DNA from: Bacteroidota bacterium
GTDB taxonomy: Bacteria; Bacteroidota; Bacteroidia; UKL13-3
Assembly (NCBI GenBank): GCA_040388375.1
Contig: JAZKBU010000007.1
Span: forward strand, 312,823 to 376,822
Length of the DNA stretch: 64,000 nucleotides
Reading direction: 5' to 3'
Below are positions 1 to 64,000 of the stretch, in pieces. A program made the position numbers and the translations under genes. How positions within the stretch are numbered: the first letter of the stretch is position 1; each line of letters starts with the position of its first letter. Below the pieces are notes generated by a model that was not told where the DNA came from, did no database searches, and saw only the letters and a list, made by a program, of their open reading frames with translations.

Positions 1-265
1 CTACTATGGAGTTATTGCCTCTCGAATCCCTGTGGTTTACGTCACCGTCAAAAATAAAAGTAACGGGAGCAAACCCTGTATGTGGATGAGGCCCAACACC
101 AACTTCACCAGGTTTTGAGCCTGCTGCAATAGTTGATTGGTGGTGATGAATTAATAACAAAGGGCCTAAATTTTCTATTGATTTATTAGGCAAAGGTTGA
201 CGCAATGGATGACCACCCATTTCAACCCAATCTGCCGGAATTATTTGTTTAATTATATTTTGCAT
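1..265 (-). CDS. Pirin family protein (N-terminal part, runs off the window)
   Basis: The reading frame starts at an ATG at 263-265 and stays open to the window edge, giving 88 residues. Residues about 60-85 read VGVGPHPHTGFAPVTFIFDG followed by DVNHRDSRGN, which is the pirin cupin metal-site region; the two His of PHPH and the His of NHRD fit the family's iron-binding histidines. Pirins are cytosolic bicupins, some with quercetin dioxygenase activity or redox-dependent regulatory roles; the substrate here cannot be told. The C-terminal cupin lies outside the window. It is too close to the edge to place in an operon, but the enoyl-CoA hydratase upstream is separated from it by a terminator hairpin. 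Confidence 0.85.
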   Translation of the reverse strand, partial: MQNIIKQIIPADWVEMGGHPLRQPLPNKSIENLGPLLLIHHHQSTIAAGSKPGEVGVGPHPHTGFAPVTFIFDGDVNHRDSRGNNSIV

Positions 266-330
266 AACACTTTATTTAGCGTTTCAAAGGTACAGAAGCT
301 TTTACAACCAAAGCATTAAACTAGTTCAAT

Positions 331-364
331 AAAAAAGCCCCATTTAAGAATAAACGGGGCTTTT
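331..364 (-). terminator. Rho-independent terminator after the enoyl-CoA hydratase gene
   Basis: A perfect stem (AAGCCCC / GGGGCTT) around a 13-nt loop, flanked by A and T runs on both sides. It sits 28 bp past the stop codon of the minus-strand enoyl-CoA hydratase gene. Confidence 0.85.
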
Positions 365-391
365 AAAATAATCTGTTTTAAAAATCTTTAT

Positions 392-1171
392 CTATTTACC
401 GGTAAAAACCGGCTTGCGTTTTTCAACAAAAGCTTTCATTCCTTCTTTTTGATCTTCGGCAGCAAAGCACATATAAAAGTTTTTACGTTCAAAATACAAA
501 CCTTCCTGTAGCCCACTATCAAAAGCTTTCAATACACTTTCTTTAGCCAGCCTGATAGCAATAGGACTTTGTAAAGCTACTTCTTTAGCCAACTTTACAG
601 CTTCCTCTAAATACAGTTCTGTTGGCACTACCCTGTTAATTAAACCTGCGCCTAAAGCTTCTTCTGCACTGATAAATTTACCTGTTAAAACCATTTCCAT
701 AGCCAATGCTTTTCCGACAGCTTTGGTTAAACGTTGCGTACCTCCAGCACCCGGCATAATACCTATTTTGATTTCCGGCTGACCAAATTTAGCCGTTTCA
801 CTGGCCACTATCATATCGCAGGTCATAGCTAATTCGCAACCACCACCTAAAGCAAATCCACTAACAGCTGCTATAATCGGTTTTTTGGTTTTCCGTATTT
901 GATCCCACGTTTCAAACTGATCTATTTTCAATAAATCAATAGGTGTGCGACTTTCCATTTGCTTAATATCAGCTCCCGCTGCAAATGCCTGCTCATTACC
1001 CGTTATAACAATACAACGTACTTCATCATTATCATCTAAATCGCTTAAAGCTTGCTTCAGTTCAAGCATTAACTGTAGGTTTAAAGCATTTAATTCCTTT
1101 GGACGGTTTAATTGTATTAATGCAATATGTTGTGCATACTGCTCGTTTACCAATATAAATTCAAAACTCAT
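392..1171 (-). CDS. Enoyl-CoA hydratase/isomerase family protein
   Basis: A 259-residue crotonase-fold protein, the normal length for a stand-alone enoyl-CoA hydratase. The oxyanion-hole segment AGADI lies at residues 65-69 and GFALGGGCELAM at 105-116. Both acid/base glutamates of true hydratases are present, E113 in GGGCE and E133 in GQPEIKIGIMPGAGG. These features support hydration of 2-enoyl-CoA to 3-hydroxyacyl-CoA in fatty-acid beta-oxidation or a related CoA pathway in the cytosol. Chain-length specificity (short-chain versus 3-hydroxybutyryl-CoA dehydratase) is not resolved. It lies 42 bp downstream of lspA on the same strand but is functionally unrelated to it. Confidence 0.9.
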   Translation of the reverse strand: MSFEFILVNEQYAQHIALIQLNRPKELNALNLQLMLELKQALSDLDDNDEVRCIVITGNEQAFAAGADIKQMESRTPIDLLKIDQFETWDQIRKTKKPIIAAVSGFALGGGCELAMTCDMIVASETAKFGQPEIKIGIMPGAGGTQRLTKAVGKALAMEMVLTGKFISAEEALGAGLINRVVPTELYLEEAVKLAKEVALQSPIAIRLAKESVLKAFDSGLQEGLYFERKNFYMCFAAEDQKEGMKAFVEKRKPVFTGK

Positions 1172-1213
1172 TGCTTATTATAAATTTTACTTTAGTTATA
1201 AATATTATTCCTG

Positions 1214-1873
1214 TTAAAGTGAAGATTCTTCTTTGAAATTAGCCATTGCCTCTCTTAATTTTTGTCCTTCAGTAAATGGTTTCTGAAACAGCAAAATCAA
1301 TACAAAACCTACACTAATGGTAGCATCAGCCACATTAAATACTGGCCTGAAAAATTCAAAACTTTGACCTCCCCATCCCGGGAACCAACCCGGGAAAGTA
1401 CCTTTAAATAAAGGAAAATAAAGCATATCAACTACCGAACCATGAAACCAAGCTGCATAACCAGGCTCAGGTGGTAAAAACTGGGCTACTGTCCACGAAT
1501 CGCTTTCCGAAAACAATACACCATAAAAAACACTGTCAACAATATTACCTAAAGCACCTACTAAAATCATAGTCCAACTTATAGTGTAACCTAAATGAGC
1601 TTTGGCTTTTATCAAAGAGCTTATATAATATATAATAACGCCACAAAATATAATTCTAAAAAAAGTAAGTACAATTTTACCCCAACTGCCACCAAACTCA
1701 ATTCCAAAAGCCATTCCGTAGTTTTCTAAAAAATGTAACTTAAACCAATCGCCTAAAACATTTATTTCTTCCCCTAAATTAAAGTGTGTTTTTATATAAA
1801 ACTTACTCCATTGGTCAATTAATAGTAATAACAAACCAATGACAATAGGATAAACGAGGTGCTTATTTTTCAT
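1214..1873 (-). CDS. lspA: Lipoprotein signal peptidase (signal peptidase II)
   Basis: An inner-membrane aspartyl protease that removes signal peptides from prolipoproteins ahead of the lipidated cysteine. The 219-residue protein has four hydrophobic segments (about 8-19, 68-86, 98-112, 185-199). The signature blocks are DQWSK (D20), LHFLENYGMAFG (47-57), GNIVDS (109-114), VVDML (catalytic D149) and FNVADATIS (N180, catalytic D183). It is longer than the 160-170 residues of proteobacterial LspA because of an insertion at about 120-145 and another after D149, which I regard as common in this phylum. It follows the DksA-like gene and ileS on the same strand, a conserved Bacteroidota order. Confidence 0.95.
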   Translation of the reverse strand: MKNKHLVYPIVIGLLLLLIDQWSKFYIKTHFNLGEEINVLGDWFKLHFLENYGMAFGIEFGGSWGKIVLTFFRIIFCGVIIYYISSLIKAKAHLGYTISWTMILVGALGNIVDSVFYGVLFSESDSWTVAQFLPPEPGYAAWFHGSVVDMLYFPLFKGTFPGWFPGWGGQSFEFFRPVFNVADATISVGFVLILLFQKPFTEGQKLREAMANFKEESSL

Positions 1874-1890
1874 GCTGCTTTATAAAAAAA

Positions 1891-1921
1891 ATAGAGACGC
1901 AATTTATATTTACGTCTCTAT
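1891..1921 (-). terminator. Terminator between the DksA-like gene and lspA
   Basis: On the minus strand the stem TAGAGACG / CGTCTCTA closes a 13-nt loop and is followed by a T-rich run. It is placed right after the DksA-like gene, so lspA expression would depend on read-through or on its own promoter. Confidence 0.75.
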
Positions 1922-1941
1922 TTATAGTCAAAAATTATTAA

Positions 1942-3165
1942 TTATTTATATTGCTGTAACTTAGCTTCCATACTTAAAGTAGTATGTGGTACGGCACGTA
2001 AACGCTCTTTAGCAATTAACTTACCTGTTACTTTACAAATACCATAGGTTTTGTTTTCAATACGTATCAAAGCATTGTCTAAGTTTTCAATAAACTTACG
2101 TTGGCGGGCAGCTAATTGGCTTAAATGCTCCTTTTCGCTGCTTGATTGTCCATCTTCCAAAGTTTGGTAACTGCTATCAGTATCGTTACCACCATTGGCA
2201 TTAGGATTTTGCATTTGGTCTAATAAGTTAGTTAACTCTTCTTTAGCCGAAGTCATTTTTTTAACAATGATTTCTTTGAACTCAGCCAAGTCAGCATCAC
2301 TATAACGTTTTGCTTCGGTAGCCATTTCTAAATCTTTGTATTCAAAACGAGCAGGTGCTTGGTATGGAGGAGCTTCAACAACATCGTTAGCTCTGTCTGT
2401 TTTAGGTTTCGACACTTTTGGTGTTTTTACCACTTTAGGTTTAGCTATCTCTTTGCTTATTGGTTTGTTAACCAATGTTGTTTTTTTCTCTACCTTTTTA
2501 GCTTTTACAACAGGTTTTTTGGCAATAACCGGTTTAGCTACTACTACTGCTTTTTTTACAATTGGCTTAGCAACCACTTTAGCTTTAGTAACAACTTTGG
2601 TAGCTTTTTTGGCTACTATCACTTTTTTGGCAGCTACCTTTTTGGCAATTGGCTTAACAGTTACTTTTTTAACAACTTTAGCAACTGCCTTTTTAATTAC
2701 CTTAGCTACTTTTTTAACTGGCTTTGCAACCACTTTAGCTTTGGCAACTTTGGTGGCTTTTTTTGCCACTACCACTTTTTTATTAACTGCTTTTTTCGCA
2801 ATTACCTTCTTAACTACTTTTTTAGGAGCTGCTTTTTTTACGGCTTTTACTACCTTTTTAGGGGCTACTTTTTTAACCGCTTTTTTAGGAGCAGCCTTTT
2901 TAACTGCTACTTTTTTTACAACTTTTATTACTTTTTTAGGAGCCGCTTTTTTAGTTGCTACCTTTTTAACAGTTTTTACAACTTTTTTAGCAGCCTTTTT
3001 GATGGCTTTTTTTACCACTTTAACTACTTTTTTAGCAGTTTTTACTGGCTTTGCTTTCTTTGCAGGAACTACTTTTTTTACTGCTGCTTTTTTAGCTGCT
3101 TGTTTTTTCACTGCCTTTTTAGCCGCTTTTTTAGGAGCCGCTTTCTTCACAATTTTCTTGGCCAT
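1942..3165 (-). CDS. TraR/DksA-type protein with a long lysine/alanine-rich histone-like N-terminus
   Basis: A 407-residue protein in two parts. Residues 1 to about 265 are built almost only of Lys, Ala, Val, Pro and Thr in AAPKK, KKAVKK and VVAKK-like repeats, resembling histone H1 or AlgP tails and likely to bind nucleic acid. Residues about 280-407 match the DksA/TraR domain: a helical hairpin with acidic residues, then YGICKVTGKLIAKERL and VPHTT where the zinc finger lies. Only one of the four zinc cysteines is kept, as I recall for Bacteroidota homologues. DksA proteins bind RNA polymerase's secondary channel; whether this one does is inference. It is 7 bp downstream of ileS. The repeat DNA creates long spurious frames on the other strand. 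Confidence 0.85.
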   Translation of the reverse strand: MAKKIVKKAAPKKAAKKAVKKQAAKKAAVKKVVPAKKAKPVKTAKKVVKVVKKAIKKAAKKVVKTVKKVATKKAAPKKVIKVVKKVAVKKAAPKKAVKKVAPKKVVKAVKKAAPKKVVKKVIAKKAVNKKVVVAKKATKVAKAKVVAKPVKKVAKVIKKAVAKVVKKVTVKPIAKKVAAKKVIVAKKATKVVTKAKVVAKPIVKKAVVVAKPVIAKKPVVKAKKVEKKTTLVNKPISKEIAKPKVVKTPKVSKPKTDRANDVVEAPPYQAPARFEYKDLEMATEAKRYSDADLAEFKEIIVKKMTSAKEELTNLLDQMQNPNANGGNDTDSSYQTLEDGQSSSEKEHLSQLAARQRKFIENLDNALIRIENKTYGICKVTGKLIAKERLRAVPHTTLSMEAKLQQYK

Positions 3166-3172
3166 TGTAATA

Positions 3173-6100
3173 TTAAGCTTTATTTATTTTTACTTTAATT
3201 TGAATTTCGTCAACCTCAACAATTACACCGTCTTCGATATTATCAACAACTTGTAATGTATCTGCTAAAATTTCGGTGCAAATATAGGTGTTGTAGTTTA
3301 ATATAGCTACATCGGTGTAAACATTCTTAGTTACCTGAACGTTAATTTTATCCATTACCTCTAAACCTGATTCTTTGCGCATGTTTTGCAATTTGCTGAT
3401 AAGCTCCCTTGCTACACCCTCATTTTTCAAGGTTTCACTAATTTCAATATCTAACGCTACAGTTATTTTACCTTCGTTAGCAACCTTATAACCAGTTATT
3501 TCTTTCGATAAAATTTCTACGTCTGTGAGTAAAATGTCAATTGTTTCCTCATCAATAGTCAGACCTATAACACCCTTTTGCTCTATAGTTTCAATTTCAG
3601 TTTGCGTAAAATTGGTAATAGCTGCTGCCACATCCTTCATTTTAGCCCCTACTTTTTTACCCAAAGTTTTAAAATTAGGCTTGATTGATTTATCAATGGC
3701 ATCAATATATTCTAACTCTTTTACGTTTACTTCGGCTAAAATCAGGTTTTTAACATGCGTAATTTCATCCTTTATTCTTTGGTCAACAATGGGAATTAAA
3801 ATACGTTGTAATGGTTGACGGACTTTAATGTTTTCCTTTTTACGGATAGAAAGCACCAATGACGAAATACGTTGTGCATAACTCATTTGTTCTTCTAAAA
3901 TCACATCAATCAATTCATTATTAGCTATTTTTAAATCCGTTAAATGAACAGATTCTTTGGCATTGTGGCCAGCTAACCTTAAACTCTCGGTTAAATTACG
4001 GTATAACCAATCAGCAAAAAATGGAGCAACACTGCTCATTAACTGGCTCACTGTTTCTAAACATTCAAAAAGGGTTTCATAAGCTGCTTTTTTCTCGTCA
4101 TTCATTTCTCCTTTCCAGAAACGTCTGCGACTCAAACGAATATACCAGTTTGACAAATGATCACTTACAAACTCTTCAATAGCTCTCGCTGCCGGAGTCG
4201 GGTCGTAATCATCCATCTTTTCACTCACTAATTTGATTAGACTGTTCAGTTTACTGATAATCCATCTGTCTAATTCAGTTCTGTTGGCTACATCAACGGT
4301 ATTGGTATCGTCATATAAGAAACCATCTATATTGGCGTAAATAGCAAAGAATGAGTAGGTATTATATAAAGTACCAAAAAACTTACGTTGTACTTCGCCT
4401 ATTCCCTCTAAATCAAATTTTAAGTTATCCCAAGGGTCATTGTTACTAATCATATACCAACGCGTAGCATCGGCACCATATTTATCAATAGTAGTGAATG
4501 GGTCAACTACGTTACCCAAACGCTTACTCATTTTTTGCCCGTTTTTATCTAAAACCAAACCATTAGCTATTACATTTTTAAATGCAATAGCGGGGTTTCC
4601 TGTTTTTTCATTAAAGGCTTTTATTTCATCTGAACTTTCGTTTAGCAATACAGCTAAAGCGTGTAAAGTAAAAAACCAACCACGTGTCTGGTCAACTCCT
4701 TCAGCTATATAATCAGCCGGGTAAGCTGACTCAAATTGCGCTTTTGCTTCAGCAGTTGAATCTTTACCCATATAATTCCACTGAGCATATGGCATAGCAC
4801 CACTATCAAACCAAACATCAATTAAATCAGCTTCACGTTTCATTGGTTTACCCGAATCAGAAACTAAAATAACATCATCTACAAATGGTTTATGTAGGTC
4901 AATATCTAACGTATCATTTTTAACGCTGAATTTAGAATTGGTATTAAATCCGGCTTTTACCGCTTTTTCAAACTCAAGTGTTAATTCAGTTTTTGAACCT
5001 ATACATTTTTCTTCTAAACCATCTTCAGTACGCCAAATCGGAAGCGGAGTGCCCCAATAACGCGAGCGCGACAAATTCCAATCAACCAAATTTTCTAACC
5101 AATTACCAAAACGGCCGGTTCCTGTTGAAGCAGGTTTCCAGTTTATTTTTGCATTGCTTGCTACCAATTTATCTTTTACGGCTGTGGTTTTTATAAACCA
5201 GCTTTCTAACGGATAATATAAAATAGGCTTATCTGTTCTCCAGCAATGCGGATAGGTATGGTCGTATTTTTCTTTTTTAAATAACTTGTTTTCGTTTTGC
5301 AGTTTTAAAGTAATACGTTCATCTACACTTAAGTAATGTAGCTTGCTCGTATCCTTCATAAAGCTTTTCAGCTTTTCCTTTTGTACGGCTAATTCTGTTT
5401 CTTTTTCAGTATCGTTTAAATAAGCTTCTTTTACAAACTCTTCTCCATACAAGAAAAAATCGTCTTTTATCTCCGGTAAAAACTTACCACGTTTATCAAC
5501 CAGTGTTAACGAGCCTATTCCGTTTTGTTTAGCCACCCTGAAATCGTCCGCACCAAAACTAGGCGCAATATGTACTATACCCGTTCCATCTTCCGTAGTT
5601 ACAAAATCGCCAATGATTACTTCAAAAGCATTCCCATTATCTACTGTAATACCATCAAAAGGCATTAACTGTTCGTATTTTATACCCGCTAAATCTTTGC
5701 CTTTATATTCGCCTACAACTTGGTAGGGAACCAATTTATCACCCGCTTTATAATCCTCAAATTTTAAATCAGCTTGCTCGGGTTTAAAATATTTGCCTAA
5801 TAAGTTTTTCGCTAAAATTACATTAACAACTTCATGGCTATATTGATTAATTGTTTTTACCAAAACGTAATCAATTTTAGCACCCACCGCCAAAGCTGTA
5901 TTGGAAGGCAATGTCCAAGGAGTAGTTGTCCAAGCTATGAAATAAACATCTCCATCAAAAAATGATAGTTGCGTATTATCAAACACTTTAAACATAGCCA
6001 CAGCCGTCATGTCTTTCACATCCTTATACGTACCCGGCTGGTTTAACTCATGTGAGCTTAAACCAGTTCCTGCTGCGGGTGAGTATGGCTGAATGGTATA

Positions 6101-6628
6101 GCCTTTATACAGATAACCTTTATTGTGTAATTGCTTTAAGCACCACCATAAACTCTCAATATAATTGTTTTCGTAAGTTATATACGGATTGTTTAAATCA
6201 ACCCAATAGCCAATGCGTGTAGTTAATTCATTCCACACATCAGTATATTTCATTACATCTTTACGACAAGCCTCATTATAATCTTCAATAGAAATTTTTT
6301 TACCAATATCCTCTTTGGTTATTCCCATTGTTTTTTCTACCTGTAATTCCACAGGCAAACCGTGTGTATCCCACCCTGCTTTGCGTTTTACCTGAAAACC
6401 CTTAATAGTATTATACCTGCAAAAAATATCTTTTATAGCACGGCTCATTACGTGGTGAATACCTGGCATACCATTGGCGCTAGGTGGCCCCTCGTAAAAC
6501 ACAAATGACTTTGCATCTTTGCGGTTAGCTACACTTTTATCAAAAATTTTCTCATCGTTCCAAAACTTCAATATTTCTTGCTCAAAAGCCGGAAAATCAA
6601 GTTTTTTATATTCTTTGTATTTAGTCAT
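3173..6628 (-). CDS. ileS: Isoleucyl-tRNA synthetase
   Basis: A class I aminoacyl-tRNA synthetase charging tRNA-Ile. The 1151-residue length and motif spacing fit the long eukaryote-like/Bacteroidota IleS form. The N-terminal catalytic start has YEGPPSANGMPGIHH with the HIGH-type signature GIHH at about residues 57-60. The CP1 editing region follows (AWTTTPWTLPSNTALAVG). The KMSKR signature is near residue 700 in GQKMSKRLGNVVDP. The anticodon-binding domain and a DUF5915-like C-terminal tail complete it. The start MTKYKEYKKLDFPAF is supported by the parallel start of the decayed copy at 8246-8436. The DksA-like gene follows after 7 bp, so the two are probably cotranscribed. Confidence 0.97.
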   Translation of the reverse strand: MTKYKEYKKLDFPAFEQEILKFWNDEKIFDKSVANRKDAKSFVFYEGPPSANGMPGIHHVMSRAIKDIFCRYNTIKGFQVKRKAGWDTHGLPVELQVEKTMGITKEDIGKKISIEDYNEACRKDVMKYTDVWNELTTRIGYWVDLNNPYITYENNYIESLWWCLKQLHNKGYLYKGYTIQPYSPAAGTGLSSHELNQPGTYKDVKDMTAVAMFKVFDNTQLSFFDGDVYFIAWTTTPWTLPSNTALAVGAKIDYVLVKTINQYSHEVVNVILAKNLLGKYFKPEQADLKFEDYKAGDKLVPYQVVGEYKGKDLAGIKYEQLMPFDGITVDNGNAFEVIIGDFVTTEDGTGIVHIAPSFGADDFRVAKQNGIGSLTLVDKRGKFLPEIKDDFFLYGEEFVKEAYLNDTEKETELAVQKEKLKSFMKDTSKLHYLSVDERITLKLQNENKLFKKEKYDHTYPHCWRTDKPILYYPLESWFIKTTAVKDKLVASNAKINWKPASTGTGRFGNWLENLVDWNLSRSRYWGTPLPIWRTEDGLEEKCIGSKTELTLEFEKAVKAGFNTNSKFSVKNDTLDIDLHKPFVDDVILVSDSGKPMKREADLIDVWFDSGAMPYAQWNYMGKDSTAEAKAQFESAYPADYIAEGVDQTRGWFFTLHALAVLLNESSDEIKAFNEKTGNPAIAFKNVIANGLVLDKNGQKMSKRLGNVVDPFTTIDKYGADATRWYMISNNDPWDNLKFDLEGIGEVQRKFFGTLYNTYSFFAIYANIDGFLYDDTNTVDVANRTELDRWIISKLNSLIKLVSEKMDDYDPTPAARAIEEFVSDHLSNWYIRLSRRRFWKGEMNDEKKAAYETLFECLETVSQLMSSVAPFFADWLYRNLTESLRLAGHNAKESVHLTDLKIANNELIDVILEEQMSYAQRISSLVLSIRKKENIKVRQPLQRILIPIVDQRIKDEITHVKNLILAEVNVKELEYIDAIDKSIKPNFKTLGKKVGAKMKDVAAAITNFTQTEIETIEQKGVIGLTIDEETIDILLTDVEILSKEITGYKVANEGKITVALDIEISETLKNEGVARELISKLQNMRKESGLEVMDKINVQVTKNVYTDVAILNYNTYICTEILADTLQVVDNIEDGVIVEVDEIQIKVKINKA

Positions 6629-6789
6629 TATTAGAAAGTATTGAATTAAGTATTCAATTACTTATTTTTTTCAGAGGCGCGAAAATAACATTTGACAATA
6701 CAATAATCAAATATAAATACCCAATATAAGAAAACTAACTAATTATAAAAGTAAGAATGGGATAATTTATAAATTATCAAGTTAAAGCT

Positions 6790-7995
6790 TTATTCTACTA
6801 TAATTTTTTTAGTGATGGAGTTTCTATGCTCGTCTTCTAAACTTATAAAATACAATCCTTTGGCTAAGTTTAAAGAAATGGTTGTATTATTACTATCTAA
6901 AACTTTCGTATATAAAACCTCACCCAATGTATTTAAAACAATAGCTGTTTGAAAGCCCTGAATGTTTGATATTTTTATATTGTTATCTATCACAGGATTA
7001 GGATATATAGCTATTTCTTTTAGAATATCTTTAGGTTCATCTATACTTAATGCCAATTGTTTGGTATATAATCCATCAGCTTTGGCTAAAAAAAGCAAAT
7101 CGTTTAATTCGAAAATATCATACACATAGCCATCTTCAATAAACTCCTCTTTATTGGCCCAAGTGGACCCTATACTATCGTGTTTATTCCTTTGTTGTAT
7201 CCATGTACCACCACCTACTAAATTGGAAGCAATGTAGTAGTTTTTTGTCCCATTAAAAATGGTTCTATCAACTCCATTTCTTGCATCTTCTTTATCTTCT
7301 GCCCAACTCAATCCATCATTATTACTCGTAATTATGCGTTTGCCATTTACAGCAAAAATTTTGATACTATCTTGTATCATTTTTTGCATAATTAGTCCAG
7401 GCATTAAGTTTCCATAAAAGTATTCGTAAGCCCACCTTTTGGTATTTTTATTTAATCTGCTAAAAACACCATTGCCGCCACCTGCTGCCAAAAGCGAGGT
7501 GGGTGTAGATAAAATAGCTTCAATATTTACTGCATGGAGTGAATCGTTAAATGGCTGCCAAGTATTGGTATTTTCATTAAAAGCAAATACACCTGCTCCA
7601 ATTGTTGAGGCATATAACTTATTTTCGTTTTTTACAATACAAGAAACCGGAAAAGACTCAATATTAGAATGCTGCCAAGTGGCCCCTGAATTGACACTGC
7701 TATAAATTCCATGTGCAAAAGTACCAAGATAAATTACTCCATCAATTGAATTCATTGAACAAATTTTAATCAATTGATTGGTTACAATAATGAGTTCCCA
7801 GTTTAATCCACCATCTACACTTTTGTATATTTTATTGTTGCCTGATGCAACAAATAAGGTATCATTTACGCTGGCAAAAGCCACCATTTCCTCTGTTGGT
7901 ATTTGAAAAGACTTTACCCATTGTGCTGCTGCTTGATTGTTGCTTAAAATTAATATAGTTAAGCATAACATAAACGCTTTTTTAAAATATTTCAT
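6790..7995 (-). CDS. T9SS-exported protein with sialidase/Ycf48-like repeats
   Basis: A 401-residue secreted protein. Residues 1-25 form a signal peptide ending AAAQ. Residues about 30-320 carry repeats such as SVDGGLNWE, SVNSGATWQH and SNNDGLSWAE, the Asp-box / BNR-type turns of sialidase-like beta-propellers. The last about 75 residues (IYPNPVIDNN ... GLYFISLED ... KKIIVE) are a type A T9SS sorting domain, so the protein should be moved across the outer membrane and anchored or released at the surface. Enzyme activity is not shown; such propellers are often only structural. It lies alone between ileS and the ileS pseudogene fragment. Confidence 0.85.
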   Translation of the reverse strand: MKYFKKAFMLCLTILILSNNQAAAQWVKSFQIPTEEMVAFASVNDTLFVASGNNKIYKSVDGGLNWELIIVTNQLIKICSMNSIDGVIYLGTFAHGIYSSVNSGATWQHSNIESFPVSCIVKNENKLYASTIGAGVFAFNENTNTWQPFNDSLHAVNIEAILSTPTSLLAAGGGNGVFSRLNKNTKRWAYEYFYGNLMPGLIMQKMIQDSIKIFAVNGKRIITSNNDGLSWAEDKEDARNGVDRTIFNGTKNYYIASNLVGGGTWIQQRNKHDSIGSTWANKEEFIEDGYVYDIFELNDLLFLAKADGLYTKQLALSIDEPKDILKEIAIYPNPVIDNNIKISNIQGFQTAIVLNTLGEVLYTKVLDSNNTTISLNLAKGLYFISLEDEHRNSITKKIIVE

Positions 7996-8245
7996 TTGAT
8001 TATAATTTAAATTGATTGTTGACTATTGTTTTTACTTTATCATTTTCAGGAGGATTTTCTCCTTTTAGTAGCTGTGACATCAAACGCTACTTAAATAAAG
8101 GTATTTGGTAATTGTTGGTATGAATTTTTATTGTGTAAAAAGTGTTTTTTGATTTTTCAATGAATTAGACATAAGAGTGATTAAAAATGCTGCTTCACTA
8201 AAATTAGTATTCTAATGCTTTTTTAAGTGTATAATAGTCAACTAA

Positions 8246-8436
8246 AAACATCTTTACCCTACTCATTACATGGTGAATACTGGGTTCCCATTGGCACTGG
8301 GTGGGTCTTCGTACAACACAAAAGGCTTTGCTTCTTTACGATTGGGTAGACTCTTAACAAAAAATTTATCCTCGTTCCAAAACTTTAATATTTCTTGCTC
8401 AAAAGCTAGAAAATCAAGTTTTTTATATTTGACCAT
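8246..8436 (-). pseudogene. Decayed duplicate of the 5' end of ileS
   Basis: Read on the minus strand from the ATG at 8434-8436, the translation is MVKYKKLDFLAFEQEILKFW and continues through PPSANG, closely matching the first about 55 residues of the real IleS whose gene ends at 6628. After codon CCA of the PPSANGxP block one base is missing; in the next frame IHHVMSR follows, so the frame is broken at the HIGH motif and soon stops. Similarity fades at about 8246. Of the rest of the 569-bp gap between genes, 7996-8245 shows only a short AGGAG / CTCCT hairpin at 8049-8065 and no gene. Confidence 0.85.
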
Positions 8437-8506
8437 TGTCTATGTTTATGGTGTGGTTACTTTTTTGAAACTGTGGCTTCAATATATTTTAAACACTGTG
8501 TTAAAT

Positions 8507-8542
8507 AAAAAAGCGACCTCCAATAAACTGGAGACCGCTTTT
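8507..8542 (-). terminator. Terminator after the TonB-receptor gene
   Basis: On the minus strand AAGCGGTCTCCA pairs with TGGAGGTCGCTT (12 bp including two G-T pairs) and is followed by six T. It is 23 bp past the receptor stop codon. Confidence 0.85.
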
Positions 8543-8564
8543 CATTTATTCATTTAAATAAGCT

Positions 8565-10868
8565 CTAAAAAGTTAAACTAAAACCAAGGGTTGGTATAAA
8601 TGGCAATTGATTTAATCGTTTGTAGTTTAATACATCAAAATAGAAAATATTTTCGCGGTTATAGGCGTTGGTAGCTGCTGCTGTTACATTTAAAACCGAT
8701 GTTTTGCTTAATGTAAACTTGCGTGATAACGATAAATCTAATCTATGGAAATAAGGCAATCTGCCGGTATTTATCTGGTCATAATAAACACCTAAGTTAC
8801 CATTTTGTGCCAATGGACTGGTGTTGATACCGCCTGCAAAATTTAGTTTCTCATACAAACCTTGTGTTTGTGTAAAAGGGAAACCTGAACCAAAGTTCCA
8901 ACGTGCATTAAATGTCCAGGCACTTTGTTTACCAAAGTTGTAGTTTAACACCACATTTAAATTGTGGCGTCTGTCAAAATGAGGCGTATACTCTATAATA
9001 CCATCGTTACGTGTAACATAAGTAAGCGAGTAAACCAGCCAGATATACAATTTTTTTGCTTCGTATTTTAAAGTAGCATCAGCACCATAGGCTAAGCCTT
9101 TTTCAGCTATATAATCCAGTTTCAAAATGTCTGGCTTATCTAAATTCGACTGGTCATTTTCGTAAATTTTATTACGGTTAATGCTGATTATTTGTGTAAA
9201 GTTTTTATAAAATGCTTCTACATTTAAACCTATTTTTCTAGTAATGTCTAACTCAAATCCAAGCGCAGCATGCCAAGCTTTTTGTAACTTGGAATCAATG
9301 CTTTGCATACTACCCGACCTCGCTATCTCATCAGGACTTGATAAAAAACCATAGAATAAATTAACTACATCTTGGTCGCTTACAGCACTCATTAAGTTTT
9401 GAGAGTAAAGCCCCCCTGCCGTTTTAAGCCTGAAATTACTGGTTACATTGTATTTAACCCCTAAACGTGGCTCAACGCTGCTTTCTGATAATGAAGCATA
9501 ATAAACCATTCTAAGACCCGGCTCGACTACTAAGCGGCTACCAAACACTTTTTTATACTTTATAAAACCGGCAGCTTCAGTATTGTAATTGGTTTGATCA
9601 ACCGAACCTCCAGTTGAGTTTTTATAACTGTAAGCGGTATTGAAACCAACTATTTCAAACCCATATTTTATATCGTCTTTACCAATGAAATTAGTAAAAC
9701 CAAATGAAGCATTGAAGCTACTGATTCCACTCGTACGAGGGCGTCCGTTAGCTTCCGTTAAATTCATTTGATAATTAGAATAACCAACAGCAGCATTGAT
9801 TAAAGTGCTGCTTTCTTCAGGTATAATAAGCATATTTCCACCAAAACCTACATTATTCCAATTGTATTTCAAATTGTTAAATCTTGAATTATCATCAAAC
9901 CTAAACCCGAAAAAATTAAGCCTGCTTCCGTTAGAACCAATATAGGAATACTTACCATACAAATCGGTAAATGAATAAGGCAAGCCATTCTCAGGATCAG
10001 CATTTTTGTAAAACAAAGGAGCCGTTTTATCTAGATACGATGTTTTGCATGACAATACATACGAAGCAGAACCATTGCCTTCACTGAATTTACTGATTGG
10101 ACCTTCAATATTAAGTTTAGCAGTTATTGGATTAACACTCAATTTACCAGAGAATTTTTTTCTATTTCCTTCACGTGTAGTTACATCAATAATGCCTGAA
10201 ATACGTCCTCCATACTGTGCATTAAAACCGCCCGCACTTACATCGGCTGTTTTAATTAAATCAGCATCAAACACACTAAATAAACCAATTGAGTGAAACG
10301 GATTATAAATAATCATTCCATCCAGCATTACTTTATTCATAACCGGAGGACCTCCTCTAATGTACAACTGTCCACCTTGGTCACCGCTAAAATTAACACC
10401 CGGTAATACTTGTAAATATTGTACTAAATCAGGCTCACCACCAAAAGTGGGTAACCTTGCTAAATCTTTTTGGGTAATAATATTGGTTGATATATTTACA
10501 TTTTCTCGGGCTTTTTCTTTTTCGCCACTAATGGTTATTTCTGATAAGGTATTGTTTTTCTTAATTACGTTAAAATTTAACTGAACAGGATCTGCATTTT
10601 TTATTTCAACCGTTTTTGACTGTGTTTCGTAACCTGTTAATGAAAATCTTACCGTGTATGTTCCATTATTTAGTTTGGTAATATTATATAAACCATTTAC
10701 ATCTGTTTGAACAACGGTATTGGGAAGCTCCATAATTTTAATGGCAGCATAAATAATGGGTTCTCCATTTTCCTTATCTACTATTAACCCCCTTATTTTT
10801 CCTTGCTGAGCAAATGCTAACTGACTTACTAATAATAATATAAGTGTTCCTAAATAATTGTTCTTCAT
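8565..10868 (-). CDS. TonB-dependent receptor with N-terminal carboxypeptidase-regulatory-like domain
   Basis: A 767-residue outer-membrane transporter or barrel protein. Residues 1-21 are a signal peptide ending LAFAQ. Residues about 24-105 are a CarboxypepD_reg-like beta-sandwich (GKIRGLIVDKENGEPI, TVRFSLTGYETQ). A plug domain (about 125-235, LPTFGGEPDLVQYLQVLPGV, GGQLYIRGGPPVMNKVMLDG) comes next, then a beta-barrel that ends with a C-terminal Phe (GFSLTF), as expected for BAM substrates. The substrate is unknown; no SusD-like partner is adjacent, so this is not a classical glycan-uptake pair. It is a single-gene unit ended by a hairpin. Confidence 0.9.
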   Translation of the reverse strand: MKNNYLGTLILLLVSQLAFAQQGKIRGLIVDKENGEPIIYAAIKIMELPNTVVQTDVNGLYNITKLNNGTYTVRFSLTGYETQSKTVEIKNADPVQLNFNVIKKNNTLSEITISGEKEKARENVNISTNIITQKDLARLPTFGGEPDLVQYLQVLPGVNFSGDQGGQLYIRGGPPVMNKVMLDGMIIYNPFHSIGLFSVFDADLIKTADVSAGGFNAQYGGRISGIIDVTTREGNRKKFSGKLSVNPITAKLNIEGPISKFSEGNGSASYVLSCKTSYLDKTAPLFYKNADPENGLPYSFTDLYGKYSYIGSNGSRLNFFGFRFDDNSRFNNLKYNWNNVGFGGNMLIIPEESSTLINAAVGYSNYQMNLTEANGRPRTSGISSFNASFGFTNFIGKDDIKYGFEIVGFNTAYSYKNSTGGSVDQTNYNTEAAGFIKYKKVFGSRLVVEPGLRMVYYASLSESSVEPRLGVKYNVTSNFRLKTAGGLYSQNLMSAVSDQDVVNLFYGFLSSPDEIARSGSMQSIDSKLQKAWHAALGFELDITRKIGLNVEAFYKNFTQIISINRNKIYENDQSNLDKPDILKLDYIAEKGLAYGADATLKYEAKKLYIWLVYSLTYVTRNDGIIEYTPHFDRRHNLNVVLNYNFGKQSAWTFNARWNFGSGFPFTQTQGLYEKLNFAGGINTSPLAQNGNLGVYYDQINTGRLPYFHRLDLSLSRKFTLSKTSVLNVTAAATNAYNRENIFYFDVLNYKRLNQLPFIPTLGFSLTF

Positions 10869-10918
10869 TTTTTAAAAAGTGTGGCGAATATAGCCATATA
10901 TGGCAATGCAAAAAGCCC

Positions 10919-10951
10919 TTTGTTTAAAATTGTTATTTGTTGTTAAATTTG
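10919..10951 (+). promoter_or_regulatory. Bacteroidota-type promoter for the M48 protease gene
   Basis: TTTG at 10919-10922 and TAAATTTG at 10944-10951, 21 bp apart, fit the phylum's -33/-7 consensus. The ATG is 13 bp beyond the -7 box, implying a very short leader. Confidence 0.55.
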
Positions 10952-10964
10952 GCAAAAATTAAAT

Positions 10965-11756
10965 ATGAAAAATACTTGCATTAAACTAGTCGCATTTTTT
11001 TGCTTAACAGTTGCATTAAGCTCTTGTGGTGACGGCTGGAAAAATTACATAAGCATTAGTATTGATAAAGAACTTGGGGAACAGGCTAACAATCAATATG
11101 CACATATGTATGAGAATCAAATTTTACCGGAAAATGAAAATCAGAAATTATACGATAACATTAACTTAATCAAAGAAAGAATACTAAAATCGGGCGAGGT
11201 TACGCATGCAGATGATTTTGACTGGGAACTGAAAATAATAAACGACTCAGTATTAAATGCCTTTTGTTTGCCCGGGGGAAAAATATATGTTTATACGGGG
11301 TTGATAAAATATTTGGATAATGAAGCGCAATTGGCCGGAGTATTAGGACATGAAATTGCCCATGCTGACAAACGCCATGCTATTGATAATATGGCAAAAC
11401 AGTTGGGTTTATCGGCTTTAATCAGTTTGGTTTTTGGAGATGGCAGTAGTATGGTAAACATAGCACAAAATTTAATTGGCCTAAAATTTAGCCGTAGCAA
11501 TGAATCGCAAGCGGATGAATACTCCGTTAAGTATTTGTATAAAACAGTGTATGACGCAAGTGAGGCTAATGGATTTTTTGATAAAATTCAGAATGAAAAA
11601 GATGAACAAGAGGTAGCTGAAATAATAAGTACACACCCGGCACCCGAAAACAGAAAAGAGGAAATGCTTAATATTTGGCGAGAACTGGGCGGTAAAAAGG
11701 GTTTAAAGTTTGACGAGCAATACGAGGAAACAAAAAAACTAATACCTGCCTACTAA
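10965..11756 (+). CDS. M48 family metalloprotease, lipoprotein
   Basis: A 263-residue zinc peptidase. The N-terminus (MKNTCIKLVAFFCLTVALSSC) is a lipoprotein signal with the acylated Cys at residue 21. The zinc-binding HExxH is in LGHEIAHADKRH at about residues 128-139, and the third-ligand motif SNESQADEYSVKYL is at about 180-193. Both are typical of the periplasmic BepA/LoiP-like M48B branch, which works in outer-membrane protein quality control. No TPR domain is present, so it is closer to LoiP than to BepA. It is followed after 7 bp by rlmH, probably in the same transcript. Confidence 0.9.
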   Translation: MKNTCIKLVAFFCLTVALSSCGDGWKNYISISIDKELGEQANNQYAHMYENQILPENENQKLYDNINLIKERILKSGEVTHADDFDWELKIINDSVLNAFCLPGGKIYVYTGLIKYLDNEAQLAGVLGHEIAHADKRHAIDNMAKQLGLSALISLVFGDGSSMVNIAQNLIGLKFSRSNESQADEYSVKYLYKTVYDASEANGFFDKIQNEKDEQEVAEIISTHPAPENRKEEMLNIWRELGGKKGLKFDEQYEETKKLIPAY

Positions 11757-11763
11757 TAAGCTC

Positions 11764-12237
11764 ATGATAAAAATAACACTTATACAAATGGGTAAAACCC
11801 ATTTTAAGTTTGTGGAAGAAGGTTTTGCTGAGTTTAATAAACGCCTTACCCATTATTGCAAGTTTGAGTGTAAAACATTTGAATTGCCTACCAAACTTAA
11901 AAGCAAAGATGCGGAGGCTACTAAAAAAGCGGAGGCTGAAATTATACTGAAACAAATTAAACCAACTGATTTTATTATACTATTGGATGAAAACGGCAAA
12001 ACCTATAATTCCATTCAGTTTGCCAAACAACTGGAAAAACTAAGTACACAATACAGCCATGTAATTTTTATTATTGGTGGTGCTTTCGGTTTTGATGAAA
12101 GTGTTTATAAACGTGCCAATCACCAATTATCTATTTCAGCCTTTACATTTTCACATCAATTAATCAGGCTTATATTTATTGAGCAATTGTATAGGGCTTT
12201 TACTATTATTAAAGGTGAACCTTACCACCACCAATAG
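11764..12237 (+). CDS. rlmH: 23S rRNA (pseudouridine-1915-N3)-methyltransferase
   Basis: A small SPOUT-class methyltransferase of 157 residues, the family's usual size. The C-terminal trefoil-knot SAM site is evident in VIFIIGGAFGFDESVYKRA (about 99-117) and in FSHQLIRLIFIEQLYRAFTI ending GEPYHH. It methylates N3 of pseudouridine 1915 in helix 69 of 23S rRNA, using S-adenosylmethionine. The start at MIKITLIQMGKTH fits the family. It lies 7 bp after the M48 protease gene. Confidence 0.96.
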   Translation: MIKITLIQMGKTHFKFVEEGFAEFNKRLTHYCKFECKTFELPTKLKSKDAEATKKAEAEIILKQIKPTDFIILLDENGKTYNSIQFAKQLEKLSTQYSHVIFIIGGAFGFDESVYKRANHQLSISAFTFSHQLIRLIFIEQLYRAFTIIKGEPYHHQ

Positions 12238-12270
12238 AAAGTAAAATTTGCGTTTTACTCAAAACTTAAG

Positions 12271-12300
12271 TTGCAAGTTTTCAAGTATTAATTATATTTG
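12271..12300 (+). promoter_or_regulatory. Bacteroidota-type promoter for the small Lys-rich secreted protein
   Basis: TTG at 12271-12273 and TATATTTG at 12293-12300 are separated by 19 bp, an exact match to the -33/-7 pattern. The start codon is 23 bp downstream. Confidence 0.6.
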
Positions 12301-12323
12301 AATTATAAACAATTAATAACAAC

Positions 12324-12617
12324 ATGAAAAAAATATTAATCATTGCTGCTTTTGCAGCATTTGCGTTTGCAAGTAAAGCACAAACCACAGTTGCTCCTAG
12401 TCAATCATTACAAGTTGCTGCTCCATCAGAAGAGTTAATAGTTGTTGATGATAAACCAGCAAAAGCTGAAGATAAAAAAGACAAGAAAAGCGCTGATAAA
12501 AAAGCAGAAACAAAAGAGTGTGCTGATAAAAAAGACAAAAAATGCAGCTCGAAAAAACAATGCTGTGCAAAAAAAGCAGAAAAAACTGACGCTGTTAAAA
12601 CAGAAGAACCAAAATAA
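12324..12617 (+). CDS. Small secreted lysine/cysteine-rich protein
   Basis: A 97-residue protein with an N-terminal signal peptide (MKKILIIAAFAAFAFASKAQ). The mature part is low in complexity: alternating Lys with Asp, Glu and Ala (KAEDKKDKKSADKKAE), then five cysteines in ECADKKDKKCSSKKQCCAKK. I recognise no enzyme family; charged Cys-bearing exported proteins of this sort may bind metal, but that is speculation. It has its own promoter and a strong terminator. The compositional match to real secreted proteins and the good signal peptide make a real gene more likely than a chance frame. Confidence 0.7.
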   Translation: MKKILIIAAFAAFAFASKAQTTVAPSQSLQVAAPSEELIVVDDKPAKAEDKKDKKSADKKAETKECADKKDKKCSSKKQCCAKKAEKTDAVKTEEPK

Positions 12618-12636
12618 ACTACTGAGTTTATAAGCA

Positions 12637-12676
12637 ATAAAAAAGCCTGACTATTAAAATAGTCAGGCTTTTTTAT
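12637..12676. terminator. Bidirectional terminator
   Basis: The stem AAAAAAGCCTGACTAT / ATAGTCAGGCTTTTTT closes a 4-nt loop between two converging genes. A and T runs on both sides allow it to work on both strands. Confidence 0.9.
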
Positions 12677-12692
12677 TGCTATCGAGTTTTGA

Positions 12693-13130
12693 TTATTTTT
12701 TAGGCTCTTCTACTGGTTTTACTTCACCTTTTAAGTAAAGAACAACTTGAGATTTTTTAGCATTACTCATAACTGTTACTGTTTTGTTGAAACTACCTGC
12801 AGATGCTGCATTATAAGTAGCTTTTACGTAACCTTTTTGACCTGGTTTAATTGGCTCTTTTGTCCAGTCTGGAGTAGTACAACCGCAACCTGCAGCAGCG
12901 TTAGTAATAATTAATGGTTCTTTACCTGTATTTTTAAATACATAGGTATAAGTAGCTGGAACACCTTGAGGAATAACACCAAAATCATGTGTTTCTTCTA
13001 CAAATTGAATATCAGCTTGATTTGGGTTTTCCTGCGTTGTTGTTGCAGCAGGAGTAGGAGTTGTTGTTTGTGCATTAGCTGCTACAAAACTAGCAACTGC
13101 AACAAACGCGGTAATGATTAACTTTTTCAT
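12693..13130 (-). CDS. Secreted DUF1573 domain protein
   Basis: A 145-residue protein with a signal peptide to about residue 20 (VAANAQ), a Thr/Pro-rich linker, then a DUF1573 Ig-like domain. The domain shows HDFGVIPQG, YVFKNTGKEPLIITNA, the conserved GCGCTTPDW (about 81-89) and IKPGQKGYVKATYN. DUF1573 domains are common in exported Bacteroidota proteins and resemble ASH/MSP immunoglobulin folds; their function is not established. It is a single gene that converges on the small secreted protein. Confidence 0.88.
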   Translation of the reverse strand: MKKLIITAFVAVASFVAANAQTTTPTPAATTTQENPNQADIQFVEETHDFGVIPQGVPATYTYVFKNTGKEPLIITNAAAGCGCTTPDWTKEPIKPGQKGYVKATYNAASAGSFNKTVTVMSNAKKSQVVLYLKGEVKPVEEPKK

Positions 13131-13253
13131 GTGTTTATTATTTTTTGTTTTTAATATTAATAGTTAGTTTAGCAAAGGTTATACCAATTTTGAATTCAAA
13201 TGTAATAATTTATTAAAAACAACGAACTAAAAATTTACTAAATTTTATTTTTT

Positions 13254-14495
13254 TTACTTTTCCAGAGCTTTACGTGTGCGCATGAGCATTATTGCAGCCA
13301 TTAATAGGAACAAAGCCATAATTGCATAAGTATAAATAACATTGTTAGATAAGGTAAAAAAGGCTTGTGAAAAAGCAAATATAAACAGGCTTCGAATCAG
13401 TACATTTATTAGGTTAAAAATGCTCCCTACCCTACCCATAATTTCATTGGGAATAACTGTAAACAAATAAGTTAAGCGCAATACACGTATACCTGCATTA
13501 CAAAAACCAAGTATTAAACTGATGGTATATATTACTAAAACGCTTTTAGTAGCAAAAGCCCATAAAAAAATACCGACCACACCCAATGTTAAAAATATAA
13601 TGGTTTTAACCAGCGATGTTTTTTGAAATACTTTGGTTACAAATAGACCCGCACTCAATGCACCAACCGCATAAATGGTATCGGCTAAAGCAAACACATA
13701 CCCTTTTTCATGCAAATGTTGTTTAATGTACGTAGGCAATACGGCATGTATTTCAACCAATAACATAGCAAATACTAAATAGCTGCATACACCAAATATA
13801 AAAATGGCTCTATGTTGGTTTAAATAACTAAAACCTTTTCGTAACCTAGCCGCAATGCTTTCATTTATATCCGACATTTTTTGAACAGGTACATAAGGTA
13901 TAAAGTAAATAAGCACAGCAGCAATAAAGTAAGTTATGGCATCCATCATAAACACATCGTAAATATGCCATGCTTGTATATGAAAAGTTTGGTTAAATAT
14001 AGAGAAATCAAAACCATCTAATAAAACAGCAGCAAAGCCACCGGAGAGTATAGAGGTTGATTGGCCTACTATTTCAATATTTGAATTTACTTTATTGTAT
14101 TGATGTGGGCTTGATATTTCCTGCCCAAACGCATACAAGGTGGGGTAATGTATATTGTAGTTTAACATGGTTATAGCAAACACGGCAATAACCCAAACGC
14201 TTGACAACTCGCCTTGCCAATAGCCAACAGCAGCTATCATAAAAATTAATATACCACAAACCAATGAGGTAACTAAGAAATTATTTTTACGGCTAAATTT
14301 ATCAACTAAAGTGCCTGCATACAAACCAAAAAACATAACAAAGAATGTTAGTGCAGCATACGCATAATTAAATACTTGCGAGTTATTGTTATTGGCAAAA
14401 TACCAAGGAATAGATAACATACTTACCCCCTGTGCAAATCCGCTTATACCATTGGCTATAAATAAAAGACTTAAAGATTTGCTATTTTTGTGCAT
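13254..14495 (-). CDS. MFS transporter (EntS-like major facilitator)
   Basis: A 413-residue inner-membrane protein with about 12 hydrophobic segments. The cytoplasmic loop between helices 2 and 3 has AGTLVDKFSRKNNFL, an MFS motif A variant, and the overall pattern resembles the MFS_3 (enterobactin exporter-like) subgroup. Typical substrates of that subgroup are small organic molecules or drugs exported by proton antiport; none can be assigned here. It is transcribed alone, divergently from recX with 48 bp between starts. Confidence 0.85.
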   Translation of the reverse strand: MHKNSKSLSLLFIANGISGFAQGVSMLSIPWYFANNNNSQVFNYAYAALTFFVMFFGLYAGTLVDKFSRKNNFLVTSLVCGILIFMIAAVGYWQGELSSVWVIAVFAITMLNYNIHYPTLYAFGQEISSPHQYNKVNSNIEIVGQSTSILSGGFAAVLLDGFDFSIFNQTFHIQAWHIYDVFMMDAITYFIAAVLIYFIPYVPVQKMSDINESIAARLRKGFSYLNQHRAIFIFGVCSYLVFAMLLVEIHAVLPTYIKQHLHEKGYVFALADTIYAVGALSAGLFVTKVFQKTSLVKTIIFLTLGVVGIFLWAFATKSVLVIYTISLILGFCNAGIRVLRLTYLFTVIPNEIMGRVGSIFNLINVLIRSLFIFAFSQAFFTLSNNVIYTYAIMALFLLMAAIMLMRTRKALEK

Positions 14496-14543
14496 GCTTC
14501 AAAACTATTAATAGATTTTGATTGAAAAACCTTTTTTTATAAA

Positions 14544-15023
14544 ATGGACATAAAAAAACAAAAGTTAACTCCTCAACAAGCATTGCTTAAACTGGCCGGT
14601 TACTGTGCTTACCAGGAGCGTTGCCATGAAGAAGTACGCGAAAAGCTAAGTGAGTTAGGTGTTTATGGAGATGAAGCTGAATTTATAATATACGAACTGA
14701 TACAACAAAACTATTTGAATGAAGAGCGTTTTGCAAAGGCTTTTGCGGGTGGTAAGTTCAGGGTAAAAAAATGGGGAAAGAATAAAATACGTATGGAGCT
14801 GAAACAGAAAAAAGTTTCGGACTACTGCATTCAACAAGGTTTAAAGGAAATAGATAACGAGGCTTATTATGACACGTTAAACGAATTAGGTAAAGATAAA
14901 TTCAATAGTGTTAAGGATAGTAATCCATTAATTAAAGCCAATAAAACAGCCAGCTATTTAATAGGCAAAGGCTACGAAACCGATTTGGTTTGGGACGTTA
15001 TCAATGAAATAAAAAAGGGCTAA
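14544..15023 (+). CDS. recX: Regulatory protein RecX
   Basis: A 159-residue all-helical protein matching the RecX family, which caps and inhibits RecA filaments. Characteristic features are the repeated three-helix units with RCHEEVREKL (about 26-35), EFIIYELIQQNYLNEERFAKAFAGG (about 46-70) and KWGKNKIRMELKQKKVSDYCI. The length is close to that of E. coli RecX. recA is not in this window, so the gene is unlinked to it here. Confidence 0.92.
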   Translation: MDIKKQKLTPQQALLKLAGYCAYQERCHEEVREKLSELGVYGDEAEFIIYELIQQNYLNEERFAKAFAGGKFRVKKWGKNKIRMELKQKKVSDYCIQQGLKEIDNEAYYDTLNELGKDKFNSVKDSNPLIKANKTASYLIGKGYETDLVWDVINEIKKG

Positions 15024-15045
15024 TGCGCTCTTCTATTGTATCGAA

Positions 15046-16383
15046 CTACCTGATAAATTTTAAACGCTGCCCCATTTTACTTTCGTTAAATGTTCCATTG
15101 TGATAAGTTAAATGCCCGCTTACAATGGTTGAATCAATACTTGCTTTAAAAGTATAGTCTTCAAACGGACTCCATTTGCACTTATATAAAATATTGTTTT
15201 TTGTAACCTTATAAGGCTTATTCAAATCTACTAAAACCAAATCAGCCCAGAAGCCTTCCCTTATAAAACCTCTCCTATCTATATCAAATAATATGGCCGG
15301 GTTATGGCTCGTTTTTTCTACTACTTTCTCTAAGCTTATTTTGTTTTGCAAATAAAATTCAAGCATAGCTTGTAAACTATGTTGTACCAACGGTCCGCCA
15401 CTTGGCGCATTGATGTAGGCTTGTTCTTTTTCTTCCATAGTATGTGGTGCATGGTCTGTGGCTATTACATCTATGCGTCCATCATTTACTGCTTTCCAAA
15501 TGGCATCTCTGTCTTCTGCTGTTTTAACAGCAGGATTCCATTTTATAAAATTACCTTTTGTTACATAATCAGCATCGCTAAACCATAAATGATGTATGCA
15601 GGCTTCAGCAGTAATACGTTTTTCAGCTAAAGGAATTTCATTGGTAAATAAATCCAACTCTTCCTTTGTGCTAATATGTAAAATATGTAAACGTGTATTG
15701 TATTTTTTAGCTAAGCCAACTGCAAAGCTTGATGATTGATAACATGCTTCCCTGCTTCTTATTAAAGGATGATGAATAGCTGAAAGCGCATCGCCATACT
15801 TTTCTTTAAACGCAGCATTGTTTTGTTTTATTAAAGGGTCAAACTCACAATGGGTAGCTATTAATGCTTTCACATTTTTAAAGATTGCATCCAATGCATT
15901 GTTGTTATCCACTAACATGTCGCCTGTGCTGCTACCCATAAATATTTTCACACCACAAACATTGGCTTCATCTACGGCTAATAGTTCTTCTAAATTACTA
16001 TTGGTAGTGCCTAAATAAAAAGAATAATTAGCCAATGAGCATTGTGCTGCACGGCTATATTTTTGTTCCAGTAATTCGTTGGTTACAGCACTTGGCATGG
16101 TATTGGGCATTTCCATATAGGTAGTAACCCCACCAGCTAATGCGGCTTTGGCTTCTGTATATATTTCACCTTTATGTGTTAAACCTGGTTCTCTAAAATG
16201 AACCTGATCATCAATAACACCTGGCAATAAATATTTACCCGTAGCATCTATTTCAATATCAGCCTTCATGGCTATTGCATTGGTATCTATTTTTTCAATA
16301 AAACCATTTTTAATTAAAACATCAGCACCGTATATTTTTCCCTCGTTAACTAAAGTGGCATTTCTTATTAATATTGATTGCAT
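15046..16383 (-). CDS. pyrC: Dihydroorotase
   Basis: A 445-residue amidohydrolase that interconverts carbamoyl-aspartate and dihydroorotate in pyrimidine synthesis. Metal and substrate motifs: DDQVHFREPGLTHKGE (about 57-72), MEMPNTMPSA, CGVKIFMGSSTG, THCEF, LHILHIST and ATDHAPHT. In the first motif the usual HxH is QxH; from memory the structurally studied Bacteroidota dihydroorotases have the same DDQVH, so I see this as a class feature rather than inactivation. Allantoinase or hydantoinase are alternatives in the superfamily but fit less well. No other pyr genes are adjacent. Confidence 0.9.
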   Translation of the reverse strand: MQSILIRNATLVNEGKIYGADVLIKNGFIEKIDTNAIAMKADIEIDATGKYLLPGVIDDQVHFREPGLTHKGEIYTEAKAALAGGVTTYMEMPNTMPSAVTNELLEQKYSRAAQCSLANYSFYLGTTNSNLEELLAVDEANVCGVKIFMGSSTGDMLVDNNNALDAIFKNVKALIATHCEFDPLIKQNNAAFKEKYGDALSAIHHPLIRSREACYQSSSFAVGLAKKYNTRLHILHISTKEELDLFTNEIPLAEKRITAEACIHHLWFSDADYVTKGNFIKWNPAVKTAEDRDAIWKAVNDGRIDVIATDHAPHTMEEKEQAYINAPSGGPLVQHSLQAMLEFYLQNKISLEKVVEKTSHNPAILFDIDRRGFIREGFWADLVLVDLNKPYKVTKNNILYKCKWSPFEDYTFKASIDSTIVSGHLTYHNGTFNESKMGQRLKFIR

Positions 16384-16464
16384 AAAAAGTATGGATTATT
16401 TAAACTCAATTAAATGAGTAAACAGGTTATTTGAAAAGGTTAAATTTAGCAAAAAAAAATGCTG

Positions 16465-16878
16465 TTAATCGATAGTCGCAATAACTTTTAGCTCAATAGC
16501 AATAGGTGTTGGCAAACAGTTTATTTCTATGGTGGTCCTGCAAGGTTGCGTATCTTTAAAGTACTCAGCCCATAATTGATTATACACTTTAAAGTCGTCT
16601 TTCATGTTGGTAAGGAACACCGTTACATCTACCATTTTATCCCAACTGCTTCCGGCATCTTCCAATATGTATTTTATATTTTGAAAAACGGAGCGGCACT
16701 GTGTAGCTATATCATAACTCACTATATTTCCATTTTCATCTAATTCAACACCGGGTATTTTTTTTGTTCCTTTTTCTCTTGGCCCAACACCTGAAAGGAA
16801 TAATAAATTACCTACTCGTTTTGCATGAGGATATAAACCTACTGGTTCTGGTGCTTTTGATGAGTGTATATCTGACAT
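16465..16878 (-). CDS. RidA family protein (possible 2-aminomuconate deaminase type)
   Basis: A 137-residue RidA/YjgF-fold protein. It shows LFLSGVGPR near residue 28, the central ATQCRSVFQNIKYILEDAGS, VDVTVFLTNMKDDF, and the end PCRTTIEINCLPTPIAIELK with the substrate-binding Arg in CRTTIE. Canonical RidA hydrolyses reactive enamines or imines such as 2-aminoacrylate. The GPREKGTKKIPG insertion and the C-terminal form are closer to the 2-aminomuconate deaminase-like subgroup, but no tryptophan-catabolic genes are nearby. The gene stands between pyrC and gldD on the same strand. Confidence 0.88.
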   Translation of the reverse strand: MSDIHSSKAPEPVGLYPHAKRVGNLLFLSGVGPREKGTKKIPGVELDENGNIVSYDIATQCRSVFQNIKYILEDAGSSWDKMVDVTVFLTNMKDDFKVYNQLWAEYFKDTQPCRTTIEINCLPTPIAIELKVIATID

Positions 16879-16917
16879 ATTATTTAGTATTTAGATTTGA
16901 TTATTGAATACTTATAC

Positions 16918-17499
16918 TTACTTCTTCCATTCGAGTGTTTCAATCATCCTGAGCATGTCTTTCTTTAAAAAATTGAGCACGGGCATAATTGAATCCTGAT
17001 TGGTAGCTGAATTAAAATATAAAGAACCTCTTAAAAAATGGGTTGTACTATCGGTTACATAAAATTGCGCATTGGTAGCTGTACTCCCATCCAATTCATA
17101 AAATATACCGTATTTATGGGGCTTGCTGATATAATTTTCTATTATTTCATCAGCCTTTATTACATGTTTATACACCATAACACGGCTATCGTTAATGAGT
17201 TTAAATAACGAATCACGGCTTTGTACTGGCCTGTAGCTTAAATGCAAGGTAACGTTAAATGGCTTGTATTGTATATTGTACCAGCATGGTTCAGCATTGG
17301 GGTATTTATCTAAAACCATTTCTGAATAAACTGGTATTTCCATAGAGTAATTACAAGGATTGGTAACTCTATAGTATTTTTTTGCAGGTAATTCTATTCG
17401 TTGGTAGCCTTTTGGCTTTGGAATTAAAGCCTCTTCCCCCCCACATGCAGCCGTGAGTAAAGCAAAAATTATTAATAAATAGCTTCCTATTACCTTCAT
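16918..17499 (-). CDS. gldD: Gliding motility lipoprotein GldD
   Basis: A 193-residue lipoprotein with lipobox LTAAC (Cys 19). The body matches GldD: PKPKGYQRIELPAKKYYR, a central PCNYSMEIP, PNAEPCWYNIQYKPFNVTLHLSY and a final domain with YELDGSTATNAQFYVTD. GldD is needed for gliding and for stable T9SS function in Flavobacterium johnsoniae; its exact role is not settled. It follows gldE directly: its ATG abuts the gldE stop codon, the classical gldE-gldD arrangement, so the two are surely cotranscribed. Confidence 0.95.
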   Translation of the reverse strand: MKVIGSYLLIIFALLTAACGGEEALIPKPKGYQRIELPAKKYYRVTNPCNYSMEIPVYSEMVLDKYPNAEPCWYNIQYKPFNVTLHLSYRPVQSRDSLFKLINDSRVMVYKHVIKADEIIENYISKPHKYGIFYELDGSTATNAQFYVTDSTTHFLRGSLYFNSATNQDSIMPVLNFLKKDMLRMIETLEWKK

Positions 17500-18831
17500 T
17501 TATCTTTCAATAGTTATTTTTACTCTTTTTATTCTACGTTTATCTACCGCTTCAATTTTAAAAAGAACGGGGTGGTATTTAATTTCCTGGTTTTGTTTAG
17601 GCATATTGCCATTGAGTTCCAATATTAAACCAGCTAAAGTATCGGCTTCATTCCTTACCTCATCAAATATATCAGGGTCAATGTCCATGTATTTGCAAGC
17701 ATCGTTTAACTGCATTTTAGCTTCAAACACAAACGTGTTTTCATCCAGCTTGCTGTAGTAAATTTCATCCTCGTCAAACTCATCATTTATTTCACCAAAT
17801 ACCTCTTCTAAAATATCCTCCATTGTTACCAAACCACTCGTTCCACCAAACTCATCTACCACTATGGCCATGTGCGTACGTTTATTTTGAAAATCTTTCA
17901 GCAAATCATCAATCATTTTTGATTCAGGCACATAAAATGGAGGTCGAATCAGTTCTTGCCATTTAAAATCAACACCTTTGTGTATATGAGGTAAAATATC
18001 TTTTATGGATAAAATGCCTTTTATATTATCCAAACTGTCATCGTAAACGGGCAAACGCGAATAACCTTGTTCATCAATAAGCTGAAGTAAATCGGTAAAA
18101 TTAATTTCGGTATCAATAGCCGCCATATCCGGCCTTTGGCACATAATTTCGGTTACGTTTATATTACCAAAATTTACAATTCCTTTTAATATTGATTTTT
18201 CTTGTTTGGGCGCATCGTCTTCAGTCGTTATATCAATGGCATGGCTCAATTCGTCAACACTTAATATATGTCCTCTTTTGGTTACTCGTTTATCAATAAT
18301 AGAAGTTGAGTTTTCCAATAAATACACCAATGGTCTGAAAATTTTATACATATAAAACATGAAAACAGCTACCCAGGCCGATACTTTACTGTTATTTTGA
18401 ACTGCATATATTTTAGGAATAACCTCTCCAAACAATACAATCATAAAAGTGACAAAGACTACTTCAATTAAAAACCCGAATACGGGATTGTTTTCAAAAT
18501 CGAAAATAGTGGTTAGTAATACAGTAGATACCATAACCATAGCCACATTGATAAAAGTATTTCCAATTAAAATAGTGGCTAGTAATTTTTTAGGATGGTT
18601 GATTAAATATTTAATGGCTTTGGCTGTTGCAGTTTCATTATCAACCAATTCTTCAATTTGCGGCTTACTTAATGAAAACAATGCATTTTCTGAACCCGAA
18701 AATAATGCTGATAACAATATGAAAATACAAATAGCAATACAGGTTCCTATAATTGAAGGCCAATCTGACGATTGTAAATTAGCGTTAACGTATGATAATA
18801 GTATAAACTGCGTATTAAGCGGGGGTTCCAT
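17500..18831 (-). CDS. gldE: Gliding motility-associated protein GldE (CNNM/CBS/CorC-type)
   Basis: A 443-residue membrane protein. A CNNM (DUF21) transmembrane domain spans about 25-200 with SALFSGSENALFSLSKPQIEEL and LIGNTFINVAM. A pair of CBS domains (about 215-345: ITEIMCQRPDMAAI, YSRLPVYDDSLDNIKGIL, MAIVVDEFGGTSGLVTMEDI) and a CorC_HlyC domain (about 360-443) follow. Related proteins are magnesium/cobalt transporters or regulators. The direct junction with gldD identifies it as GldE, a protein associated with gliding and T9SS in this phylum. Confidence 0.93.
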   Translation of the reverse strand: MEPPLNTQFILLSYVNANLQSSDWPSIIGTCIAICIFILLSALFSGSENALFSLSKPQIEELVDNETATAKAIKYLINHPKKLLATILIGNTFINVAMVMVSTVLLTTIFDFENNPVFGFLIEVVFVTFMIVLFGEVIPKIYAVQNNSKVSAWVAVFMFYMYKIFRPLVYLLENSTSIIDKRVTKRGHILSVDELSHAIDITTEDDAPKQEKSILKGIVNFGNINVTEIMCQRPDMAAIDTEINFTDLLQLIDEQGYSRLPVYDDSLDNIKGILSIKDILPHIHKGVDFKWQELIRPPFYVPESKMIDDLLKDFQNKRTHMAIVVDEFGGTSGLVTMEDILEEVFGEINDEFDEDEIYYSKLDENTFVFEAKMQLNDACKYMDIDPDIFDEVRNEADTLAGLILELNGNMPKQNQEIKYHPVLFKIEAVDKRRIKRVKITIER

Positions 18832-19000
18832 TTATTGAATAAATAAGTTGTGCAATTATAAATAAATTTAAATGTAAAATTACACTCTAAAATCAATTTA
18901 AAACCTTAGTTGCTAACAAGTGTTAGTTTAATGATTAAAGTCTTTTACAATAATGTTATTAGTTTAATTTATTTTCGTAAAGTTTTTCAAATTAAAATAC

Positions 19001-20851
19001 ATGAGTTCAGCTATAGAAAAAGAGTTAGAGTCGGTGGTAATTCGCTTTGCAGGCGATAGTGGTGATGGGATGCAGCTTACCGGTACTCAATTTACCAATG
19101 CAACCGCATTGCATGGTAACGATTTATCAACTTTTCCTGATTTTCCCGCAGAAATACGTGCCCCATTAGGCACATTAGCAGGTGTTTCGGGCTTTCAAAT
19201 ACATTTTGGTTCTACCCGTATTCACACCCCTGGCGACATGTGTGATGTTTTAGTGGTAATGAACGTGGCCGCATTAAAGGCTAACTTAAAAAACCTGAAA
19301 AAAGGTGGGGTTATTATTGCCAATACAGATGGTTTTGATTCAAAAAACATGCGTTTGGCAAATGTTCCTGAGGATAAAAATCCTTTAGAAGATGGTTCTT
19401 TATCGGAATACGACTTAAAAACCATTGATGTAACTAAAATTACACGTGCCGCATTAGGCGACAGTGGCTTGGGTACCAAAGAAATAGACCGTTGCAAAAA
19501 CATGTTTGTATTAGGTTTAATTTATTGGATGTACCACAGACCAACCGAAGGCACTATTGACTTTATAAAAGGCAAGTTTAAAAAGAACGAAGCCGTTATG
19601 AATGCCAATATAAAAGTAATGCAAGCGGGTTGGAATTATGGTGAAACTACGGAGACTTTTGCCAACCGTTATACAATTGCTCCAGCAAAAATGGATGCAG
19701 GTGTTTACCGAGGTATTATGGGAAACCAAGCTACCGCTTTGGGTTTAATAGCGGCTTCTGTTAAAAGTAAATTACCTCTTTTTTACGGAACCTACCCTAT
19801 TACTCCAGCCACAGATATATTACACGAATTATCAAAATATAAAAATTACAATATAAAAACCTTTCAAGCTGAAGACGAAATTGCGGCTATTTGCTCAGCA
19901 ATAGGTGCTTCATTTGGAGGAAGTTTGGCTATTACTGGTTCATCAGGTCCAGGAATTGCATTAAAAACAGAAGCGATTGGTTTAGCTACCATGCTCGAAA
20001 TGCCTTTGGTTATAGTAAATGTACAAAGAGCTGGGCCTAGTACTGGTTTACCAACGAAAACAGAGCAATCGGATTTATTACAAGCATATTATGGAAGAAA
20101 TGGAGAATGTCCTGTTGTAATTTTAGCAGCTCAGTCTCCTTCAGATTGTTTTGATATGGCGTTTGAGGCTTGCCGCATCGCATTAGACCACATGATTCCG
20201 GTATTTTTCCTGAGCGATGGTTATATAGCTAATGGTGCTGAGCCTTGGCGTTTCCCACAATCAAGTAATTTACCAGAAATAAAAGTAAGCTTTGCCCCGG
20301 CCAGAACTAAAGAAGATGGTAAGTTTATGCCTTACGAGCGTGATGAAAAATTAAGTCGTCCATGGGCTTTACCGGGAACTAAAGGTTTGGAACACCGTAT
20401 TGGTGGCTTAGAAAAACAAAACATTACGGGTAATATTAGTTACGACCCTAATAACCATGAAGACATGGTACATTTACGTCAGGAAAAAGTAAATAAAGTA
20501 GCTAACTATATTCCTCTTCAAAAAGTTGATAATGGCCCGGAAACTGGCGATTTATTGATACTTGGCTGGGGTGGAACTTATGGTGCGTTAAAAACGGCTA
20601 CCACTATTTTACGTGGCGAAGGTTATAATGTATCACATGCACATGTTCGTTATTTAAGTCCTTTCCCTAGTAATTTAGGCGATATTATAAAAGGATTTAA
20701 AACCGTAGTTGTTCCTGAATTAAACAATGGACAACTGGTAAAAATAATCCGCGATAAATATTTTGTGGATGCTATTCCTTATAACAAAATTCAAGGATTA
20801 CCATTTATGAGTACAGAAGTAGTGAATAAAATTAAAGAAATTTTAGCCTAG
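19001..20851 (+). CDS. korA: 2-oxoacid:ferredoxin oxidoreductase, fused gamma-alpha subunit
   Basis: A 616-residue protein with the gamma domain first (about 8-195: VVIRFAGDSGDGMQLTGTQF) and the alpha (pyrimidine-binding) domain after (about 230-600: GLIAASVKSKLPLFYGTYPI, SGPGIALKTEAIGLATMLEMPLVIVNVQRAGPSTGLPTKTEQ, split here only for naming). The pair with korB converts 2-oxoglutarate or another 2-oxoacid plus CoA to acyl-CoA, reducing ferredoxin. The fused form and the partner fit the 2-oxoglutarate (KorAB) type widespread in Bacteroidota. It is separated from korB by a four-helix-bundle gene and repeat-like spacers. Confidence 0.93.
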   Translation: MSSAIEKELESVVIRFAGDSGDGMQLTGTQFTNATALHGNDLSTFPDFPAEIRAPLGTLAGVSGFQIHFGSTRIHTPGDMCDVLVVMNVAALKANLKNLKKGGVIIANTDGFDSKNMRLANVPEDKNPLEDGSLSEYDLKTIDVTKITRAALGDSGLGTKEIDRCKNMFVLGLIYWMYHRPTEGTIDFIKGKFKKNEAVMNANIKVMQAGWNYGETTETFANRYTIAPAKMDAGVYRGIMGNQATALGLIAASVKSKLPLFYGTYPITPATDILHELSKYKNYNIKTFQAEDEIAAICSAIGASFGGSLAITGSSGPGIALKTEAIGLATMLEMPLVIVNVQRAGPSTGLPTKTEQSDLLQAYYGRNGECPVVILAAQSPSDCFDMAFEACRIALDHMIPVFFLSDGYIANGAEPWRFPQSSNLPEIKVSFAPARTKEDGKFMPYERDEKLSRPWALPGTKGLEHRIGGLEKQNITGNISYDPNNHEDMVHLRQEKVNKVANYIPLQKVDNGPETGDLLILGWGGTYGALKTATTILRGEGYNVSHAHVRYLSPFPSNLGDIIKGFKTVVVPELNNGQLVKIIRDKYFVDAIPYNKIQGLPFMSTEVVNKIKEILA

Positions 20852-20910
20852 TAAATAAATGTTGAATTTTAAGTGTTGTATTTTGAATTATGTAAATACA
20901 TGAATTATGA

Positions 20911-21267
20911 ATGGAAAAGAAAGATAATTTAATTTTAGAAAAAAGCTTCACTTTCGCTCTTTCAATTATCGAACTATATAAATACTTAAAATCTAATCAT
21001 GAATATATAATATCAAAACAACTTTTAAGAAGCGGAACAAGTATTGGAGCCAATATAAATGAATCAACAGCTGCGCAAAGTAAAGCAGATTTCATTCATA
21101 AAATGGCTATTGCATCTAAAGAGGCTAGAGAAACCAAATACTGGTTAATGCTAATAAACAAAAGTCAGTTGGTTGAAATAAATTTAGATAAATACTTAAA
21201 AGAAATTGATGAAATTATAAATATCCTAACGGCTATTGTAAAAACATCACAACAAAATAATAAATAA
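20911..21267 (+). CDS. Four-helix-bundle protein (23S rRNA intervening-sequence protein family)
   Basis: A 118-residue helical protein with the IVP/S23 signature: FTFALSIIELYKYL, then QLLRSGTSIGANINESTAAQ (about 41-60), then DFIHKMAIASKEARETKYWL. Members were first found inside 23S rRNA insertions but many copies lie scattered at unrelated loci; the function is unknown. Here it splits korA from korB. It is flanked by spacers of a similar type, a TTGAATTTTAAGTG-like stretch at 20862-20890 and CATTCAACATCCAACATTC at 21279-21297 in opposite sense, suggesting it arrived as a cassette. Confidence 0.9.
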   Translation: MEKKDNLILEKSFTFALSIIELYKYLKSNHEYIISKQLLRSGTSIGANINESTAAQSKADFIHKMAIASKEARETKYWLMLINKSQLVEINLDKYLKEIDEIINILTAIVKTSQQNNK

Positions 21268-21314
21268 TTAGGATATTGAGCATTCAACATCCAACATTCA
21301 AAATTTAAAAAATT

Positions 21315-22337
21315 ATGACCGAAGTTGTAGAAAAATTAACATCGAAAGATTTTGCTTCAGACCAGGAAGTACGTTGGTGCCCTGGTTGTGGAGATTATAG
21401 TATATTAAAACAAGTACAAACCGTTTTACCTGATTTAGGCAGACCAAAAGAAGAGTTTGTATTTATCTCCGGTATTGGCTGCTCAAGTCGCTTTCCTTAT
21501 TATATGGATACTTTTGGTATGCATAGTATACATGGGCGTGCCACAGCAATAGCAACTGGTTTGAAAGCTACCCGCCCTGATTTATCTGTTTGGATTATTA
21601 CTGGTGATGGCGATTCAATGAGTATTGGAGGAAATCACTTTATTCATATGTTACGCAGAAATCCTGATGTAAATGTATTGTTATTTAACAACCAGATTTA
21701 TGGCTTAACCAAAGGCCAATACTCACCTACCAGTGAGCAAGGTAAAATAACAAAATCAACTCCAATGGGTAGTGTTGATTACCCCTTTAACCCTATTGCA
21801 CTAGCACTTGGAGCCGATGCGACATTTGTAGCCCGCAGTATGGACAGAGACCCGAAACACCAACAAGCAGTTATTAAAAAAGGATACGAACATAGAGGTA
21901 CTTCTTTGATAGAAATATACCAGAACTGTAATGTATTTAATGATGGTGCTTTTGAAATATATACAGAAAAGGCAAGCAAAAAAGAGCAAACCTTAATGAT
22001 GGAAAATGGCAAACCATTAATTTTTGGTGCTAACGATGATAAAGGTATTGCACTTGATGGATTTAAACCTGTCATAGTAAATTTAGCTGATGTTTCTGCC
22101 AACGATTTATGGATACATGATGAAACAGATTTAGTAAAAGCAACTATATTATCTCGCTTTTACGATGATCCAACCCATGAAGACCATAAGCCTAGACCTT
22201 TTGGTGTATTCTATATCAATACTAAAAAGTCAACATTTGATGAATTATTCAATAACCAAATGGAAGCAGCTTTATCTAACGGAATGGGCGATTTAGATAA
22301 GCTGATTGCTGGAAAAGAAACCTGGGTAGTTAACTAA
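21315..22337 (+). CDS. korB: 2-oxoacid:ferredoxin oxidoreductase, beta subunit (TPP-binding)
   Basis: A 340-residue protein carrying the thiamine diphosphate site. It shows WCPGCGDYSILK (about 22-33), ISGIGCSSRFPYY, GDGDSMSIGGNHFIHMLRRN (about 97-116) with the Mg/TPP-binding GDGD and N, and LLFNNQIYGLTKGQYSPTS. It pairs with the fused KorA upstream to give the heterodimeric enzyme and lacks its own ferredoxin domain. A hairpin terminator at 22362-22399 follows, inside the 3' end of the converging gene. Confidence 0.93.
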   Translation: MTEVVEKLTSKDFASDQEVRWCPGCGDYSILKQVQTVLPDLGRPKEEFVFISGIGCSSRFPYYMDTFGMHSIHGRATAIATGLKATRPDLSVWIITGDGDSMSIGGNHFIHMLRRNPDVNVLLFNNQIYGLTKGQYSPTSEQGKITKSTPMGSVDYPFNPIALALGADATFVARSMDRDPKHQQAVIKKGYEHRGTSLIEIYQNCNVFNDGAFEIYTEKASKKEQTLMMENGKPLIFGANDDKGIALDGFKPVIVNLADVSANDLWIHDETDLVKATILSRFYDDPTHEDHKPRPFGVFYINTKKSTFDELFNNQMEAALSNGMGDLDKLIAGKETWVVN

Positions 22338-22352
22338 AAACTATACATACAA

Positions 22353-22715
22353 CTATAATTGATCAGCCAGTCTTTTAACCAAAAGCTGGCTGATTCTTTT
22401 ATTAATAGCAGTGTCGTGTAATTTATAAAAACTAAATTCCTCTTTTGTAAACAAGGCTACAATCATTCCCAGTAATCTTTGTTTAATGGTATTATTCTGT
22501 AAAATTATTTTTATAAAATCTAGTTTTTCTTGTTGTAAACTCGGAATGGTTCTATCGTTTATTTCTATACTTACTATGGCTAGTATTATTTCATTCTGAA
22601 ATTTCAAAATAGGCCGCAAAGTATTGTTTTGAAAAGCCTCTTCGTCCAAACTTATTCTTGTATTATCTATTTGAATGTGTGTTCTCCAACTTAAAATAAT
22701 TTCATCTCTATCCAT
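22353..22715 (-). CDS. Conserved hypothetical protein
   Basis: A 120-residue soluble, mostly helical protein. The pattern LRPILKFQNEIILAIV ... FIKIILQNNTIKQRLLGMIV ... FTKEEFSFYKLHDTAINKRISQ resembles a Bacteroidota-wide small protein sometimes labelled glyoxalase without a real glyoxalase motif; this is from memory. No catalytic residues are evident. Its last codons (LVKRLADQL) are encoded by DNA that forms the korB terminator hairpin. It converges on korB with 15 bp between stop codons. Confidence 0.72.
   Translation of the reverse strand: MDRDEIILSWRTHIQIDNTRISLDEEAFQNNTLRPILKFQNEIILAIVSIEINDRTIPSLQQEKLDFIKIILQNNTIKQRLLGMIVALFTKEEFSFYKLHDTAINKRISQLLVKRLADQL
22362..22399 (+). terminator. 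korB terminator embedded in the converging gene
   Basis: ATCAGCCAG at 22362-22370 pairs perfectly with CTGGCTGAT at 22385-22393, followed by TCTTTT. It is 24 bp past the korB stop and lies inside the coding end of the minus-strand hypothetical gene. Confidence 0.6.
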
Positions 22716-22795
22716 TGTCTGTCTGCTTATATACTTAATGAAAGGTTTGAATGGTTCATTTGTTTTAAGTTATAAATAAATGCTTTATTTGTTCA

Positions 22796-23416
22796 ATGAT
22801 TCCGAAGAAAGCCCTTCAACTTTTAGAACAAGATAGTATATTTAAACCTATTGTTTCTCCTTGTTTACCACAAGTTCAGAAAAGATATGATGCCATCAAT
22901 AAACTAAGCGATTTATACATCAGTTTGCTTAGAAGCATTGTTTCTCAACAATTATCTACCAAGGCTGCAGATACTATTTATAGCCGTTTTATTGATTTGT
23001 TCAAAGACAAATACCCACATGCCAAGCAAGTTATTAAACTAAAAGATGAGCAATTGCGAGCCGTTGGGTTATCCTATCAAAAAATAAGTTATATAAAAGC
23101 CGTGGCTGCTTATTCATTAACCAACAATCTGAATGCGGAGCATATTGGAAAGTTAAGCAATGAAGAAATTATTGAAGAACTTTCTTCTATTAAAGGAGTT
23201 GGTAAATGGACTGTTGAAATGATCCTGATATTTGGATTAAAACGTTTGGATGTTTTTCCTTATGATGATTTAATTGTTAGAAATGGCATTATTAAAATGT
23301 ACAAACTAACCTCAACAGGTAAACAACTAAAAGCAGATTGCCACGACATAGCTGAACAATGGAAACCTTATAGAAGTATTGCCAGCTTGTTTTTATGGCA
23401 ATCGAAAAGTTTGTAA
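22796..23416 (+). CDS. DNA-3-methyladenine glycosylase II (AlkA-like, HhH-GPD)
   Basis: A 206-residue base-excision repair glycosylase of the HhH-GPD superfamily. The helix-hairpin-helix is SSIKGVGKWTVEMILIFGL (about 130-148), and the catalytic Asp follows in FPYDDLIVRNG. An earlier LLRSIVSQQLSTKAADTIYSRF is the family's characteristic helix. It lacks the iron-sulfur cluster cysteines of Nth/MutY and the extra N-terminal domain of E. coli AlkA, so it is the short form that removes alkylated purines. It is a single gene between two minus-strand genes. Confidence 0.9.
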   Translation: MIPKKALQLLEQDSIFKPIVSPCLPQVQKRYDAINKLSDLYISLLRSIVSQQLSTKAADTIYSRFIDLFKDKYPHAKQVIKLKDEQLRAVGLSYQKISYIKAVAAYSLTNNLNAEHIGKLSNEEIIEELSSIKGVGKWTVEMILIFGLKRLDVFPYDDLIVRNGIIKMYKLTSTGKQLKADCHDIAEQWKPYRSIASLFLWQSKSL

Positions 23417-23441
23417 AGAGTTAAATTAGGATTTCGGGCAA

Positions 23442-24500
23442 CTAGCCTTCCATCAAAGCTTCATCATGCTTTTTATTGGCTAACTGGCCACAAGCGGCAT
23501 CTATGTCTTTACCCCTACTTCTGCGTACGGTAGCTTTTACACCATTTTTTTCTAAATAAGCACAAAAGGCATCTATTTTGCTACTATCGGCTTTTACAAA
23601 TAGGCCATCACCTGTTGGGTTGTATTCAATTATATTAACTTTAGCAGGCACTTTTTTACAGAACTTAAGCAGCATTTTGGCATCTTCAATGCTTTCGTTA
23701 AAGTCTTTAAAAGCTATGTATTCAAAAGTAATACGGCTTTTAGTTTTATTATAAAAATGTTGTAATGCCTTACCCACCGCTTCTAAACTATTGCTTTCGT
23801 TAATAGGCATTATCATATTGCGTTTTTCATCGCTGGCCGCATGTAATGAAAGTGCCAACCTGAATTTCACATTGTCGTCACCCAATTTTTCAATCATTTT
23901 GGCAATACCGGCAGTACTAACGGTAATACGTTCATTACTCATGCCCAAACCTTCGGGTAAGGTAATTTTTTTAATAGCGGCCATTACATTGCTATAATTT
24001 AACAACGGCTCACCCATACCCATAAATACAATATTGGTAAGCGGTTTTCCGTAATGGTTTTGAGCCCAGTTTTTTATATGAACTACCTGGTCGTAAATTT
24101 CAGCAGGGGTTAAATTACGCTCACGCTTCATAGTACCCGTAGCACAAAACTTACAAGTTAAGCTACAACCTACCTGGCTGCTCACACAGGCAGTCATTCT
24201 ATCGTCAGCCGGAATTAAAACTCCTTCAACTAAAAAGCCATCGTGTAGTCTGAAACTGCTTTTAATGGTTCTGTCTTCACTTACTTGTTTATCCTGAACC
24301 TTAATATGATTAATGCAAAACTCTTCGTTCAACAAATGGCGTAACTCAACTGATAAGTTACTCATTTCATCGAAACTGGTGGCTGATTTTTTCCAAAGCC
24401 ACTCATACACTTGCTTACCTCTGAAAGCAGGTTGACCTTTTTTTACAAAAAGGTCTTTCAGTTCCTCAAGCGTAAGTTCGCGTATATCTATTTTATTCAA
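23442..24500 (-). CDS. rlmN: Dual-specificity 23S rRNA/tRNA (adenine-C2)-methyltransferase
   Basis: A radical-SAM methyltransferase of 352 residues that makes m2A2503 in 23S rRNA and m2A37 in some tRNAs. The cluster motif CxxxCxxC is in GCSLTCKFCATGTMKRE (about 110-126). The SAM-binding GMGEPLLNY follows, then STAGI and LALSLHAA. The C-terminal ATVRRSRGKDIDAACGQL carries the methyl-carrying/resolving Cys. The RlmN-specific N-terminal domain (GQPAFRGKQVYEWLWKKS) is present. The phosphatidylserine decarboxylase gene ends 10 bp before its start, so they form an operon. Confidence 0.96.
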   Translation of the reverse strand: MNKIDIRELTLEELKDLFVKKGQPAFRGKQVYEWLWKKSATSFDEMSNLSVELRHLLNEEFCINHIKVQDKQVSEDRTIKSSFRLHDGFLVEGVLIPADDRMTACVSSQVGCSLTCKFCATGTMKRERNLTPAEIYDQVVHIKNWAQNHYGKPLTNIVFMGMGEPLLNYSNVMAAIKKITLPEGLGMSNERITVSTAGIAKMIEKLGDDNVKFRLALSLHAASDEKRNMIMPINESNSLEAVGKALQHFYNKTKSRITFEYIAFKDFNESIEDAKMLLKFCKKVPAKVNIIEYNPTGDGLFVKADSSKIDAFCAYLEKNGVKATVRRSRGKDIDAACGQLANKKHDEALMEG

Positions 24501-24510
24501 TTCTGGTTAA

Positions 24511-25185
24511 TTATTTAATCTCGGCAATGATGGTTTTTCCACCTTTTACTACCTGATTTAAAGAAACGTTTATTTTAGCATCTAAGGGTAAGTATAAGTC
24601 AACCCTTGAACCAAATTTAATAAAACCCATTTCTGCACCTTGTTCTGCCTGTTGGCCTTCTTTTACATACCAAACAATACGTTTTGCCAAAGCTCCGGCA
24701 ACTTGACGGAATAATACAGAAACACCATTTGGTTTTTCAATAACAGTAGTGGTACGTTCGTTTTCGGTTGACGATTTTGGGTGCCAAGCTACTAAATATA
24801 AACCCGGATGGTATTTAAAATATTTTACAATTCCACCAATAGGATTGCGGTTTACATGCACATTAAAAGGACTCATAAATACGGAAACCTGTAATCTTTT
24901 TTCATTGTAATATTCGGTTTCCATTACCTCTTCTATTACTACCACTTTGCCATCAGCCGGGCAAATTACCTGGTTTTCGTTTTGGTTTACGGTAACTGTT
25001 GGGTTCCTGAAAAATTGAAGTATAATCACTAAAAACACTACCGACAGAAATAAAACACTGTTAATTAACCAGTTAATCCCGGTAAAACCGATAGCAAAAT
25101 TAAGTGCAAATAATCCTATTAAAGTGATAAGTATTGTTGCTTTTCCTTCTTTATGTAGCATATAGTATATTCTTAAAGGGGGCAA
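24511..25185 (-). CDS. psd: Phosphatidylserine decarboxylase, short (archaeal-type) form
   Basis: A 224-residue enzyme producing phosphatidylethanolamine from phosphatidylserine at the inner membrane. Two hydrophobic helices fill about 17-62. The catalytic region has VCPADGKV-type sequence (ICPADGKVVVIEEV), FMSPFNVHVNRNPIGG and WHPKSSTENERT. The self-cleavage site giving the pyruvoyl group is the Gly-Ser of FIKFGSRVDLYLP. The length is typical of the Psd-A form rather than the longer proteobacterial one. It is upstream of rlmN with 10 bp between them. Confidence 0.92.
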   Translation of the reverse strand: MPPLRIYYMLHKEGKATILITLIGLFALNFAIGFTGINWLINSVLFLSVVFLVIILQFFRNPTVTVNQNENQVICPADGKVVVIEEVMETEYYNEKRLQVSVFMSPFNVHVNRNPIGGIVKYFKYHPGLYLVAWHPKSSTENERTTTVIEKPNGVSVLFRQVAGALAKRIVWYVKEGQQAEQGAEMGFIKFGSRVDLYLPLDAKINVSLNQVVKGGKTIIAEIK

Positions 25186-25345
25186 ATATAATCAAAGCTT
25201 ATTTAAACAGATGCAATTTGGTTTCTTTTTATTTTTCAATCATGCTTATTCAATCTTATTTATGATAAAAAATAAGCTCAAAACTCTTATTTTACTTTTT
25301 TGTATATGTAATTAGACTAAATACAAATAGTTTGGTTTTTTAGTT

Positions 25346-25353
25346 TAAATTTG
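25346..25353 (+). promoter_or_regulatory. Putative -7 box for the suf operon
   Basis: TAAATTTG matches TAnnTTTG and lies 29 bp ahead of the sufB ATG. A -33 TTG at the right distance is not clear, so this is only a candidate. No IscR- or Fur-like palindrome was noticed nearby. Confidence 0.4.
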
Positions 25354-25382
25354 CAACCCTAAACTTAAATAAAAGTTAGAAA

Positions 25383-26834
25383 ATGTCAGATACACAGGAA
25401 GTTGATATAATAGACCAGGTAGTTAGCCAGGAATATAAATATGGATTTACTACGGATATAGAAATGGATTCCGCCCCAATGGGGTTAAGTGAAGACATTG
25501 TCCGTTTTATTTCTTCCAAAAAAAATGAACCGGAATGGATGTTAGAATGGCGATTAAAAGCTTACCGTTACTGGCTCACATTAGAAGAACCTAATTGGCA
25601 AAACTTCAAATTAAAACCAATTGACTACCAAAACATTATATACTACGCTGCTCCTAAAGAAAAAATTAAATTAGATAGTCTAGATCAGGTTGACCCCGAA
25701 TTATTAAAAACATTTGAGAAATTAGGTATTAGCTTAACTGAACAAAAACGTTTAACGGGTGTGGCGGTGGATGCTGTGTTTGATTCTGTTTCTATTGCTA
25801 CTACTTTTAAAGACCAGTTAGCTGAAAAAGGAGTTATTTTTTGTGCCATCAGCGAAGCTTTACACGAACATCCTGACTTGGTAAAAAAATACATTGGCTC
25901 TGTTGTTCCTTACACCGATAATTATTTTTCAGCTTTAAATGCTGCGGTATTTAGCGATGGTAGTTTTGTATATATTCCAAAAGGCGTTCGTTGCCCAATG
26001 GAGCTTTCTACTTATTTCCGTATAAATGCAGAAAATACAGGTCAGTTTGAACGTACACTGATTATAGCTGACGATAACAGTTATGTAAGTTATTTAGAAG
26101 GATGTACTGCTCCTATGCGCGATGAAAACCAATTACACGCAGCTGTAGTTGAGCTAATTGCGATGGAAAAAGCGGAAATAAAATATTCTACCGTTCAAAA
26201 CTGGTATCCCGGTGATAAAGACGGAAAAGGTGGTATTTTTAATTTTGTAACCAAACGTGGTAGCTGTGAAGGCGCTTATTCAAAAATAAGCTGGACACAA
26301 GTAGAAACTGGTAGCGCTATTACCTGGAAATACCCTAGTTGTATTTTAAAAGGCGATTACTCAAATGGTGAATTTTTCTCTGTGGCTGTTACCAATAATA
26401 TGCAACAAGCCGATACAGGCACTAAAATGATACATATTGGTAAAAATACCAAAAGCAGGATTGTATCGAAAGGAATTTCAGCCGGAAAATCGCATAATAC
26501 ATACAGAGGTTTAGTTAAAGTAAACAAAAAAGCAGAAAACGCACGTAACCACACGCAATGCGATAGTATGTTAATAGGCAACCGAAGTGGTGCACATACT
26601 TTTCCATACCTTGAAATAAGTAACAACACCGCTACTGTTGAACACGAAGCCAGTACCAGTAAAATTGGTGAAGACCAAATATTTTACTGTAACCAACGCG
26701 GTATAGGAACAGAAGAAGCAATAGGATTAATTGTAAACGGATTTTGTAAAGAAGTATTAAACCAGTTACCGATGGAGTTTGCTGTTGAAGCCCAAAAATT
26801 ATTAGCGGTAAGTTTAGAAGGAAGCGTAGGTTAG
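25383..26834 (+). CDS. sufB: Fe-S cluster assembly scaffold SufB
   Basis: A 483-residue SUF scaffold subunit that works with SufC and SufD to build Fe-S clusters in the cytosol. Typical segments: [20 protein letters not shown] near the start, [55 protein letters not shown], and the C-terminal YPYLEISN-like block [20 protein letters not shown] with the conserved Glu/His region. The length equals the family norm. It is the first gene of the six-gene suf operon; a 98-bp repeat-like spacer separates it from sufC. Confidence 0.97.
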
Positions 26835-26932
26835 ATAGCTAATAGACGATGGTTGATAGACCATAGAAAAAAGTATAAAGAAGAAAGTATTATTTGCCAT
26901 GGACTATTGTCTATGGCCCATAAACCAAAAAT
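26835..26932 (+). repeat. Repeat-like spacer between sufB and sufC
   Basis: The left half contains GATGGTTGATAGACCATAG and the right half CCATGGACTATTGTCTATGG. Read in opposite directions the halves share GTCTAT and CCAT blocks, forming an imperfect inverted repeat. A related string, GACCATTGTCTATG, follows the ileS pseudogene at 8431-8444. Confidence 0.5.
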
Positions 26933-27694
26933 ATGTTATCAATAAAAAATTTAAAAGCAGAAATAGAAGGAAAGAAAATTCTTAATGGATTAAGCCTTGA
27001 AGTAAAAGCAGGCGAAGTGCACGCTATAATGGGACCCAATGGTGCTGGAAAAAGTACTTTATCGGCTGTATTGGCCGGTAGAGCAGATTACCAGGTAACA
27101 GAAGGTACTGTTGACTTTGATGGTAAAGATTTATTAGCAATGAGCCCTGAAGACAGAGCGCGTGAAGGTGTATTTTTAGCTTTTCAATACCCGATAGAAA
27201 TTCCGGGCGTAAGCAATACCAATTTTTTAAAAACCGCCATTAACGAAAAACGTAAATACCAAGGTTTAGAGCCTATGGAAGCTACTGATTTTTTGAAAAT
27301 GATGCGTGAGAAAATGGCACTGGTAGAAATGGATAAATCATTAACAAGCCGTTCGTTAAACGAAGGATTTAGTGGTGGTGAGAAAAAACGCAACGAGATT
27401 TTTCAAATGGCTATGTTGGAGCCTAAGTTAGGTATTTTAGATGAAACCGATTCAGGTTTAGATATTGATGCTTTACGTTTGGTTTCAGAAGGTGTAAACA
27501 AATTACGTAACCAAGAACGTGCTTTTATAGTTATTACCCACTACCAACGTTTGTTGGATTATATAGTGCCTGATTTTGTACACGTATTATACAAAGGCAG
27601 AATTGTAAAAAGTGGCGATGCCAGCTTAGCTAAGGAATTAGAAGAAAAAGGCTACGATTGGATTAAACAAGAAGTAGAAGCCAGCGCACAGTAA
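26933..27694 (+). CDS. sufC: Fe-S cluster assembly ATPase SufC
   Basis: A 253-residue ABC-type ATPase. Walker A is GPNGAGKST (about 34-42), the signature is [14 protein letters not shown] (about 146-159) and Walker B is [12 protein letters not shown] (about 165-176); a switch histidine is in [12 protein letters not shown]. These exact SufC hallmarks (GEKKRNE and ETDSGLD) separate it from transport ABC proteins. ATP hydrolysis drives the shape change of the SufBCD complex. It lies between sufB and sufD with 98- and 93-bp spacers. Confidence 0.98.
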
Positions 27695-27787
27695 ATTCAT
27701 AATACAATCCGGAGCAGATTTTTCGGATGCAGAATTTACATAAACATTTTCCGAATTTCAGTATTCGGATTTAGAATTTAGAACTAT
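27695..27787 (+). repeat. Repeat-like spacer between sufC and sufD
   Basis: It contains the near-direct repeats TTCGGATGCAGAATTTA and TTCGGATTTAGAATTTA, about 40 bp apart, with CCGGAG and TTCCGAA strings in the opposite sense. No coding frame is supported. Confidence 0.45.
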
Positions 27788-29074
27788 ATGTTATTAGAGA
27801 ATATAAAAGAAGCGTTTAACCAATATAAAAATCAAGCTGAAAAAAGTGATTTCTTTTTCAAACGTGAGCAGGCTTTTGCTGAATTTGAAAAAACAGGCTT
27901 CCCTACTACTAAGCACGAAGAATGGAAATACACCAACTTAAAAGCATTAACCAATAAATCGTTTCAATCAACTACTTTAAGCAACAGTGGAGCAGAAGTT
28001 TTATTAGCCAAATCGTTTTTAAAGGATTTAACCGCTAACCGTTTGGTATTTGTAAACGGCCATTTCAGTAGTAATTTATCAAATATTATTGAAACAGATT
28101 CAAGCATCATCATCTCTACTTTATCACAAGCCAGAATACAAAACAGCGAGTTATTCAACGCACATTTTAACAAATATGTTCCGGTAGAAGGAGAAGGTTT
28201 AAATGCTATGAATACGGCTTTGTTTAGCGATGGCGCCTTTATTTATGTACCTAATAACAAAAGAGTAGCCAGTCCTGTTTTTATCATAAACATAACAGAT
28301 TCAAGCAGTATCAATGTATTATGCCAACCGCGTAATTTAATTGTAGTTGAAAAAAGTGCATTTGCCACTGTAATTGAAAGCAGTTATTCTCTTGGTACAA
28401 ATCCATCGTTTACCAATGTAGTTAATGAAGTATATGTGAATGAAAATTCGCATATTGAATACTATAAAATTCAACATCAGGAAGGCGAAAGCTACCAAAA
28501 TAATTATACGCAGATTTTCCAGGAAGCTAATACCAATATAAACCATGTAACGCTTACCTTAAGCGGAACATTTGTAAGAAACAACTTGCATTTTTTCATG
28601 AATGGACAAAATTGCGACAGTTTATTGTACGGATTATACATGCCTCACGGAACTGAGTTTATTGATAATCATACACGCGTAGACCATGCTTTCCCTAACT
28701 GCCATAGCGATGAGCTATACAAAGGCATTATGATGGATAAATCGGTTGCGGTATTTAATGGTAAAATTATGGTGCATTTAGATGCGCAAAAAACCAATGC
28801 TTACCAACGTAACCAAAACATATTGTTAAGCAATGATGCTACTGTAAACACCAAACCGCAATTAGAAATTTTTGCTGACGATGTAAAATGTACACATGGT
28901 GCTACCATTGGCCAGTTAGATGAAGAGCCTATGTTTTATTTACGTAGTCGTGGAATACCGGAAGACGCAGCCAGAAAAATGCTATTGAATGCCTTCGCAG
29001 ACGATATAGCAGAAAGAATAAAAATACCTGAGTTGGTTGTTTTATTGGAACAAGAGATTGAGAAAAAACTATAG
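27788..29074 (+). CDS. sufD: Fe-S cluster assembly protein SufD
   Basis: A 428-residue partner of SufB in the SufBC2D scaffold. It shows the N-terminal TTKHEEWKYTNLKAL, the central NTALFSDGAFIYVPNNKRV, the beta-helix region, and the C-terminal blocks DVKCTHGATIGQLDEEPMFY and LRSRGIPEDAARKMLLNAFA, all characteristic of SufD. The conserved HGAT histidine near residue 377 is one of the residues linked to cluster assembly at the SufB-SufD interface. It is followed by a 63-bp gap with a perfect palindrome before sufS. Confidence 0.96.
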   Translation: MLLENIKEAFNQYKNQAEKSDFFFKREQAFAEFEKTGFPTTKHEEWKYTNLKALTNKSFQSTTLSNSGAEVLLAKSFLKDLTANRLVFVNGHFSSNLSNIIETDSSIIISTLSQARIQNSELFNAHFNKYVPVEGEGLNAMNTALFSDGAFIYVPNNKRVASPVFIINITDSSSINVLCQPRNLIVVEKSAFATVIESSYSLGTNPSFTNVVNEVYVNENSHIEYYKIQHQEGESYQNNYTQIFQEANTNINHVTLTLSGTFVRNNLHFFMNGQNCDSLLYGLYMPHGTEFIDNHTRVDHAFPNCHSDELYKGIMMDKSVAVFNGKIMVHLDAQKTNAYQRNQNILLSNDATVNTKPQLEIFADDVKCTHGATIGQLDEEPMFYLRSRGIPEDAARKMLLNAFADDIAERIKIPELVVLLEQEIEKKL

Positions 29075-29099
29075 TAACGTAGATACGTTTCATTTATAA

Positions 29100-29120
29100 A
29101 GACGTTGCCATGCAACGTCT
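29100..29120 (+). repeat. Perfect palindrome between sufD and sufS
   Basis: AGACGTTGC and GCAACGTCT form 9-bp perfect arms around CAT. Related ACGTTGCATGCAACGT-type palindromes are, from memory, widespread between genes in Bacteroidota genomes. There is no T-run after it, so it is not a normal terminator. Confidence 0.7.
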
Positions 29121-29137
29121 CTACATACAGATAAAAT

Positions 29138-30433
29138 ATGTCAAAATTAGATATTACAGCTATCAGGAGTAAGTTTCCGATACTTGATCAAAAAGTAAAT
29201 GGCAAACCCTTGGTTTATTTTGACAATGCTGCCACCACGCAGAAACCACAAGCGGTTATTGATGCTTTGGTTAAATACTACAAAACCGATAATGCAAATA
29301 TTCACAGGGCGGCACATACATTAGCGGCACGCTCTACTGATATGTTTGAGGCTACACGTAAAACCATACAGGCTTTCATTAATGCCAAGGAGGTGGAGGA
29401 ATGTATTTTTACGAAAGGTGTTACTGAAAGTATAAACCTAGTAGCACAAAGCTGGGGGCGAAAAGTCCTACAAGCGGGTGATGAAGTAATTATTACTACC
29501 ATGGAACACCACAGTAACATAGTTCCGTGGCAATTAATTTGCGAAGAAAAAGGAGCCATTTTAAAGGTTATTCCAATAAACGACAAAGGCGAACTGTTAA
29601 TGGATGAATACGAAAAAATGCTTTCGTCAAAAACCAAAATGGTAGCTTGCGTATGGGTAAGTAATGCACTGGGAACTATTAACCCTGTTAAAGAAATTAT
29701 AGCAAAAGCACATGCCGTTGGTGCTAAAGTATTGTTAGACGGTGCACAAGCCTGCTCTCATTTAACAGTTGATGTACAAGATTTGGATTGTGATTTTTTA
29801 GCCGTTTCATCACACAAATTATATGGCCCAACAGGTGTAGGTGTTTTATATGGCAAACGTGCTTTGTTAGAAAATATGCCGCCTTACCAAGGTGGTGGCG
29901 AAATGATAAAAGAAGTAAGCTTTGAAAAAACTACTTACAATGAAATCCCTTATAAATTTGAAGCGGGCACTCCCAATATTGGCGATGTAATTGCTTTTAA
30001 ATATGCATTGGATTTTGTAAGCGAAACCGGTAAAGAAAACATAGCTGCCCACGAAAATGCATTGCTGAAACATTGCGTAGACGGTTTAATGGCCATCAAT
30101 AATTCGTTAACGGGTACTTCGACTTCGCTCAGTGACCGTAATAGCATGTCGAGCGCAGTTGAGACAAAACCAATAACCTTAATAGGAACCGCTAAAGAAA
30201 AAGTATCTGTTCAATCGTTTGTTATTAACGGACTGCACCATTTTGATGCGGGTATGCTATTAGATTCAAAAGGAATAGCGGTAAGAACGGGACACCATTG
30301 TACGCAGCCCTTAATGAATTGTTTGGGAATAGATGGCACTATCCGTGCTTCTTTTTCGGTATATAATACTTTGGAAGAAGTAGATGTGTTTTTAGAAGCA
30401 GTGAAGAAATTATTAAAATTATCAAACAAATAA
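29138..30433 (+). CDS. sufS: Cysteine desulfurase SufS with in-frame repeat-derived insertion
   Basis: A 431-residue PLP enzyme that takes sulfur from cysteine and passes it to SufE. It shows VYFDNAATTQKPQAVIDA near the start, TTMEHHSNIVPWQ, the PLP-Lys motif SSHKLYGPTGVGVLYG (about 227-242) and the active Cys in VRTGHHCTQPLM (about 385-396). SufS proteins are normally about 405-415 residues. The surplus is residues about 322-344 (SLTGTSTSLSDRN and SMSSAVETK), a Ser/Thr-rich stretch between the helix ending GLMAIN and the strand PITLIG. It is encoded by an imperfect inverted repeat. The active-site residues are unaffected, so the enzyme is probably functional. Confidence 0.95.
   Translation: MSKLDITAIRSKFPILDQKVNGKPLVYFDNAATTQKPQAVIDALVKYYKTDNANIHRAAHTLAARSTDMFEATRKTIQAFINAKEVEECIFTKGVTESINLVAQSWGRKVLQAGDEVIITTMEHHSNIVPWQLICEEKGAILKVIPINDKGELLMDEYEKMLSSKTKMVACVWVSNALGTINPVKEIIAKAHAVGAKVLLDGAQACSHLTVDVQDLDCDFLAVSSHKLYGPTGVGVLYGKRALLENMPPYQGGGEMIKEVSFEKTTYNEIPYKFEAGTPNIGDVIAFKYALDFVSETGKENIAAHENALLKHCVDGLMAINNSLTGTSTSLSDRNSMSSAVETKPITLIGTAKEKVSVQSFVINGLHHFDAGMLLDSKGIAVRTGHHCTQPLMNCLGIDGTIRASFSVYNTLEEVDVFLEAVKKLLKLSNK
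30113..30166 (+). repeat. Inverted-repeat element inside the sufS reading frame
   Basis: Left arm TTCGACTTCGCTCAGTGAC (30118-30136) and right arm GTCGAGCGCAGTTGA (30148-30162) pair except for one mismatch and a 3-nt bulge. From memory the arms match the TTCGACTnCGCTCAGTGAC element common between genes of Bacteroidota. It adds about 22 codons without breaking the frame. Confidence 0.7.
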
Positions 30434-30466
30434 ACTTTTAGCTAGAAGCCAGTTGCTAGTTGCCAG
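30434..30466 (+). repeat. Repeat-like spacer between sufS and sufE
   Basis: The 33-bp gap holds AGCTAGAAGCCAGTTGC and TAGTTGCCAG, a tandem GCTAG/GCCAG pattern. It resembles the reverse complement of the element that ends sufE at 30884-30916. Confidence 0.5.
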
Positions 30467-30898
30467 ATGCAAAAAAATATAACAGATATACAAAACGAAA
30501 TAATAGAAAACTTTGAGTTGTTTGATGGCGACATGGAAAGCACTTTGTTTTACTTAATGGATTTAGGTAAAAAATTGCCTGTTATGCCTGTTGAACATAA
30601 GACTGATGATTTTATAGTAAAAGGATGCCAAAGTAAAGTATGGCTCTACCCTACTTTTACGGATGGTAAAGTTGTTTTTGAAGCGGATAGCAATACTGAA
30701 ATAACCAAAGGACTGGTAAGCTTATTGGTGCAAGTTTGGAGTAACCAAACGCCTGATGATATACTAAACAGTGAATTGTTTTTTATTGAAAAAATAGGCA
30801 TGAGCCGTATGATTGGAAGCCAGCGAAGCAATGGTTTTGCCAGTATGATTAAACAAATAAGAATGTACGCTTTGGCGTATAAGGCTTCTGGCTCCTAG
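30467..30898 (+). CDS. sufE: Sulfur acceptor protein SufE
   Basis: A 143-residue protein that accepts persulfide sulfur from SufS and passes it to SufB. The catalytic cysteine is in VKGCQSKVWL (about residues 49-58). NEIIENFELFDGDMESTLFYLMDLGK at the start (given here only as a landmark of the SufE fold) and the C-terminal ISR-type helix SRMIGSQRSNGFASMIKQIR fit the family. The last five codons (KASGS) and the stop lie inside the spacer repeat starting at 30884, so the C-terminus appears to be repeat-derived. Confidence 0.95.
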   Translation: MQKNITDIQNEIIENFELFDGDMESTLFYLMDLGKKLPVMPVEHKTDDFIVKGCQSKVWLYPTFTDGKVVFEADSNTEITKGLVSLLVQVWSNQTPDDILNSELFFIEKIGMSRMIGSQRSNGFASMIKQIRMYALAYKASGS

Positions 30899-30985
30899 CC
30901 AATAGCCACTAGCTTTTAACAAAAATAATAAAATAAAAAAGCCAACAGCCATCCCGATAACTATCGAGAGCTAGAGGCCAGAAGC
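30884..30985 (+). repeat. Inverted repeat overlapping the sufE stop codon
   Basis: GCTTCTGGCTCCTAGC (30884-30899) pairs with GCTAGAGGCCAGAAGC (30970-30985), 14 of 16 positions. Between them are a second GCCAATAGCCACTAGC stretch, an AT-rich part and CCCGATAACTATCGAG. The left arm supplies the sufE stop codon. Confidence 0.65.
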
Positions 30986-30992
30986 AATAAAA

Positions 30993-31337
30993 ATGGAAGA
31001 AACCAATAACAATATAAAGCCATTGAGAACATTTGTAGATGTGCAAAATGAAGCGATACAAGTTTTACAAACCGTATACGATCCTGAAATTCCGGTAAAC
31101 ATATATGAGCTGGGATTGATATATGAAGTAAATGTTTCGAATGAATTGAACATTGAAATTATTATGTCGCTTACTTCTCCTTTTTGCCCCGCAGCACAAA
31201 GTATGCCTGCTGAAATAAAAGAGAAACTAGGTGCTATGGAAGGCGTAAAAGAGGTAACTGTTACCGTTACTTTTGAGCCACCCTGGAGTCAGGATTTAAT
31301 GAGTGAGGCTGCCAAGCTGCAATTAGGCTTTTTATAA
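30993..31337 (+). CDS. DUF59 / MIP18-family Fe-S assembly protein (SufT-like)
   Basis: A 114-residue protein of the DUF59 family. It shows VLQTVYDPEIPVNIYELGLIYEV, MSLTSPFCPAAQSMPAEI with the conserved Cys at about residue 65, and VTVTFEPPWSQDLMSEAAKL. Relatives include SufT, PaaD and human CIA2 proteins, which help mature Fe-S proteins. As the last gene of the suf operon it most likely acts as SufT-like maturation factor; the stand-alone short form lacks extra domains. The start codon comes 7 bp after the spacer repeat. Confidence 0.93.
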   Translation: MEETNNNIKPLRTFVDVQNEAIQVLQTVYDPEIPVNIYELGLIYEVNVSNELNIEIIMSLTSPFCPAAQSMPAEIKEKLGAMEGVKEVTVTVTFEPPWSQDLMSEAAKLQLGFL

Positions 31338-31389
31338 AAGCTGACTTTTGTTCAGCCTAAAATCATGTTTATGGTAAATAAATAGTATA

Positions 31390-31397
31390 TACTTTTG
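31390..31397 (+). promoter_or_regulatory. Putative -7 box for the 71-residue membrane protein
   Basis: TACTTTTG fits TAnnTTTG and is 27 bp before the ATG at 31425. The -33 element is not convincing. Confidence 0.35.
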
Positions 31398-31424
31398 TAG
31401 TGTTCAATCAATTAGTAAACAGCT

Positions 31425-31640
31425 ATGGAAGCAGCAGTATTTTTAGTTTTTTTTGCCCCGGTAATGGGTTACCTCGCCATTACCAAAGGATATAAATTCT
31501 GGCCCTGGTTTTTTATAGGTCTTTTTCTACCCATTATATCTTTATTCATCTTATTCTTTTTAAAGGATAAACCAATTGTAGTAAACCCTGACGATATTAT
31601 TGTTCATCAGCAAAACGACAAAGTATTATATAAAGCATAA
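31425..31640 (+). CDS. Small membrane protein, unknown function
   Basis: A 71-residue protein with two closely spaced hydrophobic helices (about 3-18 and 26-46) and a polar C-terminal tail (KDKPIVVNPDDIIVHQQNDK). The GYKFWPWFFIGLFLPIISLFI pattern (shown only in part as landmark: FWPWFFIGLFLPI) occurs in small proteins of this phylum. No function can be given. It is a separate unit after the suf operon, with its own candidate promoter and a strong terminator. Confidence 0.7.
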   Translation: MEAAVFLVFFAPVMGYLAITKGYKFWPWFFIGLFLPIISLFILFFLKDKPIVVNPDDIIVHQQNDKVLYKA

Positions 31641-31641
31641 C

Positions 31642-31677
31642 AAAAAAGCCTTTGGAAAAATCCAAAGGCTTTTTTTA
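31642..31677. terminator. Bidirectional terminator
   Basis: AAAAAAGCCTTTGGA and TCCAAAGGCTTTTTT pair around a short loop between a plus-strand gene and the converging dipeptidyl-peptidase gene. Confidence 0.9.
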
Positions 31678-31682
31678 TTTTC

Positions 31683-33896
31683 TTACTTCAAAAAGTCATT
31701 GAAGTACTGGTTTATCTTTTTAAACAAATGAACCCTGTCAGGCCCTAATACATTGTGTGCATGTGTTGGGTACACGGCATAATCTACCAATACACCCTCA
31801 TCTACACTTTTCTTCACGTAGTTTAAGGTATGGTTCCAAAGCACCACATCATCGTTGGTACCGTGTATTAGTAATAGTCTCCCTTTTAAGTTTTTGGTAT
31901 AGTTTAACAGGTTATTTTCTTTGTAACCTTCGGGGTTTTCTTCGGGTGTATCCATATATCTTTCGGTATACATTATTTCGTACATGCTCCAATCTATAAC
32001 GGCTCCACCTGCCACTCCTACTTTAAACACATCTGGCGTTCTGGTCATTAAGCTGGTAGTCATAAAACCACCAAAACTCCAGCCATACACACCTAATTTG
32101 GTACTATCAATAAACGACTGTTGTTTTAAAAAGCTAACGCCTGCTAACTGATCGGCTATTTCTATTTTACCTAATTGGCGATGGGTAACGTTTTCAAAAG
32201 TTAAACCGCGGTTTAACGAGCCTCTGTTATCAACCGTAAATATAACATACCCTTGTTGGGCAAAAGCAAGCATCCATAATTCGGCTTGGCCTAACCAACT
32301 ATTGGTAACCATTTGTGCATGTGGCCCACCATATACATATACTATACAAGGGTATTTTTTAGTAGCATCAAAATTAGCGGGCTTAATTAAGCGGTAATTT
32401 AAATCGGTACTGCCATCGGTTGATTTTATTTTGCCTAAGCTAATTTCGGTACTTTGGTAATTAATAATGGGGTTAATGGCATTAACAATAGAGCCATATA
32501 ACCTGCCTTTATTATCGCTTAGTATAATTTGGCGAGGTGTTGTTAAATTACTGAAATTATCTACAATATAAACACCATCATCGCTTACCAATGGAGTATG
32601 AATACCTTCTATTTTGGTATGTTGTGTTACTTTGCTTGTTTTAATTTCTACCGAGTATAAGTATTTATTCATACCATCGGCTGAAAAAGCCATAAAATAC
32701 AAATTATTACCTGTGGCATCAAAGCTTAACACTTCGCTTATATGTTGTTTCAGGTTGGTTAATTGTTTTAGTAACTTCCCTCCTCTTTCATATAAATACA
32801 GGTTATTAAAACCATTGCGCTCGCTTTGCCATATAAATTGTTTTTCGTTGTTTTTAACAAATAATACCGGCTTTTCAGGTTCTACATATTTATCGTGTGT
32901 TTCTATAAATATTGTTTTTATAAACTTGCCGGTTAAGCCATCGTACATATTCATTTTCATTTCGTTTTGCGCTCTGTTTACAACGGCTATGTATAAGTAA
33001 TCTTCATTAGGGCTCCAGGCTATATTGGTTAAATACTGCTCAGCAGGCCCACCTGTTTCAACCTCTATATTTCGTTTTTTGGTAAAATCGTAAAAATACA
33101 ATTTTACTTCATGGCTCTTGGCTCCGGCCATTGGGTATTTTATATTTTCAATGCCCGAAGGTTTGCTTTCAAACTGCATCAATCCATAATTGGTTACCAT
33201 GCTTTCGTTCATTTTATAATAGGCTAATTTATTGCCTTTAGGGCTCCAAAAAGTACCTTTGCTTATACCAAACTCGCTTCTATGCACTGTTTTGCCTACC
33301 ACTAAACCAAAACCTCCGTCTTGCCCGCTCACCAAATCAGTTTGTACAATACCTTCTTTTTTACCACGTTTTTGGTAGTCTGTTAAAACATCTTTTGAGG
33401 TTATGTCGCTTACATATAAACTATTACCTACTGTATAAGCTATACGGTTATTTATTTTTTCATAATCAAGGTTTTCTGCTGTACCCGGCATTTTAACTTT
33501 AAGCGATGTTTTTTTGCTGCTTAAATTATATACATACATGGTATTGTTATAGTTGTATAACATGGTATTATTATCTAACCAGCTAAAAAAAGGAAAACGC
33601 TCCAATTTCTTTTCTTCGGGCATTATACTATAAAACGAACTGTAGAAATCTTCTATAGTTAAAACGGTATCGCGGGTTAAGCCAGGTGTGTTTATATAAA
33701 TTAAAACCTCTTTGCCATTTTTTTTGCCTACATAGCTTATTGTTTTGTTATCGGGCTTCCACATCATCTGGCTTAAACGTTCAGGGGCCAACGTTGTACG
33801 GCCTTTTAAAATGGCATCATCAATGGATAATGTTTGATTTTGTGCGTACGAAAACCCAACTATAGCCAACGATAGCAGTAAAAATATTTTTTTCAT
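31683..33896 (-). CDS. S9 family peptidase, dipeptidyl-peptidase IV type
   Basis: A 737-residue secreted serine peptidase. A signal peptide occupies residues 1-18 (ending SYAQ). A DPPIV-type eight-bladed propeller covers about 40-500. The alpha/beta-hydrolase catalytic domain follows, with nucleophile motif GVYGWSFGGFMTT near residue 605, an Asp in IHGTNDDVV near 680 and the His in YPTHAHNV near 712. It would cleave dipeptides, usually X-Pro, from peptide N-termini in the periplasm. Peptide scavenging is a usual role in this phylum. The gene stands alone. Confidence 0.93.
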   Translation of the reverse strand: MKKIFLLLSLAIVGFSYAQNQTLSIDDAILKGRTTLAPERLSQMMWKPDNKTISYVGKKNGKEVLIYINTPGLTRDTVLTIEDFYSSFYSIMPEEKKLERFPFFSWLDNNTMLYNYNNTMYVYNLSSKKTSLKVKMPGTAENLDYEKINNRIAYTVGNSLYVSDITSKDVLTDYQKRGKKEGIVQTDLVSGQDGGFGLVVGKTVHRSEFGISKGTFWSPKGNKLAYYKMNESMVTNYGLMQFESKPSGIENIKYPMAGAKSHEVKLYFYDFTKKRNIEVETGGPAEQYLTNIAWSPNEDYLYIAVVNRAQNEMKMNMYDGLTGKFIKTIFIETHDKYVEPEKPVLFVKNNEKQFIWQSERNGFNNLYLYERGGKLLKQLTNLKQHISEVLSFDATGNNLYFMAFSADGMNKYLYSVEIKTSKVTQHTKIEGIHTPLVSDDGVYIVDNFSNLTTPRQIILSDNKGRLYGSIVNAINPIINYQSTEISLGKIKSTDGSTDLNYRLIKPANFDATKKYPCIVYVYGGPHAQMVTNSWLGQAELWMLAFAQQGYVIFTVDNRGSLNRGLTFENVTHRQLGKIEIADQLAGVSFLKQQSFIDSTKLGVYGWSFGGFMTTSLMTRTPDVFKVGVAGGAVIDWSMYEIMYTERYMDTPEENPEGYKENNLLNYTKNLKGRLLLIHGTNDDVVLWNHTLNYVKKSVDEGVLVDYAVYPTHAHNVLGPDRVHLFKKINQYFNDFLK

Positions 33897-34117
33897 TTGT
33901 ATTTGTTTTGAGTTGCGATAATACCAATCTTAACCTAAATAGTAAAACCTTTTATCAATTTATACAAAAGTGCTTAGGAAGGCAGCCATAAACCTGACCA
34001 CAAATGGGTAGCTAAATGTTTAAACACGTGTATTAATTTGTTAGTTAAAATTTAGGGCTAATTATAAAACATTAGGCTCAATCGCTTACTTTGCGACTCT
34101 TATTATTAAAAAAACAA

Positions 34118-34885
34118 ATGTCTGATAGGCCATTAATACTTATTACCAACGATGATGGTATAACTGCTCCGGGTATAAAAGCTTTGGTTAATGCAGTAAA
34201 ACACCTTGGCGAAATTATAATTGTAGCGCCTGATGCACCTCAAAGTGCCATGGGCCACGCAGTAACCATTAGCAAACCTTTGCGTTTGGCTAAGACCGAT
34301 TTGTATGGCGATATTGTTTCTTACCAATGCAGCGGCACACCTGCTGATTGTGTAAAGTTGGCTGTTGATAAAGTATTGCACCGCAAACCAGATTTGTTGC
34401 TTTCGGGTATTAACCACGGTAGTAACTCTTCTATTAATGTAATATACAGTGGCACCATGAGTGCAGCTATGGAAGGAGCCATTGAAGGTATTCCTTCGGC
34501 AGGTATAAGCCTTTGCGATTTTGCTTACGAGGCAGACTTTACGCTGGCTGCTCAAATAGCCACGCAGGTAGCTGAAAATATTTTAAAAAATGGTTTACCT
34601 ACTGGTGTTTTATTAAATGTAAATGTGCCTAAAATTACCCGAAGCGAATTACAGGGAATAAAAATTTGCAGACAGGCCAATGCCAAATGGCACGAAGATT
34701 TTGACGAACGTACTGACCCTAACGGACGCCAATACTACTGGCTTACCGGTAAATTTATAAACTACGATAAAGGGGAAGATACGGATGAATGGGCACTGGC
34801 AAACAACTTTGTTTCCATTGTACCTGTTCAGTTTGATTTAACGGCCCACCATGCTATTGCTAACATTAACCAATGGACTTTTTAA
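34118..34885 (+). CDS. surE: 5'/3'-nucleotidase SurE
   Basis: A 255-residue metal-dependent nucleotidase. The metal site is LILITNDDGITAPGI at the start, with Ser/Asn ligands in APDAPQSAMGHAVT and SGINHGSNSS. The domain body FINYDKGEDTDEWALANNFV is also typical. SurE releases phosphate from nucleoside monophosphates. I chose the ATG at 34118 (MSDRPLILIT) because the upstream in-frame TTG at 34091 would add nine residues not expected in the family. The next gene begins 2 bp after its stop. Confidence 0.94.
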   Translation: MSDRPLILITNDDGITAPGIKALVNAVKHLGEIIIVAPDAPQSAMGHAVTISKPLRLAKTDLYGDIVSYQCSGTPADCVKLAVDKVLHRKPDLLLSGINHGSNSSINVIYSGTMSAAMEGAIEGIPSAGISLCDFAYEADFTLAAQIATQVAENILKNGLPTGVLLNVNVPKITRSELQGIKICRQANAKWHEDFDERTDPNGRQYYWLTGKFINYDKGEDTDEWALANNFVSIVPVQFDLTAHHAIANINQWTF

Positions 34886-34886
34886 C

Positions 34887-35192
34887 ATGCAAAAAAACAA
34901 ATTCGATCATTTAATAATTGGTATACTTATAGGTTTATTAGCCCCTTCACTGGGTATTATTATATTTTACTTCAGTAAGTTTGAAGGCAGCAGCCTGGAG
35001 TTATTCATTACTACTTCGGTACAGGAAAAACTATTGTCGCCCCTGTTGAGTTTATGCGCTGTTATTAACTTAGCCGTGTTTTATTTAATTATACAGTTTG
35101 AAAAATACCAAACTGCAAAAGGCGTTATATTAGCCACTTTCCTGTACGGACTGGTTATTGTTTTATTAAAATTTGGAATTGTAAGTTTGTAA
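34887..35192 (+). CDS. Membrane protein of unknown function in the surE operon
   Basis: A 101-residue protein with three hydrophobic helices (about 8-28, 50-69 and 78-97). The chosen ATG at 34887 is 2 bp after the surE stop; an earlier in-frame ATG at 34851 lies inside surE and is less likely. No family function is known to me. Tight spacing implies cotranscription with surE. The tRNA-Ala gene follows after 49 bp. Confidence 0.72.
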   Translation: MQKNKFDHLIIGILIGLLAPSLGIIIFYFSKFEGSSLELFITTSVQEKLLSPLLSLCAVINLAVFYLIIQFEKYQTAKGVILATFLYGLVIVLLKFGIVSL

Positions 35193-35241
35193 AATATATT
35201 TGCAGCCCGATTGACATAAAAACAATGGCAATTGGTACTTC

Positions 35242-35299
<58 letters not shown>

Positions 35300-35315
<16 letters not shown>

Positions 35316-35483
35316 CAAAAAATGCCCCGGTCGTTTAGACCGGGGCATTTTTATTTACAGCACAACGGTAAGCAAAGTTTACTAAGGCGTGCTATCAATA
35401 ATAGTGCATCCTTTGTGTATGCAAAGGGCATTCATTGTTAGGTTCACCAAACAGGAAAAAGTATTAATCCGATATCCTCCACA
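35300..35483 (+). repeat. Direct repeat of the tRNA-Ala 3' end (att-like scar)
   Basis: AATCCGATATCCTCCACA occurs at 35300-35317 (tRNA T-arm 3' side, acceptor 3' strand and discriminator) and again, identical over 18 bp, at 35466-35483. A tRNA 3'-end duplication is the usual footprint of integrase attachment. Between the copies lie the tRNA terminator and about 110 bp of non-coding DNA with a CCTTTG / CAAAGG hairpin, but no integrase gene. The rest of the 482-bp stretch up to 35797 has a second terminator and two inverted repeats. Confidence 0.7.
35317..35354 (+). terminator. Terminator of the tRNA-Ala gene
   Basis: AATGCCCCGGTC pairs with GACCGGGGCATT around a short loop, followed by a T-run. 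It begins directly after the tRNA. Confidence 0.9.
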
Positions 35484-35524
35484 ACCAAAAAGGTTTCAAT
35501 AGTACTATTGAAACCTTTTTGGTT
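35484..35524. terminator. Second terminator-like hairpin after the repeated tRNA end
   Basis: ACCAAAAAGGTTTCAATAGT and ACTATTGAAACCTTTTTGGT form a perfect 20-bp self-complementary stem. It directly follows the second copy of the tRNA 3' end, mirroring the order tRNA then terminator of the first copy. Confidence 0.75.
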
Positions 35525-35618
35525 TTATGCTAATGGAGTTGCTATAAAAACAAGCCTGAATAGCTATTAAAACTACGCCATTTCACGATTTGGATTTGCA
35601 AAACAATACTATAGTTTT

Positions 35619-35654
35619 GTTATGTAAGTATAGCAAAATACTTCCTTACATAAC
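35619..35654 (+). repeat. Inverted repeat upstream of the AAA ATPase
   Basis: GTTATGTAAG (35619-35628) and CTTACATAAC (35645-35654) are perfect 10-bp inverted copies separated by 16 bp. No T-run follows, so a terminator is unlikely. Confidence 0.5.
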
Positions 35655-35729
35655 CATATAAAAGAGAGAAGAATGATTTTATAGATGTTAGCACCAATTG
35701 AAAGAAAAAAAGTTCTACGAAAAGATAAT

Positions 35730-35755
35730 GTGAAAAAATCACGTGAAAATTTCAC
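35730..35755 (+). promoter_or_regulatory. Candidate operator ahead of the AAA ATPase
   Basis: An interrupted palindrome, with GTGAAA and TTTCAC outer arms around a central TCACGTGA, ends 42 bp before the chosen ATG. Such a site could bind a dimeric regulator; none is encoded next to it. Confidence 0.4.
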
Positions 35756-35797
35756 AGTGCAGATAGTTTGGTTTATAATTGCAGAAAATTTAATGAC

Positions 35798-37150
35798 ATG
35801 CTTTTAAAATTCTATTGCTCTAACTACAAATCCATAAAGGACGAAGTTGAGTTTAATATGTTTGCTGGTTCATACAAAAGACATGAAAGTCATCTTATTC
35901 CATTTAGAGATAAGTCTATATTAAGGACAGCAGCAATTTATGGGACAAATGGCTCAGGAAAGACAAATCTACTTCTTGCTTTGCAACTATTGCACAGACT
36001 AATAATTGTCGGAACAAAAGACATAAACGAAGTAATTAATATACCAGTCTTTAAGCTTTCAGACTGTAAAAACATTCCAACTAAGTTTGACATTGATTTT
36101 ATTATTGAAAACAGAAGGTTTAATTATCAACTAGACATTTTAAATAATATAATCATACGTGAAGAATTGTTCGAAATTACTATTGAGAATTCAGAAGTAA
36201 TAATTTTCAAAAGGAAATTTCAAGGTAAAAAAACTTCATTAACTATTGCTCCAAATCGTGACAAAAACCAAAAAGAAAAGTTACGCGAGGAAATATATTC
36301 AGAGGAACTCAGAGAGAATCAGACGTTTTTCAAAGAAGCAATAAACAAAAAACTAAATGATGTTCAACTGCCCTTTGAATGGTTTAGCAAGCAATTGAAA
36401 TTTGTTTCACTTGAAGAATTAATTTCAAACTCACATTCAAATTATACCACTCATGGTTTAGCGTCAACTTTTATGCTAGACAAAGATTTTTTATCCGTAT
36501 CAAAAAGTATAATTTCAAAAGCCAATGTTGGAATTTTAGATTTTAAAATTGTTGAAATTTCACTAACCGACCTCAAAGCAAAAGGCCTAAAATTGCCTCC
36601 CTTCATAGAAACAGACTTGCTGACTCAAGCAAATTTTGGTATTGATGTGACACATGAGGGTGAGTTATATTCTTCTTTTAAGAAAGACGATGAAATTAAA
36701 TTTGTTAAAATCTCAACATTACATAAAGACAGCTCTGGCAATGAGGTTGAATTCAAATTTTCAGAAGAATCAAAAGGTGTTCAACGACTTTTTGAATTAC
36801 TTCCTGCTATTTATCGTTCAATTCACAAAGGCGAAATATTTGTTGTGGATGAAATTGAGACAAGTTTTCATCCCGTATTAATCAGGGAAATATTAAGTCT
36901 ATATCTTGATACTATTCCAAATTCGTCAGGGCAAATAATCTTCACAACACATGAATCACATCTCTTAGATTTAGATCTATTCAGACAAGACGAAATTTGG
37001 TTTTGTGAAAAGGACAAAAATGGCGCAACTAGACTATACTCTTTAAGTGAATTTAAACCTCGTTTTGACAAGGATATACGTAAAGGATATTTAGAAGGAC
37101 AATTCGGGTTTATTCCATTTTTAGGTGACATTAATAATTTAGGTATATGA
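35798..37150 (+). CDS. AAA family ATPase, RloA/COG1106-like (candidate defence protein)
   Basis: A 450-residue ABC-like/SMC-like ATPase. It has SNYKSIKDEVEFNMFAG at the start, Walker A GTNGSGKT at residues 49-56, an ABC-type ESKGVQRLFELLP signature region, Walker B IFVVDEIETSFHP (D351, E352) and the H-loop FTTHESHLLDL. These fit the AAA15/RloA group, members of which belong to abortive-infection or restriction-linked systems. I chose ATG 35798 (MLLKFYCSNYKS) over an in-frame TTG at 35768. Its stop overlaps the next gene's start (ATGA), so the two products are probably coupled. It lies 315 bp from the tRNA-Ala scar. Confidence 0.82.
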   Translation: MLLKFYCSNYKSIKDEVEFNMFAGSYKRHESHLIPFRDKSILRTAAIYGTNGSGKTNLLLALQLLHRLIIVGTKDINEVINIPVFKLSDCKNIPTKFDIDFIIENRRFNYQLDILNNIIIREELFEITIENSEVIIFKRKFQGKKTSLTIAPNRDKNQKEKLREEIYSEELRENQTFFKEAINKKLNDVQLPFEWFSKQLKFVSLEELISNSHSNYTTHGLASTFMLDKDFLSVSKSIISKANVGILDFKIVEISLTDLKAKGLKLPPFIETDLLTQANFGIDVTHEGELYSSFKKDDEIKFVKISTLHKDSSGNEVEFKFSEESKGVQRLFELLPAIYRSIHKGEIFVVDEIETSFHPVLIREILSLYLDTIPNSSGQIIFTTHESHLLDLDLFRQDEIWFCEKDKNGATRLYSLSEFKPRFDKDIRKGYLEGQFGFIPFLGDINNLGI

Positions 37151-37371
37151 AACCAGACGAACGAAAAGAGAACATCCGAAATCCGCGAATAGATTTTGAA
37201 ACTTTTATTTATAAAAATTATAAGGACATCTTAGCATCAATTTTTATAATTCTAAGTATATTAGTTTTGGTTTTATCAAAGGATGCAAGAGAATCTGAAA
37301 AGGTATCGACATTGTTGACAGCAATAATTTCTACTTCAATTGGATTCATTTTTGGTAAAAAAGTATCATAA
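37147..37371 (+). CDS. Small two-helix membrane protein coupled to the AAA ATPase
   Basis: A 74-residue protein that starts in a 4-bp overlap with the ATPase stop. A polar N-terminus (KPDERKENIRNPRIDFETF) precedes two hydrophobic helices at about 30-46 and 55-71 (DILASIFIILSILVLVLS and LLTAIISTSIGFIFG), joined by a short charged loop. I recognise no family. Small two-helix proteins linked to ATPases are often membrane-acting effectors in defence systems, but this is inference from context only. Confidence 0.68.
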   Translation: MKPDERKENIRNPRIDFETFIYKNYKDILASIFIILSILVLVLSKDARESEKVSTLLTAIISTSIGFIFGKKVS

Positions 37372-37555
37372 GAAACAACTGGTGTTAACAGCACATTTGC
37401 AATATGTGGGGTTTTGCGATCCATAGATAGCTATGTGGTTAACCATACATTGGTTCTCCGAATCAACATTTGTGCTTCGAAATCGCCAACATCTTATAGC
37501 CACAAAACGTTACAAACTATCGTAAATAAGCTTTTGTTTTTATTAAACTCTTTCA

Positions 37556-37594
37556 AACAAAAAGCCCTTGTAATGACTACAAGGGCTTTTTGTT
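37556..37594. terminator. Bidirectional terminator
   Basis: ACAAAAAGCCCTTGTA and TACAAGGGCTTTTTGT pair around a short loop. The 180 bp before it (37372-37555) shows only a TGGTTAACCA palindrome at 37436-37445 and no convincing gene. Confidence 0.85.
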
Positions 37595-37622
37595 AATTAA
37601 TAAATAAATAAAACTATGTTTT

Positions 37623-38324
37623 TTATGGTGTAACAGGCGGTTCTTCCGGAGGGGTTGGATTTTCATTATCTACCAGCAATAAACCAAAGTTAAAGTAGCT
37701 GTTAAAGGCAGCTTCATTACCAATAGTACGGGCAGCTATAAGCAGTACACAAGTGGTTAAATGCTCCGTTAATGCTTTTCTGTTTTTTTGCATTTCCGTT
37801 TGCGATGATTTTTTGCTGGATTTGGATGATACCTGTGTTTCCCTCGCATCCACATAAGCAGTTTGTAAAGTAGTGAGGTTGCGTACAAAATCGGCTGATA
37901 ATTGAGCTGTGTATTTAGCAGCAGTAGCACTGTACCTATACAGCAATACTTTTATGCCCTCAACCGTAGAGCTGTGGTACTCCTTTAATCCTTGCGGGTA
38001 AAACTCGGTGTAAATGGGTGTGTTTTTACCAAACTTTGCTTTAATGGCTCCTTCTTCGCGGGTAATAAATTCTAAAATCGCATCGTAAGCATCCTGACGA
38101 CTCATGGTGCCACCCTTTTGTACGGCACTGCTTATAGCCAGCGTACCATAGGTGCTTACAAAGTCCTGGTGTAAGCTAATCAGCAGCGTTTTGTCGGCTG
38201 CGGGTAATACAGAGTTTTGCATGGTAGTTAATCGGCTGATTAAATCTGTAGCAAATAGGTTGAGTTCATTTCGGCTAAAATTTTTACTGCCGAACAAATT
38301 GCTGGTTAATCTAGAGTATTTCAT
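37623..38324 (-). CDS. Hypothetical protein, mostly helical
   Basis: A 233-residue protein without a signal peptide or membrane segments. It is rich in predicted helix (NELNLFATDLISRL, RQDAYDAILEFITREEGAI, TLQTAYVDARETQ) and ends with a Pro-rich tail (NPTPPEEPPVTP). A Ser/Lys run (SSKSSKKSSQ) lies near residue 167. I do not recognise the family. The gene is transcribed away from the tandem palindrome array, whose first unit starts 88 bp upstream of its ATG, so the array may lie in its promoter or leader. Confidence 0.72.
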   Translation of the reverse strand: MKYSRLTSNLFGSKNFSRNELNLFATDLISRLTTMQNSVLPAADKTLLISLHQDFVSTYGTLAISSAVQKGGTMSRQDAYDAILEFITREEGAIKAKFGKNTPIYTEFYPQGLKEYHSSTVEGIKVLLYRYSATAAKYTAQLSADFVRNLTTLQTAYVDARETQVSSKSSKKSSQTEMQKNRKALTEHLTTCVLLIAARTIGNEAAFNSYFNFGLLLVDNENPTPPEEPPVTP

Positions 38325-38412
38325 TAGTGAAACTTATTTATACAATTAATAACGCAACGCAAAAAAATTTCGTGTTAAATAGTATATCAATTTGTATAAA
38401 AATTTTCAATTT

Positions 38413-38700
38413 AATACGTTCCTAAAACGGAGACTATAGGTAAAAAGTATTTTTGCTATAGGGTAAAAACACGGAACGTATGTAAAAACTTTTTTTAGTA
38501 CATTCCTAAAATGCGGACTATATATAAAAACTATTTTTACTATAGGGTAAAAACGCGGAACGTATGTAAAAACTTTTTTTAGTACGTTCCCAAAACGGAG
38601 ACTATATATAAAAAGTATTTTTACTATAGGGTAAAAATTGGGACTGTATGTAAAAACTTTTTTTAGTATAGTCCCAAAACGCGGAATGAATGTAAAAACG
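38413..38700. repeat. Tandem 84-bp repeats built of alternating 42-bp palindromes
   Basis: Units begin at 38413, 38497, 38581 and 38665, exactly 84 bp apart, the last incomplete. Each unit holds two kinds of palindrome: type A with CTATA arms around AAAAA/TTTTT, and type B with GGAACGTA / TACGTTCC arms (38473-38506, 38557-38590). In the third type B copy (38640-38675) both arms have changed together to GGGACTGTA / TATAGTCCC, so base pairing is kept. No reading frame spans the array. Left of it, 38325-38412 is AT-rich and holds the decayed left arm of one more hairpin. Confidence 0.9.
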
Positions 38701-38843
38701 CTAATACAACTTAGTTAGTTTTCTAATAATAATATATTTATTTATCTACGAATTTATAAATAGATAATATTAGCAATACAAAATATCATTCAAAATCTAC
38801 AAAATAGCCATTTCTATTATATTTAAAAGAGCTTATCAAGTAT

Positions 38844-38911
38844 AAAAGAGTATTTATACTACAAAAAAAAGAGTGTTTCCCCTACCAAAAAAGAGTATTT
38901 CTCCTATTGAT
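38844..38911 (+). repeat. Short degenerate repeats, about 22 bp, three copies
   Basis: AAAAGAGTATTTATACTAC, AAAAGAGTGTTTCCCCTACC and AAAAGAGTATTTCTCCTATT start at 38844, 38867 and 38889. They lie between the palindrome array and the small secreted protein gene, in non-coding DNA that otherwise shows nothing. Confidence 0.6.
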
Positions 38912-39015
38912 TATATATTTTTTAATATATTAGTTTGTATCGCACAATTTTTGGTAGCTACAAAATGGAGCAAAAATGAAATCAATTTTTTCAAAACATT
39001 AAAACAATAAGTAAA

Positions 39016-39396
39016 ATGAAAAAGAAAATATTAACAGGGCTTGCATGCCTTTTATTATTTGGAGTGGCTTATGCTAAAACAAAAAAGCCAACTCCAATAG
39101 CTAAACAAACAAATACTACACCGGAGCAACCACTACCCGGTGAATGGCGTTATGGTGAATTAAGAAAATCAGAATCAGGTTGGATGAGGTGTGAATCAGG
39201 AACTGATAAATGTGCACTTATTATTAAAAAAGTAGCGGTAGATTTACCTACTACAGGCTATTACCTGTATTTAAACACTTCGCAAACTTCGGGCGAAACA
39301 GTAATTAAAAAATACGATGTAGAAGATATACTGTTTGACAGGGATGAAAACGGAGAAGTAATTTTTAAAACTGTTCCACCTATTGAATTAAACTAA
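39016..39396 (+). CDS. Small secreted protein, paralogue of the next gene
   Basis: A 126-residue protein with a signal peptide (MKKKILTGLACLLLFGVAYA). The mature domain has GEWRYGELRKSESGWMRCES, a C-x(6)-C pair (about residues 59 and 66), VAVDLPTTGYYLYLN and PPIELN at the end. It aligns along its length with the following 129-residue protein, at roughly half of positions identical. No known family. The two genes are 9 bp apart, so one transcript and a tandem duplication are likely. Confidence 0.78.
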   Translation: MKKKILTGLACLLLFGVAYAKTKKPTPIAKQTNTTPEQPLPGEWRYGELRKSESGWMRCESGTDKCALIIKKVAVDLPTTGYYLYLNTSQTSGETVIKKYDVEDILFDRDENGEVIFKTVPPIELN

Positions 39397-39405
39397 ACAA
39401 CGAGT

Positions 39406-39795
39406 ATGAAAAAAATAATACTACTTACAGCAGTATGCTTTTTAGCTATTGGATTAGTAAATGCTAAAAATGGAAAAAAGCATAAAACAAATAAAAAGGT
39501 AAAATCACCTATATGGGAATTACCTACACCTATGGATGGACGTTGGGAGTACGGCACTTTACGCGAAACACCCGATGGTTGGTTTAAATGCGAAAACGGT
39601 CCGGGTAAATGTGCTTTTATAGTTAATAAAGCAGCAGTTAATGCGGGTACCAGTGGTTATTATGTTTACTTAAACCAATCAACCAATGTTAATGAAACAA
39701 ACCTTGTTAAGTATGATGTAAACCAAGTATTGGTAAGCGAGGACGAAACAGGTTGCTTTATTTTTGTTACTTCACCACCAATCCATTTACCTTAA
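39406..39795 (+). CDS. Small secreted protein, paralogue of the previous gene
   Basis: A 129-residue protein with a signal peptide (ending GLVNA). It shares with its neighbour the pattern GRWEYGTLRETPDGWFKCEN, then GKCAFIVNKAAVN, SGYYVYLNQS and PPIHLP. The two cysteines are conserved, suggesting a disulfide outside the cytoplasm. The function is unknown. A hairpin at 39815-39846 separates it from the larger secreted protein gene that follows. Confidence 0.78.
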   Translation: MKKIILLTAVCFLAIGLVNAKNGKKHKTNKKVKSPIWELPTPMDGRWEYGTLRETPDGWFKCENGPGKCAFIVNKAAVNAGTSGYYVYLNQSTNVNETNLVKYDVNQVLVSEDETGCFIFVTSPPIHLP

Positions 39796-39814
39796 TTAAT
39801 TAAACCAAAACCAA

Positions 39815-39846
39815 ATAACTGCAAGGACTTTCCTTGCAGTTATTTA
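39815..39846 (+). terminator. Hairpin after the paralogue pair (weak terminator or attenuator)
   Basis: ATAACTGCAAGGA pairs with TCCTTGCAGTTAT and is followed by a T-containing stretch. It could end or reduce transcription into the 461-residue gene. Confidence 0.55.
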
Positions 39847-39856
39847 TATTTCAAAC

Positions 39857-41242
39857 ATGAAACAATTTATACTCATTACTTTTTATATATTCACTAGCTT
39901 AGGCATACAAGCCAAAAATAAATTGGTAATAGTGGTAAACCCAAAAACCTGCCGTTATTGCCTGCACACCATTAAAGGAACCAATATTATTGATTCTGTT
40001 ATTGCCAAAACACTTTATTTTAGAACTGATATTAATGAAGAGCAAATAGCTTATTTTATTAAAAGCAACTTTCCTAAAACATTTACCAATTACCGTATTA
40101 TTCAAAACGATTCGTTAGTGGATTTTTACAATGCCTTTGACAGTAATTATATAGTTAAAGGTATGGGAGCCATAGTAAGCGACTCTAATAAAATACTTAG
40201 CCATTTTAACCTTGATTATATCAATAATTATGTACCGCAAATTAACTGGTTCTGCAAAGACCGTAGGGTAAATGTAAGCATTAAGGAAGTACCCCAAATA
40301 AGACCTTTGATAGATTTTTTTACCATATCAAAATCTGAGAAAAACTTAATTATAGCAGGTTATGGTGAAGCTTTATTTGTTTTTGATAATAACCTGAAAT
40401 TAGTAAAAGAAATTAATTTTAACAACGATTCCATTTGTACCTGGTTTTATCGTAAACTGCATAAAACAGATATATGGTTAGAATATTTTTTACGTACAAG
40501 CAGAGACTCCAAAACCTATGATTTTTTATCAAATACGGTTTACAAAAACAAAGTAGTTTTCCCCTTTGCATTTGATAGCGTTTACGTTCAATATGACACA
40601 GGCTATTTGCCCCCTTCTTATTTTATAGGCACTTACCATATTGATAAAGATAGCTTGGTAGTAGAAAGAATACATCAGCCAAGTGACAGCAATTGTTATA
40701 TTTCACCAGAGTATGTTCATTTACTTAGTGATGATATTTACCGATTTAAGCTAAAAACTGTAAACAGAACTGAAAATGACCCTGCATTTGCTATTTATAA
40801 AAAAGTAAAAGGTAAATACGTATATCAAGGGTTGGAAAAACCACGCATCAATAATGTGAACCCTAGAATAAGTATAGGCTATCCCGAAAATATATTTATT
40901 AATGATGAATGTATAGTGCAATACAAAAGCATGACCTTTGAATCGTTAAAAGACAATATAAAAATTGCTTTAAAATGTACCGATTTTGCAGATGGTAAGA
41001 AACGACATTCCTCTGTTTTTGATTGCAGGTACAATAACAATATTATTAAGTTAACTGCTATTAATGAAAACCAATTGATAGAATACTTTTTTAATTTGAA
41101 GGGCGATATAATACATAAAAACTATTATGCTTTAGGAGAAGGTATGTTTAAAATAAGCAGTAATACAGCAGCTTTACCTAATGATTATAGCTTTATCAAT
41201 AAATTAAATCAGTTAGTTACTATTACGTTATCAGAGTACTAG
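39857..41242 (+). CDS. Secreted protein with N-terminal CxxC motif, unknown
   Basis: A 461-residue protein with a signal peptide to about residue 19 (SLGIQA). Residues 22-120 may be thioredoxin-like: a strand LVIVVNP is followed by KTCRYCLHT with a CxxC pair at about 32-35. The remaining 340 residues have repeated strand-turn units (FFTISKSEKNLIIAGYGEAL, LFVFDNNLKLVKEIN), compatible with a beta-propeller of the 6-bladed type seen in Bacteroidota. No family is recognised with certainty. It follows the paralogous small secreted proteins and ends with a good terminator. Confidence 0.72.
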   Translation: MKQFILITFYIFTSLGIQAKNKLVIVVNPKTCRYCLHTIKGTNIIDSVIAKTLYFRTDINEEQIAYFIKSNFPKTFTNYRIIQNDSLVDFYNAFDSNYIVKGMGAIVSDSNKILSHFNLDYINNYVPQINWFCKDRRVNVSIKEVPQIRPLIDFFTISKSEKNLIIAGYGEALFVFDNNLKLVKEINFNNDSICTWFYRKLHKTDIWLEYFLRTSRDSKTYDFLSNTVYKNKVVFPFAFDSVYVQYDTGYLPPSYFIGTYHIDKDSLVVERIHQPSDSNCYISPEYVHLLSDDIYRFKLKTVNRTENDPAFAIYKKVKGKYVYQGLEKPRINNVNPRISIGYPENIFINDECIVQYKSMTFESLKDNIKIALKCTDFADGKKRHSSVFDCRYNNNIIKLTAINENQLIEYFFNLKGDIIHKNYYALGEGMFKISSNTAALPNDYSFINKLNQLVTITLSEY

Positions 41243-41260
41243 TAACCACTTAAATAAATA

Positions 41261-41290
41261 AAAAAGGCTTCAAATATTGAAGCCTTTTTG
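41261..41290. terminator. Terminator after the CxxC secreted protein
   Basis: AAAAAGGCTTCAA pairs with TTGAAGCCTTTTT. The same stem is found at 46857-46890. Confidence 0.88.
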
Positions 41291-41395
41291 TTAAACTCAC
41301 TATGAAAATACATGGAATTAAGAGTTCTATTCAATACTTGTATATCTAAAAATAACAGGTATGTTTGAATATAAAAAATTTAGAAAAATATACCT

Positions 41396-41551
41396 ATGAG
41401 CAAAAAAATACCCCAACCAAGACCTGAACCGAGACCGCAGCAACGCCCTGAACCAGTTAGAATTCCACTAAGAGAAAATCCAGAAAAGCGTGAAAAACGC
41501 GATGCGCCAAGACCTGATACAGGTGGAGGTAGACCACCAGCTAAAAAGTAA
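41396..41551 (+). CDS. Small Pro/Arg-rich basic protein (51 residues)
   Basis: An ATG at 41396-41398 opens a 51-residue frame ending TAA at 41549-41551. The product is very rich in Pro, Arg, Lys and Glu (PQPRPEPRPQQRPEP, ENPEKREKRDAPRP) and closes with DTGGGRPPAKK. Its order in repeats and lack of rare residues suggest real coding, but length makes it uncertain. It has no signal peptide, so it is likely cytosolic and disordered. Its stop overlaps the end of the converging membrane protein gene by 11 bp. Confidence 0.5.
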   Translation: MSKKIPQPRPEPRPQQRPEPVRIPLRENPEKREKRDAPRPDTGGGRPPAKK

Positions 41552-41975
41552 TAAAAAAATACATCACCATTATTAACGCTCCTACCATTAATATAAAACT
41601 AAACATGTTAAAAAAATTTGTCCAGTTTGTATAAATGGTAGCAAGGGTGTCATGCTTAGAAATTAATTTTTTATTTTTTGAAATCTTTTTCTTATTTGCG
41701 CTTAGCTTTACAGCGCACATTTTCATTTCATGCCCATTGGCTTCTTTACCTGTAAACTGACTTAAAAAATTTATTACGATTGCGGCAACAAACAATATAC
41801 CTGCTCCTTTAATTTGCCAAACATTTGATAATGTTTTTTCAATTGAATATTTAAGTGTTTCTAATACAACATATATACCTGCTCCGCTAATTGAAATTAT
41901 TAATAAATCGATTCTTTGTATAGCATAAAACCAACCCTCCCAAGCCATCTTCTTTCTATCATTTATATCATCCAT
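41541..41975 (-). CDS. Membrane protein of unknown function
   Basis: A 144-residue protein with three hydrophobic segments (about 24-38, 58-74 and 121-143). A Lys-rich loop (SANKKKISKNKKLISKHD) lies between the second and third. No family recognised. It is downstream of the carotenoid operon on the same strand, but 113 bp away with no obvious link. Confidence 0.7.
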   Translation of the reverse strand: MDDINDRKKMAWEGWFYAIQRIDLLIISISGAGIYVVLETLKYSIEKTLSNVWQIKGAGILFVAAIVINFLSQFTGKEANGHEMKMCAVKLSANKKKISKNKKLISKHDTLATIYTNWTNFFNMFSFILMVGALIMVMYFFITF

Positions 41976-42088
41976 CTGAATATTTATTTTTTCAAATGTA
42001 TTCTTTTAACACGCTTAATACATAAAAAACAACTTACCTCCTATTTGTAAGCATTGCCTTTTTTGAATAGCATTCTGCTACAAGTACA

Positions 42089-42829
42089 CTAATTAAGCTC
42101 AACCGAAGCCATTGTACTTACCCATTTATTTTTTTGGTTTCTACGCGCTGCTTTTTGAAAGAATTTAAAAAAGTAAAGCACCAGCAAAAACTGGGTATAA
42201 CCATAAACAAAATCTTCAATGGGTATAGTCAGTATTCTTATACCCAAAAAATCGGCCGGGTTGTAATTAACAATGGGTGACTCCAATCCTGTTCCGGTAA
42301 GTATACCATTAACCGGAAAAAAACCTAACATTAATATAGAAAATACCAGGGAGGCTTTTGTAATCCATTTTATACGGGCAATAAAATGGAAATAAATTAA
42401 TGCGAGTGTAGTTGCCAATGCTGTTGCAAAAGTGTAAATTTTATTGTAATGCAATAGCGCAATAACCGTAAAAACAATAACACCTACAAAAACAATTATA
42501 TTGTTAAAAGCATAGGTCCGTTTAAGTTTAAAAAACTTTTCGAAACAGTAGTAAGTAAAAATACATGGAAAAGGAATACAAATAAAAAACAACCATTCTT
42601 CTATGGGCAAACCGCCAAGGTTAAAGCCAAGGGTATAGTCTTTATTAAACCACCAAACCCCATGAGCGGCAAACCATACATCCCACGCAATAAAAGGAAC
42701 AGCAACAATAATAGCTGCTTTAATGTAGGCTCCAAAATGTTTGTAAAACTGAATCCTTTTATCGAAAGATGCAATGAAACAAATACTAACTGAGCACAAC
42801 AGAATATAAAAATAAGTAAATTCTCTCAT
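42089..42829 (-). CDS. Lycopene beta-cyclase (CrtYcd/CarR-type, fused)
   Basis: A 246-residue integral membrane protein with about six or seven helices. It carries two copies of the lycopene-cyclase domain seen as separate CrtYc and CrtYd in actinobacteria. The first contains the GGLPIEEWLFFICIPFPC motif (about 71-88) with catalytic-type Glu pair; the second has the related PIEDFVYGYTQFLLVLYF near 205. It closes both ends of lycopene to beta-carotene. It is the last gene of the crt operon, 2 bp after crtZ. Confidence 0.9.
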   Translation of the reverse strand: MREFTYFYILLCSVSICFIASFDKRIQFYKHFGAYIKAAIIVAVPFIAWDVWFAAHGVWWFNKDYTLGFNLGGLPIEEWLFFICIPFPCIFTYYCFEKFFKLKRTYAFNNIIVFVGVIVFTVIALLHYNKIYTFATALATTLALIYFHFIARIKWITKASLVFSILMLGFFPVNGILTGTGLESPIVNYNPADFLGIRILTIPIEDFVYGYTQFLLVLYFFKFFQKAARRNQKNKWVSTMASVELN

Positions 42830-42831
42830 GA

Positions 42832-43287
42832 CTATTCTTGCTTAAAATACATGTTGAAATATTTAAAAGGCACAAATAAAAAACCAAAACACTCCCCTTC
42901 TTCTTTTCCTATGTGTTTGTGGTGTTGTTTGTGTGCCCTGCGCAAAGCTAAAAAGTAAGGGTTATTTGTAGCGGTTAAAAACTTAATACGTTGATGTATG
43001 AAAATATCGTGTACAAAAAAATAAGCCATGCCATAAAGCATAATGGCTATACCAATAAAAAACAAATAGTTGAAATGATGTAATGAACCTGCATACATGA
43101 GTGCAATAGTTGGCAAAGCAAATATCACAAAGAAGTAGTCGTTCTTTTCAAAATGACCCTTGTTGCTATGGTCGTGGTGGTCTTTGTGTAACACCCACAA
43201 AAATCCGTGCATAATATATTTATGAATAAACCAGGTAGCGGCTTCCATTAATATAAAAACACTTAGTACAATTACAAAATTCATCAT
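42832..43287 (-). CDS. crtZ: Beta-carotene 3-hydroxylase
   Basis: A 151-residue membrane-bound di-iron hydroxylase of the fatty-acid hydroxylase/CrtZ family. All histidine boxes are visible: HKYIMHG (about 18-24), HKDHHDH (about 34-40), HDIFIHQR (about 93-100) and HKQHHKHIG (about 114-122). It adds OH groups at C3 and C3' of beta-carotene to give zeaxanthin. It is located between the cyclase gene (2 bp) and a 153-residue hypothetical gene (19 bp) in the carotenoid operon. Confidence 0.94.
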   Translation of the reverse strand: MMNFVIVLSVFILMEAATWFIHKYIMHGFLWVLHKDHHDHSNKGHFEKNDYFFVIFALPTIALMYAGSLHHFNYLFFIGIAIMLYGMAYFFVHDIFIHQRIKFLTATNNPYFLALRRAHKQHHKHIGKEEGECFGFLFVPFKYFNMYFKQE

Positions 43288-43306
43288 TTCAGCTTTATTC
43301 GGTAAG

Positions 43307-43768
43307 CTAATTGTTTAATACATTAGCAATCATTTTTTTTAAACTTTCGGGCTGTACTTCAGTAAGATGCTGTTTTATATAGCTTTCATCTTCCGTAATG
43401 CTTTTACTGTATCCTAAAAATTTAGGACAGTTTTTTTGCACTGAAAGCCTTACAAAACGTATCTCAACATTATCTTTTTCATTGCTTACTGCTTGCTCTA
43501 TATTGGCTTTTCCTGTATCAAAGGTTTTTAACTTTGCTAAAGGATTAATGGTATGATTAGCCCAAATGGTTTGCAAACCACCTAAATAAGCCAGTTCAAT
43601 ATTATTCCGTTTTGATTTTTTCAAAACATCTATCATGGTTGTACATATTTCTTTATTGGTAATAGCCTGTTCGTAATGATTTCTGATATAAACCAAATCA
43701 ATAGTTACCCTATTGCTTTTGAAAGAGCATAATATACATAAACTCAATAGGAGTGAAAACCGCATCAT
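43307..43768 (-). CDS. Hypothetical exported protein in the carotenoid operon
   Basis: A 153-residue protein with an N-terminal hydrophobic signal (MMRFSLLLSLCILCSF). The body is helical (HYEQAITNKEICTTMIDVLK, LAYLGGLQTIWANH, NVEIRFVRLSVQKNCP, SLKKMIANVL). I know similar proteins lie between crtB and crtZ in other Bacteroidota, though their function is undefined. Its start overlaps the crtB stop by 4 bp, so translational coupling is likely. A pigment-related role is a guess from position. Confidence 0.75.
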   Translation of the reverse strand: MMRFSLLLSLCILCSFKSNRVTIDLVYIRNHYEQAITNKEICTTMIDVLKKSKRNNIELAYLGGLQTIWANHTINPLAKLKTFDTGKANIEQAVSNEKDNVEIRFVRLSVQKNCPKFLGYSKSITEDESYIKQHLTEVQPESLKKMIANVLNN

Positions 43769-44601
43769 AATAGGGCAAATTTATACCTTATATAACTAAG
43801 AATCATCACCGAAAATTTCTGCGTATTTGGTATCCTTATTCGGTTTTTCAGAACACTCTCAAGCGAAGTTGATTTTATTTTTTTGAACAGGAATTTATAG
43901 TAGGTATATGCCAGGTAAACACCAAACTTTGAAGAGCTAGGAAGTATTTGAATACCAACTAAAGCTTCTTTAAATTCGCTTTCAATATCATTTTCTATTT
44001 TGCATTTCACCCGATTATCAAGCAAACGAAAATCAATATCGGGAAAGTAAGTCCGTCCTAGAATTTGATAATCGTCTTTTAAATCGCGCAGGAAATTTAC
44101 TTTTTGAAAAGCCGAACCTAATTTCATGGCATAAGGTTTTAGTTTTTCGTAATCGGCTTTGTTACCATTGGTAAAAACCTGTAAACACATTAAACCAACC
44201 ACCTCTGCCGAACCATATATATATTCATTGTACAATTCCGAAGTATAATCTATTTTATTTAAGTCCATTTCCATACTATGCAGGAACTGGTCAATCAATA
44301 TGGTATCAATATTATATTGATGTACCGTTTCCTGAAACGATTGCAAAATAGGGTTTAGCGATATTCGTTCCGTTAATGCCTGATTTGTTTCCGTTTTAAA
44401 TCTACGCAACAATGTAGCTTTATCATAATCGTGAAAACTGTCTACTATCTCATCTGCCAATCTCACATAACCATAAATAGCATATATAGCAGGCCTAATG
44501 GATTTATTTAAAGCCAATATACCTAGGGAGAAACTGGTGCTGTACTTTTTTGTTGTACTTTTACTTACTTCATAGGAAAGTTCATCAAATAGCTTTTTCA
44601 T
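43765..44601 (-). CDS. crtB: Phytoene synthase
   Basis: A 278-residue squalene/phytoene synthase family enzyme joining two geranylgeranyl diphosphates into phytoene. The first Asp-rich motif is LADEIVDSFHDYD (about 49-61), and the second is in AFQKVNFLRDLKDDYQILGR (about 163-182). YIYGSAEVVGLMCLQVF lies between them. It overlaps crtI by 17 bp and the downstream hypothetical gene by 4 bp, a tightly coupled operon. Confidence 0.95.
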   Translation of the reverse strand: MKKLFDELSYEVSKSTTKKYSTSFSLGILALNKSIRPAIYAIYGYVRLADEIVDSFHDYDKATLLRRFKTETNQALTERISLNPILQSFQETVHQYNIDTILIDQFLHSMEMDLNKIDYTSELYNEYIYGSAEVVGLMCLQVFTNGNKADYEKLKPYAMKLGSAFQKVNFLRDLKDDYQILGRTYFPDIDFRLLDNRVKCKIENDIESEFKEALVGIQILPSSSKFGVYLAYTYYKFLFKKIKSTSLESVLKNRIRIPNTQKFSVMILSYIRYKFALL

Positions 44602-46078
44602 ACATATCAGATTTAATTTTATTTACTTCATTGGCCACAATTTTACCCGAGATAATGGATGGTGGTACACCCGGGCCGGGTACAGTTAACTGGCCTGTGT
44701 AAAAAAGATTTTTAATTTTTTTATTCTTTATTTTTGGTTTCAATACTGCGGTTTGAGCAAGCGTATTAGCAAGTCCGTAAGCATTACCTCCGTAAGCACT
44801 GTAGTCTTTTATAAAATTGGAAACACTATAACTTCTTTTGTATTCCATTTTTGATAACAGCCCTTGTGTTTTGGTTAATTGCTCTAAACGCTCAATCATT
44901 TGTTTTAAATATTTTTCACGCACTTCATCATCATCATTAATTCCTATAGCCAAAGGCATTAGTAAAAAAATATTTTCGCCATACTCCGGTGCTACATGGG
45001 GGTCTGTTTTAGAAGGGCAGCAACAATAAAACAATGGATTTTCCGGCCATTCTTTTGTATTATATATAGCATCAATATGCTCGTCTAAATCATTTTCAAA
45101 AAATAATGTGTGGTGCTTAAGGTTGGGAATTTTCTCTTTAAAACCCAGGTAGTATATTAGGCATGACGGAGCAAAAGTTTTCTTTTCCCAATACGCTTCA
45201 TTGTAATTCCTGTAATTTGCTTCCAGTAAACTTTCCGTATGGTGGTAGTCTGATGAAGCAATCACCATATCAAAATATTGCTTTTCTCCATTTATTTGAA
45301 GGGAGGTTACCTTATTGTTTTCTACATTTATTTTTTCAATTGTCTGGTTAAAATGGAATGTAGCCCCTTGCTGCTCTCCTACTTTTTGCATAGCCAATAC
45401 CAGCTGGTAAAATCCACCCATTGGGTAATGGGTACCTAATACATAGCCACCATAATTCATTAAGCTATATAAGGCGGGAATATTTTTAGGTGAAGCTCCG
45501 AGAAAAATAACAGGAAACTCCATTAATGTTCTCAACTTTTCGTTTGAAAAATATTTTGCCACATAGCTTCTGAAATTGCTTAGCAGGTCTAATTTCACAG
45601 CACTTTTTAAAGTTTTTGGAGAAACAAATTCCATCCAGTTATGACAAGGTTTGTTTACAAAATCTCTCATCCCTACTTCATACTTGAATTCGGCTGCTTG
45701 CATAAACTCATCTAATTTATTTCCCGCACCACTTTCTATATTTTCAAAAAGTTGTTTTAGTTCTTGATAAGATTGTGGTATGGACATTTTATCCTCTTTA
45801 AAAATCATTTCAAACTGAGGATTGAGAGAAACCAACTCAAAAAAGTCCGAAGTTTTATAACCAAAATCACCAAAAAAGTTTTCTATAATATCTGGCATCC
45901 AATACCAACTAGGCCCCATATCAAAAACATAGCCTTGTTCAGTACAGAACTGCCTGGCCCTGCCTCCGGGTTGCGCATGTTTTTCAAATACGTGAACTTC
46001 ATGGCCCTGTTTTGCTGTATAGGCAGCTGCGGACATTCCTGAAAATCCCGATCCTATTATGGCAATTTTCTTTTTCAC
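44585..46078 (-). CDS. crtI: Phytoene desaturase
   Basis: A 497-residue FAD enzyme that turns phytoene into lycopene by successive desaturations. The dinucleotide-binding start is IIGSGFSGMSAAAYTAKQGH (about 7-26) with EKHAQPGGRAR. The C-terminal signature is YTGQLTVPGPGVPPSIISGK (about 467-486), typical of CrtI-type desaturases. It is the first biosynthetic gene of the operon; its ATG overlaps the last base of the MarR gene stop and its end overlaps crtB. Confidence 0.96.
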   Translation of the reverse strand: MKKKIAIIGSGFSGMSAAAYTAKQGHEVHVFEKHAQPGGRARQFCTEQGYVFDMGPSWYWMPDIIENFFGDFGYKTSDFFELVSLNPQFEMIFKEDKMSIPQSYQELKQLFENIESGAGNKLDEFMQAAEFKYEVGMRDFVNKPCHNWMEFVSPKTLKSAVKLDLLSNFRSYVAKYFSNEKLRTLMEFPVIFLGASPKNIPALYSLMNYGGYVLGTHYPMGGFYQLVLAMQKVGEQQGATFHFNQTIEKINVENNKVTSLQINGEKQYFDMVIASSDYHHTESLLEANYRNYNEAYWEKKTFAPSCLIYYLGFKEKIPNLKHHTLFFENDLDEHIDAIYNTKEWPENPLFYCCCPSKTDPHVAPEYGENIFLLMPLAIGINDDDEVREKYLKQMIERLEQLTKTQGLLSKMEYKRSYSVSNFIKDYSAYGGNAYGLANTLAQTAVLKPKIKNKKIKNLFYTGQLTVPGPGVPPSIISGKIVANEVNKIKSDMYEKAI

Positions 46079-46737
46079 TAGTTTTTACTTTTTAAAGCTT
46101 CTTCCAACAACTTTTCAGGTTCTAAATTTTGGTTGTATAGCGGGTTATGAAAATCGTTTAGCTTATCCAATAAGCGTATCAGTTCCATCTTTTCAGTATG
46201 GGTTAAATCACCGGTTACAACATGGGTAGCTTGTCTTATTTTGTCCATTTGTTTCTCCAATGCTTTTAAACCTTTTGGAGTTATACTAATTACCTTGCTT
46301 CGCTTGTCCGTTTCTGAATCTTGCTGCTTTACCCAACCTTGTTCAATAAGGCGATTGATAGTTTGCATACCAACAGGCTTATCCTGTATATTCTTTTTTA
46401 TCAACTCCATTTTGGTCATATTGCCAAAAGCTTTAAGGTTAATGAGGTAAATAAAATCCTCCTGCGTTGAAAATTCGGAGCCATAAATAGCAGACTTAGA
46501 ATAATTTTTAGCATATCTATTCATATGGACAATAAGTGTATTAATAACACTTTCAGGGCTTCGTCCATTTGCTTTTCCTTCCCAATCAGGCTCCGGTGTA
46601 AAAGTTTCGGCTGTAAATGTTTTTAGCATCCATTGCTTAAACCCATTAACATCACCGGAGTATTGTTTTGACTCAAAATTTGTATTTTCAAATTCCTTTA
46701 TCAAATCAACAGCGTCTTTCATTAATTGGTAATTCAT
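46078..46737 (-). CDS. MarR family transcriptional regulator
   Basis: A 219-residue winged-helix protein, longer than usual for MarR because of a 60-70 residue N-terminal extension. The DNA-binding part is about 100-175: DFIYLINLKAFGNMTKMELI, the recognition-helix region GMQTINRLIEQGWVKQQDSE and the wing DKRSKVISITPKGLKAL. Its gene heads the crt operon with a one-base overlap with crtI, so it most likely controls carotenoid synthesis and itself. The inducing ligand is unknown. The 118-bp region upstream is very AT-rich. Confidence 0.88.
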   Translation of the reverse strand: MNYQLMKDAVDLIKEFENTNFESKQYSGDVNGFKQWMLKTFTAETFTPEPDWEGKANGRSPESVINTLIVHMNRYAKNYSKSAIYGSEFSTQEDFIYLINLKAFGNMTKMELIKKNIQDKPVGMQTINRLIEQGWVKQQDSETDKRSKVISITPKGLKALEKQMDKIRQATHVVTGDLTHTEKMELIRLLDKLNDFHNPLYNQNLEPEKLLEEALKSKN

Positions 46738-46856
46738 CTAAATTTATTCTAATTAGTTTACAAATAAACTACTTTTAAATAAACAAATCAATAAATAGTA
46801 TATTAAATTACCTTTATTTTATTTTGGATTATTTGAAAACTTATAAATTACTAAAA

Positions 46857-46890
46857 CAAAAAGGCTTCAAAATTTGAAGCCTTTTTGTTT
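46857..46890 (-). terminator. Terminator after the small lipoprotein gene
   Basis: AAAAAGGCTTCAAA pairs with TTTGAAGCCTTTTT, followed by GTTT on both strands. It is 30 bp downstream of the stop of the lipoprotein gene. Confidence 0.88.
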
Positions 46891-46919
46891 TTCTATGAAC
46901 TCTGATAAAATAATCTCAA

Positions 46920-47372
46920 TTAAGGCCCTTCACCTAAACCTAATTCATTAATAATTCTTTCTTTGTTTTCGCTCAAATAAAACTGACGAAATGGATAAAG
47001 TACGCGATTGGTAACCACAAAATACGTTTCCTGTCTTGCTTGTTTAACAATACCGGCAAACTCATTGGGTATAGAATCATGATTTAGTTTGATATCTGAG
47101 GGATCTATTATTATTAACACATAATCACGCTTGGCTATTTCAATAATGTCTTTGTCTTTTAGTATATCCCAGCCCAATTTTTTATTAGTTTCTATATCTT
47201 TACTAACCAAAGCAAACAAGAACGATTTATATTTTTTCGGGTAGTTACCACAGTTTAATGCACTGTCAATAGTATAGTATACTCGATTATTGCAATTGTC
47301 TTTTGTCTGCGTTGTTGTACAAGCGGTCAATAAGAAAAATACACCGGTAATAATATAAATGAGTGTTTTCAT
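46920..47372 (-). CDS. Lipoprotein of unknown function
   Basis: A 150-residue protein with lipobox LLTAC (Cys about 18). Its core (FLFALVSKDIETNKKLGWDI, YVLIIIDPSDI, ETYFVVTNRVLYPFRQFYLS) suggests an alpha/beta, possibly thioredoxin-like fold, but the CxxC pair is absent. The gene follows the TonB receptor gene after 36 bp on the same strand and may share its transcript. Function is unknown. Confidence 0.7.
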   Translation of the reverse strand: MKTLIYIITGVFFLLTACTTTQTKDNCNNRVYYTIDSALNCGNYPKKYKSFLFALVSKDIETNKKLGWDILKDKDIIEIAKRDYVLIIIDPSDIKLNHDSIPNEFAGIVKQARQETYFVVTNRVLYPFRQFYLSENKERIINELGLGEGP

Positions 47373-47408
47373 ATGTTACCCAAACATACTTATTTTTTAT
47401 AAAACCAA

Positions 47409-49820
47409 CTAAAACTTATAACTATAACCCAATCTAATTACTTGGGTTTCGTAGTAATCGGTACTGATATAGGTAAAGCCTTGTCCCTGCACTTCCTTTT
47501 TAATTATCATGGTATTTAATAAATCGGTTGCATTTAAAAACAACTCGCCTCTACCCTTTTGTATGGTCTTTTTTACGCCAAAGTCTAAAGAGAAACGCTG
47601 GGCAATTTTGCTTTGCGGAATAATATCAGGTGCTAAGTAGGTAGCCATTACTTGCGCATCAAGGTTTTTAGCCACATGAAAGGTATTGTTCAGCTTTATG
47701 TTTCCCGAAAATATTTCTTGTTCGTTAGCACTAAATACATTGGTAACCGGATATTTGTTTTCTACGGTAAAGGTATCAATTTGATTGCGGTATGCATTTA
47801 GGTTTATATTAAACGTATACCATTTGCTCAGCTCATGCGATAAAATAATTTCCATGCCTGTAGTATAGCTTCTGCCTGCATTTTGAAATACCGCATATAT
47901 TAAATTACTACCTGCCACTGTGGATGAAATTCTGGTAATGGTTCCATCCACCATACGGTGGTATGCTGCGACATAAAAATAACTTTTTTTCCAACTGGTT
48001 TTATAACCCAACTCCCACAAATTGGTAAACTGTGGGCGCAAAGCAGGATTACCCACTTTAATAATTTCGGCATCATCGTACTTTGGAAAAATACGTATAT
48101 CCACTTCGTTAGGTCTATCCACCCTACGGTTATAAAACAAGGAGATTTTATGGCGCTCGTTTATTTTATAAGCAAAGCGAACGTTTGGAAAGGGTTGCGT
48201 ATAATCATAACCATTGCTTTTATAGGTATTGTGGTTTGGGTTTACATCGTATTGAAGGTTTACATACTCCAAGCGTAAACCTATTTCCGCTTCTATTTTT
48301 TTTGTTTCTATAATATAGTTGCCATACAAAGCGGGTATAATTTCCTTATAGGTTGCCCAACCACCCGCATTGCTATCCAACGGTGAGTTTATGCCCGGTA
48401 TAAATTGCATATTGGTTGGTATATCTCTTTTGCGAAACTTGAAACCTGTTTCAATCCTACCATATTTTAAAGGGCGTATATAATCTATATTGAGGTCGGC
48501 TACCTTTTCGTCCGATAATACTTTAAAAGCATCTGCACCCGTATAAGTGGGCATAATATTATCGAAAAAATATTTCTCATCTTCCCTGTGAAAAGTATAG
48601 TTAAAACCTATATTTATTAAATGTCCGGCTTGTTTAAACCTATGCTGATAAGCAGCAGTAGCCATAGCGGTTGTTTTCAATTCATCTTCTAAAAATTGCC
48701 AAAGCCTTAACCTGCTTGAATAATCACCATTAAAAAAAGGTTGGTCTCCCCTGTCTATAATTTTTTCGCTACCAAACAGAGCTGAAATAGTTAAGGCATT
48801 GTTTTTATTTAGGTTCCAGTCAAAGCCTATTTTGGATGTAAAAAAATTGGTGTTTCTATTCCTTTTTAATTGGTGTTTGATAACGGTTCCATCATCATAC
48901 GTTCTGGTTACAAACTCATTTTTATTCAGTGTTTCGGTATATAAATTATCAATTTGTACAAAAGCATTTATTTTATTTTTCCTGTAGTTCAGCGCAATGG
49001 ATGGATTGACTTTAGGCGTTAAAGTGTATTGGGGTCTAATGCCGGGCAAATTGTCCTGGCGCACCCACAAAGCACCTAAGCCTGTTGTAAAACCAGCTTT
49101 TCCATTAAAGCCATCTTTATTGTTTTTCTTATATACTATATTAATAATACCCGCATTGCCATTGGCATCGTATTTAGAAGAAGGGTTGTTAATGATTTCA
49201 ATTTTTTCGATAGCCGATGCCGGAATATTGTCTAAACCCGATTGATTGCCAAAGCCCGTTAAGGCAGTTTGTTTTCCATCAATTAACACGGTTACTTTAT
49301 CATTGCCTCTTAATTGTACTTTTCCATCTTGCACGGTAACACCCGGTAAACTTTGCATGGTTTGTAAAACAGAACCTCCGCTTTGGCTTATATTATCGGC
49401 TACTGAAAATACTTTCTTATCCATTTTCTCACTCACTTCATCTTTTTTAGCCGTTAGTATTATTTCGTTTAAAGTTTTTGTTTTTTCAGTTAATTCAATA
49501 GAACCCACAGCCAAAAAATCGGTCAGATTGCCTACATAAAGCGATTGCCTTTTTATGGTATAACCAATAAAGGAAACCTCTATATAATAATTATCGGGTT
49601 TAATATTGGAGAGCACAAATGCTCCTTCTTCGTTACTTACAGTACCTGTTACAAAAGCGCTGTCCTTTTCTGTTTTTAAAAGCACATTTACATAAGGCAA
49701 AGCGGTTTTATTCGCTTTGTCTTTTATAAAGCCCGAAATGGTAACACCCTTGTTTTGTGCATGAGCATAAGCTATGGAAAACACCATCAACAAAAGGTTT
49801 AAAAATATTTTTCGCTGCAT
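47409..49820 (-). CDS. TonB-dependent receptor, outer-membrane beta-barrel family
   Basis: An 803-residue outer-membrane protein. I use the ATG at 49818-49820 because MQRKIFLNLLLMVFSIAYAHAQ is a clean signal peptide; an upstream in-frame start would precede it by 19 residues. A carboxypeptidase-regulatory-like domain (about 28-110), a plug (about 130-235, GSVLQTMQSLPGVTVQDGK, IEKIEIINNPSSKYD) and a barrel of the OMP_b-brl_3 type follow, ending YSYKF. PepSY-like protein and two-component genes lie upstream on the same strand, implying a sensed and regulated outer-membrane function. The substrate is unknown. Confidence 0.9.
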   Translation of the reverse strand: MQRKIFLNLLLMVFSIAYAHAQNKGVTISGFIKDKANKTALPYVNVLLKTEKDSAFVTGTVSNEEGAFVLSNIKPDNYYIEVSFIGYTIKRQSLYVGNLTDFLAVGSIELTEKTKTLNEIILTAKKDEVSEKMDKKVFSVADNISQSGGSVLQTMQSLPGVTVQDGKVQLRGNDKVTVLIDGKQTALTGFGNQSGLDNIPASAIEKIEIINNPSSKYDANGNAGIINIVYKKNNKDGFNGKAGFTTGLGALWVRQDNLPGIRPQYTLTPKVNPSIALNYRKNKINAFVQIDNLYTETLNKNEFVTRTYDDGTVIKHQLKRNRNTNFFTSKIGFDWNLNKNNALTISALFGSEKIIDRGDQPFFNGDYSSRLRLWQFLEDELKTTAMATAAYQHRFKQAGHLINIGFNYTFHREDEKYFFDNIMPTYTGADAFKVLSDEKVADLNIDYIRPLKYGRIETGFKFRKRDIPTNMQFIPGINSPLDSNAGGWATYKEIIPALYGNYIIETKKIEAEIGLRLEYVNLQYDVNPNHNTYKSNGYDYTQPFPNVRFAYKINERHKISLFYNRRVDRPNEVDIRIFPKYDDAEIIKVGNPALRPQFTNLWELGYKTSWKKSYFYVAAYHRMVDGTITRISSTVAGSNLIYAVFQNAGRSYTTGMEIILSHELSKWYTFNINLNAYRNQIDTFTVENKYPVTNVFSANEQEIFSGNIKLNNTFHVAKNLDAQVMATYLAPDIIPQSKIAQRFSLDFGVKKTIQKGRGELFLNATDLLNTMIIKKEVQGQGFTYISTDYYETQVIRLGYSYKF

Positions 49821-49836
49821 CGTTTCGCTATTAAGC

Positions 49837-50280
49837 TTAGTCATGTATTTCTTTAATAAATTGTCCATTGCTATCAAATAGCAAGTCCTTTCCTTTTATT
49901 TCCGCTTCATAAGTTACCGTGCCTTTGGCATCCGTAATTTTTGCGGCTTCTTTTACTTTTTGTCCAGTATATTTTGTTTTAATGTAGGCTAAAACACCAT
50001 TGGGAAGTTCACTTAATTTAATCTCCACTTCTGTTTCTATTAAATTACCATCCACATCAAATAAAGCGGAGTAGTCTGCTTTGTTTAAGTCAAACGCTGC
50101 TTCGTATTTGTCATTTTCTTTTTCCCATTTTACTTCTTTGGCATTGGGAAATTGTTTTTGCAAAGCTTCTTTAACTTTTGCCGGAACACCCTTTGCAGGA
50201 ATGTCTTTTTCATGTGTTTCTTGTGCGAAAGTGAGTGTTGAAAATAACACTGCTGCAATCATAATTGTTGTTTTTTTCAT
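49837..50280 (-). CDS. Secreted PepSY-like (BLIP-type) protein
   Basis: A 147-residue exported protein; the start MKKTTIMIAAVLFSTLTFAQ gives a normal signal peptide. Two PepSY-like repeats follow: VPAKVKEALQKQFPNAKEVKWEKENDKYEA-type (about 30-80) and a second with GVLAYIKTKYTGQKVKEAAK and VTYEAEIKGKDLLFD. Such domains, related to the fold of beta-lactamase inhibitor protein, occur beside two-component systems in Bacteroidota. It is encoded 16 bp ahead of the TonB receptor start and 60 bp after the histidine kinase. Confidence 0.85.
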   Translation of the reverse strand: MKKTTIMIAAVLFSTLTFAQETHEKDIPAKGVPAKVKEALQKQFPNAKEVKWEKENDKYEAAFDLNKADYSALFDVDGNLIETEVEIKLSELPNGVLAYIKTKYTGQKVKEAAKITDAKGTVTYEAEIKGKDLLFDSNGQFIKEIHD

Positions 50281-50340
50281 TTGTGTAGTTATTAATTTAC
50301 AACACAAAGTTGCAACCTGATTTAGAAGAAATTTAGTGTT

Positions 50341-51606
50341 TTAGAATTGTATGCTGAATGAATGAAAATTATTATCAAAAGCATATTCAATTGGCCAGTT
50401 ATTCATATCAGCTATTTTTTTAACAATGGCTAAACCCAATCCATTTCCTTGTTCCGATGGATTTGATTTTGAAAAACGATTGAATAATTTATCAACCACC
50501 AATGATTGGTTCAAACCTGTATTAAATACAATAAGTGTTTGATTGGATATAACTACTATTATTTGCCCGTTAGCCTTATTGTGTTTAATAGCATTTAGCA
50601 ATAGGTTACTAATAAGTATTTCCAATAAAACAGGATTGGCTTTTATGTCAATCGAATCAGCTAATAACAGTTTTAAATCTATATTTTTAGCCTTTGCCTG
50701 CTCGGTAAAAAACGCTATGTTTTTCTCTATGCTTTCATTCAATGAGATGGGTTGCTTGTTGCTATAATTGTCGTTTTCAATTTTAGAAAGTAACAATAAA
50801 TTTTTGTTCAGGCGGTTTAACCTAGCCACAGTATCATTCAATGAGTTTAGTATTTCAAATTGTACTTGCGTAACATCAGATAATTGCATTAAAGTATCAA
50901 TTTTTGCTTTAAAAACAGCCAATGGCGTTTGTAGCTCATGTGCTGCATTTTCAATAAACTCTCTTTGGTTATGGTAAATAGAAATATTCTTTGTTATTAG
51001 TTGTTCTATGCTTTGGTTTAAGCGGTTAAACTCTTCAATATTGCTTGTTACCAATTCGGGTTGGTTCAATTTATCTATTTCAAATTGCTCTATTTGGTTC
51101 AATGTATGGTAAAAAGGCTTCCAAAGATTAATCGATAATTTTTTAGTAATTATAAACAAGCCGCCTAAAAGCAGTGTAATAATGATAATAAAAAGCAAGG
51201 CAATACTTTCCATTAAATCTTCCGCTTCTACTAAATTAATTCTGGCCATATAGGTATATGGTTTGCCTTCAATGGTAATAGGAAAATTAATTTCTCTATA
51301 AGGTTCATGTTCTGCCACCAGCGTATCGTAATAGTTGCTGTAAAAAATAGTGTCTTTAGTTAATCCTTTAGCTGGTTCTATTTTTATATCACGGTTAAAT
51401 CGGTTCCAAGTAGGAATATCAGTTTGCTTTAAGTGCGAAAAGGAATAAATCATAAATTCATTTTTACGCAATTCCAATGCTTCATCAGCATCGTCTATAT
51501 ACAGTTTTTCAGTAATGTAATAAAACAACGGAGCTGTTACAATGAGTATAAGCAACGAAAAAATAAGGTATATCCTTAATGTTTTATGTAATAGTTTTTT
51601 AGTCAT
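50341..51606 (-). CDS. Sensor histidine kinase
   Basis: A 421-residue inner-membrane kinase. Two hydrophobic helices (about 10-30 and 130-152) enclose a periplasmic sensor domain of about 100 residues. The H-box is EFIENAAHELQTPLAVFKAK (about 226-245), the N-box is LLLNAIKHNKANG and the G-box is GNGLGLAIVKKIAD. The start at 51606 (MTKKLLHKTLRIYL) overlaps the response-regulator gene by 8 bp, the usual coupling. The signal is unknown; the nearby PepSY and TonB genes are the natural targets. Confidence 0.92.
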   Translation of the reverse strand: MTKKLLHKTLRIYLIFSLLILIVTAPLFYYITEKLYIDDADEALELRKNEFMIYSFSHLKQTDIPTWNRFNRDIKIEPAKGLTKDTIFYSNYYDTLVAEHEPYREINFPITIEGKPYTYMARINLVEAEDLMESIALLFIIIITLLLGGLFIITKKLSINLWKPFYHTLNQIEQFEIDKLNQPELVTSNIEEFNRLNQSIEQLITKNISIYHNQREFIENAAHELQTPLAVFKAKIDTLMQLSDVTQVQFEILNSLNDTVARLNRLNKNLLLLSKIENDNYSNKQPISLNESIEKNIAFFTEQAKAKNIDLKLLLADSIDIKANPVLLEILISNLLLNAIKHNKANGQIIVVISNQTLIVFNTGLNQSLVVDKLFNRFSKSNPSEQGNGLGLAIVKKIADMNNWPIEYAFDNNFHSFSIQF

Positions 51607-52276
51607 GTTGCCATTTGTAACCCAAGCCATAAACTGTTTTTATATAATCATTACAACCGGCCATTCTCAATTTATTCTTTACGTTTTTTATATGTGCATA
51701 TACAAAATCATGGTTGTCTAACATATCAGCCATATCGCCCGAAAGATGCTCGGCAATAGCGCTTTTGGAAAGTACTTTCTTTTCGTTACCTATTAAATAC
51801 AGCAACAAATCAATTTCTTTCTTTGTTATATCAATGAATTTACCTTTTATTTTTAAGGTCTTAGCCAAAATATCTATTTCAATTTCCTGATGAATAACCG
51901 TATTATTTCCTTTAAAATTTTTCCTCCTGATTAATGCTTGTATCCGTACCAATAATTCCGAAAGATGAAAGGGTTTGGTTAAGTAATCATCTGCACCAAA
52001 ATGGAAGCCTTCAATTCTGGTTTCCAAAGTATCCTTTGCCGAAATAATAATTACACCTTCGGTTTTATTTTGGCTTTTTAGTTCTTTTAAAATATCAAAA
52101 CCACTACCATCAGGTAACATTAAATCCAACAAAATACAGTCGTATTCGTACATGGATATTTTTTCAAAGGCCATTTTTTTATTGATGACCCACTCACAAA
52201 TAAAATCATTACCTGTTAAGTAACTTTGAATGCTATGGGCCAGTTCCAGTTCGTCTTCTATAAGCAATAATTTCAT
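51599..52276 (-). CDS. Response regulator, OmpR/PhoB family
   Basis: A 225-residue regulator. The receiver domain (1-115) has acidic residues LLIEDELELAH, phospho-acceptor Asp in YDCILLDLMLPDGSGFD (about residue 51), the Thr/Ser-position VIIISAKD and the Lys in YLTKPF. A winged-helix DNA-binding domain spans about 125-222 (KEIDLLLYLIGNEKKVLSKS, HIKNVKNKLRM, KTVYGLGYKW). It is the first gene of the TCS-PepSY-TonB-lipoprotein cluster and partners the overlapping kinase. Confidence 0.94.
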   Translation of the reverse strand: MKLLLIEDELELAHSIQSYLTGNDFICEWVINKKMAFEKISMYEYDCILLDLMLPDGSGFDILKELKSQNKTEGVIIISAKDTLETRIEGFHFGADDYLTKPFHLSELLVRIQALIRRKNFKGNNTVIHQEIEIDILAKTLKIKGKFIDITKKEIDLLLYLIGNEKKVLSKSAIAEHLSGDMADMLDNHDFVYAHIKNVKNKLRMAGCNDYIKTVYGLGYKWQHD

Positions 52277-52388
52277 TCCAGCGAAGGTAAAGGTTCAATT
52301 TAGAATAAATTTAGCATGCAAACATTAACTCCTTTTTGGAAAGCGTAATATTAATAGTTTTATTGCAAGTAAAAATTAAAATATACCT

Positions 52389-52865
52389 ATGGAACATCAA
52401 CACCACTATAAATTACAGGCCGTTTGGCATGGCAACAAAGGCACCGGAACAAGCACAGTAAAAGGTTATGACAGAAGCCACACGGTAAGCATTGAAGGCA
52501 AACCCGAATTGCATTTAACTACCGATAACGCCTTGGTTGGCGATAAAAATAAACTAAACCCGGAAGATTTATTGGTAAGTGCCATCTCCTCTTGCCACAT
52601 GCTTTCCTACCTTTATGTATGTGCGCTGGAAGGCATAGTTATAGTTGATTACAAAGACAACGCAACAGGTATTATGATAGAAAAAAGCAGCGGTGGCGGT
52701 AGCTTTAAAGAAGTTATATTAAACCCTGTTTTTACCGTTGCAAGTGCAGAAATGGTAGACAAAGCCATTGAGCTACATCACAAAGCACACGAAATTTGCT
52801 ACATAGCCAATTCTGTTAATTTTGAAGTAAAATGTAATCCTGTTTGTGAAGTGGCTAAAAGTTAA
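52389..52865 (+). CDS. OsmC family protein
   Basis: A 158-residue peroxiredoxin-like OsmC/Ohr-fold protein. The first Cys lies in LLVSAISSCHMLSYLYVCAL (Cys near 62) and the second in the C-terminal NFEVKCNPVCEV. LVGDKNKLNPEDL is the family's usual entry to the helical part. Such proteins reduce organic hydroperoxides using paired cysteines; the exact subgroup (OsmC-like rather than Ohr) is judged from the His after the first Cys. It is a monocistronic-looking gene 20 bp ahead of the hydrolase fusion. Confidence 0.88.
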   Translation: MEHQHHYKLQAVWHGNKGTGTSTVKGYDRSHTVSIEGKPELHLTTDNALVGDKNKLNPEDLLVSAISSCHMLSYLYVCALEGIVIVDYKDNATGIMIEKSSGGGSFKEVILNPVFTVASAEMVDKAIELHHKAHEICYIANSVNFEVKCNPVCEVAKS

Positions 52866-52885
52866 AACAGAAATAAATAATCAAC

Positions 52886-54559
52886 ATGAAAAAAATACTT
52901 ATACAAATCTTGTTCATATGCATTGGCGTTGTTTTGTTCAACAATCATGCAACAGCACAAGCAAAACAGAAAACCCTAAAAAAGGAATACCTGTTTTTTT
53001 TGCATAACCGGTTTGTAGAGTTATTTGATTTAAAAACTGAAAATCCCGAGTATGGCAGAGCCGAATACAAAGAAATTTTAGACTCATTTAAAAGAGATGG
53101 TTTTATTGTTTTCAGTGAAAAACGCCCTGCGGATACGGATGCAAAAATATATGCACAAAAAGTAGTTACACAAATTAAAAGCTTGTTGCAATCAGGGGTA
53201 GAACCTAATCATATTACCGTAATAGGCATTTCAAAAGGTGGCTATATTGCACAATATATTTCTACTTTTTTAGCTAACCCCGATGTGAATTTTGTTTTTA
53301 TTGGCAGCTTCCAGGAAAGGGATTTAACTGATAATCCTGATATCAATTTTTGTGGCAATATTCTTTCTATTTACGAAGCAACTGACCCTTATGGCGTTTC
53401 AGCCATTAAACGAAAAGAAACCTCCAAACTAACAGTAAATCATTTTAGCGAGATAGAATTACACACCAACTTACGACATGGTTTTTTGTACAAAGCCTTA
53501 CCCGAGTGGATTGAACCTTGTAAAAAATGGGCCAAAAGAAATTATGACTTACACAGCAATAAAACTATTGCCCCAAAAATTGATGCCTTACTTACCGAAA
53601 AAACAACTAAACCCTTTAACGGAGTTATCCTCATTACCCAAAATAATGAAACGATTTATACAAAAACCATTGGCTACGCTGATATAGAAACTAAAACACC
53701 ACTGCAACCAAATGACCAATTTTGTATAGGCTCCATCAGCAAACAGTTTACAGCCGTTTTAGTATTACAACAATTTGAAAAAGGCAATATTGCCTTACAC
53801 ACACCTATTAAAAAGTATTTACCACAACTTACACAAAGCTGGGCCGATACCGTAACCATACACCACTTGCTCACCCATACAAACGGAATAATAGCCTTGG
53901 ATAAACCAACCCTGTTCCCGGCCGGAAGCCAATATGATTACTCACAATTGGGTTTTAAACTACTAGCCGATATTATAGAACAAACTTCAGGTAAACCGTT
54001 CGAACAATTGTCAATGGAATTATTTAAAACCTGTGGTATGACAAATACATTTCATCCGCACAGTAAGCAACACCATATGGTAAAAGGCTATACAGAGCAA
54101 GCCAACGGAAGTGTGCTTTATGACTCAACAAGCTTACTAAACTACCCGGCAGCAGGTGGCTTTATTTCTACCGCACACGACTTAATTATTTGGAATAAGC
54201 ATTTGCACAACGGTAAATTACTAAAAGATTCCACTTACGAAATAATGATAACCAAACAAAAAAACGCCATTCGTCAGCACCCCTTATTTGGTAAAACTGA
54301 ATACGGATATGGCATAACAGTAAGTAATGAAAACAATATTATTCAATTGGGACAAACAGGCTTTGCACCCGGCTTTAACAGTATGAATTTTTATTACCCG
54401 CAAACAAAAACAACTATTATAGTCCTTAAAAATATAGTTAATGATAACGGTGATTTAAGAAAGGTATTTCATTACCATACCGGCATTTTAAACATAGTAA
54501 AAGAAGACCTTTATGAAAATAGCCGCGGCACAAACAAAACCAATAGACGGAAACATTGA
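52886..54559 (+). CDS. Fusion of alpha/beta-hydrolase-like domain and beta-lactamase-family serine hydrolase
   Basis: A 557-residue exported protein (signal peptide ending ATAQA). Residues about 30-215 resemble an alpha/beta-hydrolase: VTVIGISKGGYIAQYIS has a GxSxGG nucleophile elbow. Residues about 230-540 are a class C beta-lactamase/DD-peptidase-like domain: SxxK in FCIGSISKQFTAV near 285, YxS-like YDYSQLGFKLLADI near 350 and HLLTHTNGI. Homologues of each half are usually separate proteins. Likely esterase or peptidase; substrate unknown. Its last 47 bp overlap the next gene's start in another frame, so the C-terminal NSRGTNKTNRRKH may be a late extension. Confidence 0.85.
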   Translation: MKKILIQILFICIGVVLFNNHATAQAKQKTLKKEYLFFLHNRFVELFDLKTENPEYGRAEYKEILDSFKRDGFIVFSEKRPADTDAKIYAQKVVTQIKSLLQSGVEPNHITVIGISKGGYIAQYISTFLANPDVNFVFIGSFQERDLTDNPDINFCGNILSIYEATDPYGVSAIKRKETSKLTVNHFSEIELHTNLRHGFLYKALPEWIEPCKKWAKRNYDLHSNKTIAPKIDALLTEKTTKPFNGVILITQNNETIYTKTIGYADIETKTPLQPNDQFCIGSISKQFTAVLVLQQFEKGNIALHTPIKKYLPQLTQSWADTVTIHHLLTHTNGIIALDKPTLFPAGSQYDYSQLGFKLLADIIEQTSGKPFEQLSMELFKTCGMTNTFHPHSKQHHMVKGYTEQANGSVLYDSTSLLNYPAAGGFISTAHDLIIWNKHLHNGKLLKDSTYEIMITKQKNAIRQHPLFGKTEYGYGITVSNENNIIQLGQTGFAPGFNSMNFYYPQTKTTIIVLKNIVNDNGDLRKVFHYHTGILNIVKEDLYENSRGTNKTNRRKH

Positions 54560-55250
54560 AGCCAATTTAGCTGCTCATTTTCACTTAGCAGCAAAAGCTG
54601 CTGATTATGGAGTACAACTTATAGTATTCCCTGAATTGTCGTTAACAGGATACCAGCGTGAATCTGCGTCTCAACTGGCATTTATTGAAAATGATTCACG
54701 GTTAGACAAACTAAAATCGTTAGCCGTAGATAAGAACATTATTACAGTAATTGGAGCACCTATTCAAATAAAAACGCAGCTTCATATAGGCACATTCATT
54801 TTACATCCTGACAATAGCACTTCCATTTATACCAAACAGTTTTTGCATCAGGGAGAAGAAGTATTTTTTGCACCCAATTTTGAGTTTAACCCAACTATTA
54901 AATTAGAAGATGAACTCATTTCGTTGGCAATATGTGCCGACATTACAAATCCTTTGCATCCGGCTAATGCAAGCAAAAATAAAACTACCCTTTATGTTGC
55001 CAGCTTGTTTTATACACCCAATGGAATAGCCGAAGCATTTGAACAATTAAGCCAATACGCCAATTTATATGCTATGAATATTTTAATGGCAAACTATACA
55101 GGCCAATCCTATATATATGATGCAGCGGGACAAAGTGCATTTTGGAATAATAAAGGCCATTTAATTACACAATTGACAAGCGATGAGGAAGCTTTACTTA
55201 TTGTAACAAAAGAAAATAACCAATGGTACACACTCCAAATAACAGCTTAA
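54513..55250 (+). CDS. Carbon-nitrogen hydrolase (nitrilase/amidase superfamily)
   Basis: A 245-residue enzyme of the nitrilase superfamily with the Glu-Lys-Cys triad: E41 in VFPELSLTGYQ, Lys in IYTKQFLHQGEE near 110 and Cys in LAICADITNP near 143. The start MKIAAAQTKPIDGNIEAN is typical. It hydrolyses a C-N bond of an amide or carbamoyl compound; the substrate is not evident. The gene overlaps the upstream fusion gene by 47 bp and is followed 1 bp later by a GNAT gene. Confidence 0.9.
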   Translation: MKIAAAQTKPIDGNIEANLAAHFHLAAKAADYGVQLIVFPELSLTGYQRESASQLAFIENDSRLDKLKSLAVDKNIITVIGAPIQIKTQLHIGTFILHPDNSTSIYTKQFLHQGEEVFFAPNFEFNPTIKLEDELISLAICADITNPLHPANASKNKTTLYVASLFYTPNGIAEAFEQLSQYANLYAMNILMANYTGQSYIYDAAGQSAFWNNKGHLITQLTSDEEALLIVTKENNQWYTLQITA

Positions 55251-55251
55251 A

Positions 55252-56091
55252 ATGAAAATAACAACCCTTGAAAATATCAGTATTGATGAAATAGTTGATT
55301 GCTTCAACGAGGCATTCTCCGATTATATTATTCCGTTACAACTCAGGAAAGAACATTTAGAAACCAAAATAGCCAGTGAAAATGTACAATTTAGCTTATC
55401 CGTTGGTGCATTTAAAAATGATCAGTTAATTGGTTTCATGCTTCATTGTGTTGATGCCATAAATGGAGAAAAAGTACTTTACAATGCGGGTACAGGAGTT
55501 ATTCCAACAGAAAGAGGAAATAACTATACAGCAAAAATGTATCAGTTTCTTTTACCTCAACTGCCCGATAATGGCATCAATAAAATTAAGTTAGAAGTAA
55601 TTGCTGAAAACAAACCTGCCTTAAAAACATATCAAAATACAGGTTTTGCCACAGTAAGAGAACTCAATTGTTATAAAGGTGTAGTGGAACTAAACGAGGC
55701 TTCTTCAAAATTCAAAATACTTCATTTAAGTGCTTATGATTGGACTGTTTTAAAATCGTTTTGGGATTGTGAACCTTCTTTTCAAAATAGTATCATGGTA
55801 GTTGACAATTTATTCGCTACCAATATTTCAATCGGAATTTTCGATGATGAATTACTAATTGGCTACTTAATTTATAACCCAGCATCCAAACGTATTCATC
55901 AGTTTGCAGTAAGTAAGAGTTATAGAAACAAAGGAGTTGCCACACAATTATTTCAGTACATAGCAAGTAACTATTCAGCAGAAATGGGCGTAATTAATGT
56001 AGATGGAAGTTCAATAGGCACTAATCAATTCATAGAGTCCGTAGGCTTAAAATACTTTATTAAACAATACGAAATGGAGTGTCAACTTTAA
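55252..56091 (+). CDS. GNAT family N-acetyltransferase, double domain
   Basis: A 279-residue protein with two acetyltransferase units. In the first (about 5-150), NAGTGVIPTERGNNYTAKMY occupies the acetyl-CoA loop and NKPALKTYQNTGFATVREL is the final beta-strand region. In the second (about 155-279), VSKSYRNKGVATQLFQYIA is the classical V/IxxxxRxxG[I/V/A] loop. Which unit is active is unknown; the second keeps the better motif. It follows the amidase gene directly and converges on the DtxR-type gene with a 4-bp overlap. Confidence 0.85.
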   Translation: MKITTLENISIDEIVDCFNEAFSDYIIPLQLRKEHLETKIASENVQFSLSVGAFKNDQLIGFMLHCVDAINGEKVLYNAGTGVIPTERGNNYTAKMYQFLLPQLPDNGINKIKLEVIAENKPALKTYQNTGFATVRELNCYKGVVELNEASSKFKILHLSAYDWTVLKSFWDCEPSFQNSIMVVDNLFATNISIGIFDDELLIGYLIYNPASKRIHQFAVSKSYRNKGVATQLFQYIASNYSAEMGVINVDGSSIGTNQFIESVGLKYFIKQYEMECQL

Positions 56092-56741
56092 TCTACCAAT
56101 AAACTCTCCGCAAACTTTTTAGATACCGTTGTTTTAGTATCCTTGCCAATTTGAATAATCATAGAACCATCAAATGGAATTTTATCAATTACCTTTATTT
56201 TAGTTCCAATACTTACCGACAACTGCAATAAATATTGTAAAAAAACAGTGGAAGTATCCTTTACCGCAGCAACCCTGAATGTTTTACCTATTTCAATTTC
56301 CGACAACAATGTTTTAACAGCATTTGGCATTTCACCATTCGACTTGGGTATAGGATCACCATGTGGGTCGTATTGCGGATTTCCTAGAAAATTATCAAGC
56401 CTGTCAGCCAGTTCATGGTGTTTAATATGTTCCAGTTGTTCCGCTATTTCATGCACAACATCCCACGAGTAGCCCAGTTTTTCCAATAAAAAAACTTCCC
56501 ATAAACGGTGGTTTCTAATAATTGACAAAGCTGCTTTATTTCCCTTATCCAACAACTTTGCCCCCTTTACCTTATCGTAACTTATTAATTTTTTTTCTGA
56601 TAATTTTTTTATCATATCAATAACAGAAGCCGCATTTACACTTATTTCTTCAGCTATTAAAGTAGGTGTTATTTTCAGGTTCCCCTGTTGCGACAGGCGA
56701 TAAATTGCTTTTAAATAATTTTCTTCTGTTAGTGATTGCAT
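56088..56741 (-). CDS. DtxR/MntR-type metal-dependent transcriptional regulator
   Basis: A 217-residue repressor. I take the ATG at 56739-56741 (MQSLTEENYLKAIYRL), the family's normal start. The winged helix is at about 5-70 (LIAEEISVNAASVIDMIKKL). The metal-binding dimerisation domain follows (about 75-140: RLWEVFLLEKLGYSWDVVHEIAEQLEH-type stretch, HELADRLDNFLGNPQYDPHGDPIP) and an SH3/FeoA-like C-terminal domain. Such proteins bind Fe2+ or Mn2+ and block metal-uptake genes. The gene faces the cytochrome/Rieske operon across a palindrome that looks like its operator. Confidence 0.92.
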   Translation of the reverse strand: MQSLTEENYLKAIYRLSQQGNLKITPTLIAEEISVNAASVIDMIKKLSEKKLISYDKVKGAKLLDKGNKAALSIIRNHRLWEVFLLEKLGYSWDVVHEIAEQLEHIKHHELADRLDNFLGNPQYDPHGDPIPKSNGEMPNAVKTLLSEIEIGKTFRVAAVKDTSTVFLQYLLQLSVSIGTKIKVIDKIPFDGSMIIQIGKDTKTTVSKKFAESLLVD

Positions 56742-56772
56742 CGTTTCAAATATAAACAATAAACCTAATTTC

Positions 56773-56796
56773 AAAAATTAGACTAATCTAATTTTT
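56773..56796. promoter_or_regulatory. Candidate DtxR-type operator
   Basis: The arms AAAAATTAGA and TCTAATTTTT are perfect inverted copies around CTAA, and the inner TTAGACTAATCTAA resembles MntR/DtxR-family boxes. It is 31 bp upstream of the regulator ATG and 58 bp upstream of the cytochrome ATG, so one site could control both. Confidence 0.7.
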
Positions 56797-56854
56797 TTAA
56801 TTTGGTTTATCAAATTATAGTTTGTAGTTTTACCAGCGAAATAATTTTAGAGAA

Positions 56855-58057
56855 ATGACACAAAAGAAATTACTCATCATAACAATCATTATTTGTAGTG
56901 TTTTTATACTGGTTTCGTGCGAGAAACTAGGCCCTTCGGCTCTGAATGACGATGAAATATTGGACGGACCCATTGAAGGACTTAACACAGCACAGGCTAG
57001 TCAACACTTAAAAGGCGACATAGCTTTTAATGACGAAGTATTTACCTCAGCAACCGGGCTGGGTTCTATTTTTGTAGCCAGTAGTTGTGGTAGCTGCCAT
57101 GCGGGCGATGGAAAAGGCCACCCTTTTACAACTCTTACACGTTTTGGACAAATAGACAGCACAGGCAATTTGTTTTTGGCACAAGGTGGACCTCAATTGC
57201 AAAACAGGGCTATGCCCGGTTTTAGTCCCGAACAAATTCCTTCGGGAGCAACTTTCTCCAAGTTTACCCCACCCGCCAACACAGGTTTAGGTTACATTGA
57301 ATTGGTTTCCGATGCCGATATTATAGCCATGGCAGATCCATATGATGCCGATGGCGATGGTATTTCAGGCGTTCCCAACTGGATTACATTACCTGCCTTT
57401 ATTACACCCAATGCCAATGCCATTACACAAAGCGGTAAATACATTCACCGCTTTGGAAAAAAAGCAGCAGCCTACAATCTATTACACCAAACAGCCAATG
57501 CCTATAATCAAGATATGGGTATTACTTCTGTATTTCAACCAAAAGATGTTTATTCATTACAAGATATAGATCCGGAAGTTTCTACTCAAACAGTAAATGA
57601 TGTAGTGTTTTATTTACAAACTATAAAAGCTCCGATACAAAGAATACAAACCAACCCCGAAGTAATAACTGGTAAGCAAGTATTTGTAAATATAGGCTGC
57701 GAAAACTGCCATAAACAAACTTTAAAAACGGGATTTTCTACAATAGAAGCATTATCAAACAAAGAGTTTCACCCTTATACTGATTTGCTCTTACATGATA
57801 TGGGAAGCACTTTAGATGATGGCTACACAGAAGGAAATGCCAAAACGTACGAATGGAAAACTCCAGCACTTTGGGGTTTAGGCCTTTCGCCAAAATCGCA
57901 AGGAGGTAGTTATTTTCTTATGCACGATGGAAGAGCTACAAGCATTGAAGATGCTATTATACTACATGGTGGTGAAGCCGCTAAAAGCAAAACTAATTTT
58001 CAAAACCTTTCGCAAGCAGATAAAATTGCATTGTTAAAATTCTTACAATCGCTTTAA
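56855..58057 (+). CDS. Di-haem cytochrome c / thiol oxidoreductase-like lipoprotein (DUF1111)
   Basis: A 400-residue lipoprotein (LVSC lipobox, Cys about 22). Two haem-binding CxxCH motifs are present, SSCGSCHAGDG near 77 and IGCENCHKQT near 281. The body has ADPYDADGDGISGVPNW and AFNDEVFTSATGLGSIFVAS, features of the DUF1111/COG3488 di-haem oxidoreductase family. In other bacteria these proteins are often iron-regulated together with imelysin-like proteins. It is the first gene behind the candidate DtxR operator and is followed 2 bp later by a Rieske protein. Confidence 0.88.
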   Translation: MTQKKLLIITIIICSVFILVSCEKLGPSALNDDEILDGPIEGLNTAQASQHLKGDIAFNDEVFTSATGLGSIFVASSCGSCHAGDGKGHPFTTLTRFGQIDSTGNLFLAQGGPQLQNRAMPGFSPEQIPSGATFSKFTPPANTGLGYIELVSDADIIAMADPYDADGDGISGVPNWITLPAFITPNANAITQSGKYIHRFGKKAAAYNLLHQTANAYNQDMGITSVFQPKDVYSLQDIDPEVSTQTVNDVVFYLQTIKAPIQRIQTNPEVITGKQVFVNIGCENCHKQTLKTGFSTIEALSNKEFHPYTDLLLHDMGSTLDDGYTEGNAKTYEWKTPALWGLGLSPKSQGGSYFLMHDGRATSIEDAIILHGGEAAKSKTNFQNLSQADKIALLKFLQSL

Positions 58058-58059
58058 CT

Positions 58060-58500
58060 ATGGATAGAAAAGAATTTATAAAAACCTGTGGCCTCGCTTG
58101 TTTGGGAGCAACAGCACTGGTAAGTCTTTTACAAAGTTGTGCCACCAACAATTATTTTGCACAAACAACAGTCAATAAAAATCAATTGGTGCTTAAGAAG
58201 TCTGAATTTATAAGTATTGAAAAAGACAAAATGGTCAATAGAAAATATGTTTTAGTAAAAACAGAAAAGTATAATTTTCCCATTTGCGTTTATAAAACAA
58301 GTGAAGAAAATTACAGTGCATTGCTAATGGAGTGTAGCCACAAAGGTTGCGAACTGCAACCACATGGCGCCTATTTAATTTGCCCATGCCACGGAAGCGA
58401 ATTTTCAAACACAGGGGTTGTACAAAACCCACCTGCCGAACAAAATTTACACAGTTTTAAGATTACAACAGACAATGACAACATTTACATACAGCTTTAA
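58060..58500 (+). CDS. Rieske [2Fe-2S] protein, exported
   Basis: A 146-residue protein with an N-terminal hydrophobic/lipoprotein-like signal (CGLACLGATALVSLLQSC). The Rieske cluster motifs are MECSHKGCELQPHG (about 90-103) and ICPCHGSEF (about 109-117), holding the two Cys and two His ligands and the usual extra disulfide cysteines. It may pass electrons to or from the di-haem cytochrome encoded just upstream; that is inference from pairing. Its 3' end overlaps the porin gene start by 26 bp. Confidence 0.92.
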   Translation: MDRKEFIKTCGLACLGATALVSLLQSCATNNYFAQTTVNKNQLVLKKSEFISIEKDKMVNRKYVLVKTEKYNFPICVYKTSEENYSALLMECSHKGCELQPHGAYLICPCHGSEFSNTGVVQNPPAEQNLHSFKITTDNDNIYIQL

Positions 58501-59725
58501 AAACAGTTTAGCATTATTATTACTTGTAGGAGTTACAAGCATAACACAAGCACAAACCGATACCAGTACAACTATTAAACGCAACCCGTCAGATAGCGCA
58601 AGCAGCAAACTAAATATGGATGCGGTATACAACAGGCCATTTTTAACTGCAGGTAAGCTACCTATTGCCATTGGAGGCTATTTAGAAGCCAATACACAAT
58701 ATGCCCAAACCAATGGCATTAACGAAGGTTTCTCTTTTCAAATGAGAAGAATGACTTTGTTTTTTTCATCAACTATTGCAAAAAAAATAAAGTTCATTTC
58801 AGAAATTGAATTTGAAGATGGAACGAAAGAAATTAACTTGGAAACAGCCTTGATGGATATAGAGTTTCATCCACTCGTAAATTTAAGAGGTGGAGTAATC
58901 ATGAACCCTATTGGTGCATTTAACCAAAACCACGATGGCCCGCGTTGGGATTTTATAGACCGCCCCATTGCATCAACAACTATTTTAGCAGCCACTCTCT
59001 CCAATGTGGGTTTTGGGTTACACGGAAAATATTTTACACGCGGTTGGGTACTCGGTTACGAGGCTTATTTAACCAATGGTTTTGATGATAAAGTAATTTC
59101 GAACGAATTAAACAGAACTTCCTTGGCAGCAGGCAAATCAAATGCGGAAAAATTTGAAGAAAGCAATAGCGGATTACCTATGTTTACTGGCAAAGTAGCT
59201 ATTCGTAACCGAAAAATCGGGGAAATTGGTTTGTCATATATGTCAGGAGTTTATAACAAATTTCAAAAAGATGGTTTAACCATAGACAACAAAAGAACAG
59301 CTACCGCCATGGCTTTTGACTTTAACACATCACTGCTTAAAAACAAACTGAACATTACCGGTGAAGTTGTTAAAGTAATGGTTGATGTACCTGAGACCTA
59401 CAGCCAGACTTTCGGTACAGAACAGTTTGGAGGTTTTGTAGATATAGTAGGTACCCTATTACAAAGGCAAATGTTTGGTTGGGATAAAGCAAAATTAAAT
59501 TTAGGTGTAAGGCTTGAGTATGCCGATTATAACCAAGGAAAATTCAGAGAAACAAATGGAAATATTGCTGACGATATTTGGGCTATTGTTCCGACTATTG
59601 CTTTTAGGCCTGTTGGTACAACCGTTTTGCGGTTTAACTATCGCTATCAGGAACAAACAGACTTTTTAGGTAACCTACCCGCACGTACAGGTATTATTCA
59701 GTTTGGTTTCTCTACTTACTTTTAA
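58475..59725 (+). CDS. Outer-membrane porin-like beta-barrel protein
   Basis: A 416-residue protein; the ATG at 58475 starts MTTFTYSFKNSLALLLLVGV with signal cleavage near QAQ. The rest is strand-rich and ends RTGIIQFGFSTYF, a C-terminal aromatic residue expected for outer-membrane barrels. Segments such as GGYLEANTQYAQTNG, SFQMRRMTLFFSSTI and GVIMNPIGAFNQNHDGPRWD resemble phosphate-selective-porin (OprO/P)-like proteins, but anion selectivity is not shown. It overlaps the Rieske gene by 26 bp in another frame, so all three form one operon under the candidate DtxR operator. Confidence 0.85.
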   Translation: MTTFTYSFKNSLALLLLVGVTSITQAQTDTSTTIKRNPSDSASSKLNMDAVYNRPFLTAGKLPIAIGGYLEANTQYAQTNGINEGFSFQMRRMTLFFSSTIAKKIKFISEIEFEDGTKEINLETALMDIEFHPLVNLRGGVIMNPIGAFNQNHDGPRWDFIDRPIASTTILAATLSNVGFGLHGKYFTRGWVLGYEAYLTNGFDDKVISNELNRTSLAAGKSNAEKFEESNSGLPMFTGKVAIRNRKIGEIGLSYMSGVYNKFQKDGLTIDNKRTATAMAFDFNTSLLKNKLNITGEVVKVMVDVPETYSQTFGTEQFGGFVDIVGTLLQRQMFGWDKAKLNLGVRLEYADYNQGKFRETNGNIADDIWAIVPTIAFRPVGTTVLRFNYRYQEQTDFLGNLPARTGIIQFGFSTYF

Positions 59726-59745
59726 AACCATTCATACAAGCTTAT

Positions 59746-59847
59746 TTAGCAGTAATGGTATATATGAATAAACAATACCAGGAAACCAATAACAAGCATA
59801 AGGAAAAGAAACAAGTATAAAGTATTTTCCTTGTCCCACGTATTCAT
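59746..59847 (-). CDS. Tiny membrane protein (33 residues), candidate
   Basis: A minus-strand frame from ATG at 59845-59847 to TAA at 59746-59748. It has a short polar start (MNTWDKENT) and one clear hydrophobic helix (LYLFLFLMLVIGFLVLFIHI) ending HYC. Composition is very typical of real single-helix peptides, but length alone cannot prove coding. It sits alone between the porin gene and the SRPBCC gene. Confidence 0.4.
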   Translation of the reverse strand: MNTWDKENTLYLFLFLMLVIGFLVLFIHIYHYC

Positions 59848-60007
59848 CCTATAAAAAATATAAATACGCGAAGCCTGTTTTTTAATATAGTTAACGAGTG
59901 TTGCGATACGTGCAAATTATTACTAAAAAATAGTAAAATTTATTTTCAAAATCATTTGTATTTTAAATGACGAAACACTGACAATCGGAATTTAACAGCT
60001 GCTTTAT

Positions 60008-60331
60008 TTAAAGCGTTTCAGCTAAATTTCTTAAAGCTTTTAACACAGGATTTTCTTCGCCCTGTGGCGCTTCCTGCAGAGCATTGGGTCTGTTATCTTC
60101 CTGTATAATTTCCAATATAACCAATCCATTTTCAGGTGTTAATATATAACTCATTATAAAATAATTTTCAGGCTTATCCTCCAAGTCAGGCCAAGGTGCA
60201 AACCAACTATACTTAACCAACTCATTGGGTTTAACAGCTAAAACCTGTCCCCATTGTTCAAATAATTTCCCGTCCCATTCCAAGCTTAACTGCATATAGT
60301 AAAACATTTCTATATTTGACCATTCATGCAC
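60008..60331 (-). CDS. SRPBCC/AHSA1 domain protein, apparently N-terminally truncated
   Basis: A 107-residue protein matching the C-terminal two thirds of an AHSA1-type SRPBCC domain: LSLEWDGKLFEQWGQVLAVK, then ELVKYSWFAPWPDLEDKPEN, YILTPENGLVILEIIQED and ALRNLAETL. Family members have about 45-50 more residues at the N-terminus, including the first strand and two helices. Here that part is missing and the reading frame starts where recF begins on the other strand (6-bp overlap of starts). A start at the inner Met (MQLSLEW) is also possible. It may be a remnant. Confidence 0.6.
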   Translation of the reverse strand: MHEWSNIEMFYYMQLSLEWDGKLFEQWGQVLAVKPNELVKYSWFAPWPDLEDKPENYFIMSYILTPENGLVILEIIQEDNRPNALQEAPQGEENPVLKALRNLAETL

Positions 60332-61432
60332 CTACAATTACAATCGTTACGATTATATAATTTTAAGAATTATGCTGCTGCTAAATTTGAATTCAGTCCA
60401 CAAATTAATTGTTTTGTTGGCCTCAATGGAAGTGGTAAAACCAATGTATTGGATGCTATTTATTATTTGTGTTTTACCAAAAGTTATTTTCAGCTACAAG
60501 ACCAGTTAAATATACTTCACAACGAAAGTGAAATGAGTTTAAATGGCGTGTTTGTAAAAAACAATTCAGAAGAAAACATACAGTTAATTATTCAAAAAGG
60601 AAGCAAGAAAAAACTAAAAGTAAACAATACTTTATACAATAAATTATCAGCACACATAGGCTCCTACCCTTTAGTCATTATTGCCCCTAACGATATTTAC
60701 CTGATACACGAAGGCAGTGAAGAACGTAGGAAATTCATGGATGCTTTTATTTCGCAATTTGATAAAGAATATTTGTTTCAATTGATACAATACAACAAAG
60801 CCTTAGAACAACGCAATGCCTTACTAAAAAGCTTTTTTGAGCAAAACTATTTTGATAATAGCCTGCTTACTATTTACGATGAAAAACTGATAGAAAGTGG
60901 AGAGTTTATATTTAAAAAGCGTAGAGAGTTTCTTGCTCAGTTTGAACCTTTGTTCCTGCAGTTTTATAACCTAATTAGTCAGGAAGCAGAAGTAATTGGT
61001 TTAAAATATGAAAGTCAATTACACGAAAACACAATCAGTGAATTATTGCAAAATAACATCCATATAGATAAAGCAAGCCAACGCACAGGCAAGGGCATTC
61101 ATAAGGACGATTTTATTTTTGAAATAAATAACTATCCGCTGAAAAAAATGGGTAGCCAGGGGCAACAGAAATCATTTATTATAGCCCTCAAATTAGCACA
61201 ATACGATTATTTAAAAAATCAAACAGGTACCAAGCCCCTGTTGCTGTTAGATGATATTTTTGAAAAGCTTGATAACAATCGCTTACAAATTATACTAAAC
61301 ATGATAGCCCACGATAATTTTGGGCAAATATTTATAAGCGACACCGATAAAGGAAGACTTGAAAATATGTTACAAAATCTTCAAGCCACCATTAAATATT
61401 TTGAAATAAATAAAGGCTCTGTGCTTACTTAG
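60326..61432 (+). CDS. recF: DNA replication and repair protein RecF
   Basis: A 368-residue SMC-like ATPase that loads RecA at gapped DNA. Walker A is GLNGSGKTNVLDAIYYLCFT (about 33-52), a family-typical QYNKALEQRNALLK appears mid-protein, the signature is MGSQGQQKSFIIALKLAQ (about 275-292) and Walker B is PLLLLDDIFEKLD. All elements are in place and the length is normal. It overlaps the receiver gene at its 3' end by 4 bp. Confidence 0.96.
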   Translation: MHLQLQSLRLYNFKNYAAAKFEFSPQINCFVGLNGSGKTNVLDAIYYLCFTKSYFQLQDQLNILHNESEMSLNGVFVKNNSEENIQLIIQKGSKKKLKVNNTLYNKLSAHIGSYPLVIIAPNDIYLIHEGSEERRKFMDAFISQFDKEYLFQLIQYNKALEQRNALLKSFFEQNYFDNSLLTIYDEKLIESGEFIFKKRREFLAQFEPLFLQFYNLISQEAEVIGLKYESQLHENTISELLQNNIHIDKASQRTGKGIHKDDFIFEINNYPLKKMGSQGQQKSFIIALKLAQYDYLKNQTGTKPLLLLDDIFEKLDNNRLQIILNMIAHDNFGQIFISDTDKGRLENMLQNLQATIKYFEINKGSVLT

Positions 61433-61797
61433 TTAGTAGCACTTAAAGCCAATTCAATAGATTGTTGAAGCATTTGAGGAGTAATAGGTTTTGATAAAAA
61501 ACCGTAGCTATTGGCTTCGCTAATACGTTTAAACGTTTCGCTTTCTTTATTACCCGAAGTAAAAATAACTTTTGAACTGGTACCAATTAGCTTAGCGGTA
61601 TCAACACCATCTAATTTGTTATTCAGTTCAATATCCATAATACAAATATCAATATTATCCTTACGTACAATATCAATAGCATCAAACCCATTGCTACAAG
61701 TTAAAATATTTTTATAGTTTAAACCTGTCAATGTTTTACGTAATACTTCGCGTGTTACCTCATCGTCTTCTACAATAAGAAATGTTAAGTTTTTCAT
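61429..61797 (-). CDS. Single-domain response regulator (CheY-like receiver)
   Basis: A 122-residue receiver domain without output domain. It has LIVEDDEVTREVLRK at the start, the phospho-acceptor Asp in ICIMDIELNNKLDG (about residue 55), VIFTSGNKESE and the conserved Lys in YGFLSKPITPQ. It probably works as a phospho-relay or interaction module with an unlinked histidine kinase. It is a single gene that converges on recF. Confidence 0.92.
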   Translation of the reverse strand: MKNLTFLIVEDDEVTREVLRKTLTGLNYKNILTCSNGFDAIDIVRKDNIDICIMDIELNNKLDGVDTAKLIGTSSKVIFTSGNKESETFKRISEANSYGFLSKPITPQMLQQSIELALSATN

Positions 61798-61955
61798 ACA
61801 TTATGTTTTTTTCAAATGTGATAAATAATTTTAATTTTCAGATGTCACTTTCTATCCTATTTAAATAAAGAAAATGTTATTAAACCAAAATTATGGTCAC
61901 TCACAACAAAAGCTATAAGTACCCTATAAACGTATTTTTTAAAAGAAAAGTTTAC

Positions 61956-62561
61956 TTAAGGAATCATTAAATATTTATGCGTTTGTAAACTTATTTTCCA
62001 TTGCGGATTTTGTTTTACATACTCAATAATTAATGGCAATACCTGCTCGGCTTTATCCCACTCAGGTTGTAAGTATAGTTTGCAGGTGCTGTTTACCTGA
62101 CTTGCATATTTTTCAGCCCACTCAAAATCAGTTTTATTAAACACAACTACTTTCAGTTCGTTGGCTTTTTCAATTACTTCACTAATCGGGGCTTTAAATT
62201 TTTTAGGCGATAAACAAATCCAATCCCAATGGCCGCTTAATGGACTAGAGCCACTTGTTTCAATATTTGTTTCAATATTATTTTGCTTAAGCAAAGCAGT
62301 TAAAGCATCCAAGTTATGTAATAAAGGTTCGCCACCTGTAATTACAGCCAATTTTGCTTTAGCTGTTGTTATATATTCTAAAATGGTATCAATGTTTACT
62401 TGCGGATGCTTGGCAGCATCCCAACTTTCTTTTACATCGCACCACACACACTCTACATCGCAACCACCAAGGCGTACAAAATAAGCAGCGCTACCTGTAT
62501 GGTAACCCTCCCCCTGTATGGTATAAAAATGTTCCATTAAAGGAAGTTGACTACTATTCAT
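61956..62561 (-). CDS. queE: 7-carboxy-7-deazaguanine synthase
   Basis: A 201-residue radical-SAM enzyme in the queuosine/preQ0 pathway that contracts 6-carboxytetrahydropterin to CDG. FYTIQGEGYHTGSAAYFVRL (about 12-31) and the cluster motif GCDVECVWCD (CxxxCxxC, about 33-42) are diagnostic. TGGEPLLH and the shortened barrel complete it. I use the inner ATG at 62559-62561 (MNSSQLPLMEHFYTIQGEG); an earlier Met adds seven residues. No other queuosine genes are adjacent. Confidence 0.94.
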   Translation of the reverse strand: MNSSQLPLMEHFYTIQGEGYHTGSAAYFVRLGGCDVECVWCDVKESWDAAKHPQVNIDTILEYITTAKAKLAVITGGEPLLHNLDALTALLKQNNIETNIETSGSSPLSGHWDWICLSPKKFKAPISEVIEKANELKVVVFNKTDFEWAEKYASQVNSTCKLYLQPEWDKAEQVLPLIIEYVKQNPQWKISLQTHKYLMIP

Positions 62562-62775
62562 TATGTTAAAAAAGGACTGCAATATAATTAATAATGCTTA
62601 TAAATTAATTGTTAATGCTTGTACAACAAAACTATGGGGTTACCATACATGTGCCAATGGTTTACATAGAAGGAGAAAAAATATAAAAGCGCCATTTCAG
62701 TAATTACAGAAACAAAAGCCGGTAAACAAATTACAACCTATACTATTTTTAAGTAAAAAACTTACATTCGTAGCT

Positions 62776-63798
62776 GTGCGAAATCCCAATTTAGATCCTG
62801 AAGATACTAACCTAACCAATGCAGAAAAAGAACTTGAACGCGTATTAAGGCCAAGGCTCTTTGATGATTTTACGGGTCAAGAGAAAACCATTGAAAATCT
62901 AAAAATATTTGTACAAGCCGCTAAGCAACGTGACGAAGCACTTGATCATGTTTTATTACACGGCCCTCCAGGCTTAGGAAAAACTACTTTAAGCAATATA
63001 ATTGCTAACGAACTAGGTGCTAATATAAAAACTACCAGTGGACCTGTATTGGAAAAAGCAGGCGATTTAGCCGGTTTATTAACCAACCTAGAAAAAGGTG
63101 ATGTACTTTTTATTGATGAAATACATCGTTTAAGTCCGGTGGTTGAGGAGTTTTTATATTCAGCCATGGAAGATTATAAAATAGATATTATGATTGATAG
63201 TGGGCCAAATGCACGCAGTATTCAATTAGAAATAGAACCCTTTACCTTAATTGGTGCTACCACCCGTTCCGGTTTACTTACTTCGCCATTGCGTGCCCGT
63301 TTTGGTATCAATGCGCGTTTGCAGTACTACGATAAAAAATTAATGAAAACCATTATTGAACGTAGTGCTACTATTATGCAATCCATTATAGACGAAGAAG
63401 CCGCTTGGGAAATAGCACGCAGAAGCCGGGGAACGCCTCGTATTGGCAATGCATTATTACGCAGAACCCGCGATTTTGCGCAGGTGAAAAGCGATGGTAT
63501 TATTAATTTAGCCATTGCCCAATATGCTTTAGATGCTTTAAATGTGGATAGCGAAGGATTGGATGAAATGGATTCACGTATTCTGAAAACATTAATAGAA
63601 AAATTTAAAGGAGGCCCTGTTGGTTTAAACACGCTGGCTACTGCTATTGGCGAAGACGGTGGTACTATAGAGGAAGTATACGAACCCTATTTAATTCAGG
63701 AAGGTTTTTTAATGCGTACTCCCCGTGGACGTGAAGCCACAGAAAAAGCATACCAACACATGGGTTTTACACCCAGCTACAAAAATAAACTTTTCTAA
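62776..63798 (+). CDS. ruvB: Holliday junction branch-migration helicase RuvB
   Basis: A 340-residue AAA+ motor. It starts at a GTG ([20 protein letters not shown]). [20 protein letters not shown], Walker [15 protein letters not shown] (about 60-73), Walker [12 protein letters not shown] (about 110-120), sensor 1 [10 protein letters not shown] and the Arg finger region PLRARFG follow, then the C-terminal winged helix ([20 protein letters not shown]). It acts with RuvA to migrate Holliday junctions. The 193 bp upstream to queE hold no gene. Confidence 0.97.
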
Positions 63799-63876
63799 AT
63801 TTTAATTAAAAACTATCAAACTGAATTTAGGGCAATTAAAAAAAATTGCGTTTATTTAATAATAAATGTTGTAAAA

Positions 63877-64000
63877 ATGCCTTTTTATACAGTTCATTTT
63901 ATTTGCACTTTACACGCAAAGCCTAGTTTAAATGCGACTTTAGCTTCCATTTTACTCATTTTTATAATAATTGTATCTTGTTCGCATAGTGAAAACCCCA
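63877..64000 (+). CDS. Start of a putative lipoprotein gene (runs off the window)
   Basis: An open frame from ATG at 63877 to the window end, 41 residues. Residues about 21-35 (TLASILLIFIIIVSC) form a hydrophobic stretch ending in a lipobox-like VSC, followed by a polar SHSENP. This fits the start of an exported lipoprotein; the first 20 residues are atypically long for a signal, so the true start may differ. The rest is outside. Confidence 0.5.
   Translation, partial: MPFYTVHFICTLHAKPSLNATLASILLIFIIIVSCSHSENP

Follow-up and report, generated by a model that had tools for sequence, protein, structure and literature searches.

The array and the adjacent gene

The window, that is the whole stretch of DNA analysed here, comprises 64,000 nucleotides of a Bacteroidota bacterium (GenBank assembly GCA_040388375.1, contig JAZKBU010000007.1). 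It carries a tandem array of quasi-palindromic units upstream of a minus-strand gene encoding a protein of 233 aa. The following features were recognised, with the type of evidence given in brackets:

37556-37594, minus strand: terminator-like hairpin of 17 pairs, 3' of the gene (locus comparison)
37623-38324, minus strand: 233-aa gene of an unnamed family (translation, homology, AlphaFold2 model)
38325-38409, minus strand: leader between array and start codon, partly conserved among paralogous loci (locus comparison)
38410-38699, no strand: tandem array of about 6.9 units of 42 bp (290 bp, two alternating types, quasi-palindromic; sequence, repeat finding)
38473-38506, no strand: type-B palindrome 1, arms GGAACGTA ... 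TACATTCC (sequence and hairpin listing)
38557-38590, no strand: type-B palindrome 2, arms GGAACGTA ... TACGTTCC (sequence)
38640-38675, no strand: type-B palindrome 3, changed arms GGGACTGTA ... TATAGTCCC (sequence)

Tandem Repeats Finder reported a period of 84 with 3.2 copies (38410-38682, score 399) and a period of 42 with 6.2 copies (38440-38699), and a separate repeat search gave five in-register copies in 42-bp steps. The self-identity of the array is 85% at lag 84 and 67% at lag 42. An earlier, sequence-only reading of this DNA had described an exact 84-bp periodicity; the period was recovered, but it is not exact. The 84-bp higher order results from the alternation of two unit types, and the two palindrome types alternating every 42 bp, as described before, were borne out by the sequence and by the repeat searches. 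The exchange of the type-B arms was found at the positions given earlier, but pairing is not completely kept, as the changed arms GGGACTGTA/TATAGTCCC contain one G.T mispair. For the window array alone, pairing within hairpins (0.70) is not significantly higher than between hairpins (0.646; p = 0.11, 6 hairpins), and the averaged 42-bp unit is only weakly symmetric (z 0.9) because two unit types alternate. The units are contiguous and alike and lack the unique spacers between repeats that are a feature of CRISPR, in agreement with the former view that this is not a CRISPR array. The repeat search reported no inverted pair in 38200-38900, and the same search also missed the hairpins of the array itself. 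A second direct repeat of 22-23 bp (AAAAGAGTATTT..TAC) is located at 38844-38906; relatives of AAAAGAGTATTT were seen next to the C5:225 kb array as well as upstream of L082 16962-18162, and it looks like a dispersed site.

The start codon of the gene (38324) is 85 bp from the array. The sequence-only reading had named the gene merely as a neighbour, and the link between gene and array has become the strongest signal of the analysis. A sigma-70-like promoter match at 38409-38381, by consensus only, abuts the array edge. Such matches numbered 10, compared to 7.4 in shuffles, and a Bacteroidota-type promoter motif was found 8 times with 7.1 expected.

The 233-aa protein has no match in Pfam, in NCBIfam (window protein alone) or in PADLOC, and PHROGs gave for it one weak match of unknown function (E 0.11); PADLOC and PHROGs runs on five family members returned nothing convincing. 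For the helical part Pfam yields weak sub-threshold matches, e.g., GlfT2_domain3 (0.0024, L048) and TDH (0.014, three members), and the family has no sequence relative among solved structures. The AlphaFold2 model of the window protein (pLDDT 81) consists of two short-plus-long helix pairs (18-34/42-98 and 121-137/144-199), and that of the relative L056 (pLDDT 88) has a C-terminal beta domain besides the helix pairs. The best chains in the fold search were the McpS and TorS sensor domains (Z 9.2-9.3, rmsd 3.5-4.2, 180-195 residues), scores that fall below the level counted as telling for helical bundles, and the L056 model gave as its best hits weak beta-domain matches to the Ena2A fibre and PirA (E 0.002 and up). 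In the copies of the source genome the first 215 residues are basic, with a pI of about 9.3, whereas many relatives are acidic in this part (about 4.8), and therefore the 233-aa protein need not bind DNA. It is not an obvious candidate for a binder of the array, and DNA binding of its own is not a safe guess.

Elsewhere in the window, Rfam at gathering scores reported only a tRNA (35242-35315). Between this tRNA and the array-linked gene sits a plus-strand AAA ATPase gene (35768-37150), which matches the AbiLi defence model (PADLOC, E 2.9e-80) and Pfam AAA_21.

Copies of gene and array in the source genome

The source genome has five copies of the gene family, the other four being 67-91% identical to the window copy. 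All five paralogues (5/5) have a 42-bp array upstream, and the letters of these arrays differ. Three of them, including that of the window, were found by DNA similarity and two by reading the upstream DNA. The genome-wide search for copies that had been suggested earlier was productive: with three arrays as queries, DNA searches revealed about ten cross-related arrays, with identities of mostly 67-85% in the matched pieces. The gene is present at five of them and absent from five others (C7:27 kb, C5:27 kb, C5:56 kb, C5:225 kb and C2:54 kb). A weaker candidate is present at C5:346.6 kb. The flanks of ten arrays were compared by eye. At the paralogous loci a terminator-like hairpin follows about 60 bp past the stop codon, except in C6 where it was not seen, and the homology of four of the five loci extends from this hairpin to or into the array; gene and array have duplicated jointly. 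A 101-103-aa gene is found about 500 bp behind the family gene in 2/5 loci (L013 1889-2200, L019 1873-2178), and in L019 a terminator hairpin resembling that of the family gene comes after it.

The array was also considered as the specific site of the product of the adjacent gene. This was rejected, since array similarity does not track protein similarity: window and C9 have proteins that are 91% identical and arrays that are 68% identical, and for window and C6 the values are 67% and 73%, respectively.

A 30-bp hairpin, TTCGCCCTTGTYGGTG..CACCAACAA, occurs in direct orientation on either side of the gene-less C2 array (L150 1459-1488 and 1843-1872). It was missing from a further 864 kb of sampled sequence and is possibly an insertion scar.

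Related copies with and without a gene could also stem from a REP/BIME-like repeat that is moved by a transposase in trans or by some mobilising activity of the gene product, where gene plus array would be the autonomous and lone arrays the non-autonomous form. The five gene-less arrays among about ten, the bracketing hairpin at C2, lone 42-bp repeats in two other genomes (see below) and four Y1_Tnp (PF01797) genes in the source genome speak for such an element. However, the GTAG/CGTC tag occurs 0 times per unit in the window array, and at least 0.8 tags per unit were reached in only 3/33 arrays for GTAG and 2/33 for CGTC. The scanned family members gave no Y1_Tnp match, and the four Y1_Tnp genes all lie away from the ten arrays. 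Near two of these genes (L167, L168) there are separate palindromic repeats, e.g., AACTCCGAAGGAGTT, spaced about 83 bp, which are of other sequence and do not form 42-bp head-to-tail arrays. The sequence-only reading had offered a REP/BIME element with a RAYT as one option; Y1_Tnp genes, for which it had proposed to look, do exist in the genome, but the option itself found no support, and we regard a mobile repeat of this kind as quite unlikely.

The array period is kept in other genomes

In the class sample 18 of 395 genomes have homologues, and 28 of the 33 places outside the source genome given by this search had loci and were examined. In a sample of the taxonomic family 4/64 genomes had a match, one of which is a gene fragment without array, and the order-level sample returned the identical 64 genomes. 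A scan of a contig collection with query A3 yielded 13 loci from metagenome-assembled genomes, labelled Bacteroidia, Bacteroidetes, Bacteroidales, Chitinophagales or Chitinophaga, seven of which were already known from the class search. Query A1 found no relative in this collection or among viral contigs, and plasmid and phage records held no match to the L045 protein.

Under a single rule admitting periods of 41-43, an upstream array is present in 33 of 40 distinct loci of this first family, with a period of 42 (28 loci), 41 (4) or 43 bp (1). The arrays have 1.9 to 11.5 units and start 35 to 377 bp from the start codon. Left out of the 40 were L052, a near copy of L042, and L056, L057, L058, L059, L060, L062 and L063 as same places; L025 (gene fragment, G050, no array) and three further G245 loci also stand outside. 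The seven loci without scored upstream array are L028 and L030, where the contig ends 174 and 162 bp upstream, L040 with the array downstream, L044, a doubtful member with a stop inside, L023, where period 42 is weak, and L066 and L068, in which no array was seen. When all periods from 12 to 99 were allowed, 33 of 39 loci had a scored repeat within 700 bp upstream, and the best period was 41-43 or 84 in 32 of these 33; the remaining one, L024, scored best at 14 and also has a 42-bp array. In G245 (4 contigs) a 41/42-bp array accompanies all five paralogues found (5/5), upstream of the gene in three cases and downstream in two.

A fixed rule (period 20-22 or 41-43, at most 450 bp upstream) was positive in 32/37 family loci. 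On controls, sampled stretches of four genomes, the same rule picked out 13 of 853 genes with 200 aa or more, and these 13 include three family genes and one frame antisense to a family gene. In G062, which belongs to the same family as the source genome and in which the gene was not found, 400 kb of sequence contained 209 genes with 200 aa or more, and none of them (0/209) had such an upstream array. Lone 42-bp repeats were encountered in the G245 and G148 samples (L113, L119, L128). The one at L113 1516-1689 (G245) is a 42-bp array that consists of two halves of 21 bp each and precedes a membrane-protein-like gene.

A regulator as fixed neighbour of the array was dismissed: some far-side neighbours look regulator-like by eye, which is not general. 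Within one genus a LytTR-like regulator gene, judged by eye, lies on the far side of the array (L031 580-1080, L036 2357-2848, L045 375-863).

Symmetry of the units at the level of DNA, RNA and peptide

Symmetry and pairing were tested on 38 arrays, which include the weak C5:346.6 kb array and exclude the C2 array. Pooled over 37 of them (L036 was too short), pairs within units numbered 2706 as compared to a null mean of 2656 (sd 13; z 3.9), above all 2000 re-pairings. The co-variation of arms claimed before therefore holds for the pooled arrays but not for the window array by itself, and most single arrays are likewise not significant; in L051 pairing is even better between units than within. 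The symmetry of the unit exceeds z 3 in 19/38 arrays; L067, for example, has a z of -0.7. A second dyad is often found about 21 bp on, in a search confined to 3 bp around the half period. By eye, arms change together between related species (L045, L031, L033, L036), e.g., CTCCC/GGGAG against CTCCT/AGGAG and, at one position, TTAT/ATAA against TTCA/TGAA against TTTCC/GGAAA. The earlier suggestion of selection for structure or of gene conversion is supported across loci as far as a force keeping the dyad symmetry is concerned, be it selection or a mutational process.

CGGAA is frequent in 17/50 arrays with 2.3 expected from column shuffles, and GGAA in 30/50 with 11.7 expected. As paralogous arrays are not independent, this excess is a lead only. 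The median unit identity at the best lag is 0.88 (37 arrays), and the least conserved window of 9 columns has a median identity of 0.74 (37 arrays), the lowest value being 0.44 in L024.

Hairpin units next to a small gene might be transcribed into a hairpin RNA, either a leader RNA or TIGR-like guide RNAs, that is bound by the protein. The resemblance to the stem-loop TIGR loci in the available text of PMC12045711 and the mean fold energy of both strands, which is better than that of column shuffles in 30/33 arrays, are what this explanation can draw on. The folding check proposed earlier thus gave a signal, but one in which sense equals antisense: the antisense strand has the lower energy in 16/33 arrays (p = 0.83). 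Stems defined by majority pairing in 29 arrays contain 63 G.T and 72 A.C mispairs (p = 0.49; heterogeneity between arrays p = 0.62), and therefore neither strand shows the G.U tolerance of an RNA helix. Variable spacers of guide type are absent, given the 0.74 median identity of the least conserved columns, and the scanned members have no Pfam Nop match. An RNA element was consequently rejected, as Rfam reported only the tRNA and the G.U and strand tests were null. The leader RNA of the sequence-only reading did not hold up, and we consider a hairpin RNA in general very unlikely.

Since 21 and 42 bp equal 7 and 14 codons, the array could also encode a peptide of heptad repeats. Stop-free frames are indeed more numerous in 28 42-bp arrays (54) than in column shuffles (29), and long array ORFs exist, e.g., L009 3366-3737. 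However, the two strands have similar numbers of open frames (26 and 28), which is what palindromes produce, and no codon position is favoured by the changes from unit to unit (p = 0.95 and 0.88). In addition, 41 and 43 bp are not multiples of 3, and arrays of these periods break the frame. The coding repeat was rejected on the latter two grounds and is hardly credible as an explanation. Taken together, the missing strand bias, the equal folding of sense and antisense and the missing codon phase indicate that the palindrome symmetry seems to act on double-stranded DNA.

Further protein families linked to arrays

A second family was reached via a weak profile match (E 1.8e-4 and 8.1e-4). Its proteins of about 210-220 aa have a helical part, as judged by eye, and one member has a weak Fn3 match. 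Six of 21 loci with long unrelated or absent frames were set aside (L185, L186, L187, L189, L191, L195), one of which, L186, shows a weak 21-bp repeat. Upstream arrays with a period of 21 or 42 are present in 10 of the 15 loci, and in addition in L171 (period 42). Among the five loci without array, L190 has a weak 63-bp repeat. Outside this count, L172, a third weak profile match, is without array as well. The arrays of this family are weakly palindromic (z -0.3 to 2.6).

A third family, found by an array scan of G148, comprises proteins of about 300-400 aa with a CarboxypepD_reg tail in the query and is present in 39/395 class genomes. An array within 500 bp upstream was detected in 20/30 fetched loci, the best periods being 21 (9), 42 (5), 63 (4), 84 (1) and 61 (1), with an extra 16-bp repeat in two. 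In this count L206 and L207, whose arrays have identical coordinates, period and score, were both included, and L225, with its array just past the 500-bp limit, was not. The source genome has one gene of this family (E 3.3e-5) with a 21-bp array upstream. The helical parts of all three families have no convincing Pfam match, and their array periods are almost always multiples of about 21 bp, i.e., two helix turns. A helical-looking 239-aa protein at L120 1911-2628, without Pfam match and with an upstream 21-bp array, possibly represents a fourth array-linked family.

The main rival of the helically phased DNA platform proposed below is a neutral minisatellite, in which slippage multiplies the unit and template switching copies one arm to the other in a tolerant intergenic spot that is copied along with the gene. 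Units as alike as those seen here (0.88) are what slippage gives, and the equal numbers of G.T and A.C mispairs and the varying strength of palindromy fit as well. A neutral origin leaves unexplained, however, why arrays are linked to three protein families, why none of the 209 genes in the G062 sample has one and why the periods beside these genes are restricted to multiples of about 21 bp. We therefore hold it to be unlikely.

Discussion

The arrays keep a helical phase and, in the first family, a symmetry at the level of DNA; they are linked to three families of small proteins, and in the source genome they have duplicated together with the gene. Gene-linked arrays with drifting letters hint at a DNA element for control or anchoring of a type that has not been described so far. 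We tentatively propose, as a reading that comes a little short of being probable, that the array is a helically phased cis-acting DNA element which duplicates with the gene as a cassette and serves as a platform controlling or anchoring it. The sequence-only reading is partly supported; among its options the DNA-level array remains, after a leader RNA and a REP/BIME element with a RAYT were found unsupported.

According to this proposal the array would act in cis as double-stranded DNA and would form one unit with the gene, in the order terminator, gene, leader and array, with the array placed just upstream of the probable promoter predicted by consensus match. The units would carry dyad-symmetric sites, often with a second dyad about 21 bp on. 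As dyads occur at the unit and near the half period, equivalent helix faces recur every two or four turns, and dimers of a putative binder could sit side by side on the array platform. Alternatively, still within the phased platform, the array may be a shaped DNA segment, e.g., a cruciform-prone one. From this arrangement we infer binding, a regulatory role and the promoter position, by which the array would control or anchor the adjacent gene. Since the phase is preserved when whole units are gained or lost, such events could tune the output without breaking it. What is conserved is a unit length near multiples of two helix turns, the adjacent gene and, in the first family, the dyad symmetry, the letters being free; a phased platform fits this pattern best.

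In support of the phased platform we count the link of gene and array in 5/5 paralogues of the source genome, 33/40 distinct loci and 5/5 in G245, together with array periods that are multiples of about 10.5 bp. Against it we count the five gene-less arrays of the source genome and the lone repeats in G245 and G148, symmetry above z 3 in just 19/38 arrays and weak in the 21-bp arrays of the second family, and promoter matches numbering 10 against 7.4 in shuffles and, for the Bacteroidota-type motif, 8 against 7.1 expected. Further counts against it are array letters that do not follow the protein, a protein charge that flips among relatives, and the better pairing between units in L051.

A wider reading, possible but rather doubtful, is that gene-plus-array cassettes are widespread in Bacteroidota, consisting of separate families of small helical-bundle proteins, each with private arrays in a 21-bp register, and that array and protein work as partners. 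We count the array as a gene-linked repeat array, and a separate system of its own is the lower-probability reading. If cassettes of this class exist, shape and phase would be the conserved information instead of letters, the array would be an assembly track or an anchoring or switching site and not an ordinary operator, and the helical-bundle proteins would often carry exchangeable beta-sandwich tails. In any case, unit length, and in many cases symmetry, persists across species and in three protein families although the letters drift, and phase plus neighbour gene, instead of sequence, offers a way to find more such loci. This would also give a first handle on a family of no known role, of which up to five copies were found per genome.

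Comparison with known systems

Protein-plus-repeat loci such as CRISPR, TIGR, REPtrons and iterons are largely recognised by conserved letters. Membership of the array in REP/RAYT and CRISPR fails on those defining features that were tested, and membership in TIGR fails on the spacer feature. Among the literature matches listed there is no description of a gene-linked palindromic array of 21/42 bp; with subscription papers outside the search, this is a weak negative.

The likeness to REP, BIME and REPtron elements consists in short intergenic palindromes that are grouped and reiterated, and in a repeat-flanked gene with relatives elsewhere in the genome, as outlined in the available text of PMC3733652. 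A palindromic unit of REP type is present, with hairpins listed and unit symmetry above z 3 in half of the 38 arrays (19/38). CGTC-tagged palindromes are reported from Bacteroidetes as REP elements in that text (PMC3733652). As compared to the REPtron described there, the window array lacks the GTAG/CGTC tag and its protein a Y1_Tnp match, the register is a head-to-tail one of 41-43 bp, and the letters differ between loci of one genome. At L167 a Y1_Tnp gene lies between pairs of AACTCCGAAGGAGTT repeats (1224-1346 and 2087-2255), which is likely a genuine REPtron distinct from the 42-bp arrays.

Porphyromonas gingivalis belongs to the same phylum as the source organism. Its BrickBuilt elements have 23-nt units and a leader and tail with inverted-repeat ends, and its PgRS (464/PgRS minisatellites) have 41-nt units (PMC4596501, available text). 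Both resemble the present arrays as intergenic tandem direct repeats, but a fixed gene partner is not described for them in the available text of PMC4596501.

With TIGR-Tas the loci share the arrangement of hairpin units in an array adjoining the gene of a small protein, whereas a Pfam Nop match, a variable spacer pair and an RNA-strand bias in the symmetry are absent here, judged against the available text of PMC12045711. Searches for Pfam Nop were negative in 7 members with an E limit of 10 and in 10 members with a limit of 1, and fold matches are weak or generic. The two variable spacers of 8-12 nt per unit of TIGR type are likewise absent, as judged from the least conserved 9 columns.

Tandem operator and centromere arrays, i.e., iterons and those of parC type, consist of dyad-symmetric, helix-phased sites next to a gene, and their letters are conserved with the binding protein. 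Two features of phased operators are present in the arrays described here, the helical phase with a best period of 41-43 or 84 in 32/33 scored loci and the dyad-symmetric sites in 19/38 arrays. In difference to iterons and parC-type arrays, the letters change while phase and often symmetry stay.
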